Shown piece by piece: positions 1-44,757 of a stretch of DNA of 44,757 nucleotides (positions within the stretch are counted from its first letter, which is position 1; the number at the start of each line of letters is the position of its first letter). Both the position numbers and the translations under genes were made by a program. The notes under the pieces were generated by a model that saw only the letters and a list, made by a program, of their open reading frames with translations, was not told where the DNA came from and searched no databases. The stretch covers positions 1 through 44,757 of the forward strand of contig WRFX01000004.1 in NCBI GenBank assembly GCA_009787445.1, given 5' to 3'. Source of the stretch: Chitinivibrionia bacterium. Lineage in GTDB: Bacteria; Fibrobacterota; Chitinivibrionia; Chitinivibrionales; Chitinivibrionaceae.

Positions 1-135
1 GTATTCTATCCAATCTATTTGCGCGTTTCCTTCAAATTTCAGCAGAGAATTAAGCAAACTGATACATAAATCCTTATGTTCTCCAAATACTTTCTTAAAC
101 AACAAATCGTTTTTCGGGTCAAGATATTTCGGCAT
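1..135 (-). CDS. Rpn family nuclease/putative transposase, N-terminal 45 residues only
   Basis: The gene runs off the left edge of the window. The visible N-terminus begins MPKYLDPKNDLLFKKVFGEH, which is the typical opening of the Rpn (recombination-promoting nuclease) / PD-(D/E)XK transposase-like family. Known members are RecA-independent recombination nucleases present in many copies in gut bacteria. A GGAGG ribosome binding site lies just ahead of the ATG at 135. The catalytic residues lie outside the window, so activity cannot be judged. It is divergent from the gene at 235. Confidence 0.75.
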   Translation of the reverse strand, partial: MPKYLDPKNDLLFKKVFGEHKDLCISLLNSLLKFEGNAQIDWIEY

Positions 136-174
136 TTTTCCTCCTTATTTATTCGTAAATATAATATTTATTTT

Positions 175-191
175 GTGCAAATAGTATATTT
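175..191 (+). promoter_or_regulatory. Promoter-like element GCAAATAGTATATTT
   Basis: This AT-rich element is preceded by TTTG and matches a pattern that recurs upstream of several genes in this window (for example 36806-36827 and 36758-36775). It lies about 43 bases before the ATG at 235. I infer that it is the core promoter of that gene. Confidence 0.35.
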
Positions 192-234
192 ATTTACGCG
201 CAATGAAAAAAACTAATATTTTGGGGGTAAAATT

Positions 235-834
235 ATGGAAATATGGGAAAAAGAATTAGCCGAAATTAGGGGCATAATGTCGGAAACCGCGAGGAAAATG
301 GCGGAAACTATGAAAGGTTTTGCTGAAATTAGAGAAATGCAAAAAGAAAACGCGAAAGAATTTGAGAAGTTGGGAAAATTTATAAAAGAAGTCAGTAAAA
401 ACGTCGACGGAATAAACAACAGCAACGGAAAAGTTGCTGAAGATTATTTTTTCAATTCTCTCTGCGCGACAAAAACTTTGGGCGGCGTGCATTTCGATAT
501 GGTAAAAAGGCATTTGAGTAATTCGATTCCGCTTGAAGACGGAAAAACTCTCGACGGAGAATATGATATTGCGCTAATAAACAAGGATTCACTCGGAATT
601 GTGGAGGTAAAATATACCGTTCATAAAAAAGACGTAGAAAATTTGGTAAAAAGACAAGTTAAGAATTTTAAGACGCTTTTTCCTATGTATTCAAAATATA
701 AATTTTATTTGGGAATTTGCGGTTTAAGTTTCAACAAACAAGCGGAAGACGCGGCAAATAAATTTGGCGTAGGAATGTTAAAATTAAACGGCGACGCGGT
801 AGAAATTCGCGATAAAAACTTAAAAATCTATTGA
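235..834 (+). CDS. Coiled-coil plus PD-(D/E)XK nuclease-like protein, function unknown
   Basis: The 199-residue protein begins with a charged helical stretch (about residues 1-60) likely to form a coiled coil. A compact alpha/beta domain follows. In it D111, E124 and K126 (pattern D...ExK in GEYDIALIN...GIVEVKYT) fit a PD-(D/E)XK nuclease fold, with E69 as a possible extra acidic residue. Similar coiled-coil plus PDDEXK proteins are common, uncharacterised and often multicopy. The start is supported by TTGGGGG seven bases ahead. It sits between an Rpn-type gene and a serine recombinase, so the flank is probably accessory DNA. DNA cleavage is inferred from the fold pattern only. Confidence 0.6.
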   Translation: MEIWEKELAEIRGIMSETARKMAETMKGFAEIREMQKENAKEFEKLGKFIKEVSKNVDGINNSNGKVAEDYFFNSLCATKTLGGVHFDMVKRHLSNSIPLEDGKTLDGEYDIALINKDSLGIVEVKYTVHKKDVENLVKRQVKNFKTLFPMYSKYKFYLGICGLSFNKQAEDAANKFGVGMLKLNGDAVEIRDKNLKIY

Positions 835-856
835 CAAAACAAAGACAATATTTTAT

Positions 857-1453
857 CTACAAATTATTTTCCACTATAAAATTTTTCAGCGTTTTTCTGT
901 GAACTTTCAATTTTCTGGCAATTTCGCGCGAAGAAAGTTTTTCATCCATCATTTTTGTTATTATGCTTTCTTTTCCCGATAATTTTTTGTTTTTTGATTT
1001 GCTTCCAAAAGGTCTTCCGAGTTTTACTCCGCTTGCTTTTAAGCGCGAAAGCGACTCTTTTGTCCTTTGCGAAATGAGATTTCTTTCGACTTCGCTTACG
1101 ACGGCGAAAATAGGGGCGATATATCTGCTAATTTGGTTTTGTTTGGGGTTAAAACTTTCTTTTATCGCTATAATGTCTATGTCGCGTTTTTCGCATCTTT
1201 CCAAAATTAGTATGAGCGAATACATCGTTCTTGAAAGCCGCGATAATTCGGAACATATTAACGAATCGCCTTTTCTGATAATTTTTAGTAATCTGCCTAA
1301 TTTTCGTTTTTCAAACGCCTCTTTTCCAGAAATTGTTTCGTTTATCCATTTGTCGATTTCTAATCCGTTTTTTGCGCAATAATTATTTATTTCAAAGCGC
1401 TGATTTTCTACGGTTTGCTTATCGGTGCTTACTCGTATATATCCATAAATCAT
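857..1453 (-). CDS. Serine recombinase/DNA invertase, Mpi/resolvase family
   Basis: The 198-residue protein opens with YGYIRVSTDKQ, the catalytic motif of small serine recombinases, with Ser9 as the likely nucleophile. The conserved SRLSR segment follows near the middle. A C-terminal helix-turn-helix lies near residues 170-192 (SSREIARKLKVHRKTL). Length and architecture match DNA invertases and resolvases such as Bacteroides Mpi, which flip promoter segments by inverting DNA between short repeats. An 8-base inverted repeat lies immediately upstream (1466-1540), between this gene and the divergent large secreted protein. Whether it acts there or elsewhere cannot be told from one orientation. 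No transposase or phage gene accompanies it. Confidence 0.9.
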   Translation of the reverse strand: MIYGYIRVSTDKQTVENQRFEINNYCAKNGLEIDKWINETISGKEAFEKRKLGRLLKIIRKGDSLICSELSRLSRTMYSLILILERCEKRDIDIIAIKESFNPKQNQISRYIAPIFAVVSEVERNLISQRTKESLSRLKASGVKLGRPFGSKSKNKKLSGKESIITKMMDEKLSSREIARKLKVHRKTLKNFIVENNL

Positions 1454-1465
1454 AATAAAAACTCC

Positions 1466-1540
1466 TTACGTTTTTTTTTTGTTAAAAAGTGGTATATATT
1501 AAAGGGTAGTATAATTTTCCACCAAACGTTATAAACGTAA
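1466..1540. repeat. Inverted repeat TTACGTTT...AAACGTAA, candidate recombinase site or operator
   Basis: TTACGTTT at 1466-1473 and its exact complement AAACGTAA at 1533-1540 bracket the promoter region between the invertase and the secreted-protein gene. The right arm also contains a tighter dyad, ACGTT-ATA-AACGT, at 1526-1538. A run of ten T (1471-1480) abuts the left arm. The arms are short, so chance is possible in AT-rich DNA. Confidence 0.4.
1510..1515 (+). promoter_or_regulatory. Candidate -10 box (TATAAT) for the large secreted protein
   Basis: A perfect TATAAT lies 49 bases ahead of the ATG at 1565 and inside the inverted repeat at 1466-1540. There is no good TTGACA at the expected spacing, so this is a weak promoter call. 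If the segment inverted, this box would point toward the invertase. Confidence 0.35.
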
Positions 1541-1564
1541 ATTAAAAGAAAGGATTTAGTTATT

Positions 1565-4500
1565 ATGAAAAAATTAAAAATCGCACTTTTTATCGCTTTT
1601 TGCGCAATATTCGCTTTTGGCGCAAATGTGGACATCAAAGATATGCGAATCGCAGTTATTTGGACTTCTTCTACGTATGTAAACGAAGAATATACGCCGA
1701 GTAACTGGAACGACAACGACTTTGAAGATTGGCAAATAGGACTTGCGCAACTTAAAATTGTGCTTTCGGCAATTCACGACGAAATACAATCAAACGGCTC
1801 GCTCGATACCGACGGCTTTGACATAAACTTTTCGCACACGGGAAGTACGGGCTTTAACAATAATCCAAATCTCCTTAAAAACGTGCGCGTTTATAAAATA
1901 GAAGATAAGGTTTCGTATGAAAAGATTGTCAATGATTTTGGCGGCGAACACCCAAACGTTATTTGTTATATTAACGCGGGAGTAAGCGCAAACGCAAACA
2001 CAGGCATATATCAGTTGTTTCAAGACGCGGCGGAACATAACGTAGGAATTTTACTCGTAGGTTCGGAATCTGCGTTTGAAGCGACAAAAATTGACCCGAC
2101 AAGAAGAATTTTCCCCGTTATGGGCGTACAAACGCAATTTCGTATGATGCTTCACGACGACGATGTTATAAACGATTTTCAGTTTTTAACGGATAACGAC
2201 CACCCCGATATGAAAATACCAGACACCGTTTATCTTACGGGCGACGGCGATGAGCAAGGGGAAATTCGCAGTAAAACCAGAAACGGAAAACTCCTTTGGA
2301 AAAGGAATTGGCAGAGCGGCATTCAGCACGAAAATTTCGGGACAAACGATATTTTGTACAAATACGGCGAATGGTCTATAAAAGCGTCTGCGGTAGAAGT
2401 CGTTAAATTGGATTATTATCCCGCCGAAATGAATTACGGAATGCATATGGAATATAACATTTATATCGCCAAAAAAGAGGGAACTAGCGGAAACGATAAC
2501 GGCGGCGAAGTTTATATACTCAACGATAAGTCGATGTCGGATTTGTATGTTAACGGCAAGTTATTTAAGAAAAAAGGCGCCCGTATAGACACTCACGATA
2601 CGTGGCCCGGACTTAAGAATGGCGAATTGGAAAAGGACTGGATTCTTTGGGTTGAAAACGAAGAAAATAACAACCAACAAGACGAAATTTTAATTTTACC
2701 AAAAGGATACAAACCATACGAATTACCCGCTTATGCCTTTGTAGGAGAAGAAAAAGACAATAGCGACCTTTGGAGTATATTTGGCGAGGGGAATACTAAG
2801 TATGACGATATGTGGAATAATTGCAATGCATCCAATGAAAATCGCGGAGGCAACAGCGCGATAGTCGCAGGCGGTTTGCGCGATTTGAGAATAGAACTTG
2901 ACACTACCAAAAGCATTTACAAAAAAATATTTGCGGGTACAGGTACAAAGACGCACAGTCATCTTTCGCAAAAATCGGGAAACGAAAAAATTGAACTTAA
3001 ATTCAGACCTTGGAGCAAATACGGAAGATTAAACGCCGACGCGGATTTATGGGCGTTTAACAACCAGTTAAAATTGGCTTCTTACGACGAAATAAGCGCA
3101 AACACAAATTTTGACACGACTAAATATTATAGCGACCATTTGGCGCAGCAAAAAGCGGGAAGAGCGGGACAAGGTTACCAGCAATATGTTATTCCGCCGA
3201 GTAACAGCAACGAATTCAGCAATATGAAACACGCCGACGAATTGCCTGCGGTTACGCAAGGTAACGGAGACCTGCAAAGATATTACAACGATTTTAAGGA
3301 CAAAAAATTCTACACAATTTCGGCTGTACAAAAGGGAACGCGGCGTTTGGCGATTATTGGTTATCAGCCGACTTATTTGCAAGATACCGAAGCGAGCAAG
3401 TATATTCTTCACGACGTTATAACTTTTATAGGTTTTGACAATTACACGCTTCCGCAGCCAAAAGTTACCATTGACGAAAAAGTTGTTGAAAACGGCAAAA
3501 CGGATACGTTAAAAAACAAAACTATCGACGAAGCGGAAGTTAAAATTACGGTCGATACCAAAACTATGGACGACGATATGAAAAAATGCACGCACAAAGT
3601 CCATTGGGAAATTTGGTACAGAAACGATGTTACATATACCCAACAACCCGACGGCGTTTTATTGGATAGCGCTTCTGTCGATTTGGATATGAATAATCTG
3701 CAAGGCGAAATATTTACTCTTTCTCTTGATAATTACAATAAGGAAAAATTAGAAATTAACGCAAGCGAAGAGTGGCTTACCGTTAAAACTTGGACAAAGC
3801 CCGAATGCGCGCCTTTTATGGAAAGCAGACATACGGAATCTAAAATTTATCGCAGCAGGCAGTTTAATCAATTACCCGCCGGATTATACGACCAGAACGC
3901 CGACGGATTTGCCGATTTTATTAGCGTTGCTTTCGATACGCTATACAGCGACGATTTGCCGACAAAACTAAAAGTAACAAGTCCTTTTAGCAGCGCAAAA
4001 ACCTTTGAAATTACGCTTGACGGCAACGAAAACGTATCAAAAGACGACCAAAAACATACGTACAGTATTACTTTAACCAAAGAACAAAGCGATATTATAG
4101 GATTTGGCACGGAATTTAACACAGGAAACTTTTTAACTTGGTCGGGGAATGACGGCGGTTTTGGAACAAAAGCAGGACAAATGGAAGATAAAATGGCTCC
4201 CGTTATTATTTCCGCTCGTCTTGAAAGACAATGCGAACAGCCCTACAACATTTTGAAAGTAGAATACAGCGAGGCGCTTCTTTCCGCCGCTCCAAAAACC
4301 GGCGCGCTTTTTAGTTTGTGGAAAGAAAATTCTACCGCTCCGACGAATATAACCGTTACCAATGGCAATAATACTTCCGGAAATATTTGGAGTTATAACG
4401 TCGCCAAAAGCGGCGGCGGAAACGTAGACCCAAAAATCGGCGAATACGGCATTAACATAAACAGTACTTTGACTCCCACTAAAATACAAGACGCCAAAGG

Positions 4501-4993
4501 CAACGAGGTAACGGTAGCAAACAACAAAAAAGTGGAAAGTAAAGATTTTGTTATTGCAGGCGATTGCTTTAAACAAATTATAACGCCTGTTCCCGGCGGG
4601 AAACTTCCAAACGACAAAGGCGATACGATTACAATTATTAAAGACCCCAAAGACCCTGTTGTTAAGGAAATTATTACGAGCGGCGGCGGAACTATAATCG
4701 TAGTTGACCCGGGAAAAAACGCCGATATTGGCAATGACACTACTTATATTACCGGCGCGGCTATTTTTGACAAAGTGGGCAATTTAGTCGCGAAAAAGGG
4801 CGAAGGCGACAATAAACTTGTCGTAAGTGTGGAAGAACTTATAGACGGAAGAAAAGTCGCGGTTATCGGCTGGAATAACAAAAACGCCGCGGGAAGAGAC
4901 GTCGGTTCGGGAACTTATTTGCTTATAGTCGAATCCAAAGCGGGAACCGAAAAGAAACCGATTAGGGTCGACCATCCGAAAAGTAAAAAGTAA
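1565..4993 (+). CDS. Very large secreted/surface protein with C-terminal FlgD-like domain
   Basis: The 1142-residue protein has a clear signal peptide (MKKLKIALFIAFCAIFAFG, cleavage near ANVD). The N-terminal part (about 20-620) begins with a Rossmann-like strand (MRIAVIWT) and ends with RLAIIGYQPTYLQDTE, loosely reminiscent of ThuA/glutamine-amidotransferase-like folds; that comparison is weak. Repetitive beta domains follow. Near residues 877-900 a MAPVIISA...LKVEYSEAL segment resembles the Ig-like repeat in the protein at 28986-32000. The last 80 or so residues (AIFDKVGNLV...GRDVGSGTYLLIVE...KPIRV) resemble FlgD Ig-like/secretion-linked C-terminal domains and match the end of that same protein. 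A ribosome binding site (GAAAGGA) precedes the ATG. I do not recognise its function. Confidence 0.8.
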   Translation: MKKLKIALFIAFCAIFAFGANVDIKDMRIAVIWTSSTYVNEEYTPSNWNDNDFEDWQIGLAQLKIVLSAIHDEIQSNGSLDTDGFDINFSHTGSTGFNNNPNLLKNVRVYKIEDKVSYEKIVNDFGGEHPNVICYINAGVSANANTGIYQLFQDAAEHNVGILLVGSESAFEATKIDPTRRIFPVMGVQTQFRMMLHDDDVINDFQFLTDNDHPDMKIPDTVYLTGDGDEQGEIRSKTRNGKLLWKRNWQSGIQHENFGTNDILYKYGEWSIKASAVEVVKLDYYPAEMNYGMHMEYNIYIAKKEGTSGNDNGGEVYILNDKSMSDLYVNGKLFKKKGARIDTHDTWPGLKNGELEKDWILWVENEENNNQQDEILILPKGYKPYELPAYAFVGEEKDNSDLWSIFGEGNTKYDDMWNNCNASNENRGGNSAIVAGGLRDLRIELDTTKSIYKKIFAGTGTKTHSHLSQKSGNEKIELKFRPWSKYGRLNADADLWAFNNQLKLASYDEISANTNFDTTKYYSDHLAQQKAGRAGQGYQQYVIPPSNSNEFSNMKHADELPAVTQGNGDLQRYYNDFKDKKFYTISAVQKGTRRLAIIGYQPTYLQDTEASKYILHDVITFIGFDNYTLPQPKVTIDEKVVENGKTDTLKNKTIDEAEVKITVDTKTMDDDMKKCTHKVHWEIWYRNDVTYTQQPDGVLLDSASVDLDMNNLQGEIFTLSLDNYNKEKLEINASEEWLTVKTWTKPECAPFMESRHTESKIYRSRQFNQLPAGLYDQNADGFADFISVAFDTLYSDDLPTKLKVTSPFSSAKTFEITLDGNENVSKDDQKHTYSITLTKEQSDIIGFGTEFNTGNFLTWSGNDGGFGTKAGQMEDKMAPVIISARLERQCEQPYNILKVEYSEALLSAAPKTGALFSLWKENSTAPTNITVTNGNNTSGNIWSYNVAKSGGGNVDPKIGEYGININSTLTPTKIQDAKGNEVTVANNKKVESKDFVIAGDCFKQIITPVPGGKLPNDKGDTITIIKDPKDPVVKEIITSGGGTIIVVDPGKNADIGNDTTYITGAAIFDKVGNLVAKKGEGDNKLVVSVEELIDGRKVAVIGWNNKNAAGRDVGSGTYLLIVESKAGTEKKPIRVDHPKSKK

Positions 4994-5015
4994 AAAACAA
5001 AGCAAACAAAAAACG

Positions 5016-5047
5016 AGAGCGGATTTTTTAAGTCCGCTCTTTTTTTT
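5016..5047. terminator. Bidirectional intrinsic terminator
   Basis: AGAGCGGA (5016-5023) pairs with TCCGCTCT (5033-5040) around a nine-base loop. A T run follows on the plus strand, and an A-rich stretch precedes it, giving a T run for the other strand. It sits between the convergent genes ending at 4993 and 5057. Confidence 0.9.
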
Positions 5048-5056
5048 ATCTTTTTT

Positions 5057-6403
5057 TTATCTCTGTTTCACCACATTGCAGGTTTTTACGCAGTTAAAGC
5101 AATATTCGCAGGTTTTTCTGTCTATTTTTATAACAATTTCTCCGTTTTCGGCTTTTTGCGAAGAAATACTATTTGTCGGACAAACGGACAAACATTCCCG
5201 TTTTTGACATTTGGAACAGATATTATTTTCGCCGCGAAGCAGAGATTTTGCCAAAGATAAATAGAGATATTTTTGCGCTTTGCCAAATTCCTTAAAAAGC
5301 GTACAAACAGTTATAAGTTCATATAAAACTTTGCACAAAAAATTTCTATATAATTCTAATTTTTGCTCTTGCGGCAATCCCGAAGTCGCCAAAAAATTGT
5401 GCGCGTCTAAAATACTATCCGTATATTCGGTTTCCATATCCCAAAATTCTTTTTCGGCGGAAATTGGCATATAAGCGGCGCGCAAATATTCTTTCGGCGT
5501 TAAAACTTTCGGCGAAATTTGCGCTTGATGTTCCAAAGGAAAACGGATTTCGCCCGTTACAAGCGTGGTTCCTACCGCGTATTCAAAAGCCGTATGAGCC
5601 GCGTCCGAAACGCCCGCGCCGATATTTGTAACCAAATTGCAGTCGGGAATAATAAAAAGTCCGTTGTTTATAAGCGATGAAAACTTAAATTTAAGGTCCC
5701 AGCAATTATTTTCTCCCGCTAAAATCAACTCGACCTGATTTACCAAAATTCGTATTCTCGTATTTTTGAGATACTTATCGTAATCCAAAGTGTTTTCGTC
5801 AATTTTACACTGCTTTTTATATTCCTGCAATTTCAACATTTTTTTGTCGTGTTTTTTCCACGCTCTTCGCCACGAAGCCCAGCCCCAAAATCCGTTTACG
5901 TCTTCGGGAAAATCGTAAACGCGCTTAAAAGAATAGGTGTTTGCCGTCGTTTTTTGCGCGCCTTCGTTAATGCCGTTTATAAGAAAAACTTTCTCTTCGT
6001 CTTTGTATTTTATAAGCAAATCCGAGCAAAATCTAAAAAAACTCGGCGCGGGCAAAGTGTCGTCTTCGAGAATTATTCCCATTTCTTCGTTTTCAAAAAA
6101 CCAATCTATCGCCGATTCCATCGCTCGTCCGCTGCCGTGATTTTTTTCGTTAAATTTTTTATGAACTTCGCAATCCCAATCGATATTTTCCAAAACGTAT
6201 TTTCGCAAATTTTCTACGTTTTCTTTTTCGCCAATTTTTCTTTCTCGCCAGCAATCCGATGAAATATACAATTTTTTCGGCTTGGATTTTTTAATCGCGT
6301 TGAAAACCTTTACGCTCGTTTCGGTTTTGGTAAAAATGCAAAACAATACGGGCATTCTTTCGTAATTTTCGTTGTCTAAAAAGTTGTTTTTAATAAGTCG
6401 CAT
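5057..6403 (-). CDS. HlpA-like glycosyltransferase fused to 2[4Fe-4S] ferredoxin domain (copy A)
   Basis: The 448-residue protein has two parts. Residues 15-200 match the nucleotide-diphospho-sugar transferase family often labelled hemolytic protein HlpA-like: KVFNAIKKSKPKKLY, SAIDWFFENEE, the GT-A acidic motif ILEDD (111-115), PSFFRFC, and WGWASWRRAWK. The C-terminus holds eight cysteines in bacterial ferredoxin order: CxxCxxxxCxxxCP (C396, C399, C404, C408), then CxxCxxCxxxC (C432, C435, C438, C442). A helical linker (FKEFGKAQKYLYLSLA) joins them. The family normally transfers sugars to surface glycans; the Fe-S tail is unexpected and its role is unknown. GGAGA lies ahead of the ATG. The paralogue at 6444-7790 lies 40 bases upstream on the same strand, probably as an operon. 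Confidence 0.8.
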   Translation of the reverse strand: MRLIKNNFLDNENYERMPVLFCIFTKTETSVKVFNAIKKSKPKKLYISSDCWRERKIGEKENVENLRKYVLENIDWDCEVHKKFNEKNHGSGRAMESAIDWFFENEEMGIILEDDTLPAPSFFRFCSDLLIKYKDEEKVFLINGINEGAQKTTANTYSFKRVYDFPEDVNGFWGWASWRRAWKKHDKKMLKLQEYKKQCKIDENTLDYDKYLKNTRIRILVNQVELILAGENNCWDLKFKFSSLINNGLFIIPDCNLVTNIGAGVSDAAHTAFEYAVGTTLVTGEIRFPLEHQAQISPKVLTPKEYLRAAYMPISAEKEFWDMETEYTDSILDAHNFLATSGLPQEQKLELYRNFLCKVLYELITVCTLFKEFGKAQKYLYLSLAKSLLRGENNICSKCQKRECLSVCPTNSISSQKAENGEIVIKIDRKTCEYCFNCVKTCNVVKQR

Positions 6404-6443
6404 ATTTTCTCCTTACTTGTTAATTTTTTTTACAATTTGCGTT

Positions 6444-7790
6444 TTACGTCGGATTTACGACGGGACACGCTCGCATACATTTGCGACAGGATTCGCAAGT
6501 ATTTTCGTTAATTTTTACAATAAATTCTTTGTCGCTATTTTGAGACGGAAAAATACAATTTGACGGGCAGGCGGACAAACATTTTCGGTCGCGGCATTTC
6601 AAACAAATGTTTTTTTCGCCTTTTAGCACGGATTCCGTTAAAGATAAATAAAAATATTTTTGCGCTTTTGCATATTCCTTAAAAAGCAAAGAATTATTTA
6701 TCAATTCAAATAAATTGTCGCCTAAAAATTGCCGATACAATTCAAGTTTTTGTTCGTTAGGAAGAAAAGACCGCGCCAAAAAGTTGTGAACGGTTAATAT
6801 TCTATCCGTAACGCAAGTTTCTATTTCCCAAAATTCTTTTGCGGCAAAATTCGGTACAAAAGCGGCGCGTATATAATCTTTCGGCGTTAAAGTTTGCGGT
6901 AAAATTTGCGGCGGATGCGAAAGCGGAAACACAATTTCGCCCGCCGTAAGATTTACGCCGACGCTGTACTTAAACACCTTGTGCGCGGACTGCGAAATAC
7001 TGCATCCGATATTCGTAACCAAATTGCAGTCGGGAACGATAAAAAGCCCGTCGGCTATCATTGTCGAAAATATTAGTTGAATATCCCAAGTGTTATTTTC
7101 GCCCGATAAAATAAATTCCATTTGGTTTGTAATATTTTTCATTCTAATTCTTTTAAGATATTCTTCATAACTTAACGTATTTTCGTTAATCTCGTTTTGT
7201 TTTTTATATTCTTGCAAATTCGACATTTTTTTGTCGTGTTTTTTCCACGCTCGTCGCCACGAAGCCCAGCCCCAAATTCCTGTAACGTCTTCCGCAAAAT
7301 CGTAAACTCTTTTGAAAGAATACGAATTTGCCGACACATTTTTTGCAGTTTCGTTTGTTCCGTTTATAAGAAAAATTTTTTCTTCGTCTTTATATTTTAC
7401 AAGCATTTCCGCGCAAAATCTAAAAAAACTCGGCGTAGGCAAACAGTCGTCTTCAAGGATTATTCCCATTTCTTCGTTTTCAAAAAACCAATCTATCGCG
7501 GCTTCTATTCCGAATCTCGTTCCGAGATTTTTGTCTTCAAATTTCGTAAAAATTTCGCAATTCCAATCAATATTATCTAAGACATATTGTCTCAAATATT
7601 GTACCTTTTCGCGCTCGCCTTCCCTGTCTTCTCGCCAGCCGTCCGAAAAAACATACAATTTATTTGGTTTGGACTTTTTTATGGCGTTAAAAACTTTTAT
7701 CGCCGTTTCGGTTTTAGAAAAAGGTATGAATAAAATCGGTACTTTTTCATATTCGCTGTTGTCAAAAACGCTGTTTTTAATCAATCTCAT
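6444..7790 (-). CDS. HlpA-like glycosyltransferase-ferredoxin fusion (copy B)
   Basis: Sister of the genes at 5057-6403 and 7861-9204, with the same architecture: family signature near the N-terminus, ILEDD motif, WGWASWRRAWK, then CxxCxxxxCxxxCP and CxxCxxCxxxCP at the C-terminus. An in-frame ATG exists at 7814, but CAGGAGA sits eight bases before the ATG at 7790. Starting at 7790 also gives the MRLIKN N-terminus shared by all three copies, so 7790 is chosen (448 residues). It is divergent from copy C across a 70-base AT-rich gap that must hold both promoters. Its second cysteine cluster ends in CP, a closer ferredoxin match than copies A and C. Confidence 0.8.
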   Translation of the reverse strand: MRLIKNSVFDNSEYEKVPILFIPFSKTETAIKVFNAIKKSKPNKLYVFSDGWREDREGEREKVQYLRQYVLDNIDWNCEIFTKFEDKNLGTRFGIEAAIDWFFENEEMGIILEDDCLPTPSFFRFCAEMLVKYKDEEKIFLINGTNETAKNVSANSYSFKRVYDFAEDVTGIWGWASWRRAWKKHDKKMSNLQEYKKQNEINENTLSYEEYLKRIRMKNITNQMEFILSGENNTWDIQLIFSTMIADGLFIVPDCNLVTNIGCSISQSAHKVFKYSVGVNLTAGEIVFPLSHPPQILPQTLTPKDYIRAAFVPNFAAKEFWEIETCVTDRILTVHNFLARSFLPNEQKLELYRQFLGDNLFELINNSLLFKEYAKAQKYFYLSLTESVLKGEKNICLKCRDRKCLSACPSNCIFPSQNSDKEFIVKINENTCESCRKCMRACPVVNPT

Positions 7791-7829
7791 CGCCAAATCT
7801 CCTGATTTTTCCATAAATTACTATAAAAA

Positions 7830-7842
7830 TATATTATTTTTG
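7830..7842 (+). promoter_or_regulatory. Promoter-like TATATTATTTTTG
   Basis: This copy of the recurring TATTATTTTTG element lies 18 bases ahead of the ATG at 7861, in the gap between two divergent glycosyltransferase genes. It contains TATTTTTG, matching the TAnnTTTG form of Bacteroidota -7 boxes. No clear upstream TTTG box is present. Confidence 0.35.
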
Positions 7843-7860
7843 TCGTCTTGGAGGGAATTT

Positions 7861-9204
7861 ATGCGATTGATTAAAAATAATTTTTTAGATAACGACGAAT
7901 ACGAAAGAATGCCGATTCTTTTTACTCCTTTTTGCAGAGTTGAAACCGCGACAAAAGTTTTCGCCGCGATAAGAAAATCCAAGCCGAAAAAATTATACGT
8001 ATTTTCGGACGGTTGGCGCGAAGAAAAAGACGGCGAAAAGGAAAAAGTCCAATATTTGCGACAATACGTTACGGAAAACGTGGATTGGGATTGTCAAGTT
8101 TTTACTAAATTTGAAAGCAAAAATTTGGGAACGAGATTTGGAATAGAGAGCGCGATAGATTGGTTTTTTGAAAACGAAGAAATGGGAATAATCCTTGAAG
8201 ACGACTGTTTGCCCGCGCCGAGTTTTTTTAGATTTTGCGCGGAAATGTTGGTAAAATACAAAGACGAAGAAAAAATTTTTCTTATTAACGGAACAAACGA
8301 GAGTAGCAAAAAATCGTCGGCAAATTCGTATTCTTTTAGGCGAATTTACGATATTCCCGAAGACGTTACGCAATTATGGGGCTGGGGTTCTTGGCGACGA
8401 GCGTGGAAAAAACACGACAAAAAAATGTCGAAATTGCAAGAATACAAAAATAAATGCGAATATCAAAATACTTCGGATAACGACGAATATTTGAAAAATA
8501 AACGAATAAGCGTTCTCGTAAATCAAATGGAGCATATATTATCCGACGAAAACAAAACGTGGGACTTGCAGTTTAAGTTTTCAATTTTGACTCAAAACGG
8601 GCTGTTTATTATTCCCGATTGCAATTTGGTAACGAATATCGGCTGCGGCGCGTCGGTGGCGGCTCACGGCGCGTTTGAATATATAATCGGCGGAACTTTA
8701 ATTCCGGGCGAATTTTTGTTTCCCGCGTTGCATCCGTCGCAAATTTTACCACAAATTTTATCGACAAAAGAGTGTTTGCGCGCCGCGTATATGTCGATTT
8801 TTAAAGAAAAAGAATTTTGGGATATGGAAACAAGAATTTCAAACGAAATTTTGGACGTTCATAATTTTTTGGTAAAAAGTTCGCTTTCTTCTGAACAATT
8901 TTCTAAAATGTTTGAGCCGTTTATTTCGGAAAAATTGCATACTTTAATAAATATTTCCGCGCATTTTAAGGAATTTGGCAAAGCGCAAAAATATCTTTAT
9001 TTATCTTTGACGCGGTCTTTGCTTCGCGGAGAATATAATATCTGTTCTAAATGCGAAAAACGCGAATGTTTGTCGGTTTGTCCGTCAAATTGCATTTCTT
9101 TGTTTCAAACGCAGGAAAAAGAAATCGTCGTTAATATAGACAGAAAAATATGTCAATATTGCTTTAATTGCGTGAAAAGTTGTGGAGCAATAAAGCAAAA
9201 ATAG
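7861..9204 (+). CDS. HlpA-like glycosyltransferase-ferredoxin fusion (copy C)
   Basis: The third paralogue has 447 residues and lies in opposite orientation to copies A and B. The frame stays open far upstream on the antisense of copy B. The ATG at 7861 is chosen because GGAGGG precedes it by six bases and because it gives the shared MRLIKNNFLDN start. It has the same GT-A motif (ILEDD) and tryptophan-rich WGWGSWRRAWK. Its C-terminal cysteines are CxxCxxxxCxxxCP and CxxCxxCxxxC. The central 90-180 region is almost identical in all three proteins, while the 200-400 region differs more. I infer a role in surface glycan synthesis with an Fe-S module of unknown purpose. Confidence 0.8.
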   Translation: MRLIKNNFLDNDEYERMPILFTPFCRVETATKVFAAIRKSKPKKLYVFSDGWREEKDGEKEKVQYLRQYVTENVDWDCQVFTKFESKNLGTRFGIESAIDWFFENEEMGIILEDDCLPAPSFFRFCAEMLVKYKDEEKIFLINGTNESSKKSSANSYSFRRIYDIPEDVTQLWGWGSWRRAWKKHDKKMSKLQEYKNKCEYQNTSDNDEYLKNKRISVLVNQMEHILSDENKTWDLQFKFSILTQNGLFIIPDCNLVTNIGCGASVAAHGAFEYIIGGTLIPGEFLFPALHPSQILPQILSTKECLRAAYMSIFKEKEFWDMETRISNEILDVHNFLVKSSLSSEQFSKMFEPFISEKLHTLINISAHFKEFGKAQKYLYLSLTRSLLRGEYNICSKCEKRECLSVCPSNCISLFQTQEKEIVVNIDRKICQYCFNCVKSCGAIKQK

Positions 9205-9372
9205 CGGTTTTTTCGCAACAACAAGAAAATTTTCTTTGCAAAACATAATTTTCATAAAAAAACAAGCGAACTTTAAAAATTCGTATTATATTTACTAAAT
9301 AAGGGTTCAGACACCATAACCTTTGTTTCATAAAATCTTTAATTTTTTAATTCATTAACAAAGGAGTTTTTA

Positions 9373-9858
9373 ATGAAAAAACTGTTTGCGATAGGTTTAT
9401 TCCTATCAATATTTTTACTTATTTTTTCTCTATTCGTTGTAGGATGTACTTGCGGTGGAACTACTTCCAAGGGTTTTTATTTATTAGTAAATAAAACCAA
9501 TAGTGCGTTAAACTACAAAGCGTGTTCCGTCACGTTTTGTTTCGATACGCTTTTGGCGCCTAACGATACCTTGTTTTTATATTCTATAAAGAGTGTATCG
9601 GGCGACGATTTTGTTGAAGACCCGACGTATTTTGAGGCGGGCGCTACACCGGGCGGTACCATAGTAATTAAAAACGACGATGACAAAGTATTGTTTTATA
9701 GGTTTGGCAATACGGAACAGTTATGCGGAGAGACAGATTTTGTATCGTCAAAAAGAGGCAAACGCGATTATTATTACAATTATCATTGGACAATAACTCC
9801 CGAATACATTGCCGAAAAATCCTGCAATATGTCTTTGGAAGAATTGGAAAAGGAGTAA
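9373..9858 (+). CDS. Predicted lipoprotein, paralogue of the next gene
   Basis: The 161-residue protein starts with a lipoprotein signal peptide ending in the lipobox VVGC (Cys25), so it should be lipid-anchored. The body is short and beta-rich, with NDTLFLYS, CGETDFV and a C-terminal SCNMSLEELE shared with the protein at 9863-10375. I do not recognise a function. AAGGAG stands ahead of the ATG. The 168 bases before it hold no gene; they contain AT-rich promoter-like sequence near 9285-9300 and a weak GGTT...AACC dyad. The next gene starts four bases after the stop, so the two form an operon. Confidence 0.75.
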   Translation: MKKLFAIGLFLSIFLLIFSLFVVGCTCGGTTSKGFYLLVNKTNSALNYKACSVTFCFDTLLAPNDTLFLYSIKSVSGDDFVEDPTYFEAGATPGGTIVIKNDDDKVLFYRFGNTEQLCGETDFVSSKRGKRDYYYNYHWTITPEYIAEKSCNMSLEELEKE

Positions 9859-9862
9859 AACT

Positions 9863-10375
9863 ATGAAAAACTTGAAAAAATTTTTCACTTTGCTTATTTT
9901 CTCTTGTATTGTCATATTATTTGTGAGTGGATGTGACGATGGATGCGACCATTGCAATGAATCTTATTCCAGATGGTACCATTTTTTAGTGAATAATACG
10001 GACAAAATATTGTATTATGAAGCATATTATGAAGACGATTCCGATGAAGATATTTTGTCGTTTGATACGACTTTACTTCCAAACGACACTTTGTTTTTGT
10101 ATTCATATAAATTCACTCCGCCGGGCGCAAGTATTGACGACCCGACTCGTTTCTATTGGTTGTCAAGCAAAGTGGTAATTAAAGACGATGAACAAATAAT
10201 ATTGTTTTACAGGTCGTCAAAAACGGAGAATTGCGGAGAAACGGATTTTGTATTGGAGAAAACAACCAAAGACAAAGGTTACTCTTACTGGACAATAGAC
10301 CCCGACTACATTTCCAAAAAATCCTGCAATATGTCTTGGGAAGATTTGGAAAGGGATTATTTGGGAAACGAATAA
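9863..10375 (+). CDS. Predicted lipoprotein, tandem paralogue
   Basis: The 170-residue protein has a signal peptide with lipobox VSGC, followed by DDGCDHC. It shares several blocks with its upstream neighbour (LLPNDTLFLYS, CGETDFVLE, YWTIDPDYI, SCNMSWEDLE), so the pair arose by duplication. The start at 9863 rather than an in-frame ATG at 9809 follows from AAGGAG just before it (inside the upstream stop region) and from the position of the signal peptide. Extra cysteines in the mature N-terminus could bind metal or form disulfides. Function unknown. Confidence 0.75.
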   Translation: MKNLKKFFTLLIFSCIVILFVSGCDDGCDHCNESYSRWYHFLVNNTDKILYYEAYYEDDSDEDILSFDTTLLPNDTLFLYSYKFTPPGASIDDPTRFYWLSSKVVIKDDEQIILFYRSSKTENCGETDFVLEKTTKDKGYSYWTIDPDYISKKSCNMSWEDLERDYLGNE

Positions 10376-10390
10376 CGCAATTTTCCCTTC

Positions 10391-10804
10391 TCAATATTCT
10401 TCTTCCTCTTCTTCGTTTCCCGTTAAAACGTCCAAAGAATGTTTCATCCCGATTTTGGCGACTAACTTTTCAACCGTTTTTTTGCCTTTTTCGTCCAAAT
10501 CCAAAAAAAGCATTCCCGTCAACGTAAGCGACGGATTCGCGTCCGGCTTGCTCCATCGAACTTGAACGCTTACGTCGAGATTTCCAAGCGCCATATCAAA
10601 AACGCTTTTCGCAAGAATTATGCGAACTCCATATATTTTTTTATCGTCTAACGCGACGTTGCCGCAAAGCATCATTCCTTCGCTTGTGATGTCGACAACG
10701 CGACCGATTTCTTTTCCTGTTTTAAGGTCTATGACTTTAAGATAAAAGCACAATACTTCCCTTTGTACGCGCCTGTTGTTTTGTTTTAATGCGGTATTTC
10801 CCAT
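10391..10804 (-). CDS. PilZ domain protein, likely c-di-GMP receptor
   Basis: The 137-residue protein shows the two PilZ signatures: RRVQR near the N-terminus (RxxxR) and DITSEG about 28 residues later ([D/N]x[S/T]xxG). Both contact cyclic di-GMP in known PilZ proteins. The rest is the expected beta barrel, with a C-terminal acidic tail (EEEEEY). It lies 18 bases downstream of the PATAN-domain membrane protein and is probably cotranscribed with it. A PilB with MshEN domains at 25298 suggests that c-di-GMP signalling reaches pili in this organism. The link between these genes is inference. Confidence 0.8.
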   Translation of the reverse strand: MGNTALKQNNRRVQREVLCFYLKVIDLKTGKEIGRVVDITSEGMMLCGNVALDDKKIYGVRIILAKSVFDMALGNLDVSVQVRWSKPDANPSLTLTGMLFLDLDEKGKKTVEKLVAKIGMKHSLDVLTGNEEEEEEY

Positions 10805-10822
10805 TTATTTTAACCTCCAATT

Positions 10823-12775
10823 TTATTTCTCGTCTTTAATCGCCTGAACTTTTTTTGTAAATCTGTCTCGCTGTTCAGCCCAGCCCATAAGAATTTCCAT
10901 TGTTCCCAAATTTAGCGATTCGTTTTGCGCGCTACGATTCAAATGGAAATAAAAATTTCCCCTTCTGCAATTTAGCGCGTTATAAATCGACTTTACGCCG
11001 CCTTCGCCCGATTTATCGACGGCGCTGACGACTCGCCCGTTTTTGAAATATATAACCGAAATCGGCTTGTCTTCTTCTACGACCAAACAACCTGTGTACA
11101 TATTTCCTTCTATCATTTGCAAAACCGCCGTAAGATTGTCTTCGTGTATAACTCCCGACATATAACTGCCTTCGGAATACTGCGAAAAATTTTTGTCGCC
11201 GCCGCCGCGCAAATGCGATTGAACGTCGTCCAAAGTCGGTATGTCGTCGTAACAATAGACGCTTGCTCCGCCGAAAAGTTTTTTAATTTGCGTTTGTTTG
11301 TTTATAGGAATATTTATTAAAATTATCCCGACTTGACTGAATTTGTGGGTATTTGTAAATTCCTGATAAAATAATTGAAGCATAACTCTTGCGGCGTCCC
11401 AATCGGCGACAACTACGTTTGGAAAACTTTTGCGCATAATTTTTCTAAAACCTTTCATAGAACTCGTAGGTTTTGTGTTATATCCCTCGTTTTCGAGCAA
11501 AATTTTCAGCGAAACGACGTTTCCGTCGCTGCCCGTAAGCGAAATTTTATTTATCGAACCCGGCATAAGAAGCGCGATTCTTCTTTGGTATCGCTTTTTT
11601 TGATGCGTTTCGACCATCTTAAACAAAAACATAAGAAATAAAACGCCGCAAGCAATATAGCCAAATATAGGCGTTCCTAACAACTGACTAATAAATTCCC
11701 ACATTTTATTTTGCGAATGTATAATATTTGGGCTTTTATCCGACGATATAGCCGTATCTATAACCGAGTTAAGCGACGACAAACACAAATCCCACAAATT
11801 AGCGCCGTTAGATTCGTCTTTTTGTCCTATTTGCTGAAAAATTCTTTCAGTTTGCACGATAAGCATATCGGAGCCGACAATAATATTTTCTTCGTATGGC
11901 TTTTCGGGAGTTAAAAGCGTCGCGCTCGTCGCGCGTATAATTATCGGGCGCGTAAATCGCGGCTTTTTATTCACTTCTTCAAGCATAGAAAGAATTATAA
12001 GCGACGCAGTGCGTTCCAAAAGCGCGTCGTTTCTTCGCAAATGTAAAACGGGAGTATTTACAAAAATGTTTTTGTAATCGGGAGTATCGACAATAAGCGC
12101 GGTCGCTCGTTTTTCAACAAACATAACCATAGAAGGTTCGTTAAGTAAAAACGTGAAAAGCGGGTCTTTTCCCAAAAATCTATAAACATAAACGTTGCTT
12201 GTGTAAAATTTTCCTATTCCGTAAGCAAATTCGTCCGAAAGAATTTGCGGACTGCGCAAACGACGGTCGAAAACGGGAATATCCGCCGCTCGCAACTGCG
12301 CCGATTCGTTTGCGGCGGCTGTCTTAAAATTATCTCCGTAAATATATCCGACGCTTAAAATATTTGAACCGAATCTATTTGAAAGTCCTCTAATCGCCAA
12401 AGCGGGGTCTACGACAGGCATAGAAACCACGCCGTTTTTCAATAAGATAGAAAGTTCTTCTTCGCGAATCGGTTCGTCGGGAATCGTAAAATGCGGCGGA
12501 ATGCGAATTTTACCGTCTCTGACTATTTTTGCGTAATCTTCCGCCGTTACGGTAGAAAGCATAACGAGCAATTCTATACCGGGATTTTCCATAAGAACTT
12601 TTAATAAACCGTCTCTGCCTTCTATGGCGTATCTTTTGCATTCCGCGTAATTATTCAGTCGCACGACCATTTTTTCCGCGTAAGGCAAATCGGAAACGCG
12701 CGAATGCACGACGGCAATCCTCGCGTTTACCGCTGTAATAAATACTAAAAACAAGAGTAAAATTTTATTCGCCAT
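10823..12775 (-). CDS. Membrane-anchored signalling protein with degenerate receiver and PATAN (DUF4388) domain
   Basis: The 650-residue protein has an N-terminal signal sequence (MANKILLLFLVFITAVNA) and then about 350 extracytoplasmic residues with a periplasmic-binding-protein feel. One transmembrane helix follows (FGYIACGVLFLMFLFKMV, near 375-395), then a basic cytoplasmic stop. The cytoplasmic part starts with a receiver-like alpha/beta domain (ALLMPG...VVVADWDAARVM...GIILINIP), in which the usual phospho-acceptor aspartate environment is not clear. It ends in a DUF4388/PATAN domain (MSGVIHEDNLTAVLQMIEG...GCLVVEE...IYFKNGRVVSA). PATAN domains occur in prokaryotic signalling proteins, often tied to motility. 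A PilZ gene follows. Confidence 0.65.
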   Translation of the reverse strand: MANKILLLFLVFITAVNARIAVVHSRVSDLPYAEKMVVRLNNYAECKRYAIEGRDGLLKVLMENPGIELLVMLSTVTAEDYAKIVRDGKIRIPPHFTIPDEPIREEELSILLKNGVVSMPVVDPALAIRGLSNRFGSNILSVGYIYGDNFKTAAANESAQLRAADIPVFDRRLRSPQILSDEFAYGIGKFYTSNVYVYRFLGKDPLFTFLLNEPSMVMFVEKRATALIVDTPDYKNIFVNTPVLHLRRNDALLERTASLIILSMLEEVNKKPRFTRPIIIRATSATLLTPEKPYEENIIVGSDMLIVQTERIFQQIGQKDESNGANLWDLCLSSLNSVIDTAISSDKSPNIIHSQNKMWEFISQLLGTPIFGYIACGVLFLMFLFKMVETHQKKRYQRRIALLMPGSINKISLTGSDGNVVSLKILLENEGYNTKPTSSMKGFRKIMRKSFPNVVVADWDAARVMLQLFYQEFTNTHKFSQVGIILINIPINKQTQIKKLFGGASVYCYDDIPTLDDVQSHLRGGGDKNFSQYSEGSYMSGVIHEDNLTAVLQMIEGNMYTGCLVVEEDKPISVIYFKNGRVVSAVDKSGEGGVKSIYNALNCRRGNFYFHLNRSAQNESLNLGTMEILMGWAEQRDRFTKKVQAIKDEK

Positions 12776-12803
12776 AAAAAACCTTTACAATTATATTTAT
12801 AAA

Positions 12804-12820
12804 GAAAATAATATTATGCC
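12804..12820 (-). promoter_or_regulatory. Promoter-like element GGCATAATATTATTTTC
   Basis: Read on the minus strand, this matches the recurring GGCAWATATTATTTTT pattern. It lies 28 bases ahead of the ATG at 12775 and probably marks the core promoter of the PATAN-PilZ operon. Confidence 0.4.
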
Positions 12821-12878
12821 ATTCGTTTGCGGCGCATTTTAAGAAAAATTATAAAATTTCGGTTTTTTTCAGAAAATA

Positions 12879-12911
12879 TTTGCTTTTTTAAGTATATTTA
12901 TTGTATCTTTG
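12879..12911 (+). promoter_or_regulatory. Bacteroidota-type promoter TTTG-N21-TATCTTTG for the V-ATPase operon
   Basis: TTTG at 12879-12882 and TATCTTTG at 12904-12911 are separated by 21 bases. This fits the TTTG / TAnnTTTG promoter known for the primary sigma factor of Bacteroidota. The element lies about 68 bases before the ATG at 12980, leaving an AT-rich leader. No TTGACA/TATAAT pair with normal spacing competes. Confidence 0.5.
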
Positions 12912-12979
12912 TTTAAAGGATGCTTGTAAAAATTTAACAAATTTTAATTTTATGGGAAAATTTAATTTCGGGAGGGCTG

Positions 12980-13579
12980 ATGGAAGGAAAGGTTTCACAA
13001 TTAGCGGAAAGATTGCTTAAAGAAGGCGTTGAGCAGGGCGAAAAGAAAAAAGAAGAGATTATCGCGCAGGCGAAAGCGCAGGCGGATGAAATTATTGCGA
13101 CTGCGAAAAAACAGTCGGAAAAAATAATTTCGGAGGCGAATCAAAAAGCGGAAGACGCGAAGAAAAACGCGGATTCCGAAATCAAGTTGTCGGGACAACA
13201 GGCGTTAAGCGCGCTTAAAAGTAAAATTACGGACGTCGTTTCGGCAAAAGCGCTCGACGGCGCAATAAGCGATTCGCTCGTAAAAAACATACCCGACTAC
13301 GTTAAAGCGGTATTGTCTAACTGGAAAGGCAGCGATTCTTCCATAGAAGTTTTGCTTTCTCACGAACAAAAAGACAAACTCGAAAAAGACATTGCGGCGG
13401 CAATCAAGGGAATTATGAAAGCGGGAGTAACAATCTCCGCGTCGAAGAGCGTAAAAAACGGCTTTCAAATCGGCGAGTCGAACGGTACTTTCAAAGTAAC
13501 GTTTACCGACGGCGATTTTGCCGAATATTTTAAGGAATATTTACGTCCGAAAGTAAAGTCAATTCTTTTCGGGGAATAG
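12980..13579 (+). CDS. atpE: V-type ATP synthase/ATPase subunit E
   Basis: The 199-residue protein has the E-subunit layout: a long charged N-terminal helix (about residues 5-75, alternating Lys/Glu/Ala, as in KKEEIIAQAKAQADEI) that forms the peripheral stalk, then a compact C-terminal domain. It is the first gene of the operon. A GGGAGGG site precedes the ATG. Identification relies on this helix pattern and on the catalytic genes downstream. The gene symbol follows V-ATPase usage, not the F-type AtpE proteolipid. Confidence 0.85.
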   Translation: MEGKVSQLAERLLKEGVEQGEKKKEEIIAQAKAQADEIIATAKKQSEKIISEANQKAEDAKKNADSEIKLSGQQALSALKSKITDVVSAKALDGAISDSLVKNIPDYVKAVLSNWKGSDSSIEVLLSHEQKDKLEKDIAAAIKGIMKAGVTISASKSVKNGFQIGESNGTFKVTFTDGDFAEYFKEYLRPKVKSILFGE

Positions 13580-13586
13580 GATATAA

Positions 13587-14375
13587 ATGAGTCGTAAATA
13601 CTATTATCTTGTAACCGGACTTCCAAACCTTGCCGATAACGTTAAGAATTTCGATTACGCAAAGATACGGGAAGAAGTTATTGAAGTTTTAGCGAAAGAG
13701 GACGCGGAATTGGTAAAATTTCTCCTCTTGCGTTTCGACAACGAAAACATAATCAATATCCTCGATAAAAAGCAGGAATTTGATTCTCGCGGTTGGTTCT
13801 CGCGTTCGGAGTTGGAAGAGGCGGTAAATAACTTCGACGCGCTTCCGAAATATCTTCAAGTATTTTTGCAAAATCGCAAAGACGATAAGGAAAGCGTCGC
13901 CGGACTCGGCGTTTTTGAGCAGTTGTCTTATCTTTATTATAAGGAATTGTCGGGCGTAAACGCTTGGTTTGCGAAATGGGCTGTTTTTTGCGCGGATATT
14001 CAAAATGTCGTCGCGGCGTCAAACGCAAGAGAATTGGGCGTTTCTGCGGAAAGAAGCGTAATTCAAATAAACGACAATGCGGAAAAGATAGCGAAAAGCA
14101 GAGCGTCGGACTTCGGTTTGGGAAATTCGTTGTCGTGGATGGAGCAAATTTCCAAAAACATTAACGACCCTATCGCTTTGGAAGAGGCGATTGACGATAT
14201 TTATTGGAAAAAAGTGGACGAACTTTCTATCGGCAGCGAATTTGGAATGGAAAGCGTGTTGGGTTTTATGGTAAAAGCAAACAGCATTGAACGCTGGCTG
14301 CGTTTGGATACGGAAAACGGAATTGCGCGGGCGAAAGGTTTAATCGAAAACCTTAAATCGTCTTTGCAAAAATGA
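13587..14375 (+). CDS. DUF2764 protein, V-ATPase operon component (probable C-subunit counterpart)
   Basis: The 262-residue protein begins MSRKYYYLVTGLPNLADN, typical of DUF2764 proteins that sit between E and A genes in V-ATPase operons of Bacteroidota, Spirochaetota and others. By position and helical content it probably takes the place of subunit C, which couples the central stalk to the membrane ring; this is inference. It starts seven bases after the E gene stop. Confidence 0.8.
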   Translation: MSRKYYYLVTGLPNLADNVKNFDYAKIREEVIEVLAKEDAELVKFLLLRFDNENIINILDKKQEFDSRGWFSRSELEEAVNNFDALPKYLQVFLQNRKDDKESVAGLGVFEQLSYLYYKELSGVNAWFAKWAVFCADIQNVVAASNARELGVSAERSVIQINDNAEKIAKSRASDFGLGNSLSWMEQISKNINDPIALEEAIDDIYWKKVDELSIGSEFGMESVLGFMVKANSIERWLRLDTENGIARAKGLIENLKSSLQK

Positions 14376-14407
14376 TAAAAACAAAAACTGACGGAGGAAA
14401 TATATAG

Positions 14408-16189
14408 ATGAGTACAAAAGGAAAAGTTGTCGGCGTTGTCGCAAACTTGGTAACTTTGGAGGTTGACGGACCTGTCGGGCAGAACGAAATCTGTTTTATA
14501 GACCTCAAAGGTACAAAACTTATGGCGGAAGTCATAAAAGTTATGGGCGACAAAGTGGCGGTTCAGGTATTTGAAAGCACACGAGGATTGCAAGTCGGCG
14601 TCAGCGCCGAATTTGCGGGAAGAATGTTGGAAGTAACTTTGGGACCCGGTATGTTGTCGAAAACTTACGACGGTCTCCAAAACGATTTACATAAAATGGA
14701 AGGCGTGTTCCTGAAAAGAGGAGAATATACGCAACCGCTTAATCCCGGTCAGAAATGGAAATTTACTCCATTGGCGAAAGTCGGAGACGAAGTTGAAGCG
14801 GCGTCGTGGCTCGGCGAAGTAAAGGAAAACTGGCTCGACCATAAAATTATGGTTCCGTTTGACCTTAAAGGTACGGCGAAAATCAAAAAAATCGTTTCGG
14901 CGGGAGAATATACTTCCGATTCCGAAATCGCGGTTTTGACGGACGCTAACGGAAACGATATTTCGGTTTCTATGGAAATTAAATGGGCTGTAAAACGCGA
15001 AGTTTCGGCTTATAAAAGCAAACCTCGTCCGTTCAAACTGTTTGAAACGGGAGTGCGCACAGTCGATACGCTTAATCCGCTTGCGGAAGGCGGAACAGGA
15101 TTTATGCCCGGACCTTTCGGCGCGGGAAAAACCGTTATGCAGCACTCGTTTGCCAAAAACGCAAACGCCGATATTATCGTTATGGTGGCGTGCGGCGAAA
15201 GAGCCAACGAAGTCGTGGAAATCTTTACCGAATTTCCCGAACTTGAAGACCCGAGAACCGGCAGAAAACTTATGGAAAGAACGGTAATTATCGCAAACAC
15301 GTCGAATATGCCCGTCGCGGCTCGCGAAGCGTCGGTTTATACGGGAATGACGATTGCGGAATATTATCGTTCTATGGGAATGAAAGTGCTTTTGCTCGCG
15401 GACTCAACGTCGCGTTGGGCGCAGGCGTTGCGCGAAATGTCTAACCGTTTGGAAGAATTGCCCGGTCAAGACGCGTTTCCGATGGACTTGTCTGCGATTA
15501 TCGCGCAATTTTACGCTCGAAACGGTTATGTTGAACTTAACAACGGAAAAACCGGCTCTATAACGTTTTTGGGAGCGGTATCGCCCGCAGGCGGAAACCT
15601 TAAAGAACCCGTTACCGAATCGACAAAAAAAGCGGCGAGATGTTTTTACGCATTAGACCAAGCGCGCGCGGATTCAAAACGTTATCCCGCTATCGACCCC
15701 ATAGAAAGTTACTCGAAATATATCGAATATCCCGAACTTGTGGCGTATCTCGAAGAAAATGTTCAAAAGGGCTGGGCAGACGGCGTTCAAATTCTCAAAG
15801 ACGTGCTTTTGAGAGGAAAAGAAGCGAAAGACCAAATAAATATTTTGGGAGACGACGGCGTTCCGCTCGAATACCATATTACGTATAATAAGTCCGAAGT
15901 TGTGGATTTTTCCATTTTACAGCAGGATTCTTTCGATAAAGTTGACGGAACTACGCCGATGCCGCGTCAAAAGCAACTTACTAACGTAGTTTTGGATATT
16001 TGTCAAAGCAATTACAATTTTGAGGATTTTGAAGACGTGAACAAGTTTTTCAGACGTATAATAAACCTGATAAATCAAATGAAATACACGAAATTTGAAA
16101 GTCAGGAATTTTATGCGGCGGAAAAGGAATTGAAGGATTTTACGGCGACCAAAAAAGTTGCCAACGACAATAAAAAAGAATCAGCGTAA
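14408..16189 (+). CDS. atpA: V-type ATP synthase/ATPase catalytic subunit A
   Basis: The 593-residue protein is the catalytic subunit. It has the N-terminal barrel (GKVVGVVANLVTLEVDGP), the long A-type insert (about 115-185), and the P-loop GPFGAGKT near residue 235. The conserved ACGERANEV, LLADSTSRWAQALRE and GNLKEPVTEST stretches follow. Length and motifs are normal for the family. With subunit B it forms the A3B3 head that hydrolyses or makes ATP. A GGAGG site lies a short way before the ATG. Confidence 0.97.
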   Translation: MSTKGKVVGVVANLVTLEVDGPVGQNEICFIDLKGTKLMAEVIKVMGDKVAVQVFESTRGLQVGVSAEFAGRMLEVTLGPGMLSKTYDGLQNDLHKMEGVFLKRGEYTQPLNPGQKWKFTPLAKVGDEVEAASWLGEVKENWLDHKIMVPFDLKGTAKIKKIVSAGEYTSDSEIAVLTDANGNDISVSMEIKWAVKREVSAYKSKPRPFKLFETGVRTVDTLNPLAEGGTGFMPGPFGAGKTVMQHSFAKNANADIIVMVACGERANEVVEIFTEFPELEDPRTGRKLMERTVIIANTSNMPVAAREASVYTGMTIAEYYRSMGMKVLLLADSTSRWAQALREMSNRLEELPGQDAFPMDLSAIIAQFYARNGYVELNNGKTGSITFLGAVSPAGGNLKEPVTESTKKAARCFYALDQARADSKRYPAIDPIESYSKYIEYPELVAYLEENVQKGWADGVQILKDVLLRGKEAKDQINILGDDGVPLEYHITYNKSEVVDFSILQQDSFDKVDGTTPMPRQKQLTNVVLDICQSNYNFEDFEDVNKFFRRIINLINQMKYTKFESQEFYAAEKELKDFTATKKVANDNKKESA

Positions 16190-16200
16190 GGAGTAAATAA

Positions 16201-17517
16201 ATGAGTGCTTTTCAAAAAATTTACACAAAAGTTGAAAATATTACCAAAGCGACTATAACGGTAAAAGCGGACGGCATTTCAAACGAGGAAATGGCGTATG
16301 TAAACGGACGTCCCGCGCAGGTCGTAAAAATTAAAGGAAACGAAGTAACGCTTCAGATTTTTCCCGGCACGCAGGGTATTTACACAAACGCCGAAGTAAA
16401 ATTTACGGGCAAAGCGCCGACGATAAAACTTTCGGACGATTTGCGCGGAAGATTTTTTAACGCTTACGGCGAACCGATAGACGGCGGCGCGCAGGTAGAC
16501 GGCGAAGAAACGGAGATAGGCGGTCCGTCGGTAAATCCTGTTCGCAGAAAACAGCCCAGCGAATTTATTCCGACGGGTATTGCGGGTATCGATTTGAACA
16601 ATACGCTCGTTACCGGGCAGAAAATCCCGTTTTTTGCCGACCCCGACCAGCCGTACAATATGGTTATGGCGGACGTTGCGCTTAAAGCGAAAGCGGATAT
16701 GATTATTTTGGGCGGAATGGGAATGAGCAACGACGATTATTTGTATTACAAACAAACGTTTGACAACGCCGGCGCTCTCGATAGAATTACCTGTTTCATA
16801 AATACGACGCAGGACGCGCCTGTCGAGCGGCTTCTTATTCCCGATATGACGCTTACAACAGCCGAATATTTTGCCGTAAAAAAGAATATGAAAGTTCTTG
16901 TTCTTCTTACCGATATGACGCTTTACGCCGACGCTTTGGCTATCGTGTCGAATCGTATGGACCAAATTCCTTCAAAAGACAGTATGCCCGGTTCGCTTTA
17001 TTCGGATTTGGCTAAAATTTACGAAAAAGCGGTGCAGTTTCCCGAAGGCGGCTCAATCACGATTATCGCGGTAACCACGCTTTCGGGCGGCGATATTACT
17101 CACGCGATTCCCGACAATACGGGATATATTACGGAAGGACAGTTGTATTTGAGACGAGACACCGACATCGGAAAGGTTATTATCGACCCGTTCCGTTCGC
17201 TTTCCCGTCTTAAACAATTGGTTATCGGAAAGAAAACTCGCGAAGACCATCCGCAGGTGATGAATACTTGCGTCCGTTTGTTTGCCGACGCGGCTAACGC
17301 GAAAACCAAACAGGAAAACGGCTTTGACTTGACGGATTACGACGAAAGATGTTTGTCTTACGCGCACGATTATTCAAAAGAACTTTTGGCGATAGACGTG
17401 GATATCGACGCGGAAAAAATGTTGGATACGGGTTGGGAAATCTTGGGGAAATATTTTACCCGCGACGAAGTGGCGATGAAAAAAGTCCTTATGGACAAGT
17501 ATTGGAGAGGCAAATAA
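16201..17517 (+). CDS. atpB: V-type ATP synthase/ATPase regulatory subunit B
   Basis: The 438-residue protein has the B-subunit features: N-terminal barrel, GRFFNAYGEPIDGG, FIPTGIAGIDLNNTL, and LLTDMTLYADALAIVSNR. The P-loop is degenerate, as expected for the non-catalytic subunit. SLSRLKQLVIGKKTREDHP matches the conserved C-terminal region. It begins 11 bases after subunit A, with AAGGAG overlapping that gene's stop. Confidence 0.96.
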   Translation: MSAFQKIYTKVENITKATITVKADGISNEEMAYVNGRPAQVVKIKGNEVTLQIFPGTQGIYTNAEVKFTGKAPTIKLSDDLRGRFFNAYGEPIDGGAQVDGEETEIGGPSVNPVRRKQPSEFIPTGIAGIDLNNTLVTGQKIPFFADPDQPYNMVMADVALKAKADMIILGGMGMSNDDYLYYKQTFDNAGALDRITCFINTTQDAPVERLLIPDMTLTTAEYFAVKKNMKVLVLLTDMTLYADALAIVSNRMDQIPSKDSMPGSLYSDLAKIYEKAVQFPEGGSITIIAVTTLSGGDITHAIPDNTGYITEGQLYLRRDTDIGKVIIDPFRSLSRLKQLVIGKKTREDHPQVMNTCVRLFADAANAKTKQENGFDLTDYDERCLSYAHDYSKELLAIDVDIDAEKMLDTGWEILGKYFTRDEVAMKKVLMDKYWRGK

Positions 17518-17538
17518 TCAAGACGAAAGAGGTGAATT

Positions 17539-18138
17539 GTGGCGTTAAAATTTCAATTTAATAAAACCGCGCTCGCCCAACTTAAAAAAGAGTTGAAGGT
17601 AAGAGTTAGGGCTTTGCCTACTCTTAAAGCGAAGGAAACCGCGCTTCGTCTTGAAGTTAAAAAAGCGAAAACGGAACTTGCCGACGCGCTTAAACTTTTT
17701 CAGGAAAGTTCGGACGCGATAAACAAATACGGAAAACTTTGGGAAGAATTTCCGAAAGATATTTTGCAGGTAAAAGACGTGCAAAAAACGTACAAAAAAA
17801 TCGCGGGCGTAAGGATTCCGTCGCTTGGAAGCGTGGAATTTGTTCTGACTCTCGATTCGTTTTTTGGTATGTCGGCTTGGACTGCGCTCGGAGTAAAACA
17901 TCTTAAAGAATCGGCGAAACTCGCGATAGAAATAGAAGTGGCGAAAGAGCGGCTTTCAATTCTTGAATACGCGCGAAAGAAAACGACGCAAAAGGTAAAT
18001 CTTTACGAAAAAGTGCAAATTCCCGAATACAACGAAGGAATTTTGAAAATAAAACGCTTTATGGAAGACCAAGAAAACCTTGAAAAGTCGGCGCAGAAAA
18101 TTCTTAAAGACAAATTAACTCAACAGGAGGCGGCGTAA
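17539..18138 (+). CDS. atpD: V-type ATP synthase/ATPase subunit D (central stalk)
   Basis: The 199-residue protein starts with GTG (GTGGCGTTAAAA) after a GAGGTG site. It shows the D-subunit pattern of two long antiparallel helices: NKTALAQLKKELKVRVRAL at the N-terminus and a C-terminal KIKRFMEDQENLEKSAQ helix. These form the rotor axle inside the A3B3 head. Its stop overlaps the start of the next gene (TAATG). Confidence 0.92.
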   Translation: MALKFQFNKTALAQLKKELKVRVRALPTLKAKETALRLEVKKAKTELADALKLFQESSDAINKYGKLWEEFPKDILQVKDVQKTYKKIAGVRIPSLGSVEFVLTLDSFFGMSAWTALGVKHLKESAKLAIEIEVAKERLSILEYARKKTTQKVNLYEKVQIPEYNEGILKIKRFMEDQENLEKSAQKILKDKLTQQEAA

Positions 18139-20069
18139 TGGTTACTAAAATGAATCGGCTTTCCGTTTTGTTGTATCACGGCGAAAAAGAAAGTTTTCTG
18201 CAAAAATTGCGCGACGTCGGCGTTGTTCATATTGAGTGCAAAGACAAAGAATTGAGCGTAAAAGCCGCGGAGATAAACGGCGAATTGACGGAAGTGCAAA
18301 AAGTAATTTCGGATATTAGCGTTTTGGAAAAAAAACCGGGCAAAACGTCAAATTCGCAGGCGAATATTGAGGACGCGGTAAAAAAATATTTGGCGAATTT
18401 GGCAAGAATCGACGCGATAAACAACGAATTTTCGACTATCGCAAAAGAGAGAAAACGCTTTGACCCTTGGGGCGACGTTAATTTGGATACCTTGAAAAAA
18501 CTTGCCGAAAAAGGAGTTAGAATTTCGCTTTTTGAATTGTCGCCGAAAGACAAACCGCTATTGCAAAACGTAAATTACGAGGTGATAAAAGAAACGTCGA
18601 CAAATTTGTGGATTGCCGCGGTCGATGAAAATAAAGATATCGTAATCGAGGGCAAAGAAGCGGTAAATCTTCCGCAGACCACGTTTGCGACGCTAGACAA
18701 TCAAGAGAAACTTTTGAACGCCGAAAAGCACAAATTGACGGGCGAACAGGAAGAGATAGCGTCGCAAATAAAGTCGATTGAGCAATACAAGACGAAACTT
18801 CAAAACGAACTTAATTACGAACTTGCAAGTTCTTCTATGGAAGCGGCGGCAAACGAAAAATTGTTTTCCGTCGACGGCTGGATTCCCAAAGAAAAACACG
18901 CGCAAGTTCAAAAAATGCTCGACGAATTTTCGTGCTGGTACGATTTTAACGAACCGAAAGAAGAAGACGACGTTCCCGTTGAATTTCATAACAATCCTTA
19001 CGCGCAGAAATACGAAGTTTTAACGCGACTTTTTGCGCTTCCTAAATATCACGAAATTGACCCGACGCCGTTTTTTGCGCCGTTTTACACGTTGTTTTTC
19101 GGATTTTGTTTGGGAGACGTCGGATACGGCGCGTTGGTTTTGATTGCGGCGACTATCGCTTATATCAAGGCGGGTCCAAAACTCAGACCGCTTGCGATAT
19201 TTGGATTATTGCTTGGATTTTCGACGGTAATCGGCGGATTTTTACTCAACGGATTTTTTGGACTGCAAATTTTCAATTCGGCGGACGGAGCGGGAATACT
19301 CGGTACAAGCGGACTTGGAATTTATGCGCTATTAAAATCGACAGCCGTTCACACTCCTGAAATTTTAGAAAACGGGCAACACGCCGTCAAAGTGATAATG
19401 CCTATGATACCGTTCGCGTTATTTTTGGGCGTATTCCAGATATTGTTCGGAATGGCTTTAAGGACGATAAATCGGCTAATGCAGAATAATTGGAATTTTC
19501 AATACGCTATGCATCCTATCGGAACGATATTTTTGACGATTGCGGCGACCATCGCGGTAACGAAAGTAAACTTTTTGGATATGGGTTCGCTTTTTGAAGT
19601 GCTTTTTGGAATTACCGCAATGCAACTTTCGGCTTCAATTACGTCGGAAATGATACTTATTCCATTGGTAATCGGAGCGGTTTTGCTGTTTTTGTTCAAT
19701 AATCCGTCGAAACCTGTTTTTGTTCGCGTTCCTTTGGGACTTTGGGAATTTTATCAGTTCACGACGGGACTTATGGGCGACGGACTTTCGTATATTCGAT
19801 TGTTTGCGCTTGGACTTGCCGGCGGACTTTTGGGAGCGTCTTTCAATAAAATCGCGATAATGGTTTGCGGTGGAGAATTCAGTTTCAATACGCCGCTTGT
19901 TATCGCCGCGATTTTGGTGCTTGTTTTTGGTCACGGAATAAATTTTCTGCTTGCGTGTCTCAGTTCGTTTGTGCATCCGCTTCGTTTGACTTTCGTTGAA
20001 TTTTACAAACATATAGAATTTCAAGGCGGCGCAAGAGAATACAAGCCGTTTTCAAAGGTGGAAGCGTAA
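18138..20069 (+). CDS. atpI: V-type ATP synthase/ATPase subunit I (stator/a-subunit)
   Basis: The 643-residue protein has a cytoplasmic, coiled-coil-rich N-terminal half and a C-terminal membrane half starting near residue 310 (PFFAPFYTLFFGFCLGDVGYG). About seven hydrophobic helices follow. DGLSYIRLFALGLAGGLLG carries the conserved arginine that faces the proteolipid ring. The start ATG overlaps the subunit D stop. Ion conduction needs a proteolipid (K) ring, normally encoded next; here it is not (see findings). Confidence 0.95.
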   Translation: MVTKMNRLSVLLYHGEKESFLQKLRDVGVVHIECKDKELSVKAAEINGELTEVQKVISDISVLEKKPGKTSNSQANIEDAVKKYLANLARIDAINNEFSTIAKERKRFDPWGDVNLDTLKKLAEKGVRISLFELSPKDKPLLQNVNYEVIKETSTNLWIAAVDENKDIVIEGKEAVNLPQTTFATLDNQEKLLNAEKHKLTGEQEEIASQIKSIEQYKTKLQNELNYELASSSMEAAANEKLFSVDGWIPKEKHAQVQKMLDEFSCWYDFNEPKEEDDVPVEFHNNPYAQKYEVLTRLFALPKYHEIDPTPFFAPFYTLFFGFCLGDVGYGALVLIAATIAYIKAGPKLRPLAIFGLLLGFSTVIGGFLLNGFFGLQIFNSADGAGILGTSGLGIYALLKSTAVHTPEILENGQHAVKVIMPMIPFALFLGVFQILFGMALRTINRLMQNNWNFQYAMHPIGTIFLTIAATIAVTKVNFLDMGSLFEVLFGITAMQLSASITSEMILIPLVIGAVLLFLFNNPSKPVFVRVPLGLWEFYQFTTGLMGDGLSYIRLFALGLAGGLLGASFNKIAIMVCGGEFSFNTPLVIAAILVLVFGHGINFLLACLSSFVHPLRLTFVEFYKHIEFQGGAREYKPFSKVEA

Positions 20070-20078
20070 TTTTTTGTC

Positions 20079-20100
20079 GGCGGCGGGGCTTCCCGTCGCC
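20079..20100. other. Strong GC-rich hairpin after the V-ATPase I gene
   Basis: GGCGGCGGG (20079-20087) pairs with CCCGTCGCC (20092-20100), with one G-T wobble, around a GCTT loop. No T run follows, so it is not a standard intrinsic terminator. It could stabilise the 3' end of the operon message or partly attenuate expression of the next gene, which starts 20 bases downstream. Confidence 0.6.
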
Positions 20101-20119
20101 AAATTTACAGGAGAAATTT

Positions 20120-20542
20120 ATGTCGATTGAGGAACAGCAGGCTTTTTTGAAAAAATGGTATGACGAAGCGTTGCGTTATATGGATAACGCGGAAGAAACG
20201 TTAAAAAAGGCAAAAAAAGACGAGCGCAATTATGCCGACGCCAAATACGTACGAACCGCCTGCGGAATCGCGTACAACGGCGTTTTGATTGCTTTGGACG
20301 CTTTGTTTGAGATAAAAGGCATTGAAAAGAAACTTGGTAAAAAACAAAGGAAATCAATAGAATATTACAAAGCAAATTTGGCGAATCACGACAAAAAACT
20401 TCTTACCGAGTTGCATTCCGCGTATAATGTTTTGCATTTGGACGGATATTACGACGGTATATTGAACGCCAAAACAATCGCGGGCGGTTTTGAAGCCGCT
20501 TATGAGATTATCAACAAAATTAAACCTATGCAGACGAAATAA
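20120..20542 (+). CDS. DUF5618-like helical protein (possibly HEPN-like)
   Basis: The 140-residue all-helical protein (QQAFLKKWYDEALRYMDNAEE..., YVRTACGIAYNGVLIALDAL) resembles the DUF5618 family. The arrangement of helices, an early YxDA-like segment and the central ACGIAY motif are reminiscent of HEPN-type proteins; that link is tentative. There are no membrane helices, so it is not a missing proteolipid. ACAGGAG precedes the ATG. It sits where the V-ATPase K gene would be expected, separated from atpI by a strong hairpin. Confidence 0.6.
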   Translation: MSIEEQQAFLKKWYDEALRYMDNAEETLKKAKKDERNYADAKYVRTACGIAYNGVLIALDALFEIKGIEKKLGKKQRKSIEYYKANLANHDKKLLTELHSAYNVLHLDGYYDGILNAKTIAGGFEAAYEIINKIKPMQTK

Positions 20543-20607
20543 TTTTAGATTAAGATTGAAAACAAAAACGAGAATTTTCTTTCTTTTTTGCAGTTTTTTT
20601 CGCCTTT

Positions 20608-22062
20608 TCACTCGTTCACCAACCAGCCGACTGTTCTAAAATTCGGGTCGAGATATTTTTTTACGATATTTGCCGTAGATTTAATTTCAATAATTTTATC
20701 CTGATATTCAAAAAGTCCGCGCCAATCGCCGAATTTGGCAAAAAACGCCAATTCGTCCGAAAATCCTTCCAAATTCTTAAATTTTTCTAAATGCTGACGT
20801 TTAAGCGTGTTTTTTACCCGCAAAAGTTCGTCGGATTTCGGCTCTTCTTTCGTCAATTTTTCTATCTCTTCCAAAATTATTTTTTCTACTTTTTCGTGCG
20901 AAATATCCTTTTTAAGAACCGCGTAAATCGCAAATTTGCCGTTATGATGCCGCCAGAAATTCGCCGCCCCGACGCTTGTGCATAATTTTTCTTCTTCAAC
21001 TAATCGCTTATACAAAATTCCGCTGTTTCCCGAAAGCATATTTTCAATAATTTCCAGCGCAAAAAGCGAAGAATCGGGATATCCCGACGTATGAAACCAT
21101 ATATCGATTTGCGGTTCGGCGTTTTTTTCGCGGACAATAAAACGCTTTTCGCCGATGGGTTTCGGCTCGCGGGTTTTTACAAAATCTACTTCGGTTTTGG
21201 GATTTTTAATTTGCGCAAAATATTTATTTGCTAACTGTGAAGCGGCTTTCGGCGTTATGTTTCCCGCCAAAACGATTATCGCGTTGTCGGGTCTGTAATA
21301 TTTTTCAATATGGCTTTTAAGCGCCGCCGTCGAATAATTTTCTATGTCGCTCGCCCAGCCGATTGTCGGATTTCGATACGGATGAGCCGAATAAAACATC
21401 GATTCCAAAATAAGCCGATAATTATTCACGGGGCGATTTTCATAACGCATTCGCCGCTCTTCATAAACGACGTCCCGCTCGCTTACAAATTCCCGCAAAA
21501 CCAAATTTTGCATTCTGTCCGCCTCAATATTCGCAAAAAGTTCAACTTTATTCGCGGGCAAAGTTACGATATAAGCCGTTATGTCGTCGCTCGTCCAAGC
21601 GTTAAGTCCGGTCGCTCCGTTTTTTTCGTAAAGCGACCAAATTTCGTCTTTTATTATGTATTTTCGCTGTTCGTCCTGCAACTGCGTCAATTTGTTTTTC
21701 AGCGACAAAATTCGCTCGTCGTTTGGCGAAATTCCACTTCTTAAAAGCGACAAAATTTCGCTATCTATGCCGTCAATTTCTTTCATAATCGGAATTTCCG
21801 CTTCGTAATTTGTAGTGCCGAGCCGTTTTGTTCCCTTAAACATCAAATGTTCGTAAAAATGCGAAAGTCCCGTATTCGAATAACTTTCAAACATCGAGCC
21901 GACAAAATAATACAATCTGCACGAAACGTCGGGAATTTTCGCGTCGCTTACGACGAGCAGTTTCAGTCCGTTTGGAAGAATTTCTTCGTAAATCGCTTCT
22001 TTTCCATTTTTTTCCGCAAAAACGAACGCCACAAAAATAAGCGAAAAAATAATTTTTTTCAT
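20608..22062 (-). CDS. M16 family zinc metallopeptidase (pitrilysin-like), secreted
   Basis: The 484-residue protein has a signal peptide (MKKIIFSLIFVAFVFA). The inverted zinc-binding motif HFYEH (HxxEH, residues 68-72) follows, with the downstream acidic segment VYEERRMR supplying the third ligand. The C-terminal half (LYKRLVEEEKLCTSVGA) belongs to the second M16 domain. Single-chain M16 proteases of this length usually work as dimers or pairs, yet no partner lies beside it. Given the signal peptide, it probably degrades peptides in the periplasm. It is divergent from the QueG-like gene. Confidence 0.92.
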   Translation of the reverse strand: MKKIIFSLIFVAFVFAEKNGKEAIYEEILPNGLKLLVVSDAKIPDVSCRLYYFVGSMFESYSNTGLSHFYEHLMFKGTKRLGTTNYEAEIPIMKEIDGIDSEILSLLRSGISPNDERILSLKNKLTQLQDEQRKYIIKDEIWSLYEKNGATGLNAWTSDDITAYIVTLPANKVELFANIEADRMQNLVLREFVSERDVVYEERRMRYENRPVNNYRLILESMFYSAHPYRNPTIGWASDIENYSTAALKSHIEKYYRPDNAIIVLAGNITPKAASQLANKYFAQIKNPKTEVDFVKTREPKPIGEKRFIVREKNAEPQIDIWFHTSGYPDSSLFALEIIENMLSGNSGILYKRLVEEEKLCTSVGAANFWRHHNGKFAIYAVLKKDISHEKVEKIILEEIEKLTKEEPKSDELLRVKNTLKRQHLEKFKNLEGFSDELAFFAKFGDWRGLFEYQDKIIEIKSTANIVKKYLDPNFRTVGWLVNE

Positions 22063-22109
22063 AGTTTTTTCTCCATATTACGCGCTAAAAATAAATTATT
22101 TTACGAGCA

Positions 22110-22115
22110 AAGGAG
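22110..22115 (+). promoter_or_regulatory. Ribosome binding site AAGGAG deciding an unusual start
   Basis: AAGGAG lies seven bases before an in-frame ATC at 22123. No ATG, GTG or TTG is in frame near it. This spacing is what marks 22123 as the probable initiation codon of the QueG-like gene. Confidence 0.6.
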
Positions 22116-22122
22116 TTGTTTT

Positions 22123-22875
22123 ATCGAAAATTTAGCGGAAAAAATTATAAAAATCGCATTTTCTTCGGGATTTGACGATTGCGGATTAGCAAAAATCGGC
22201 GAAATTCCCGATTTTTATCGCGCGCATTTTGAAAATTATCTTAAAAACGGTTATAACGCGAATATGAAGTGGCTCGAAAAAAACATAGAAATTCGTTTTA
22301 ATCCGAAGTTGCTTTTGGAAAACGCGAAAACCGCGATTGTCGTTTTGCAAAGTCATAAAATTGAAGTTGAAACGCAAAATAACAAAGTGGCGAGATACGC
22401 TTTACAAGAAGAAGATTACCATATTTCAATGAAGAAAAAATTGAAAATTTTGTCTCAAAAAGTTAGCGAAATTATACCAAACGTAAATTTTCGCGCTTGC
22501 GTGGATAGCGCGCCGATTCTCGAAAAATATTGGGCGCAAAAAGCGGAATTGGGATTTATCGGGAAAAACACGCTTTTTATTTCAAAAAAATGCGGTTCTT
22601 TTTGCAATATCGCAGTTTTGCTTATCGATTTTGAAATTGAAACGGAATCGGAAGAAAAAGACAAAAATATTGAAAAAAATTTTTGCGAAAATTGCGATAA
22701 ATGTATAATATCTTGTCCGACAAAAGCGCTTGTGAAGCCATATACGCTTGATTGCAATAAATGTATTTCTTATCAAACGCAACAAAAAACAATACCGAAT
22801 TTCAACAGTTTCGGCTGGACTTTGGGTTGTGATATTTGTCAGGAAGTTTGTCCGAAAAATTTAGGCGCGAAATAA
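22123..22875 (+). CDS. queG: Epoxyqueuosine reductase-like protein (QueG), short, with ATC start
   Basis: Reading from 22123 gives 250 residues that match QueG: ENLAEKIIKIAFSSGFDDCG at the N-terminus, a DUF1730 segment with RACVDSAPILEKYWAQKAE and GFIGKNTLFIS, then two cysteine clusters (CENCDKCIISCP and CNKC...GCDICQEVCP). QueG reduces epoxyqueuosine in tRNA to queuosine with cobalamin and 4Fe-4S clusters. Two oddities: the only sensible start is ATC, and the protein stops seven residues after the second cluster, while family members usually run much longer. Either the gene uses a rare start and is naturally short, or it is a decaying copy. Confidence 0.75.
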   Translation: MENLAEKIIKIAFSSGFDDCGLAKIGEIPDFYRAHFENYLKNGYNANMKWLEKNIEIRFNPKLLLENAKTAIVVLQSHKIEVETQNNKVARYALQEEDYHISMKKKLKILSQKVSEIIPNVNFRACVDSAPILEKYWAQKAELGFIGKNTLFISKKCGSFCNIAVLLIDFEIETESEEKDKNIEKNFCENCDKCIISCPTKALVKPYTLDCNKCISYQTQQKTIPNFNSFGWTLGCDICQEVCPKNLGAK

Positions 22876-22949
22876 AAACGCGAAAATTTGCGGGCAACTA
22901 CTTTTTCGACATTTTCAGGTCAATTTTAGACAGAGTAACATCGGACATC

Positions 22950-25202
22950 CTAAAAATCAAAGCCGGCGGAAAATTTGAAAATATTTTTTCGCTTAATGTC
23001 AAAATTCTCGTAAAATTCTCCCGTAATTAAACGACTATACGAAAACCTAATGGGTCCAAAAGGCGTTTTAAATCCGAGTTCGCTTTCTATTCCTATCGGA
23101 ATATTGTGAAAAAACGACTCCTTAATACTTTCTTGCGAAGCGTATAATTCCAAAGGATTTGAATAATTCCAAATATTTCCGACGTCGGTGAAAAGCGAAA
23201 AATAAAGCGGATATTTTTTTGTAAATTGATAACGCCAGCATAATTGAAACATAAAAAATTTATCGGCGAAAAGTTCGCGTTCCCGTAATCCCGCAAACGG
23301 AACGATATTTAAAATATTAGCCGGAGAAGCAAGATTGTTGCCGCGCGAACCGCCGATGTAATAACGCATAACGCTGGGCAGCGTTTGGTCTGACCACGTG
23401 CCAAGAATAAACGGAACGACGGTATTTCGTTCGCCGATGGGAATCGCAAAAGACAAATATCCGTTTATTGTTAAAAATTGACGGTCGCTTCCAAAATAAT
23501 CGCTTGCGCCCGAAAGCCAAAAACGATGCTCTCCGCCGTGCGACGGGAAATATCTGTCGTTGCGCCAGTCCGCTTTAATTCCCGCAAAAAACATTGTGAT
23601 TTTGTTGTTTTGATTGGAAAAGGAAAATTCCACGTCGCCCGTTTGCGATTGCGTTGAACTGTATCGTTCGTTGCGAAGTCCGCCGAAAAGCGACGCCGAA
23701 TTTAGAAAATCGAAAGAACCGATTAAATTTATTCCGTTTTTTACGATGTCGGACTCGGAATAATAAATCGTCGACAGGTCGACGTCCGTAGTATCGTCTA
23801 CCTCGCGGGAAACTAACCGCTGCGACGACAAATATCCGCTAAAACCGAGCGAAAATAAAAAAGAACGGCTTAAAGGCAAATACCAAGAAACGTCGGCGAG
23901 CATTCTTTTGCGCAGAAAACCCAATTGAAATTCGTAACCGTGCGAAATTCCAAAGCCGAAAAGATTGCTAAAAAGCGGGGCTACAAACATTTCCATAAGA
24001 TTTCGATTGTCAAATCTTACGCCTATGTCGACGCTAAATTCGTCCTTTTCTCTTGCTGTCGCAATAAGCGTGTCGTTTGAGCCGGTAAAATAAAAATCGT
24101 CGAAAATATCTATGGAATTTGCGGTTTTTATAACTCTTTCGATTTTCTTTTCCGTGATTTTTTTGTTCGTATCAAACCACAAAATTCCCCGCAAATATTC
24201 TTCGTTTGTCTTTTTTAAGCCGTCGAATTTTATATCTTTCACCGAAAAACCGCCGTTGCCGTTTTGGTATGTTTTTTTACGATTTTTCTTATAAACGTTC
24301 ATTTCGTCGCAATTTTCTACCGCTTTTTTCGCCGATTCATAGCCCGCTTTAACTATGTCGTCAAACAAATGAAAATGATAATTTTTCACGTTTTTATTTT
24401 CGAGCGGAGATATAATAATATCCGCGAAATCCGCGTTTTTCGATTTTTCGTCGTCCATTCCAATGGTCATAGAAAGCACGACCACGTCGGCGAAAGTGTT
24501 TATGTTTATTTCTTTTTCTTCGGCGCTTGTGGCATTTACGGCAAAAGTAAAAATATCGTCGTTTTTTACGCTGTCCAAAAGCGGAATATTCGCGCGAAAT
24601 CCGCCGTCGACGTGCCAACTGTCGTTGATTTTTACAGGCGAAAGAATGCCCGGAATCGCGGCGGACGCTTTCGTTATCTGAAAAATGTCGCCCGATTTGT
24701 GAATTTGCGGTCTTTTCTGCAAAATATCGGTTGTAACTATGCGCAAAGGTATGGGAAGTTTGTCGAAATCGCCGCCGCTTTTCATTTGCGCGGAAATAAG
24801 TTTTGAAGCGATAATTTCGTCCAACTTCTTATAAGAAATAAATCCGAGCGGCAAAACAAAATTAAAACTTCTGTCTATTTTCAGGTTTAAAATGCTTGCT
24901 TTGCGATTTTCGCGCAAAAATTCGGCGCCCGTTTTTTGAAATAAAACGTCCGTATTCGATAAAACTTTCAGCATATCGTAAATTTCCTGCGCCGAATATC
25001 CGCACGCATAAAGCGCGGCGATAACGGCTCCCATACTAGTTCCGATTATAGTATCGGGAACGACGCCGCTTTCTTCAAAGTATTTAAGAACGCCAATGTG
25101 GGCAAAACCTCTGGCGCCTCCGCCTGAAAGCGACAAAACAAAGGGTTTTTCTTCGGCAAATCCTAAAAACGCAAGCGCAAAAATTAAAATTATCTTCTTC
25201 AT
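22950..25202 (-). CDS. Patatin-like phospholipase with POTRA-like region and outer-membrane barrel (PlpD/type Vd-like)
   Basis: The 750-residue protein has a signal peptide (MKKIILIFALAFLGFA). A patatin domain follows: GGGARG oxyanion loop (27-32), GTSMG with Ser56, and the DGG of the catalytic dyad near residue 198. A short POTRA-like segment comes next (FSVKDIKFDGLKKTNEEYLRG). The rest is a barrel of about 400 residues ending in FSAGFDF, with the terminal Phe typical of BamA-recognised proteins. This matches the PlpD-type autotransporter layout, in which a lipase is exported by its own barrel. The nearest ribosome-binding-like site (AAAAGGAG) is 22 bases from the ATG, unusually far. Confidence 0.9.
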   Translation of the reverse strand: MKKIILIFALAFLGFAEEKPFVLSLSGGGARGFAHIGVLKYFEESGVVPDTIIGTSMGAVIAALYACGYSAQEIYDMLKVLSNTDVLFQKTGAEFLRENRKASILNLKIDRSFNFVLPLGFISYKKLDEIIASKLISAQMKSGGDFDKLPIPLRIVTTDILQKRPQIHKSGDIFQITKASAAIPGILSPVKINDSWHVDGGFRANIPLLDSVKNDDIFTFAVNATSAEEKEININTFADVVVLSMTIGMDDEKSKNADFADIIISPLENKNVKNYHFHLFDDIVKAGYESAKKAVENCDEMNVYKKNRKKTYQNGNGGFSVKDIKFDGLKKTNEEYLRGILWFDTNKKITEKKIERVIKTANSIDIFDDFYFTGSNDTLIATAREKDEFSVDIGVRFDNRNLMEMFVAPLFSNLFGFGISHGYEFQLGFLRKRMLADVSWYLPLSRSFLFSLGFSGYLSSQRLVSREVDDTTDVDLSTIYYSESDIVKNGINLIGSFDFLNSASLFGGLRNERYSSTQSQTGDVEFSFSNQNNKITMFFAGIKADWRNDRYFPSHGGEHRFWLSGASDYFGSDRQFLTINGYLSFAIPIGERNTVVPFILGTWSDQTLPSVMRYYIGGSRGNNLASPANILNIVPFAGLRERELFADKFFMFQLCWRYQFTKKYPLYFSLFTDVGNIWNYSNPLELYASQESIKESFFHNIPIGIESELGFKTPFGPIRFSYSRLITGEFYENFDIKRKNIFKFSAGFDF

Positions 25203-25237
25203 TGTACATAAAAATACTATTTTTCTCCTTTTAGTTG

Positions 25238-25266
25238 TTGCAAAATTTATTTTTATGTTGTATTAT
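25238..25266 (+). promoter_or_regulatory. Sigma70-like promoter TTGCAA-N17-TATTAT
   Basis: TTGCAA (25238-25243) and TATTAT (25261-25266) are separated by 17 bases, about 31 bases before the ATG of the PilB-like gene. This is a good match to a housekeeping promoter. Confidence 0.55.
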
Positions 25267-25297
25267 ATATAAATAGCAACAAAAGAGGCGAGAAATT

Positions 25298-27196
25298 ATG
25301 GCATTGCAAAGAAGAGGCAGAAAACTCGGCGAAATACTTTTGTCGCAGGGACTTATTACCGAAGAGCAACTTGACAAAGCGTACAGAGCGCAATCGGTAA
25401 CCGGACAAACGCTGGGGGCGGTTTTGGTTTCTGCGGGAGCCATTTCCGTGCAGGATTTAGGTTCGGTTTTGGGCGAACAAGTTCAAGTAGACGGACGAAA
25501 ACGAATCGGCGATATTCTTGTCGAGCAGGGAATTATTACAAAAGAACAACTCGAAGAAGCGTTAAGACAACAAAAGAGTTTAGGAAAAAAAATCGGCGAA
25601 ACGCTTGTAACTTTGGGATTTATATCGGAAGGCAAACTTATAGATATTTTAAGCGCGCAACTTGACGTTCAACATATTATCTTGGACGGAATAAAAGTTA
25701 GCCGCGAACTTACTATGCTTATTACGGAAGATATGTGTAAAAAATATAAAATAATTCCAATTTATTCCAAAGGCAACGTAATTACAATAGCGATGACCGA
25801 CCCGACTAATTTGCGCACAATAGACCATATAAAATTTGTAACGGGAAAAGAAATTGACGCCGTAATGGCGAGCGAAAAACAGATTTTAGCGGCGATAACC
25901 CGCGTTTACGAAGACAATCAAACGCGATTGAGCGATATGATAGCGAGTTCCGGCGGCGACACTTCTTTTGAAGTTGTAAAAGACGAAGAAGAACAGGAAG
26001 CGGTATCGGACGACGAAGGACAGCAAATTGTAAATATAGTAAATTTACTTATTCACGAAGCGATAGACAAAGACGTATCGGACATACATTTGGAGCCGAC
26101 CGACAACGGTTATCGCGTGCGTTATCGTATGGACGGACATTTGCAAACGGTGCAGGAATTGCCGCTAAATATTCGTCCGCAAATAATATCTCGTCTTAAA
26201 ATTCAGGGCGGTATGGATATTGCCGAAAAGAGAAAACCGCAAGACGGACGTATTAAAATAAAACATCAGGGAAGAATGGTCGACTTGCGCGTGTCGTCTT
26301 TTCCCGCGCTAACTCGTCAGGCGCAGTCAGAAAAAATAGTTATGCGTATTATCGACGCGCAAGGAAAGCAATTTACGCTGAAACAATTAGGATTTTCCGA
26401 CGAAATGCACGACAAATTTGAAGAGTTGATTCAAATTCCAAACGGAATTATTTTGGTAACGGGACCGACCGGAAGCGGTAAATCTTCCACTCTTTATGCG
26501 TCTTTGGAATTTATAAATAAACATTACGAATACAAAAAAAATATTATTACTATGGAAGACCCCGTAGAAAGTAACGTCGACGGAATTACGCAAGGACAAA
26601 TTAACGTAAAAGCGGGATTTACTTTCGCTTCGGGAATGCGTTCAATTTTACGTCAAGACCCCGATATAGTAATGGTCGGAGAAATGCGAGACACCGAAAC
26701 GGGCGAAATGGCGGTTCAGGCGGCGCTTACGGGACACGTCGTATTTTCTACGCTTCACACAAACGACTCCGCTTCGGCATTTACGCGACTTATAGATATG
26801 GGCGTGCAATCGTATTTAATAAGTTCGACGGTTCGCGGAGTTTTGGCGCAGCGTCTTGTGCGAAAAATTTGTTCTTCGTGTAGAGAAGAGTATGAACCCG
26901 AACCCGAAGCATTGCAGAGAGTAGGACTTCGCCCGGGCGTAAAATTATACAGAGGAAAAGGTTGTAGAAATTGTAAAAACACAGGTTACAAAGGAAGAAT
27001 GGGAATTTTTGAACTGCTTATTCCCGACCGTCAAGTGCAAAAATTAGTGATAGCAAAAGCGGAATCCGATGAGATAAAAGATTATATGGTAAAACGCGGC
27101 GACTTTACGACGCTTCGCCGCGACGGACTTATAAAAGCGTTAAAAGGCGAAACTACTCTCGAAATGGTTCTCGGCGCAACGCAAGAAAATGCGTAA
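25298..27196 (+). CDS. pilB: PilB/GspE-family assembly ATPase with tandem MshEN domains
   Basis: The 632-residue protein begins with two MshEN-type segments (RKLGEILLSQGLITEEQL and RIGDILVEQGIITKEQL, each followed by a second half), the fold that binds cyclic di-GMP in MshE. The ATPase core follows: Walker A GPTGSGKSS near residue 389, the Asp-box region, Walker B-like DIVMVGEMRD, and the His-box TGHVVFSTLHT. The C-terminal zinc site is CSSC...CRNC, and GRMGIFELL is conserved. It powers type IV pilus or type II secretion assembly. The other pilus genes are not in the window, so PilB versus GspE cannot be settled. Confidence 0.92.
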   Translation: MALQRRGRKLGEILLSQGLITEEQLDKAYRAQSVTGQTLGAVLVSAGAISVQDLGSVLGEQVQVDGRKRIGDILVEQGIITKEQLEEALRQQKSLGKKIGETLVTLGFISEGKLIDILSAQLDVQHIILDGIKVSRELTMLITEDMCKKYKIIPIYSKGNVITIAMTDPTNLRTIDHIKFVTGKEIDAVMASEKQILAAITRVYEDNQTRLSDMIASSGGDTSFEVVKDEEEQEAVSDDEGQQIVNIVNLLIHEAIDKDVSDIHLEPTDNGYRVRYRMDGHLQTVQELPLNIRPQIISRLKIQGGMDIAEKRKPQDGRIKIKHQGRMVDLRVSSFPALTRQAQSEKIVMRIIDAQGKQFTLKQLGFSDEMHDKFEELIQIPNGIILVTGPTGSGKSSTLYASLEFINKHYEYKKNIITMEDPVESNVDGITQGQINVKAGFTFASGMRSILRQDPDIVMVGEMRDTETGEMAVQAALTGHVVFSTLHTNDSASAFTRLIDMGVQSYLISSTVRGVLAQRLVRKICSSCREEYEPEPEALQRVGLRPGVKLYRGKGCRNCKNTGYKGRMGIFELLIPDRQVQKLVIAKAESDEIKDYMVKRGDFTTLRRDGLIKALKGETTLEMVLGATQENA

Positions 27197-27271
27197 AATA
27201 TGTAAATATTATTAAAAATTACAACTACAATTAAAATCACAGTTACATTAACTTAAAAAAAGGAGAAAAAA

Positions 27272-28927
27272 ATGAATGCTTTTAAATTTTTGTTTTTATT
27301 TACGGCAATGTCCGCAATTTCTTTGTTTGCGGAATTTGGCAAAACCCCGTTTGGATGGGGCGATTTTCGTTTCGGTTTGGTAAGCAATGGCTTGCCGTAT
27401 AATCCCACCGTTCCGCTTTCTTTTGATACGCGTCGGCTAAAAGTCGCGACGGAGGAGTTGGGAATAAAAATTGCGTATCGTTATAGATATGTAAACGAAG
27501 GCGTTGACCCGCGAGAAAACGCTTGCGTTAATTTATTTCCTTGGGCTTGGGACAACAACTATTCCAAAAAAGCAAAAGAATTGGCGGGAGTCGAATCGGC
27601 TTATGTAATTTACGTTTTACAGGAAGAAGGCGGACGTACAAAACTACTCGCGAATATGAACGACCCCGAAAAATCGCGGCTGTTTTTCTGGACTTTGCAA
27701 AAAGTTGCCGAAAACGCAAACGGCTACGGCTCCACAATAATAGTAGAACCGGACACTTGGGGATATTTTTTGCAAGACGCAAACAACAGTAGCGTCGGTT
27801 GGAACGGATTGGAAGTCGACCCGACAAAAATTCCCGCAAAAGTAAATAATTTAGAAAGTTTTACTATAAACGATTCGTCGGTAATTCGTCCAAATCCAAA
27901 CGCTCCGTGGGAAACGGACACAATGGTAACGCAAAAAACCATTTCTTTTGAATATTTAAGCGACTTGCCAAACACTATGGCGGGTTTTGGAGTCGCGATA
28001 ATTAGAACTATGCACAAATTTGCGCCCGATTGCTACGTCGGCTTTCTCGCTTCGCATTGGTCTGTAAATCTTCCCGGCTGGTCAGAAAAAGGATTAGCGT
28101 GGTCGTCGCCCGAACTTATTGACGCTTCGGCACAAGCAAACGTTGAGTTTTTTTCAAAAATGTACGGATTTTCAGACCCCGCAATTACGCTTAAATCAGG
28201 CGACAGAGCCGATTTTATAGGAGTGGAAAAAAACGGATGGTGCGCGGGCGAATACGAAGTCAAAAAAAATAATACGGATTGGTATTGGGACGACGCGGGA
28301 ATGGAAAAATATCTTGCGTGGACAAAAAAAATCGCGCAAGGACTTGACCTTCCCGTTATCGGCTGGCAAATATCAATAGGAAATATGGATAATCCAAACG
28401 TCGCAAACGGGTCGCAGTTTGCAAACGCTTGGAAAGATACTTTTTTCCCGTATTTTTTCAACAACGTAAATAAATTTATAGACGCGGGATTTATTGGCTT
28501 TTTGGTAGGAAAAGGACTTGCCGAAGGAACGGATTACACGCTTCCAAGCGAAAACATTGGCGAAAAAGGATGGTTTTTTAACCAACTTATAGAATTTGAC
28601 AAAAATAGACCGTATTACACCAAAAGCGACGAAATTGAAGGCGGCGGTAGCGATACTAAAATATTATCTCCTAACACCGACGCGAAAATCGCGGGAAAAT
28701 CGGCAAATTCCGTCGTCGCAAGCGTTAGCGCAAAAGGTTTAAATATTAGTTTGCCAAGTTTGGGAAACGCAAATGTTTTTGTCTATAACGTTTCGGGAAA
28801 AATAGTTTATAAAACGACGATAAATAAAAGCGCGACAATTCCCGTAGACAATTTTAAGCGCGGCGTTTATTTTGTAAAAACGGAATTTTACGGCAAAAAT
28901 TTTGTCTCGAAAATATTGCTGAAATAA
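27272..28927 (+). CDS. Secreted protein with type IX-like C-terminal sorting domain, possibly a TIM-barrel glycan hydrolase
   Basis: The 551-residue protein has a signal peptide (MNAFKFLFLFTAMSAISLFA). A domain of about 440 residues follows, with features suggestive of a beta/alpha barrel (STIIVEPDTWGYF, DLPVIGWQISIGN). A linker leads to a C-terminal segment (VFVYNVSGKIVY...FKRGVYFVKTEF...FVSKILLK) that matches the type A sorting domain of type IX secretion cargo. The glycan-hydrolase idea rests on fold impression and acidic residues only. AAGGAG precedes the ATG. A terminator follows. It is transcribed with or soon after pilB, 75 bases away. Confidence 0.7.
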   Translation: MNAFKFLFLFTAMSAISLFAEFGKTPFGWGDFRFGLVSNGLPYNPTVPLSFDTRRLKVATEELGIKIAYRYRYVNEGVDPRENACVNLFPWAWDNNYSKKAKELAGVESAYVIYVLQEEGGRTKLLANMNDPEKSRLFFWTLQKVAENANGYGSTIIVEPDTWGYFLQDANNSSVGWNGLEVDPTKIPAKVNNLESFTINDSSVIRPNPNAPWETDTMVTQKTISFEYLSDLPNTMAGFGVAIIRTMHKFAPDCYVGFLASHWSVNLPGWSEKGLAWSSPELIDASAQANVEFFSKMYGFSDPAITLKSGDRADFIGVEKNGWCAGEYEVKKNNTDWYWDDAGMEKYLAWTKKIAQGLDLPVIGWQISIGNMDNPNVANGSQFANAWKDTFFPYFFNNVNKFIDAGFIGFLVGKGLAEGTDYTLPSENIGEKGWFFNQLIEFDKNRPYYTKSDEIEGGGSDTKILSPNTDAKIAGKSANSVVASVSAKGLNISLPSLGNANVFVYNVSGKIVYKTTINKSATIPVDNFKRGVYFVKTEFYGKNFVSKILLK

Positions 28928-28940
28928 ATTAAATTTTAAT

Positions 28941-28983
28941 AAAAAAAGTCCCGCAAAAACTAAATTTTACGGGACTTTTTTTT
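28941..28983. terminator. Bidirectional intrinsic terminator
   Basis: AAAAAAAGTCCCG (28941-28953) pairs with CGGGACTTTTTTT starting at 28970, giving a long stem with A/T tracts on both sides. It serves the convergent genes ending at 28927 and 28986. Confidence 0.9.
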
Positions 28984-28985
28984 GT

Positions 28986-31900
28986 TTATTTTGATACCGA
29001 AATCGGCTTTTTAACGCTAAACTGCTCTACCGCGTCGTTGTCGTATTTTATTTCGCCCGTAACTATCGCCAAATAAGTTCCCGCGCCGACATTTCTGCCT
29101 TTAATATTTTTCGCGTTCCAAACGGCGACTCCCGCGACGGTTTTTCCTTTCGTGTGGACAAAAGCCAAAGTCATTTCGGTTAACACGTTGCCCAACGGGT
29201 CTATAATTGCCACTTTGCCTTTTTGTATGGTCGTGTCTGTCGCGCCGTCGAGTTCTAAAATTATCGCCGCGCCTTTGTTGTATTTAAGATTGTAATGCGA
29301 CACAAGTCCTTCGTCGAGCGGTTTCGGTTCGCCGTTGGACAAACGCAAAGGTTGCGGAATTATATGCAAAGTATATTTTCCCTTACGAGTAGAACGCAAA
29401 GGCGCTTTTGTCGTTTTGTCGTTTTGCGCGTTGTTTTTTAAATCTTTTGCGTTTCCGCCGGTTAAGTTTATCCAAATACTGTCGCCGGTGGCGGGACTTA
29501 CGTCGTAATTGCCGAAATACGCTTTTTTAACTTTATAAAGCCATTCGTCTTGCTTTCCCGCTATTTTCGGTTCTCCGTTAAAATCCATATAATACGTATC
29601 GCCGGAAGAAGTTTGGAAAAATCCGTAAATATCGCCTTGACTTAAACTTTGCAAATTTTCGCTAAACACAACTTTAAGCGTAGTATCTTTGTCTTCTTCG
29701 GAAACTTCGTAATCGGCGCGCAAAATTACCGGCGCGACTTCGTCTTCGGGAGTTATATTGCCGCTGGGTAAAGATACGTCAATATCTTCTCCGCCTTCGC
29801 TTACCGTAAAACTGCCGCCTGTGAGAGAAATTTTATCGTCAGTCAATATGGAAGTTTTTGGCAAATTTTCATCGCGCTTTCCGTCGTTATATGCAAGTTT
29901 AGCCGCTTTTTCTACGACGTTAATCTTAAATCCGTCCGTCGTAGTTTGCGCATTGCCTGTTATTTCAAAATTTCTACTACCGTTGAGAGAAAGTTTATCT
30001 TTAATTTGTTGCGCAATAGCGGAATTAAACGTTATTCCTTCCGTCAATTCCAAAATTATTTCTATTTCGTCGATATATCCGTCGCGTAAATTTCTATCGA
30101 TATTCGACGAAATTCCCGAATGCGTATCGCGATAAATTGCCGAAATTATTTTTATTCCTTCTTGCGACGGGTCGTCCGATATTATAGTTATCGTTCTGTT
30201 GTCTCCCACATTTCCGCTTCCGCCCTCGCAGGATTGCGTAGTATATGTGCCGCTTATATTCAAAGAAAAATTCTGGTTAGTTTGTTCGTCGCCGTCGTCT
30301 ACAATAAGTATGGGAATAGAATCTTCCTGTTTTCCTCTATTGAAAGTTAAACTGCCGCTTTTGCTTTTAACAAAAGCCCTTTGTCCGTTATATGCAACGC
30401 CCCCCCCCGTTCTCCACGCGGAACCGTCGGATGTGGGAAAATCTGTTAATTCGCCGATAGTTGCCGAGCCGTCAATTACGGTATAAGACAAAGTTAACGG
30501 ATTGTCGCCCTGATACGGTTCTTCTAATTCTACTTTAATATAGCCAATATAATCTTTGTTTTTGTCGCGAGAATATGAATATCCGCCCGTATAACTCGGA
30601 TTAGTTAAACTCTCGTTCCAATTTTTATCTTCCAAAAATTTTTCGGTTATTACTTTTGCCCGAATGTCCGGCGGAGCAAGCGGAACATATTCAAAAAAGT
30701 CGGCTTGGAAGCAAGCGCGAGTACAACCCGCAATCGAACTCGGAGAATTATAAGCATAAGAAAAATTTACGTCTTTTGCCAACAACTGTCCTATTACCGT
30801 CGCTCCGCACATAATAAACATACCCCCGTGCGGCGCTATAAAAGTTCCGATAGAAGCGGAACCTTCGGAACCGAAAGTTATCGTCGAATTCGCGTTTGTA
30901 TAATCGCCGTTGTCGCCGGTTTCAGTTCCCGTACCGAACGCAATAACCAATATTTTTCCCGACGAACCATCCGGAATCCCGCAAGCGCCGACGGCAAACC
31001 CCTCCGGCGCGAAAATACCGCCTTTGGACGCGACAACAAATTTTTCTTTAACGTATATAACCGTTTTATAATCGTCGTTTGTCTTTCGTATCAATAATTT
31101 CGCTCCTTCTCCGATAGTTACGCTTCCGTTAAAAAAATACGTTCCCGCGTTCATATACACTGTGGAATTGTTTGCTAATATCAAATTTCCGTAACTGCCC
31201 GGATTTATAACGTCTCCCGTCGGGCTTGAACTTTGAGTAAATTTTGATTGAACGTATTCCAATTTGGGAAATCTCGGTCTGAATTTTCCGTTGTTTGCCG
31301 CGTCCGCTCTTGTTCTCAGATTGGCGCCATCGTTGGTTATAGTGGCGTTATCCGGGTCGGAATATGGCGGATGCGATAATTTTGTATAACTGCTGGAATT
31401 ACCGGGCGTACCTTCGTAATAACTTACGGGAGCATTGCCGTGCGTAGTGATTGTTTTTTTGACATTTCTAAAATAACCGCCTTTAGTCGATTGAAAATGA
31501 ATATTGCCTCCAACGCCGCTCGAAGCGACTTCTAACTGCTCGCTCAATATTCCCGCGGTTCCTATAATACCGGCTTTTGGAGTGTACGTATCGCTACCCC
31601 GCGCATAATATACATTATCCGCATATACGGAATGTTCTAGCAAATACGGGTCTATAATTGGATTGTCCAAGTCGCAACCCAAAGTCATAAACTGCTGTTC
31701 GAGGTTAGGAATACTTACGGTGCCGTCGTCGCCGCAAGGACCTACCAATTCAAAATATTCCGTGTTTGTAGGGTCAGGACAAATTCTTCCGCCGTCACCA
31801 GTACAATTTATGCCTTCTTTTTTAGATAGGTACAAATTTCCATTGTAAGTATATCTTTTTCCTATTCCCGTCTGATTATACCACGGATTCGTAGGAGTCG

Positions 31901-32000
31901 TCCATTCGGGAACTCCTTCACAGGGGTCTATTGCCATTACTATCCCGTAACAGCACAATATTAACAAAATAACAAAATCAATCTTTCGCAATTTTCTCAT
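28986..32000 (-). CDS. Large surface/adhesin-like protein with poly-G tract
   Basis: The 1004-residue protein has an N-terminal signal segment (VILLILCCYGIVMA). A region of about 400 residues follows with repeated short beta motifs (NSTVYMNAGTYFFNGSVTIGEGA, SASIGTFIAPHGGMF, GQLLAKDVNFSYA), similar to DUF7305/polymer-forming surface proteins. A Calx-beta-like region comes next (IPILIVDDGDEQTNQNF). An Ig-like repeat (APVILRADYEV...LKVVFSENL) leads into a FlgD-like C-terminus (AIIDPLGNVL...GRNVGAGTYLAIV...KKPISV), both shared with the protein at 1565-4993. GGAGG lies seven bases before the ATG. A run of nine G on the coding strand near residue 531 could switch it off by slippage. Confidence 0.8.
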   Translation of the reverse strand: MRKLRKIDFVILLILCCYGIVMAIDPCEGVPEWTTPTNPWYNQTGIGKRYTYNGNLYLSKKEGINCTGDGGRICPDPTNTEYFELVGPCGDDGTVSIPNLEQQFMTLGCDLDNPIIDPYLLEHSVYADNVYYARGSDTYTPKAGIIGTAGILSEQLEVASSGVGGNIHFQSTKGGYFRNVKKTITTHGNAPVSYYEGTPGNSSSYTKLSHPPYSDPDNATITNDGANLRTRADAANNGKFRPRFPKLEYVQSKFTQSSSPTGDVINPGSYGNLILANNSTVYMNAGTYFFNGSVTIGEGAKLLIRKTNDDYKTVIYVKEKFVVASKGGIFAPEGFAVGACGIPDGSSGKILVIAFGTGTETGDNGDYTNANSTITFGSEGSASIGTFIAPHGGMFIMCGATVIGQLLAKDVNFSYAYNSPSSIAGCTRACFQADFFEYVPLAPPDIRAKVITEKFLEDKNWNESLTNPSYTGGYSYSRDKNKDYIGYIKVELEEPYQGDNPLTLSYTVIDGSATIGELTDFPTSDGSAWRTGGGVAYNGQRAFVKSKSGSLTFNRGKQEDSIPILIVDDGDEQTNQNFSLNISGTYTTQSCEGGSGNVGDNRTITIISDDPSQEGIKIISAIYRDTHSGISSNIDRNLRDGYIDEIEIILELTEGITFNSAIAQQIKDKLSLNGSRNFEITGNAQTTTDGFKINVVEKAAKLAYNDGKRDENLPKTSILTDDKISLTGGSFTVSEGGEDIDVSLPSGNITPEDEVAPVILRADYEVSEEDKDTTLKVVFSENLQSLSQGDIYGFFQTSSGDTYYMDFNGEPKIAGKQDEWLYKVKKAYFGNYDVSPATGDSIWINLTGGNAKDLKNNAQNDKTTKAPLRSTRKGKYTLHIIPQPLRLSNGEPKPLDEGLVSHYNLKYNKGAAIILELDGATDTTIQKGKVAIIDPLGNVLTEMTLAFVHTKGKTVAGVAVWNAKNIKGRNVGAGTYLAIVTGEIKYDNDAVEQFSVKKPISVSK
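30400..30408 (-). repeat. Homopolymeric G9 tract inside the adhesin gene
   Basis: Nine C on the plus strand (nine G in the coding sense) encode Gly-Gly-Gly in RTGGGVAYN. It is the only G/C homopolymer of this length I saw in the window and stands out in AT-rich DNA. Loss or gain of one base would shift the frame about halfway through the protein and remove its C-terminal domain. Confidence 0.8.
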
Positions 32001-32049
32001 AAAACAACCTCCGTTTTTTGTTTAAATTTTTATTTTTTTGTACAAGAAT

Positions 32050-32077
32050 ATAATATATGCGCAAATTGTTTTGTCGA
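32050..32077 (-). promoter_or_regulatory. Promoter TCGACA-N16-TATTAT for the adhesin gene
   Basis: On the minus strand TCGACA (32077-32072) and TATTAT (32055-32050) are 16 bases apart, about 50 bases before the ATG at 32000. Nearly the same sequence occurs at 32780-32809 before the first PIN gene, because both lie in the duplicated unit. Confidence 0.5.
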
Positions 32078-32112
32078 AAAATTTAATTATATTAAATGTT
32101 ATAGCGTTTTTT

Positions 32113-32298
32113 TTATAGGACTATTCCTTTCGCGGCGCGTCGGGCGGTTATGTATTCTTCAAATTCCGCTCCTGATTTTTTTAAGTATTCGGAAATTTCG
32201 CCTCTTTTCATTGTGGCAAATTTCGCGTCTAATTCGTCTTTAATTGCCCGCACGCCTTTTATGCAGTCCCAGCGAAAGTCATCATCGTCAATCGTCAT
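32113..32298 (-). CDS. Small PIN-partner protein, putative antitoxin (copy 1)
   Basis: The 61-residue protein (DCIKGVRAIKDEL, TMKRGEISEYLKK, EEYITARRA) is helical and charged. It overlaps the end of the upstream PIN gene by 11 bases, so the two are translationally coupled. Small proteins with a D-C-[IV]-[KE]...K-I start are common beside PIN-domain proteins and are often labelled toxin-antitoxin partners. A GGGGG site precedes the ATG. The order toxin first, partner second is the reverse of most VapBC pairs. No DNA-binding domain is obvious. The antitoxin role is inferred. Confidence 0.6.
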   Translation of the reverse strand: MTIDDDDFRWDCIKGVRAIKDELDAKFATMKRGEISEYLKKSGAEFEEYITARRAAKGIVL

Positions 32299-32752
32299 CG
32301 TAAACCCCCATTTCTTTTGGCGAACGTATCTCTAAATGTTTATAACCGTTCTTTATGTTCACTGAATTATAGCCTTTGATTCTTTCTACGTTCACAATAT
32401 GTTTAAAATTCCAACTTACTAAATAATCAATGTTATTTATTGTCGCTGTTGCAATGTGAATGCAGTCGTCTCTGCTTGTTTTGCCGACAACTTTTTCTTT
32501 AAGATATTCGTCCGCTAAATCTTCATATTCGGGCAACACTTCTATTGACTGATATTTTATATCTTCCAAAAGATTTTTTACGTTTTCAGGCGCGGTTTCT
32601 AATTCTCTTTTTACCAAATCGGAAATAAAAACGATATACTTTCCCGCTTTAATTTTTTCAAAAAGCAAGCGGGTATCTTGTTTAAATATATCGTCGAAGA
32701 AACCGCCAAAAATCGACGTGTCTAAATACAAAGACGTTTTTTTATTTATCAT
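32288..32752 (-). CDS. PIN-domain protein, VapC-like putative RNase toxin (copy 1)
   Basis: The 154-residue protein has the PIN layout: LYLDTSIFGG with Asp11, a conserved Glu near 50 (KRELE), DDCIHIATA with acidic residues near 94, and WNFKHIV. These residues bind the metal of the PIN RNase active site, so the enzyme looks intact. It is followed by an overlapping small gene. TAAAAAGGAG precedes the ATG. A promoter copied with the duplication (32780-32809) lies about 28 bases upstream. Many PIN proteins are tRNA or rRNA endonucleases; the target here is unknown. Confidence 0.85.
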   Translation of the reverse strand: MINKKTSLYLDTSIFGGFFDDIFKQDTRLLFEKIKAGKYIVFISDLVKRELETAPENVKNLLEDIKYQSIEVLPEYEDLADEYLKEKVVGKTSRDDCIHIATATINNIDYLVSWNFKHIVNVERIKGYNSVNIKNGYKHLEIRSPKEMGVYDDD

Positions 32753-32779
32753 TTTACTCCTTTTTATATTCCTAAATAA

Positions 32780-32809
32780 AATATAATATATGCCAAATTG
32801 TTTTGTCGA
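32780..32809 (-). promoter_or_regulatory. Promoter TCGACA-N18-TATATT for PIN gene copy 1
   Basis: On the minus strand TCGACA (32809-32804) and TATATT (32785-32780) are 18 bases apart. It is the duplicate of the promoter at 32050-32077, with one base missing between the boxes (GGCAT versus GCGCAT). Confidence 0.5.
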
Positions 32810-32844
32810 AAAATTTAATTATATTAAGTGTTATAGCGTTTTTT

Positions 32845-33027
32845 TTATAGGACTATTCCTTCTTTTGCGCGTAAAGAAGTAATGTATTCTGTAAATCTTA
32901 TATGCGATTTTTTTAAATATTCGGAAAGTTCGCCTCTTTTCATTGTAGAGAATTTTTTATTTAGTTTATTTCTAATTTCCCGCGTCATTTCCACACAATC
33001 ACAACTAAACTCATCATTGCTCATCAT
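32845..33027 (-). CDS. Small PIN-partner protein, putative antitoxin (copy 2)
   Basis: The 60-residue protein is the sister of that at 32113-32298. It shares DC[IV], KF[AS]TMKRGE, SEYLKKS, EYIT and the GIVL C-terminus, but differs much more than the PIN genes do. Two adjacent ATGs (33027 and 33024) are possible starts. It overlaps the end of PIN copy 2 by 14 bases. The changed residues cluster in the N-terminal helix and around residues 41-44, where contact with the PIN partner might be made; that is inference. Confidence 0.6.
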   Translation of the reverse strand: MMSNDEFSCDCVEMTREIRNKLNKKFSTMKRGELSEYLKKSHIRFTEYITSLRAKEGIVL

Positions 33028-33475
33028 ATACTAACTCCTTCGGCGAATAAATTTCTAAACGTTTATAATTGTTCTTTAAGTTCACGATATTATATCCTTT
33101 GATTCTGTCGGCGCGAACAATATGCTTAAAATTCCAACTGACCAAATAATCAATATTGTTTATGGTTGCCGTTGCGATGTGTATGCAGTCCTCTCTGTTT
33201 GTTTTGCCGACAACGTTTTCTCTAATATATTCATCCGCTAAATCTTCATATTCGGGCAATACTTCTATTGACTGATATTTTATATCTTTCAAAAGATTTT
33301 TTACGTTTTCAGGCGCATTTTCCAACTCGTCTTCTACCAAATCGGAAATAAAAACAATATACTTTCCCGCTTTTATTTTATCAAAAAGCAAGCGGGTATC
33401 TTGTTTAAATATATCGTCGAAGAAACCGCCAAAAATCGACGTGTCCAAATACAAAGACGTTTTTTTATTTACCAT
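33014..33475 (-). CDS. PIN-domain protein, VapC-like putative RNase toxin (copy 2)
   Basis: The 153-residue protein is nearly the same as copy 1, with the same acidic motif set (LYLDTS, EDELE, EDCIHIATA). It lies 12 bases downstream of vapD, so it is probably transcribed with vapD and its partner rather than from its own promoter. The start is supported by AGGAGAAAAATG. The differences from copy 1 are scattered, some at the surface segments VKREL/VEDEL and YLKEK/YIREN. Confidence 0.85.
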   Translation of the reverse strand: MVNKKTSLYLDTSIFGGFFDDIFKQDTRLLFDKIKAGKYIVFISDLVEDELENAPENVKNLLKDIKYQSIEVLPEYEDLADEYIRENVVGKTNREDCIHIATATINNIDYLVSWNFKHIVRADRIKGYNIVNLKNNYKRLEIYSPKELVYDEQ

Positions 33476-33487
33476 TTTTCTCCTTTT

Positions 33488-33769
33488 CTATGTTTGTTTG
33501 AACAAGTTTGTAAAATTAGACCAATCTTCTACGCGGAACCCACGAATATCGCGAACAGATTTTTTAAACCATTCTATTTTTCTTAAACCGTCTATTGCCG
33601 CAAAAAGATTTCCCATATCATTGTTTTGCGTTAAATATACGCTTCCTTGCATACGATAAAAATCCCATTTACGCATTTCCTTATTTATTTCAAAATATGC
33701 GTTGTTATACGGCTCGCCATAATTTTGTTTAAGCCCTTCAATAGACATATCAAAAGCAATTGCAAACAT
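33488..33769 (-). CDS. vapD: VapD-family endoribonuclease
   Basis: The 93-residue protein matches VapD: MFAIAFDMSIEGLKQNYG, GSVYLTQN, DMGNLFAAIDGL, and SVRDIRGFRVEDWS. VapD has a ferredoxin-like fold related to Cas2 and cleaves mRNA; it acts as a toxin or persistence factor in several pathogens. The gene starts one base after the stop of the small partner at 33771 and leads into PIN copy 2. No cas genes or repeats are nearby, so it is not Cas2. Confidence 0.9.
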   Translation of the reverse strand: MFAIAFDMSIEGLKQNYGEPYNNAYFEINKEMRKWDFYRMQGSVYLTQNNDMGNLFAAIDGLRKIEWFKKSVRDIRGFRVEDWSNFTNLFKQT

Positions 33770-33770
33770 A

Positions 33771-33962
33771 TTACGTCAATTCCTTTTCTTTTTCGCTTCT
33801 AAAAAACTCTTCTTTGTCAAAAAAGATACGTCCAAAATCATCTTTGGCGGCTATTATAATACCGTTAAATGGATTTTTTTCCACATCTATTACTTTACCT
33901 GTAACCCAATCGTTAAAACCCGTTATTTCAGGAGAAATTTTAACGTTTTCGCCAGTTCTCAT
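33771..33962 (-). CDS. Small VapD partner (putative VapX-like antitoxin)
   Basis: The 63-residue, beta-rich protein (VKISPEITGFNDWVTGKVIDVE, NPFNGIIIAAKD) looks like a small SH3-like barrel. Genes of this kind sit directly ahead of vapD in other bacteria. An ATG at 33989 is in frame, but AAGGAG eight bases before the ATG at 33962 makes 33962 the likelier start. No DNA-binding motif is evident. The antitoxin role is inferred from position. Confidence 0.65.
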   Translation of the reverse strand: MRTGENVKISPEITGFNDWVTGKVIDVEKNPFNGIIIAAKDDFGRIFFDKEEFFRSEKEKELT

Positions 33963-33984
33963 AATAACGCTCCTTTCCTTTTGT

Positions 33985-34003
33985 GGCAAAAATATTATTT
34001 GCC
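33985..34003 (-). promoter_or_regulatory. Palindrome GGCAAA-N7-TTTGCC ahead of the vapD operon
   Basis: A perfect six-base inverted repeat with a seven-base AT centre lies 23 bases before the ATG at 33962. It overlaps a TATTTTTG promoter-like box. Toxin-antitoxin operons are often autoregulated through such operators. It could also be only a core promoter. Confidence 0.45.
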
Positions 34004-34046
34004 GTCTCTATATTATTTTTGTGTGTAAAATATAATTTATGCGCAA

Positions 34047-34973
34047 CTATTCGCGCAATTCCTGCGGCATCGGGAATTTTATCTTTTCTTCCGTCGTTTG
34101 CATTTGTATTACTTCTTCTATAAAAAAATTGTCGCAAATTTTACTCATAAGTTCCTGAACAAGATATTCCGGCGCGGACGCTCCCGACGTAATTCCTAAA
34201 TTTTTACAGTTCTCAAACCACGAAAGTTCCATATTTTGCGGTTCGTCCATCAAATACGATTTAATTCCAAGCGATTCGCCAAGTTCTTTTAGTCGATTTG
34301 AATTTGACGAATTTGCGCTTCCTACCACCAAAAGCAAATCGATTTTTCCCGCCAACTGCTCAATCGCTTTTTGTCTGTTTGTCGTCGCGTAGCATAAATC
34401 GCCGCTTTTTGGACCTATAATTTTGGGGAATTTCTTTTTCAATTCCGAAATTATATTTTCCGCTTCCATTATGCTCAAAGTGGTTTGAGTGATGTAGGCA
34501 AGTTTTTCGTTTTCGTTAAAATAAAGTTTTTCAATATCTTCTGGTTTTGTTACCAAAAATATTTTTTCATCGATTTGCCCCAAATGTCCTTCAACTTCGG
34601 GATGTCCTTCGTGCCCGATGAGTATGATTTTCGCGTTTTCTTTGGAATATTTTTTTATATTGCTATGCACCTTTTTTACAAGCGGACAAGACGCGTCCAA
34701 AACCGTGAGTTTTTTGTTTTTCGCCTCTTCGTAAGCGCCGATAGCCGCTCCGTGCGCCGAAAAAATTATAACCGCTTCATTTGGCACGTCGCCGACGTTT
34801 TTTACGAAAATTGCGCCGCGTTTTTTTAGCGAATTTACCACCGCTCTGTTATGCACAATTTCGTTTCTGACAAAAACGGGTGCGCCGTATTTTTCTATCG
34901 CTTCTTCCACTATGCGAATCGCCCTGTCGACTCCCGCGCAAAATCCGCGCGGATTTGCCAAAATAATTTTCAT
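34047..34973 (-). CDS. ispH: 4-hydroxy-3-methylbut-2-enyl diphosphate reductase (IspH)
   Basis: The 308-residue protein has the three iron-sulfur cysteines in their usual settings: C12 (NPRGFCAGV), C96 (DASCPLV) and C194 (GDLCYATTNRQ). The EIVHN, HGHxE-like (GHEGHPEVEG) and TSGASAPE motifs are also present. It makes IPP and DMAPP in the last step of the MEP isoprenoid pathway. Its start overlaps the stop of the radical SAM gene by four bases, so it belongs to the ROK-radical SAM-ispH operon. Confidence 0.97.
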   Translation of the reverse strand: MKIILANPRGFCAGVDRAIRIVEEAIEKYGAPVFVRNEIVHNRAVVNSLKKRGAIFVKNVGDVPNEAVIIFSAHGAAIGAYEEAKNKKLTVLDASCPLVKKVHSNIKKYSKENAKIILIGHEGHPEVEGHLGQIDEKIFLVTKPEDIEKLYFNENEKLAYITQTTLSIMEAENIISELKKKFPKIIGPKSGDLCYATTNRQKAIEQLAGKIDLLLVVGSANSSNSNRLKELGESLGIKSYLMDEPQNMELSWFENCKNLGITSGASAPEYLVQELMSKICDNFFIEEVIQMQTTEEKIKFPMPQELRE

Positions 34974-35770
34974 TTTTCTTGTCTCGATATAAATTTATTT
35001 GCCAACTCGCGACTTTCGCGTCTTTTTGCGTCATAATTTCGCGAAATAATTTCAACCGAAAGCGGCTGCAAGATATTTTTTATTTCTTGCAAACGCTCGA
35101 TTTGCGTCGCTTTTACCCATTCGCAAGTGCCGGGTCTATCCAAAGAATTTAATTGCACTTTTGTCGGTTTTATTTCCTCAAAATATTTTTTTAGCGACAA
35201 AACTTCTTTTTCGCCGTCGTTAATTCCCGATATTACAAAATATTCTACCCACAAAGTTCCCTTATAAATTTTTGAAAATTCGCGCAATCCGTCCAAAACA
35301 AAATTTACGGTAACATTTTTTGCCGGGCGATTTATCTTTTGAAAACTTTCTTCAAAAAACGCGTCGACCGACGGCAAAACAAAATCGGCAGGCAATATTT
35401 CTTCGCGAGCTTCTTTTTCTATTAACGAAACGGAATTTGTTAAAACCGCGACCTTAAATTGCGGATAAGTTTTTTTTATGTGCGAAATTATTTTTCCCGC
35501 GCCGCTGTTTAGTAGCGGTTCTCCGCTTCCGCCAAGCGTTATTACGTCGATATGCGGCGGCTCGTTTTGCAAAAAAGCGTCTAAATCTGCGATAACTTTT
35601 TCGGCAAAAATATATTCGCGGCGTTCGTTTGTAAGATTTGTGGTTTTTCCGCATTCGCAATAAACGCAATCTAACGAACAGGTTTTTGCGGTAACCAAAT
35701 CAAGTCCCAAAGAACTTCCCAAGCGGCGCGATTGCACGGGACCAAAAATTATGGAATTATCGTTTCGCAT
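34970..35770 (-). CDS. Radical SAM protein (COG0731-like)
   Basis: The 266-residue protein has the radical SAM cluster motif CSLDCVYC (C31, C35, C38), preceded by FGPVQSRRLGSSLGLDL, as in the COG0731 group of wyosine-like enzymes. The glycine-rich TLGGSGEPLL binds SAM. The substrate is not known. It lies between a ROK kinase gene (six bases upstream) and ispH (overlapping). Confidence 0.88.
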   Translation of the reverse strand: MRNDNSIIFGPVQSRRLGSSLGLDLVTAKTCSLDCVYCECGKTTNLTNERREYIFAEKVIADLDAFLQNEPPHIDVITLGGSGEPLLNSGAGKIISHIKKTYPQFKVAVLTNSVSLIEKEAREEILPADFVLPSVDAFFEESFQKINRPAKNVTVNFVLDGLREFSKIYKGTLWVEYFVISGINDGEKEVLSLKKYFEEIKPTKVQLNSLDRPGTCEWVKATQIERLQEIKNILQPLSVEIISRNYDAKRRESRELANKFISRQEK

Positions 35771-35776
35771 AGTTTT

Positions 35777-36727
35777 TTACCTCAATTTTTCCCAAATAAG
35801 CGCCGCCGCTCCCAAAACCGCGGCGTTTGCCGAAGGAATTTTCGACATTTCTATTTCAAAAGTATCGCGCATCGATTCCAAACACATTTCGCGAGCATAT
35901 TTTTTTGTCGGAACAATTAAAATGTCGCCCGATTTCGCCAAACCGCCAAAGAGAAATATTTTTTGCGGACTCGAAAACGCGACGGTGTTTGCAATAATTT
36001 TTCCAAAATATTTTGCGGTAACGTCAAACGCTAAAAGCGCAATTAAATCGCCTTCGCCGGCGGCTTTTGCAATGTGTTTTGAAGTAAGTTCGTCAAAAGA
36101 ATATTTGCGCAAAATCGAATGTTCGCGTTTTTGCGAAAGCAATTCTACGGCTGTTCTGCAAATTCCCGTCGCCGAAACGTAGGTCTCCGCGCAGCCGCGT
36201 TGTCCGCAGCCGCAAACGCGACCGTCAAAAACAAGTCCTACGTGTCCGAGTTCGCCCGCAAATCCCGAATGCCCGTACAATAATTTTCCGTTTACGTATA
36301 TTCCGCTTCCAAGTCCCGTTCCCAAAGTCATAACTACAAAATCGTCAATTTCTTTTGCGCCGCCGAATATTTTTTCTCCGACGGCTGCGGCGTTCGCGTC
36401 GTTTGTAATCGCGACTTTAACTCCCAAAATATCCGAAAAATCACGCGCAATCGGGACAATTCCGTTCCACGCAAGATTTACCGCGTATTCTATAGTTCCT
36501 CTGTAAAAATTTCCGTTTGGCGCGCCGATTCCCACGCCTGCAAGATTTACGCCCGATTTTTTTGCCAAATCCTTAATTAAATTCGCGCAAATTCTTACAA
36601 AATCGCCAAAAGACGGATAATCCGCCGTTTTCAGCGCCGATTCTTCAATAATTTTTCCGCTTTTTTCGACTAATCCCAAAACCGTATTGGTTCCGCCGAT
36701 GTCGATTCCCGCTACAACGTCCGTCAT
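35777..36727 (-). CDS. ROK-family sugar kinase (glucokinase-like)
   Basis: The 316-residue protein has the phosphate loop AGIDIGGTNTVLGLV, a catalytic NDANAA region, and ELGHVGLVF. The ROK zinc site is CGCGQRGCAETYVS. It phosphorylates a hexose, most likely glucose, though ROK members also include regulators and N-acetylmannosamine kinases. No helix-turn-helix is present, so it is a kinase rather than a repressor. It is divergent from gpsA across 121 bases. Confidence 0.9.
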   Translation of the reverse strand: MTDVVAGIDIGGTNTVLGLVEKSGKIIEESALKTADYPSFGDFVRICANLIKDLAKKSGVNLAGVGIGAPNGNFYRGTIEYAVNLAWNGIVPIARDFSDILGVKVAITNDANAAAVGEKIFGGAKEIDDFVVMTLGTGLGSGIYVNGKLLYGHSGFAGELGHVGLVFDGRVCGCGQRGCAETYVSATGICRTAVELLSQKREHSILRKYSFDELTSKHIAKAAGEGDLIALLAFDVTAKYFGKIIANTVAFSSPQKIFLFGGLAKSGDILIVPTKKYAREMCLESMRDTFEIEMSKIPSANAAVLGAAALIWEKLR

Positions 36728-36757
36728 AATTTTGCGCTCCCTCGTTTTTTATTTTTT

Positions 36758-36775
36758 GTGAAAATACTATTTGCC
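36758..36775 (-). promoter_or_regulatory. Promoter-like element GGGCAAATAGTATTTTCAC
   Basis: On the minus strand this matches the recurring GCAAATAnTATTTT pattern. It lies about 31 bases before the ATG of the ROK kinase gene. Confidence 0.4.
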
Positions 36776-36805
36776 CGTTTGCGCGCGCATAACGGATTTT
36801 TTTAT

Positions 36806-36827
36806 TTTGCGGCATATATTATTTTTG
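36806..36827 (+). promoter_or_regulatory. Promoter-like element TTTTGCGGCATATATTATTTTTG
   Basis: The fullest copy of the recurring motif: TTTGC, then GGCATATATTATTTTTG, ending 21 bases before the gpsA ATG. It includes TATTTTTG, fitting TAnnTTTG. Confidence 0.45.
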
Positions 36828-36848
36828 TTTCAAAATTAAGGAGGAAAA

Positions 36849-37868
36849 ATGAAAATAGGAATTTTGGGAGCGGGCGGCTGGTCTATTGCGCTGTCGGTTT
36901 TGCTTGAAAGCAACGGACACGACGTAAATATTTGGGAATTTAGCGAAAAGGAAACGAAACTTTTGCTCGAAAAACGCGAAAGTCCAGATAAACTTCCGGG
37001 CGTAAAAATTCCCGAAAACGTAAAAATAACAAACTCCGTAAGCGATTTGTTTGAAGATTGCGAATATATAATAATAGCCGTTCCCGCGCAGGTCGTAAGA
37101 GCGACTATGAAAATGCTTTTTGCAAAAATTCCCATAAAAAAAATCGACGAAATTCGCGGCTGGATTATCGTTTCAAAAGGCATAGAAATTGGCAGCGACG
37201 CAATTTTAACCGAAGTGATTACGCAGGAAATTCCGCATATTACTATGGATAAACTCGCCGTTTTGTCGGGACCGTCGCACGCCGAAGAAGTCGGCAGGAA
37301 ACTTCCTACAACCGTAGTTTCCGCCTCGACAAACGAAGATTTGGCAAAAGAAATTCAGCAAATTTTTTCAAATAAAGTTTTCAGAGTTTATACTTCAAAC
37401 GACATCGTCGGCGTAGAAATCGCGGGAAGCGTAAAAAACGTTATCGCGCTTGCGGCGGGAGTTTGCGACGGTTTGGGCTTCGGCGACAACACAAAAGGCG
37501 CGCTTCTCACTCGCGGAATGGTAGAAATGATTCGCTTGGGCAAAAAAATGGGCGCCGACGAACATACTTTCAACGGACTCGCGGGTTTCGGCGACTTAAT
37601 TACGACTTGCTGTTCAAAACATTCGCGAAACAGAAATTTCGGCGAACTTTTGGCAAGCGGACAAAATTTACAGGAATTATTGAAAAAAATGCCGATGGTC
37701 GTCGAAGGCGTAACGACGGCGAAATCGCTTTATTCGCTTTCGCAAAAAATGGGAGTGGAAATGCCGATAACGTCGGAAATATACAACGCGCTATACAACG
37801 GAAAAAGCCCTCACGACGCGGTAGTCGATTTAATGACCCGCGAGCCGAAAGCCGAAAGAATTTCGTAA
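36849..37868 (+). CDS. gpsA: Glycerol-3-phosphate dehydrogenase [NAD(P)+]
   Basis: The 339-residue protein has an N-terminal Rossmann loop (GILGAGGWSIALS; the usual GxGxWGTA has Ser for Gly). Conserved VSKGIE, LSGPSHAEEV, GVEIAGSVKNVIALAAG and FNGLAGFGDLITTC follow, the last two holding the catalytic lysine and substrate site. It makes glycerol-3-phosphate for phospholipids. GGAGG precedes the ATG. Its stop overlaps the acpS start by one base. Confidence 0.97.
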   Translation: MKIGILGAGGWSIALSVLLESNGHDVNIWEFSEKETKLLLEKRESPDKLPGVKIPENVKITNSVSDLFEDCEYIIIAVPAQVVRATMKMLFAKIPIKKIDEIRGWIIVSKGIEIGSDAILTEVITQEIPHITMDKLAVLSGPSHAEEVGRKLPTTVVSASTNEDLAKEIQQIFSNKVFRVYTSNDIVGVEIAGSVKNVIALAAGVCDGLGFGDNTKGALLTRGMVEMIRLGKKMGADEHTFNGLAGFGDLITTCCSKHSRNRNFGELLASGQNLQELLKKMPMVVEGVTTAKSLYSLSQKMGVEMPITSEIYNALYNGKSPHDAVVDLMTREPKAERIS

Positions 37869-38266
37869 TGATAGTCGGAATCGGCATCGATATTTGCAAT
37901 ACTCGGCGAATGGAAAAAGTTCTGCAAAAATCGTATTCGCAAAATTTCAAAAAAAAGGTTTTTTCCGACGAAGAAATAAAATATTGCGAAAAAATGAAAA
38001 ATAACGCGCCGCATTTTGCGGTTCGCTGGGCAATAAAAGAAGCGTTTTATAAGGCGCTTCCCGAAAATTTGCAAAATTTTTCGTCGTGGAAATCTGTGGA
38101 ATATATAAACGACGGCGAAAAAAAACCGTTTGTAAATATTCGCGACGAATTTTTATCGTCGAAAATGCGCGAAGAAAATATATCAAATATTCACTGTTCT
38201 ATAAGCCACGAAACGGACGTTTGCGTCGCGCAAATAATTTTAGAAAATAACGGAAAGCGAGAATAA
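37868..38266 (+). CDS. acpS: Holo-[acyl-carrier-protein] synthase
   Basis: The 132-residue protein starts MIVGIGIDICNTRRME, with the metal-binding Asp8. RWAIKEAFYKAL follows with the catalytic WxxKEA motif, then CSISHETDVCVAQIIL. It attaches 4'-phosphopantetheine to ACP. The frame is open far upstream inside gpsA, but the ATG at 37868, overlapping the gpsA stop (TAATG), gives the normal family length. Confidence 0.95.
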   Translation: MIVGIGIDICNTRRMEKVLQKSYSQNFKKKVFSDEEIKYCEKMKNNAPHFAVRWAIKEAFYKALPENLQNFSSWKSVEYINDGEKKPFVNIRDEFLSSKMREENISNIHCSISHETDVCVAQIILENNGKRE

Positions 38267-38268
38267 AA

Positions 38269-39051
38269 ATGGCGCTGAATTTGTTGGTTTTTATGCTTTC
38301 TTGGACGGTTTCTTTCATCTGTTCGGGATACGAAATCGGCTTTCTTTCGGTAAACGAAATTAAAATAAACGCGCTCGCCCAAAAAGGCAACAAATCCGCA
38401 AAAATTATGTCGCGATTACTCAAAGACAAAGAAAAAGTGCTGACCGTTCTTTTAATATTAAACACGCTAACTCTCGTTCTTTTAACTTTTTCATTCGGAA
38501 AGATAATATATTATATATTTTCGACGGGCGTTCCCGAAAGTTTGGAAACTATTATTTTAACCGTCATAGTATTTACGACCTGCGAACTTTTTCCAAAATC
38601 GCTTTTTAGAATTTATTCGTTTGAATTAACGCGAAAATTAAGTTATTTCGTCTTTGTCGCGTACATAATATTTTATCCGATTTCGTGGGTTTTCAGTGCC
38701 GTTTCGCAAAGAATCAAGAAAAGCGAAGAACCGCAGAACCAAAATTATCGGCTTCACGAGGTCGCAAAAGAAGGCGCAAGGAGGCGACTTTTGCCCGACG
38801 GAATATCGGTTTTGGTCGGTAAAATCAGCGATAAAAACATAAGATTTTGCGATATTTGCAAAGACGTAAAAACAACAATATATTGTGGAAAAAATAATAT
38901 AATTATAAAATCTACGCAATATATGGATGAGATTATCGGCAAAAAATTACTCTGGAATTACGATACGATAGAGTGCCGCGACTTAAACAAAAACGTCTAT
39001 TATCCTACGGTTGAAATATTGGACTCTTTTTTTAAAATTCAAAAAAGTTGA
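38269..39051 (+). CDS. CNNM/DUF21 membrane protein without CBS domains
   Basis: The 260-residue protein has about three to four hydrophobic helices and the CNNM signature (SGYEIGFLSVNEIKINALAQKG, and LFPKSLFR near residue 107). This family is linked to magnesium and cobalt handling and usually carries CBS and CorC_HlyC domains after the membrane part. Here the C-terminal 110 residues lack a recognisable CBS pair. It starts two bases after acpS. Confidence 0.8.
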   Translation: MALNLLVFMLSWTVSFICSGYEIGFLSVNEIKINALAQKGNKSAKIMSRLLKDKEKVLTVLLILNTLTLVLLTFSFGKIIYYIFSTGVPESLETIILTVIVFTTCELFPKSLFRIYSFELTRKLSYFVFVAYIIFYPISWVFSAVSQRIKKSEEPQNQNYRLHEVAKEGARRRLLPDGISVLVGKISDKNIRFCDICKDVKTTIYCGKNNIIIKSTQYMDEIIGKKLLWNYDTIECRDLNKNVYYPTVEILDSFFKIQKS

Positions 39052-39103
39052 AAAAAAATGTAACAAACTTGCATTAACGCAGTGATATTTATTATTTTAC
39101 GTA

Positions 39104-40075
39104 ATGTGTTGTAAATTTTATCCGGGGGTTGACATTAAAAAGTTTGTTAAAGTGATTTTGCTGAATACGAAAAAAACAAAGTTGCCGTTTGTTTTAAGAA
39201 TGAACGGATTTACCTTGTCGCTTATTATAATGACGGGAATTTCTATGTTGGTTACGGTTGGAATGGGCGTATATTACAGTTTTTTAATTTTTACGAAACA
39301 AACGGCATTCCGCGAAGAAACGACAAAAAACAAAGAATTGGTTTCCACGCTTGATTCTCTTTATAGTATAGTCGAAACGGAAACGCTTTTCTGTGAAAAT
39401 ATTTCAAATTTGGAAACAAAATTATCGCTTTCGCAGGGGATTTCTCCGCTTCCAAGCGATATTAAAAAATTAAGCGTCGGCGGACAATATTTGACTTTCG
39501 ACGAAAAAGCGAAACAATTATTCGGTTCTCCGCTTGAAGCGCAGGTTTCGACCATAGAAGAAAAAATATCGGACAATCATCGCAGATACGAATTTCTAAA
39601 AAAACGTATGGAAAGATTGGAAAAAGAATCCAAAAGACAAAACGATTATTTTTCGGAAAAACCGTCTATTTATCCCGTTAGAGGAAGAATTACTTCAAAA
39701 TTCGGTTATCGTCCGCATCCGTTTTTGGTGGGAACTTTATTTCACGAAGGAATTGACATAGCCGCTCCGACTTGGACTCCCGTAAAATCTCCCGCCGACG
39801 GAATTTGCACTTTTTCCGGCGTTAGAGGCGGATATGGGATAACGGTTGAACTTACGCACAAAAGAACGGGTTACGTTACTCGTTACGCGCATCTTGCCGA
39901 CGCGAAAGTTAAACTCGGACAGCAAATAACTCGCGGCGAAATAATCGCGTTTGTAGGAAATTCGGGAAGAAGCACTGGACCGCATTTGCATTACGAAGTG
40001 AAAAAAGACAACAAACCTATAAATCCTATGAATTATATTCTTTGCGAAGAATCGACTAACTTTATCGTCGATTAG
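39104..40075 (+). CDS. M23 (LytM-type) peptidase, membrane-anchored
   Basis: The 323-residue protein has one transmembrane helix near residues 38-62 and a helical, coiled-coil-like stalk. The C-terminal M23 domain has SKFGYRPHP, HEGIDIA, TRYAHL and GPHLHYE, including the zinc ligands HxxxD and HxH. It is a cell-wall endopeptidase or an activator of one. No good ribosome binding site precedes the ATG at 39104, and downstream GTG/TTG codons exist, so the start is uncertain. Confidence 0.9.
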   Translation: MCCKFYPGVDIKKFVKVILLNTKKTKLPFVLRMNGFTLSLIIMTGISMLVTVGMGVYYSFLIFTKQTAFREETTKNKELVSTLDSLYSIVETETLFCENISNLETKLSLSQGISPLPSDIKKLSVGGQYLTFDEKAKQLFGSPLEAQVSTIEEKISDNHRRYEFLKKRMERLEKESKRQNDYFSEKPSIYPVRGRITSKFGYRPHPFLVGTLFHEGIDIAAPTWTPVKSPADGICTFSGVRGGYGITVELTHKRTGYVTRYAHLADAKVKLGQQITRGEIIAFVGNSGRSTGPHLHYEVKKDNKPINPMNYILCEESTNFIVD

Positions 40076-40080
40076 TTTTT

Positions 40081-40830
40081 ATGATTCGCGCCGATTTGCA
40101 CATTCACTCGTGCCTTTCTCCCTGCGGCGACTTGGAAATGGGACCAAGCGGCGTTATTGAACAGGCGCTCAAAAACAACCTCACTCACATTGCCCTTGCC
40201 GACCACAACACAACGCGAAATTGCGAAGCGTTTGCCGTTTGCGCAAAAAAAGAAGGTTTGGGTTTTATTCCGGGAATTGAAGTTACGACCGCCGAAGAAG
40301 CGCATATAGTTTGTTATTTTAATTCGCTGAAAAAGGCGTTTGTTTTCGGCTCGATAATAGAGGATTCGCTTTTTAAGGTACCGCTTAATCCCGAAAAAAT
40401 GGGAGAGCAAATAGTAATAAACGGCGACGAAGAAATTATTGGCGAAGTCGATTTTTATTTGTCGGTCGCGTCCGCGTTTTCGGTGGATATCGTTGTGGAA
40501 AAAGCGATGGAACTCGGCGGATTTGCAATTCCCGCGCACGTCGATAAACCCGTTTTCAGCATTTTAACGCAACTTGGATTTTTGCCCGAATTGCCGTTTT
40601 CCGCGATAGAATTTTCATCGGGTTTTGTGCGAAAAAACGGTTGCAATCACGGCAAAATCGACAAAAATATGCAAGTAGTTACTTCTTCCGACAGCCATTA
40701 TTTGCACACCGTCGGCAGCGCGGGATTTGAAATCGACACGGATAGCGACGATTTATTCGGCATTTTGAAAGAACTTCAAAACAAAAAAAGCGACAAAATA
40801 AAATGTTTCGCAAAGGAAGTTCGTGAGTAA
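40081..40830 (+). CDS. PHP-domain phosphoesterase
   Basis: The 249-residue protein opens MIRADLHIHSCLSPCG, the HxH metal motif of PHP proteins. ALADHNTT, PGIEVTT and a late SSDSHYL follow. The family includes histidinol phosphatase-like and nucleotide phosphoesterases; the substrate here is unknown. It starts five bases after the M23 gene, and its end overlaps rsmG by eight bases. Confidence 0.88.
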   Translation: MIRADLHIHSCLSPCGDLEMGPSGVIEQALKNNLTHIALADHNTTRNCEAFAVCAKKEGLGFIPGIEVTTAEEAHIVCYFNSLKKAFVFGSIIEDSLFKVPLNPEKMGEQIVINGDEEIIGEVDFYLSVASAFSVDIVVEKAMELGGFAIPAHVDKPVFSILTQLGFLPELPFSAIEFSSGFVRKNGCNHGKIDKNMQVVTSSDSHYLHTVGSAGFEIDTDSDDLFGILKELQNKKSDKIKCFAKEVRE

Positions 40831-41455
40831 AAATAGAGAAATATTCGTCGAATTTTTAAGAAGCAAATTTGACTGCGAAGAAAAAATAAAACTAAAAAAA
40901 ATTATTGAACAATTTGATATTTATTTTTCGCAACTCGTCGAAATAAATTCGCAAATAAATCTGTTTTCGCGACAAACAAACATAGAAGATTTATGGACTT
41001 TGCACTTTTTGGATTCGCTTTTAATTTTGAATACGCAAGCAAATTTAGAAAAAAAAATAATATGCGATTTCGGCACGGGCGGCGGACTTCCGGGTATTCC
41101 GCTTGCGATAATTTTTCCGCAATCGCAAATTTATATGCTCGACAGCAAGCAAAAAAAACTTTTGTCCATAGAAAAAATGCGCGAAAAAATAGGATTAAAA
41201 AATTGCCAAACTATTCGCGCAAGATTAGAAGATATTTGGCAAAATTACGAAGGTTTTTTTGACGTAATTACTTGCCGCGCGCTTAAAATTCTTCCCGAAT
41301 TTGTAAATCCTATGAAAAAAATCGTTAAAAATAACGGAAAAATATTTCTTTATAAAAGCGTAATTCTCGACGATTGCGAACTTTTTGACAACAAAAAATT
41401 TCACGACGTAAGCCAAGAAAAAATAGGGAAAAGAATTATTGTTGAAATAAATTAA
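40823..41455 (+). CDS. rsmG: 16S rRNA (guanine527-N7)-methyltransferase RsmG
   Basis: The 210-residue protein starts with GTG (40823), with AAGGAA just upstream inside the PHP gene. It has the GidB/RsmG signature NLFSRQTNIEDLWTLHFLDS and the SAM loop CDFGTGGGLPGIPLAI. YMLDSKQKKLLS follows. It methylates G527 of 16S rRNA. Confidence 0.95.
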   Translation: MSKNREIFVEFLRSKFDCEEKIKLKKIIEQFDIYFSQLVEINSQINLFSRQTNIEDLWTLHFLDSLLILNTQANLEKKIICDFGTGGGLPGIPLAIIFPQSQIYMLDSKQKKLLSIEKMREKIGLKNCQTIRARLEDIWQNYEGFFDVITCRALKILPEFVNPMKKIVKNNGKIFLYKSVILDDCELFDNKKFHDVSQEKIGKRIIVEIN

Positions 41456-41462
41456 ATTCCCC

Positions 41463-41492
41463 TTGACAAATCGTTCCGCTAATAAATATATT
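41463..41492 (+). promoter_or_regulatory. Sigma70-like promoter TTGACA-N18-TATATT
   Basis: A perfect TTGACA (41463-41468) and TATATT (41487-41492) lie 40 bases ahead of the small acidic gene at 41532. This starts a new unit: small protein, lpxH, thioredoxin. Confidence 0.65.
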
Positions 41493-41531
41493 CACAAAGA
41501 TATTTAGTGAAATTAGAAAAAAAGGATTTTT

Positions 41532-41717
41532 ATGCAACTTTTCGACGATGAATTTGATACGGACGAGTTTTTGAGAGATAAAGATTCTATTCCGATAATT
41601 GAAGAAGCAGGAGAAGAAGCGGAGATTCGCGAATTGACTTTTGATTCCAAATTTGACAGAGACGCAAATTTCAAAGAAATGGCGGAGGATTTTACCGCTA
41701 CGGACGAGTGGGAATGA
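41532..41717 (+). CDS. Small acidic protein, unknown
   Basis: The 61-residue protein is very acidic (DDEFDTDEFL, EEAGEEAEIRE, TATDEWE) with no signal peptide or recognisable domain. AAAAAGGATTT precedes the ATG, a strong promoter lies upstream, and the stop overlaps the lpxH start (ATGA), which supports a real, translationally coupled gene. Function unknown. Confidence 0.65.
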   Translation: MQLFDDEFDTDEFLRDKDSIPIIEEAGEEAEIRELTFDSKFDRDANFKEMAEDFTATDEWE

Positions 41718-42469
41718 AATATTTTGTTTCCGATTTTCATTTTGGCGCAAATTCAAAAGTAGATAATTTAACGTTTTCGCGGTTTGAAACGTTTTGCAAT
41801 TCGCTTTCTGAAGGCGACGAACTTTATATTTTAGGCGATTTTTTTGACTTTTGGATAGAGTATAAAACGTTTGCGAGGTCTGATTATCTTGAAATTTATT
41901 TTGTTTTGCTCGATACCAAAAAACGCGGCGTTAAAATATTTCTTTTTCGGGGGAATCACGATTTTTTTCGCGGTGATTTTTGGAAAAAATTCTGCACGGA
42001 TTTTTTTGATAAAGACGTGAAATTCGAGCAAAACGGCAAAGTTTTTTTCTGTACGCACGGCGACGAAATTAGAAACGACTCCGCGTATTCGATTATCAGG
42101 TTTATTTTTAGAAACGCTTTTTTTCAGTTTTTATATAAACTTTTGCATCCTGATTTTGCCGTTTATCTTGCGAATTTGTTGAGCAAATTAAGCCAAAAAA
42201 AGAACGCCGAAAAAGTGAAATCCGAAGAGCGAAAAGAAAGATATAGAAAATGCGCGTTTGAATTTTTGGGCAAAAAAAATTGCGATATTTTGATTGCCGG
42301 ACATTCGCACATTTGCGATTTGGTGAAATCGGGGGATAAAATTTACGCAAACAGCGGCGTTTGGTTTGAAAAACCTACTTATATTTTACTCGACGGGAAA
42401 AAATTGTTTTTGAAAGAATTTTGCGGAGATTTGCAAAAAGATATTATTTTGGAAGAAAAGGAGATTTAA
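41714..42469 (+). CDS. lpxH: UDP-2,3-diacylglucosamine diphosphatase-like metallophosphoesterase (LpxH)
   Basis: The 251-residue protein has all calcineurin-like motifs: SDFHFG (D7, H9), GDFFDFW (D42, D45), RGNHD (N81, H82), THGDE (H115) and GHSH. The layout matches LpxH, which cuts UDP-2,3-diacylglucosamine to lipid X in lipid A synthesis. An in-frame GTG at 41708 is possible; the ATG at 41714, overlapping the upstream stop, is preferred and gives the normal start MKYFVSDFHFG. Confidence 0.88.
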   Translation: MKYFVSDFHFGANSKVDNLTFSRFETFCNSLSEGDELYILGDFFDFWIEYKTFARSDYLEIYFVLLDTKKRGVKIFLFRGNHDFFRGDFWKKFCTDFFDKDVKFEQNGKVFFCTHGDEIRNDSAYSIIRFIFRNAFFQFLYKLLHPDFAVYLANLLSKLSQKKNAEKVKSEERKERYRKCAFEFLGKKNCDILIAGHSHICDLVKSGDKIYANSGVWFEKPTYILLDGKKLFLKEFCGDLQKDIILEEKEI

Positions 42470-42471
42470 AA

Positions 42472-42849
42472 ATGAAAAAACCGCTATTTTTTACAATGTT
42501 TTTTTTGTTTGCGTTGCAAATTTTTGCCAAGCCGATTGATATAGAATCTATCGAAACGTTTGAAAACGCATTGAAACAGGAAAACAAACTTTTGATTTTC
42601 GATATGTACGCCGATTGGTGCAGACCTTGCAAACTGCTCGACCCGATTTTAACGGAAATATCGAACGAAAACCAAAAAGTGCAATTTTATCGAATAAACA
42701 TAGACAAACAGCGCGAAATCGCGGCGGCGTTTGGAATAAGAAACATCCCGCTTGTTCTTTTTTTCAAAAACGGAAAATTTATCGACGGACTTTTAGGACT
42801 TCACTCAAAGGAAACTTACGTAAAGGCAATTGAAATTTTGGATAAATAG
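42472..42849 (+). CDS. Periplasmic thioredoxin-like protein
   Basis: The 125-residue protein has a signal peptide (MKKPLFFTMFFLFALQIFA) and a thioredoxin fold with WCRPC (C50, C53) and the cis-proline motif NIPLVLFF. It is probably a periplasmic disulfide reductant or oxidase partner. The start at 42472, not an upstream in-frame ATG, follows from AAAAGGAG just before it and from the signal peptide. It is two bases downstream of lpxH. Confidence 0.9.
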   Translation: MKKPLFFTMFFLFALQIFAKPIDIESIETFENALKQENKLLIFDMYADWCRPCKLLDPILTEISNENQKVQFYRINIDKQREIAAAFGIRNIPLVLFFKNGKFIDGLLGLHSKETYVKAIEILDK

Positions 42850-42863
42850 ATAATATTTTAGAA

Positions 42864-44021
42864 CTATCCTACTATAATTTTGGGTTTTTGCGCCTTTTCT
42901 ATCGCTTTTTCGCTCAATACCGCCCGTTTTACCAATTCTATCGCTTCGCCTATCTCGATTTTCAAATCGTCGACCGATTTTTTGCTAAATGCCGAAACGA
43001 ACGCGGCGTTTGGATATTCGTTTTTTATCTCTATTCTGTCGAGCGGATTTTCAAGCAAATCATCTTTGTTAAAAATTATCATTACGGGTTTATCTTGCGC
43101 GCCCAAATCGGCGATAACTTCTCTAACTACGTTCATTTGTTGGCGATACCATTTTGTAGAAGCGTCCATAACGACCAAAAGCAAATCCGCTTCCATAAGC
43201 GTTTCGAGCGTACTTCTGAAAGATGCGACCAAATGGTGCGGGAGTTTTCGTAAAAATCCGACCGTGTCGCTCATTACAATGTCGCCCGCTCCCGCAATGC
43301 GCGTTTTTCGCGTGCTTGTGTCGAGCGTCGCAAAAAGTTTGTTTTCCACCAAAACGTCGCTTCCGCAGATTGCGTTAAGTAGCGTGCTTTTCCCGACGTT
43401 CGTGTAGCCGACCAAAGAGCAAAGAAACGTATCGCGACGGGATTTGCTTTGCGTTTCGCGCACTTTTTCTATTTTTTTCAAGCGTTCTTTGAGTTGCGAT
43501 ATTTTTTTCTGCACGATTCGCCTGTCGGTTTCCAATTGCGTTTCGCCCGGACCGCGAGTTCCCACTCCCGCGTGCATTCTGGACAAATGCGCCCACATAT
43601 TCGTGAGTCGCGGATAAAGAGTTTCGAGTTGCGCGAGTTCCACCTGAATTTTTGCTTCGGCGGTTTTTGCGTGAAGCGAAAAAATGTCCAAAATCAACTG
43701 ACTTCTGTCTATAATTTTTTTGCCTACAATTTCTTCTATATTTTGAATTTGGCTCGGACGAAGTTCCGCGTCTATCACGAGCGTATCGCAAAAATTATCT
43801 TCCATAAATTCTTTTATTTCGCGCAATTTTCCGTTTCCAAAATACGTGCTTGCGACGGGTTTTTGCGTTTTTTGCACGACGGTTTTAACGACCTGCGTTC
43901 CCGCCGTAACGCAAAGCATTTCCATTTCCGCCAAATCCTCGTCAAAAATATCTTTCGGAGTTTTTGCTATATGAAGACCTGCAAGCAGCACTTTTTCAAT
44001 TTTAGGAGTTTTGTCAATCAT
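42864..44021 (-). CDS. hflX: GTPase HflX
   Basis: The 385-residue protein has the HflX N-terminal domain (TLVIDAELRPSQIQN, KIIDRSQLILDIF, RGPGETQLETDRR) and a GTPase domain with GYTNVGKST, DTVGF and NKDD. It binds ribosomes and splits stalled 70S particles. It is preceded by a small membrane-protein gene six bases upstream and is convergent with the thioredoxin gene. Confidence 0.97.
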   Translation of the reverse strand: MIDKTPKIEKVLLAGLHIAKTPKDIFDEDLAEMEMLCVTAGTQVVKTVVQKTQKPVASTYFGNGKLREIKEFMEDNFCDTLVIDAELRPSQIQNIEEIVGKKIIDRSQLILDIFSLHAKTAEAKIQVELAQLETLYPRLTNMWAHLSRMHAGVGTRGPGETQLETDRRIVQKKISQLKERLKKIEKVRETQSKSRRDTFLCSLVGYTNVGKSTLLNAICGSDVLVENKLFATLDTSTRKTRIAGAGDIVMSDTVGFLRKLPHHLVASFRSTLETLMEADLLLVVMDASTKWYRQQMNVVREVIADLGAQDKPVMIIFNKDDLLENPLDRIEIKNEYPNAAFVSAFSKKSVDDLKIEIGEAIELVKRAVLSEKAIEKAQKPKIIVG

Positions 44022-44027
44022 AACATA

Positions 44028-44228
44028 TTACTCAAATTCGTCCAAGTCCAAAAGGGTTTGAACTTCAAGTTCTTCCCTGCGATAATTATATTCCGCCTGA
44101 ATCAAAAATTCTATTTGCAAGAGATAATTTATTATGGAATTTAGCGTTTTGCTCAAAACTTGAAACATAACAAAAAGTCCCGCCAAAACAAGACCGCTTA
44201 TCAAAAAATATTGAGTAGGATTTTCCAT
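44028..44228 (-). CDS. Small membrane protein, unknown
   Basis: The 66-residue protein has one N-terminal transmembrane helix (FLISGLVLAGLFVMFQVL) and a charged C-terminal tail (ELEVQTLLDLDEFE). GAGG precedes the ATG, and the recurring promoter-like element lies about 28 bases upstream. It is the first gene ahead of hflX. Function unknown. Confidence 0.65.
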   Translation of the reverse strand: MENPTQYFLISGLVLAGLFVMFQVLSKTLNSIINYLLQIEFLIQAEYNYRREELEVQTLLDLDEFE

Positions 44229-44256
44229 TTTTACCTCAAAAATTAAATATACTGCG

Positions 44257-44274
44257 AAAAAAATAATTTTTGCC
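44257..44274 (-). promoter_or_regulatory. Promoter-like element GGCAAAAATTATTTTTT
   Basis: Read on the minus strand, this is a variant of the recurring GGCAWATATTATTTTT pattern, about 28 bases before the small membrane-protein gene at 44228. Confidence 0.35.
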
Positions 44275-44323
44275 TTAAATAAAAAGTATTTTTACCTTAA
44301 ATTTTCAAACAATAAGGAGAAAT

Positions 44324-44757
44324 ATGGAAATTCTTAATGAAAAAAATTCGCAAACCGTAATTAAATTTTTATGCGAAACCGACGAATTGCCCGTAAATTT
44401 TGAAGCGAAAGCGTTAAGCGTTACGACTCGCTACGACGGCGAAAACGCGATAATTTACGCGGGACTCGGAAAAAACAAAGACGATATTAACGTTTTCAGA
44501 AACGCGGCGGCGCAGGCGATACGTGCGGTAAATAAAATCAAGCGCAAAAGCGTTGAAATCATTCTGCCGAAAAACGACGAACTTTTCGCGAAAACCGCTG
44601 TGGAAGCGGCAATGTCGGCAAATTATCATTACGACAAATATTTGAGCGAAAAAAAGTCCAAAATCGAAAAACTGCATATCGACTTCGACGATTTAAGCAA
44701 ACTTGAAAGCGTAAAAGTCGTCGGCGAATGCGTGGATTTCGCCCGCGATTTAATTAA
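44324..44757 (+). CDS. pepA: Leucyl aminopeptidase (M17), N-terminal part, cut by window end
   Basis: The visible 144 residues match the N-terminal domain of M17 leucyl aminopeptidases: ENAIIYAGLGKNKDDINVFR, then AAAQAIRAVNKIKRKSVEI and YHYDKYLSEKK. The C-terminal catalytic metal site lies beyond the window. AAGGAG precedes the ATG at 44324. The product trims N-terminal residues from peptides in the cytoplasm. Confidence 0.85.
   Translation, partial: MEILNEKNSQTVIKFLCETDELPVNFEAKALSVTTRYDGENAIIYAGLGKNKDDINVFRNAAAQAIRAVNKIKRKSVEIILPKNDELFAKTAVEAAMSANYHYDKYLSEKKSKIEKLHIDFDDLSKLESVKVVGECVDFARDLI

Follow-up and report, generated by a model that had tools for sequence, protein, structure and literature searches.

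The stretch of DNA analysed here (the window; 44,757 nt) opens contig C4 of a Chitinivibrionia bacterium genome that measures 2.7 Mb and is 97% complete. Three neighbouring genes, named GT1, GT2 and GT3, code for proteins in which a glycosyltransferase domain is followed by a helical segment and a tail containing eight cysteines. Inspection of the open reading frames showed all three to be intact. GT1 shares 62% identity with GT2 and 66% with GT3. GT1 and GT2 are arranged head to tail, and the start codons of GT2 and GT3 lie 70 bp apart in divergent orientation. With corrected start codons, GT2 most likely begins at position 7790 and GT3 at position 7861; a 630-aa open reading frame at 7312-9204 was rejected as the GT3 gene, being merely a frame that stays open upstream. 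The features of the locus, followed by a related gene found elsewhere in the same genome, are:

5015-5041, unstranded: 12-pair stem plus T-run, lying between GT1 and the 1142-aa gene that converges on it
5057-6403, minus strand: GT1, 448 aa; GT-A domain, helical segment and 2[4Fe-4S]-type tail
5060-5224, minus strand: GT1 residues 394-448, eight-Cys dicluster domain (Fer4_7, E 2e-5)
5225-5512, minus strand: GT1 residues 298-393, helical segment (AF2 helices at 303-389)
5513-6403, minus strand: GT1 residues 1-297, GnT-I-like GT-A domain (Foldseek, profile alignment with GnT-I)
6444-7790, minus strand: GT2, 448 aa; architecture as in GT1, CP kept in the second motif
6447-6611, minus strand: GT2 residues 394-448, eight-Cys dicluster domain (Fer4_7, cysteine columns)
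7791-7860, unstranded: GT2-GT3 intergenic region, which probably holds both promoters
7861-9204, plus strand: GT3, 447 aa; architecture as in GT1, divergent from GT2
9037-9201, plus strand: GT3 residues 393-447, eight-Cys dicluster domain (Fer4_7, cysteine columns)
L005:498-3065 (G000:C191): gene for an 856-aa GT/Fe-S/FkbM protein, adjoining a ruvB-like gene

The neighbours of GT1-GT3 code for the 1142-aa protein (which had no family match), small lipoprotein-like products, a PilZ protein, a DUF4388 protein and V-ATPase subunits; no glycan gene cluster was seen around the three genes. Promoter matches in the GT2-GT3 intergenic region reached only 9 of the 12 consensus positions, the regional promoter count being not clearly above that of shuffled sequences. 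The stem at 5015-5041 is likely to be the terminator of the 1142-aa gene, which lies on the plus strand; the terminator count across the region equalled that of the shuffles, but this stem was the longest. Farther along the window, the product encoded at positions 27272-28927 contains a type A sorting domain of the T9SS (TIGR04183, E 8e-9), and two adjoining, very similar open reading frames (154 and 153 aa; 32288-33475) looked PIN-type toxin-like by eye.

Positions 1-7010 of the window recur, reversed and with zero mismatches, as bases 1-7010 of contig C13. This perfect 7-kb duplicate at another contig end could suggest an assembly or frame artefact, but it corresponds to an unmerged contig-end overlap, and the extra GT1 copy on C13 was therefore discarded as no further gene. 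Since independent copies of the same architecture occur at other places in the genome and also in a second species, an assembly artefact is excluded, and an artefact of either kind is extremely improbable.

The glycosyltransferase domain of GT1-GT3 (residues 15-300) matched no Pfam or NCBIfam profile. Its AF2 model was confident over most of its length (pLDDT mostly >90), and the top Foldseek match of this model was GnT-I (E 7.5e-9; TM 0.38 for the query and 0.48 for the target), with an identity of about 12-13%. A profile of 59 relatives of the domain matched POMGnT1 at E 1e-4 and gave a weaker match to GnT-I at E 0.03, and in the profile alignment its EDD metal motif (DxD-type; residues 113-115 of GT1) fell on the EDD of GnT-I. 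The GT-A fold over residues 15-300 is thus common to the GT13 enzymes GnT-I (1fo8, 1fo9, 1foa) and POMGnT1 (5ggf), whose solved structures, however, have no Fe-S tail; GT1-GT3, in addition, are bacterial. GT1-GT3 did not match PF03071, the curated GT13 profile, and the GNT-I Pfam matches obtained were weak and confined to tail-less relatives. Because the domain has no Pfam match, it is described as having a GnT-I-like fold and not as a GT13 member. GT1-GT3 are, accordingly, GnT-I-like GT-A enzymes of a widespread bacterial and archaeal family. A sequence-only reading of this DNA had called them HlpA-like GT-A proteins; the GT-A part stands, but for the HlpA label no matching Pfam or NCBIfam family was found, and a search of the open-access literature for an 'HlpA' glycosyltransferase found no paper containing both terms.

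Residues E113, D115, G174, W175 and G262 were invariant across the 59 relatives. Every tail-bearing copy retains the EDD, the WGW and other family residues, which suggests that the transferases of GT1-GT3 are probably active; GT1 is the only copy with SDC in place of SDG at residue 51. Tail-less relatives (for example C68 of the window's genome, located beside glycan genes) are roughly 30-46% identical over residues 16-300, but most of them stop at about residue 300-330 and have no Fe-S tail. Elsewhere, members of the family are fused to TylF or other methyltransferases, to hexapeptide-repeat parts, or to GT11 or GT4 domains. Distant relatives of the domain fused to GT11 (fucosyltransferase-type) were observed at L082:4218-5957 and in L027, and one is present in the window's genome.

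The combination of this domain with the tail was found in five genes of the window's genome (GT1-GT3, C72 and C191) and in three genes of a congener, G029. The C191 protein contains, in a single 856-aa chain, an N-terminal extension, the glycosyltransferase domain, the Fe-S tail and an FkbM methyltransferase. The tails of GT1-GT3 have the pattern CxxCxxxxCxxxCP followed by CxxCxxCxxxC, the cysteines of GT1 being C396, C399, C404 and C408, and C432, C435, C438 and C442. The proline that follows the final cysteine in the second motif was absent from four of the eight copies, GT1 and GT3 among them. With a gathering cut-off of 27 bits, the Fer4_7 profile (PF12838) matched GT2 (30.2 bits, E 6.4e-7) and G029d (30.3 bits) above this value; GT1 (25.4 bits, E 2e-5), GT3 (21.6 bits, E 3e-4), C72 (23.2 bits), G029a (23.5 bits) and G029c (23.4 bits) scored below it. 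These matches and the intact frames bear out the earlier claim that three GT-A proteins each end in an eight-cysteine pattern of the Fe-S type.

A profile made from the eight tails had its best matches (E 1e-6 to 1e-4) in NxrB, NarH, HycB, EbdB and other Fe-S subunits, and the NCBIfam profiles matching the tail likewise represented Fe-S subunits; a clostridial ferredoxin was matched at E 0.006. The spacing CxxCxxxxCxxxCP is that seen in the NxrB alignment. NarH, NxrB, HycB, EbdB and NrfC, all DMSO-reductase-type beta subunits, contain the pair of four-cysteine motifs with similar spacing, but each of the tails studied here forms only a single two-cluster unit and is attached to a glycosyltransferase, and no molybdoenzyme partner was seen beside the genes. 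The clostridial-type 2[4Fe-4S] ferredoxin (1clf) also packs two four-cysteine motifs into about 55 residues; its first motif differs, however, in that classical ferredoxins have a two-residue gap where the fused tail has four, and the tail is not free-standing. The earlier description of a bacterial ferredoxin tail is only partly supported: the molybdoenzyme Fe-S subunits NarH, NxrB and HycB stand closer to the tail than the clostridial ferredoxin does.

In the full-length AF2 model the tail appeared as a beta hairpin between two helices, plausibly placed but with a pLDDT of 48-67; modelled alone it gave a poor structure, whose best Foldseek matches were TPR-containing proteins at non-significant values (E at least 0.5). 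Given this low confidence, the evidence for the ferredoxin fold that had been proposed comes from the sequence profiles and not from the structure. Taken as an anatomy, a GT-A domain plus a helical segment plus a tail of the two-cluster type is very likely correct, and, judging from the motifs and profiles, the eight cysteines are likely to carry [4Fe-4S] clusters in vivo.

The helical segment of GT1-GT3 covers about 95 residues between the glycosyltransferase domain and the tail. Among the eight tail-bearing copies, residues 298-373 had a mean identity of 30%, with 2 invariant columns out of 76, so that the 'conserved helical linker' noted previously holds only for its last helix (residues 374-393, KAQKYxxLxL; KAQKYLYLSL in GT1), which is 64% conserved, on par with the glycosyltransferase domain. 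This helix resembles the TPR pattern by eye; no TPR profile matched the tail-bearing proteins.

The eight motif cysteines were invariant in all eight tail-bearing copies from the two species, although the mean pairwise identity of the tail was 51%. Within the 55-column Fe-S region, all 8 motif columns and only 5 of the 47 others were invariant (hypergeometric p ~1e-6, a value that ignores the relatedness of the copies), in agreement with the proposal that the cysteines have been maintained. In most paralogue pairs dN was well below dS, the ratio being indicative only since dS is near saturation; purifying selection was not clear for the Fe-S part of G029c and G029d (dN 0.32, dS 0.38). Free loss of cysteines had been put forward as grounds for doubt, and the copies largely pass this check: eight of the nine paralogues keep all eight, while the ninth, G029b, has lost the whole tail. 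G029b lies inside the clade, and its tail was lost through a clean deletion reaching to just short of where the following gene begins. As all copies but one, in both species, keep the tail, it is probably useful to its bearers.

Full matches to the tail profile occurred in only two species among the 168 genomes of the phylum, and the motif was present in none of 67 distinct tail-less relatives from the phylum and from a small set of loci of other phyla, a few of them cut by contig ends. A search of viral contigs gave no matches, a search of plasmids gave one weak, unannotated match, and no described glycosyltransferase-ferredoxin fusion was found in the open-access literature. The fusion, which had been flagged as unusual, was thus absent outside the genus among the relatives searched; the GT-A plus dicluster tail is a new domain architecture made from known parts. 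Among the other tail hits, G029:C38 and G051:C8 were rejected as further cases because they are the N-terminal ferredoxin part of Fe-hydrogenase-like sensors. The G051:C90 match, which resembles the G051:C8 type by sequence, and the G019 match, an FrhB-type protein, were likewise set aside; G147:C77 gave a weak match.

In a tree of the glycosyltransferase domain, the nine copies of the genus formed one clade (support 100/99), its sister group being the tail-less C68 and a gene from the same order. The tail-bearing copies fell into two subclades, each represented in both species, and the tree of the tails showed the same split. A single clade with subclades common to both species suggests one gain of the tail, so the fusion probably arose once, before the two species split. 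The G029 copies form a tandem array beside a ruvB-like gene. Since the C191 gene also adjoins such a gene, this is probably the old location. Two GH9 cellulase genes (L083:1369-4928) also adjoin the G029 array.

A repeat of ~80 bp, readable on both strands and apparently palindromic, was observed in frame in many G029 open reading frames (with a translation like AVGAGFARPKNQPSGELGGQTPPLQ), among them the tail-less paralogue. It is present in L083 (G029:C2:15234-15317) and at about 25 further places in G029; 49 matches were counted over both strands of G029, and none in the window's own genome. The repeat is reminiscent of Rickettsia's in-frame palindromic elements.

Glycosyl transfer requires no electrons. 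Since glycosyltransferases use no redox chemistry, a maintained two-cluster Fe-S tail on such an enzyme would point to redox control or to a coupled redox step. In the latter case the tail would work as an electron relay, feeding a flavin-dependent or radical-SAM sugar-modifying partner that acts on the same glycan. The closest relatives of the tail are indeed electron-transfer subunits (NarH, NxrB, HycB, EbdB), both four-cysteine motifs are complete, and in a related genome a Fer4 plus FrhB protein lies among glycan genes (L087:3830-5056). However, no flavin or radical-SAM partner adjoins any tail-bearing gene; the actual neighbours are V-ATPase, ruvB/ruvA, GH9 cellulase, lipoprotein and DHODB-type Fe-S protein genes, and they vary from copy to copy, which makes a relay rather unlikely. 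Equally improbable is that the clusters merely stabilize a small domain that oligomerizes or docks, aided by a TPR-like last helix pair. The strong conservation of the KAQKYxxLxL helix beside the tail, its fit by eye to the TPR pattern, the TPR-containing proteins among the Foldseek matches and the fusion of other family members to varied non-redox modules would agree with docking, but the Foldseek values carry no weight and TPR profiles went unmatched.

That the cysteines bind zinc, or that the tail is a passive leftover, is very unlikely. An enzyme of the LPS pathway with a tetracysteine motif has been found to bind zinc (PMC10607449), and one paralogue has lost its tail; against this, the spacing and the CP agree with 4Fe-4S dicluster profiles, and none of the eight cysteines has changed in any of the eight copies from a time before the two species parted.

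The reading that we favour, tentatively, is that the tail has a control or sensing role for the transferase, with the relay and structural docking ranked after it; either of these two would also fit the facts. A single event in the ancestor of the genus would have given a GnT-I-like transferase its C-terminal extension, made up of the helical segment and a 4Fe-4S domain with two clusters, and duplication of the fused gene would have followed. Glycosyl transfer proper would most likely not involve the clusters; the dicluster tail would probably serve in control or docking, so that how active the enzyme is, or where it is placed, depends on the redox, oxygen or Fe-S state of the cell. Local precedent for a sensing use comes from Fer4 domains on non-redox outputs in these or related genomes: a G029 protein combines Fer4 and Fe-hydrogenase-like domains with a SpoIIE phosphatase, and a G051 protein combines them with an MCP. 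The FkbM-bearing homologue also speaks for control, as it has a domain of the glycan-tailoring type and no redox partner. Against it, the model of the tail is weak, the second-motif proline is missing from four of the eight copies, no obvious regulator adjoins the tail-bearing genes, no conserved partner gene was found, and G029b works or survives without the tail. The more specific idea that two [4Fe-4S] clusters switch the transferase, so that glycans shift with the oxygen or redox state, is a doubtful one.

With five tail-bearing genes in one species and three in another, the role of the tail is accessible with purified proteins, and the tail-less paralogue of G029 offers a natural control. 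A maintained Fe-S tail on a glycosyltransferase would suggest that glycan synthesis in these bacteria is under redox control, or that it is coupled to a redox step that modifies the glycan.
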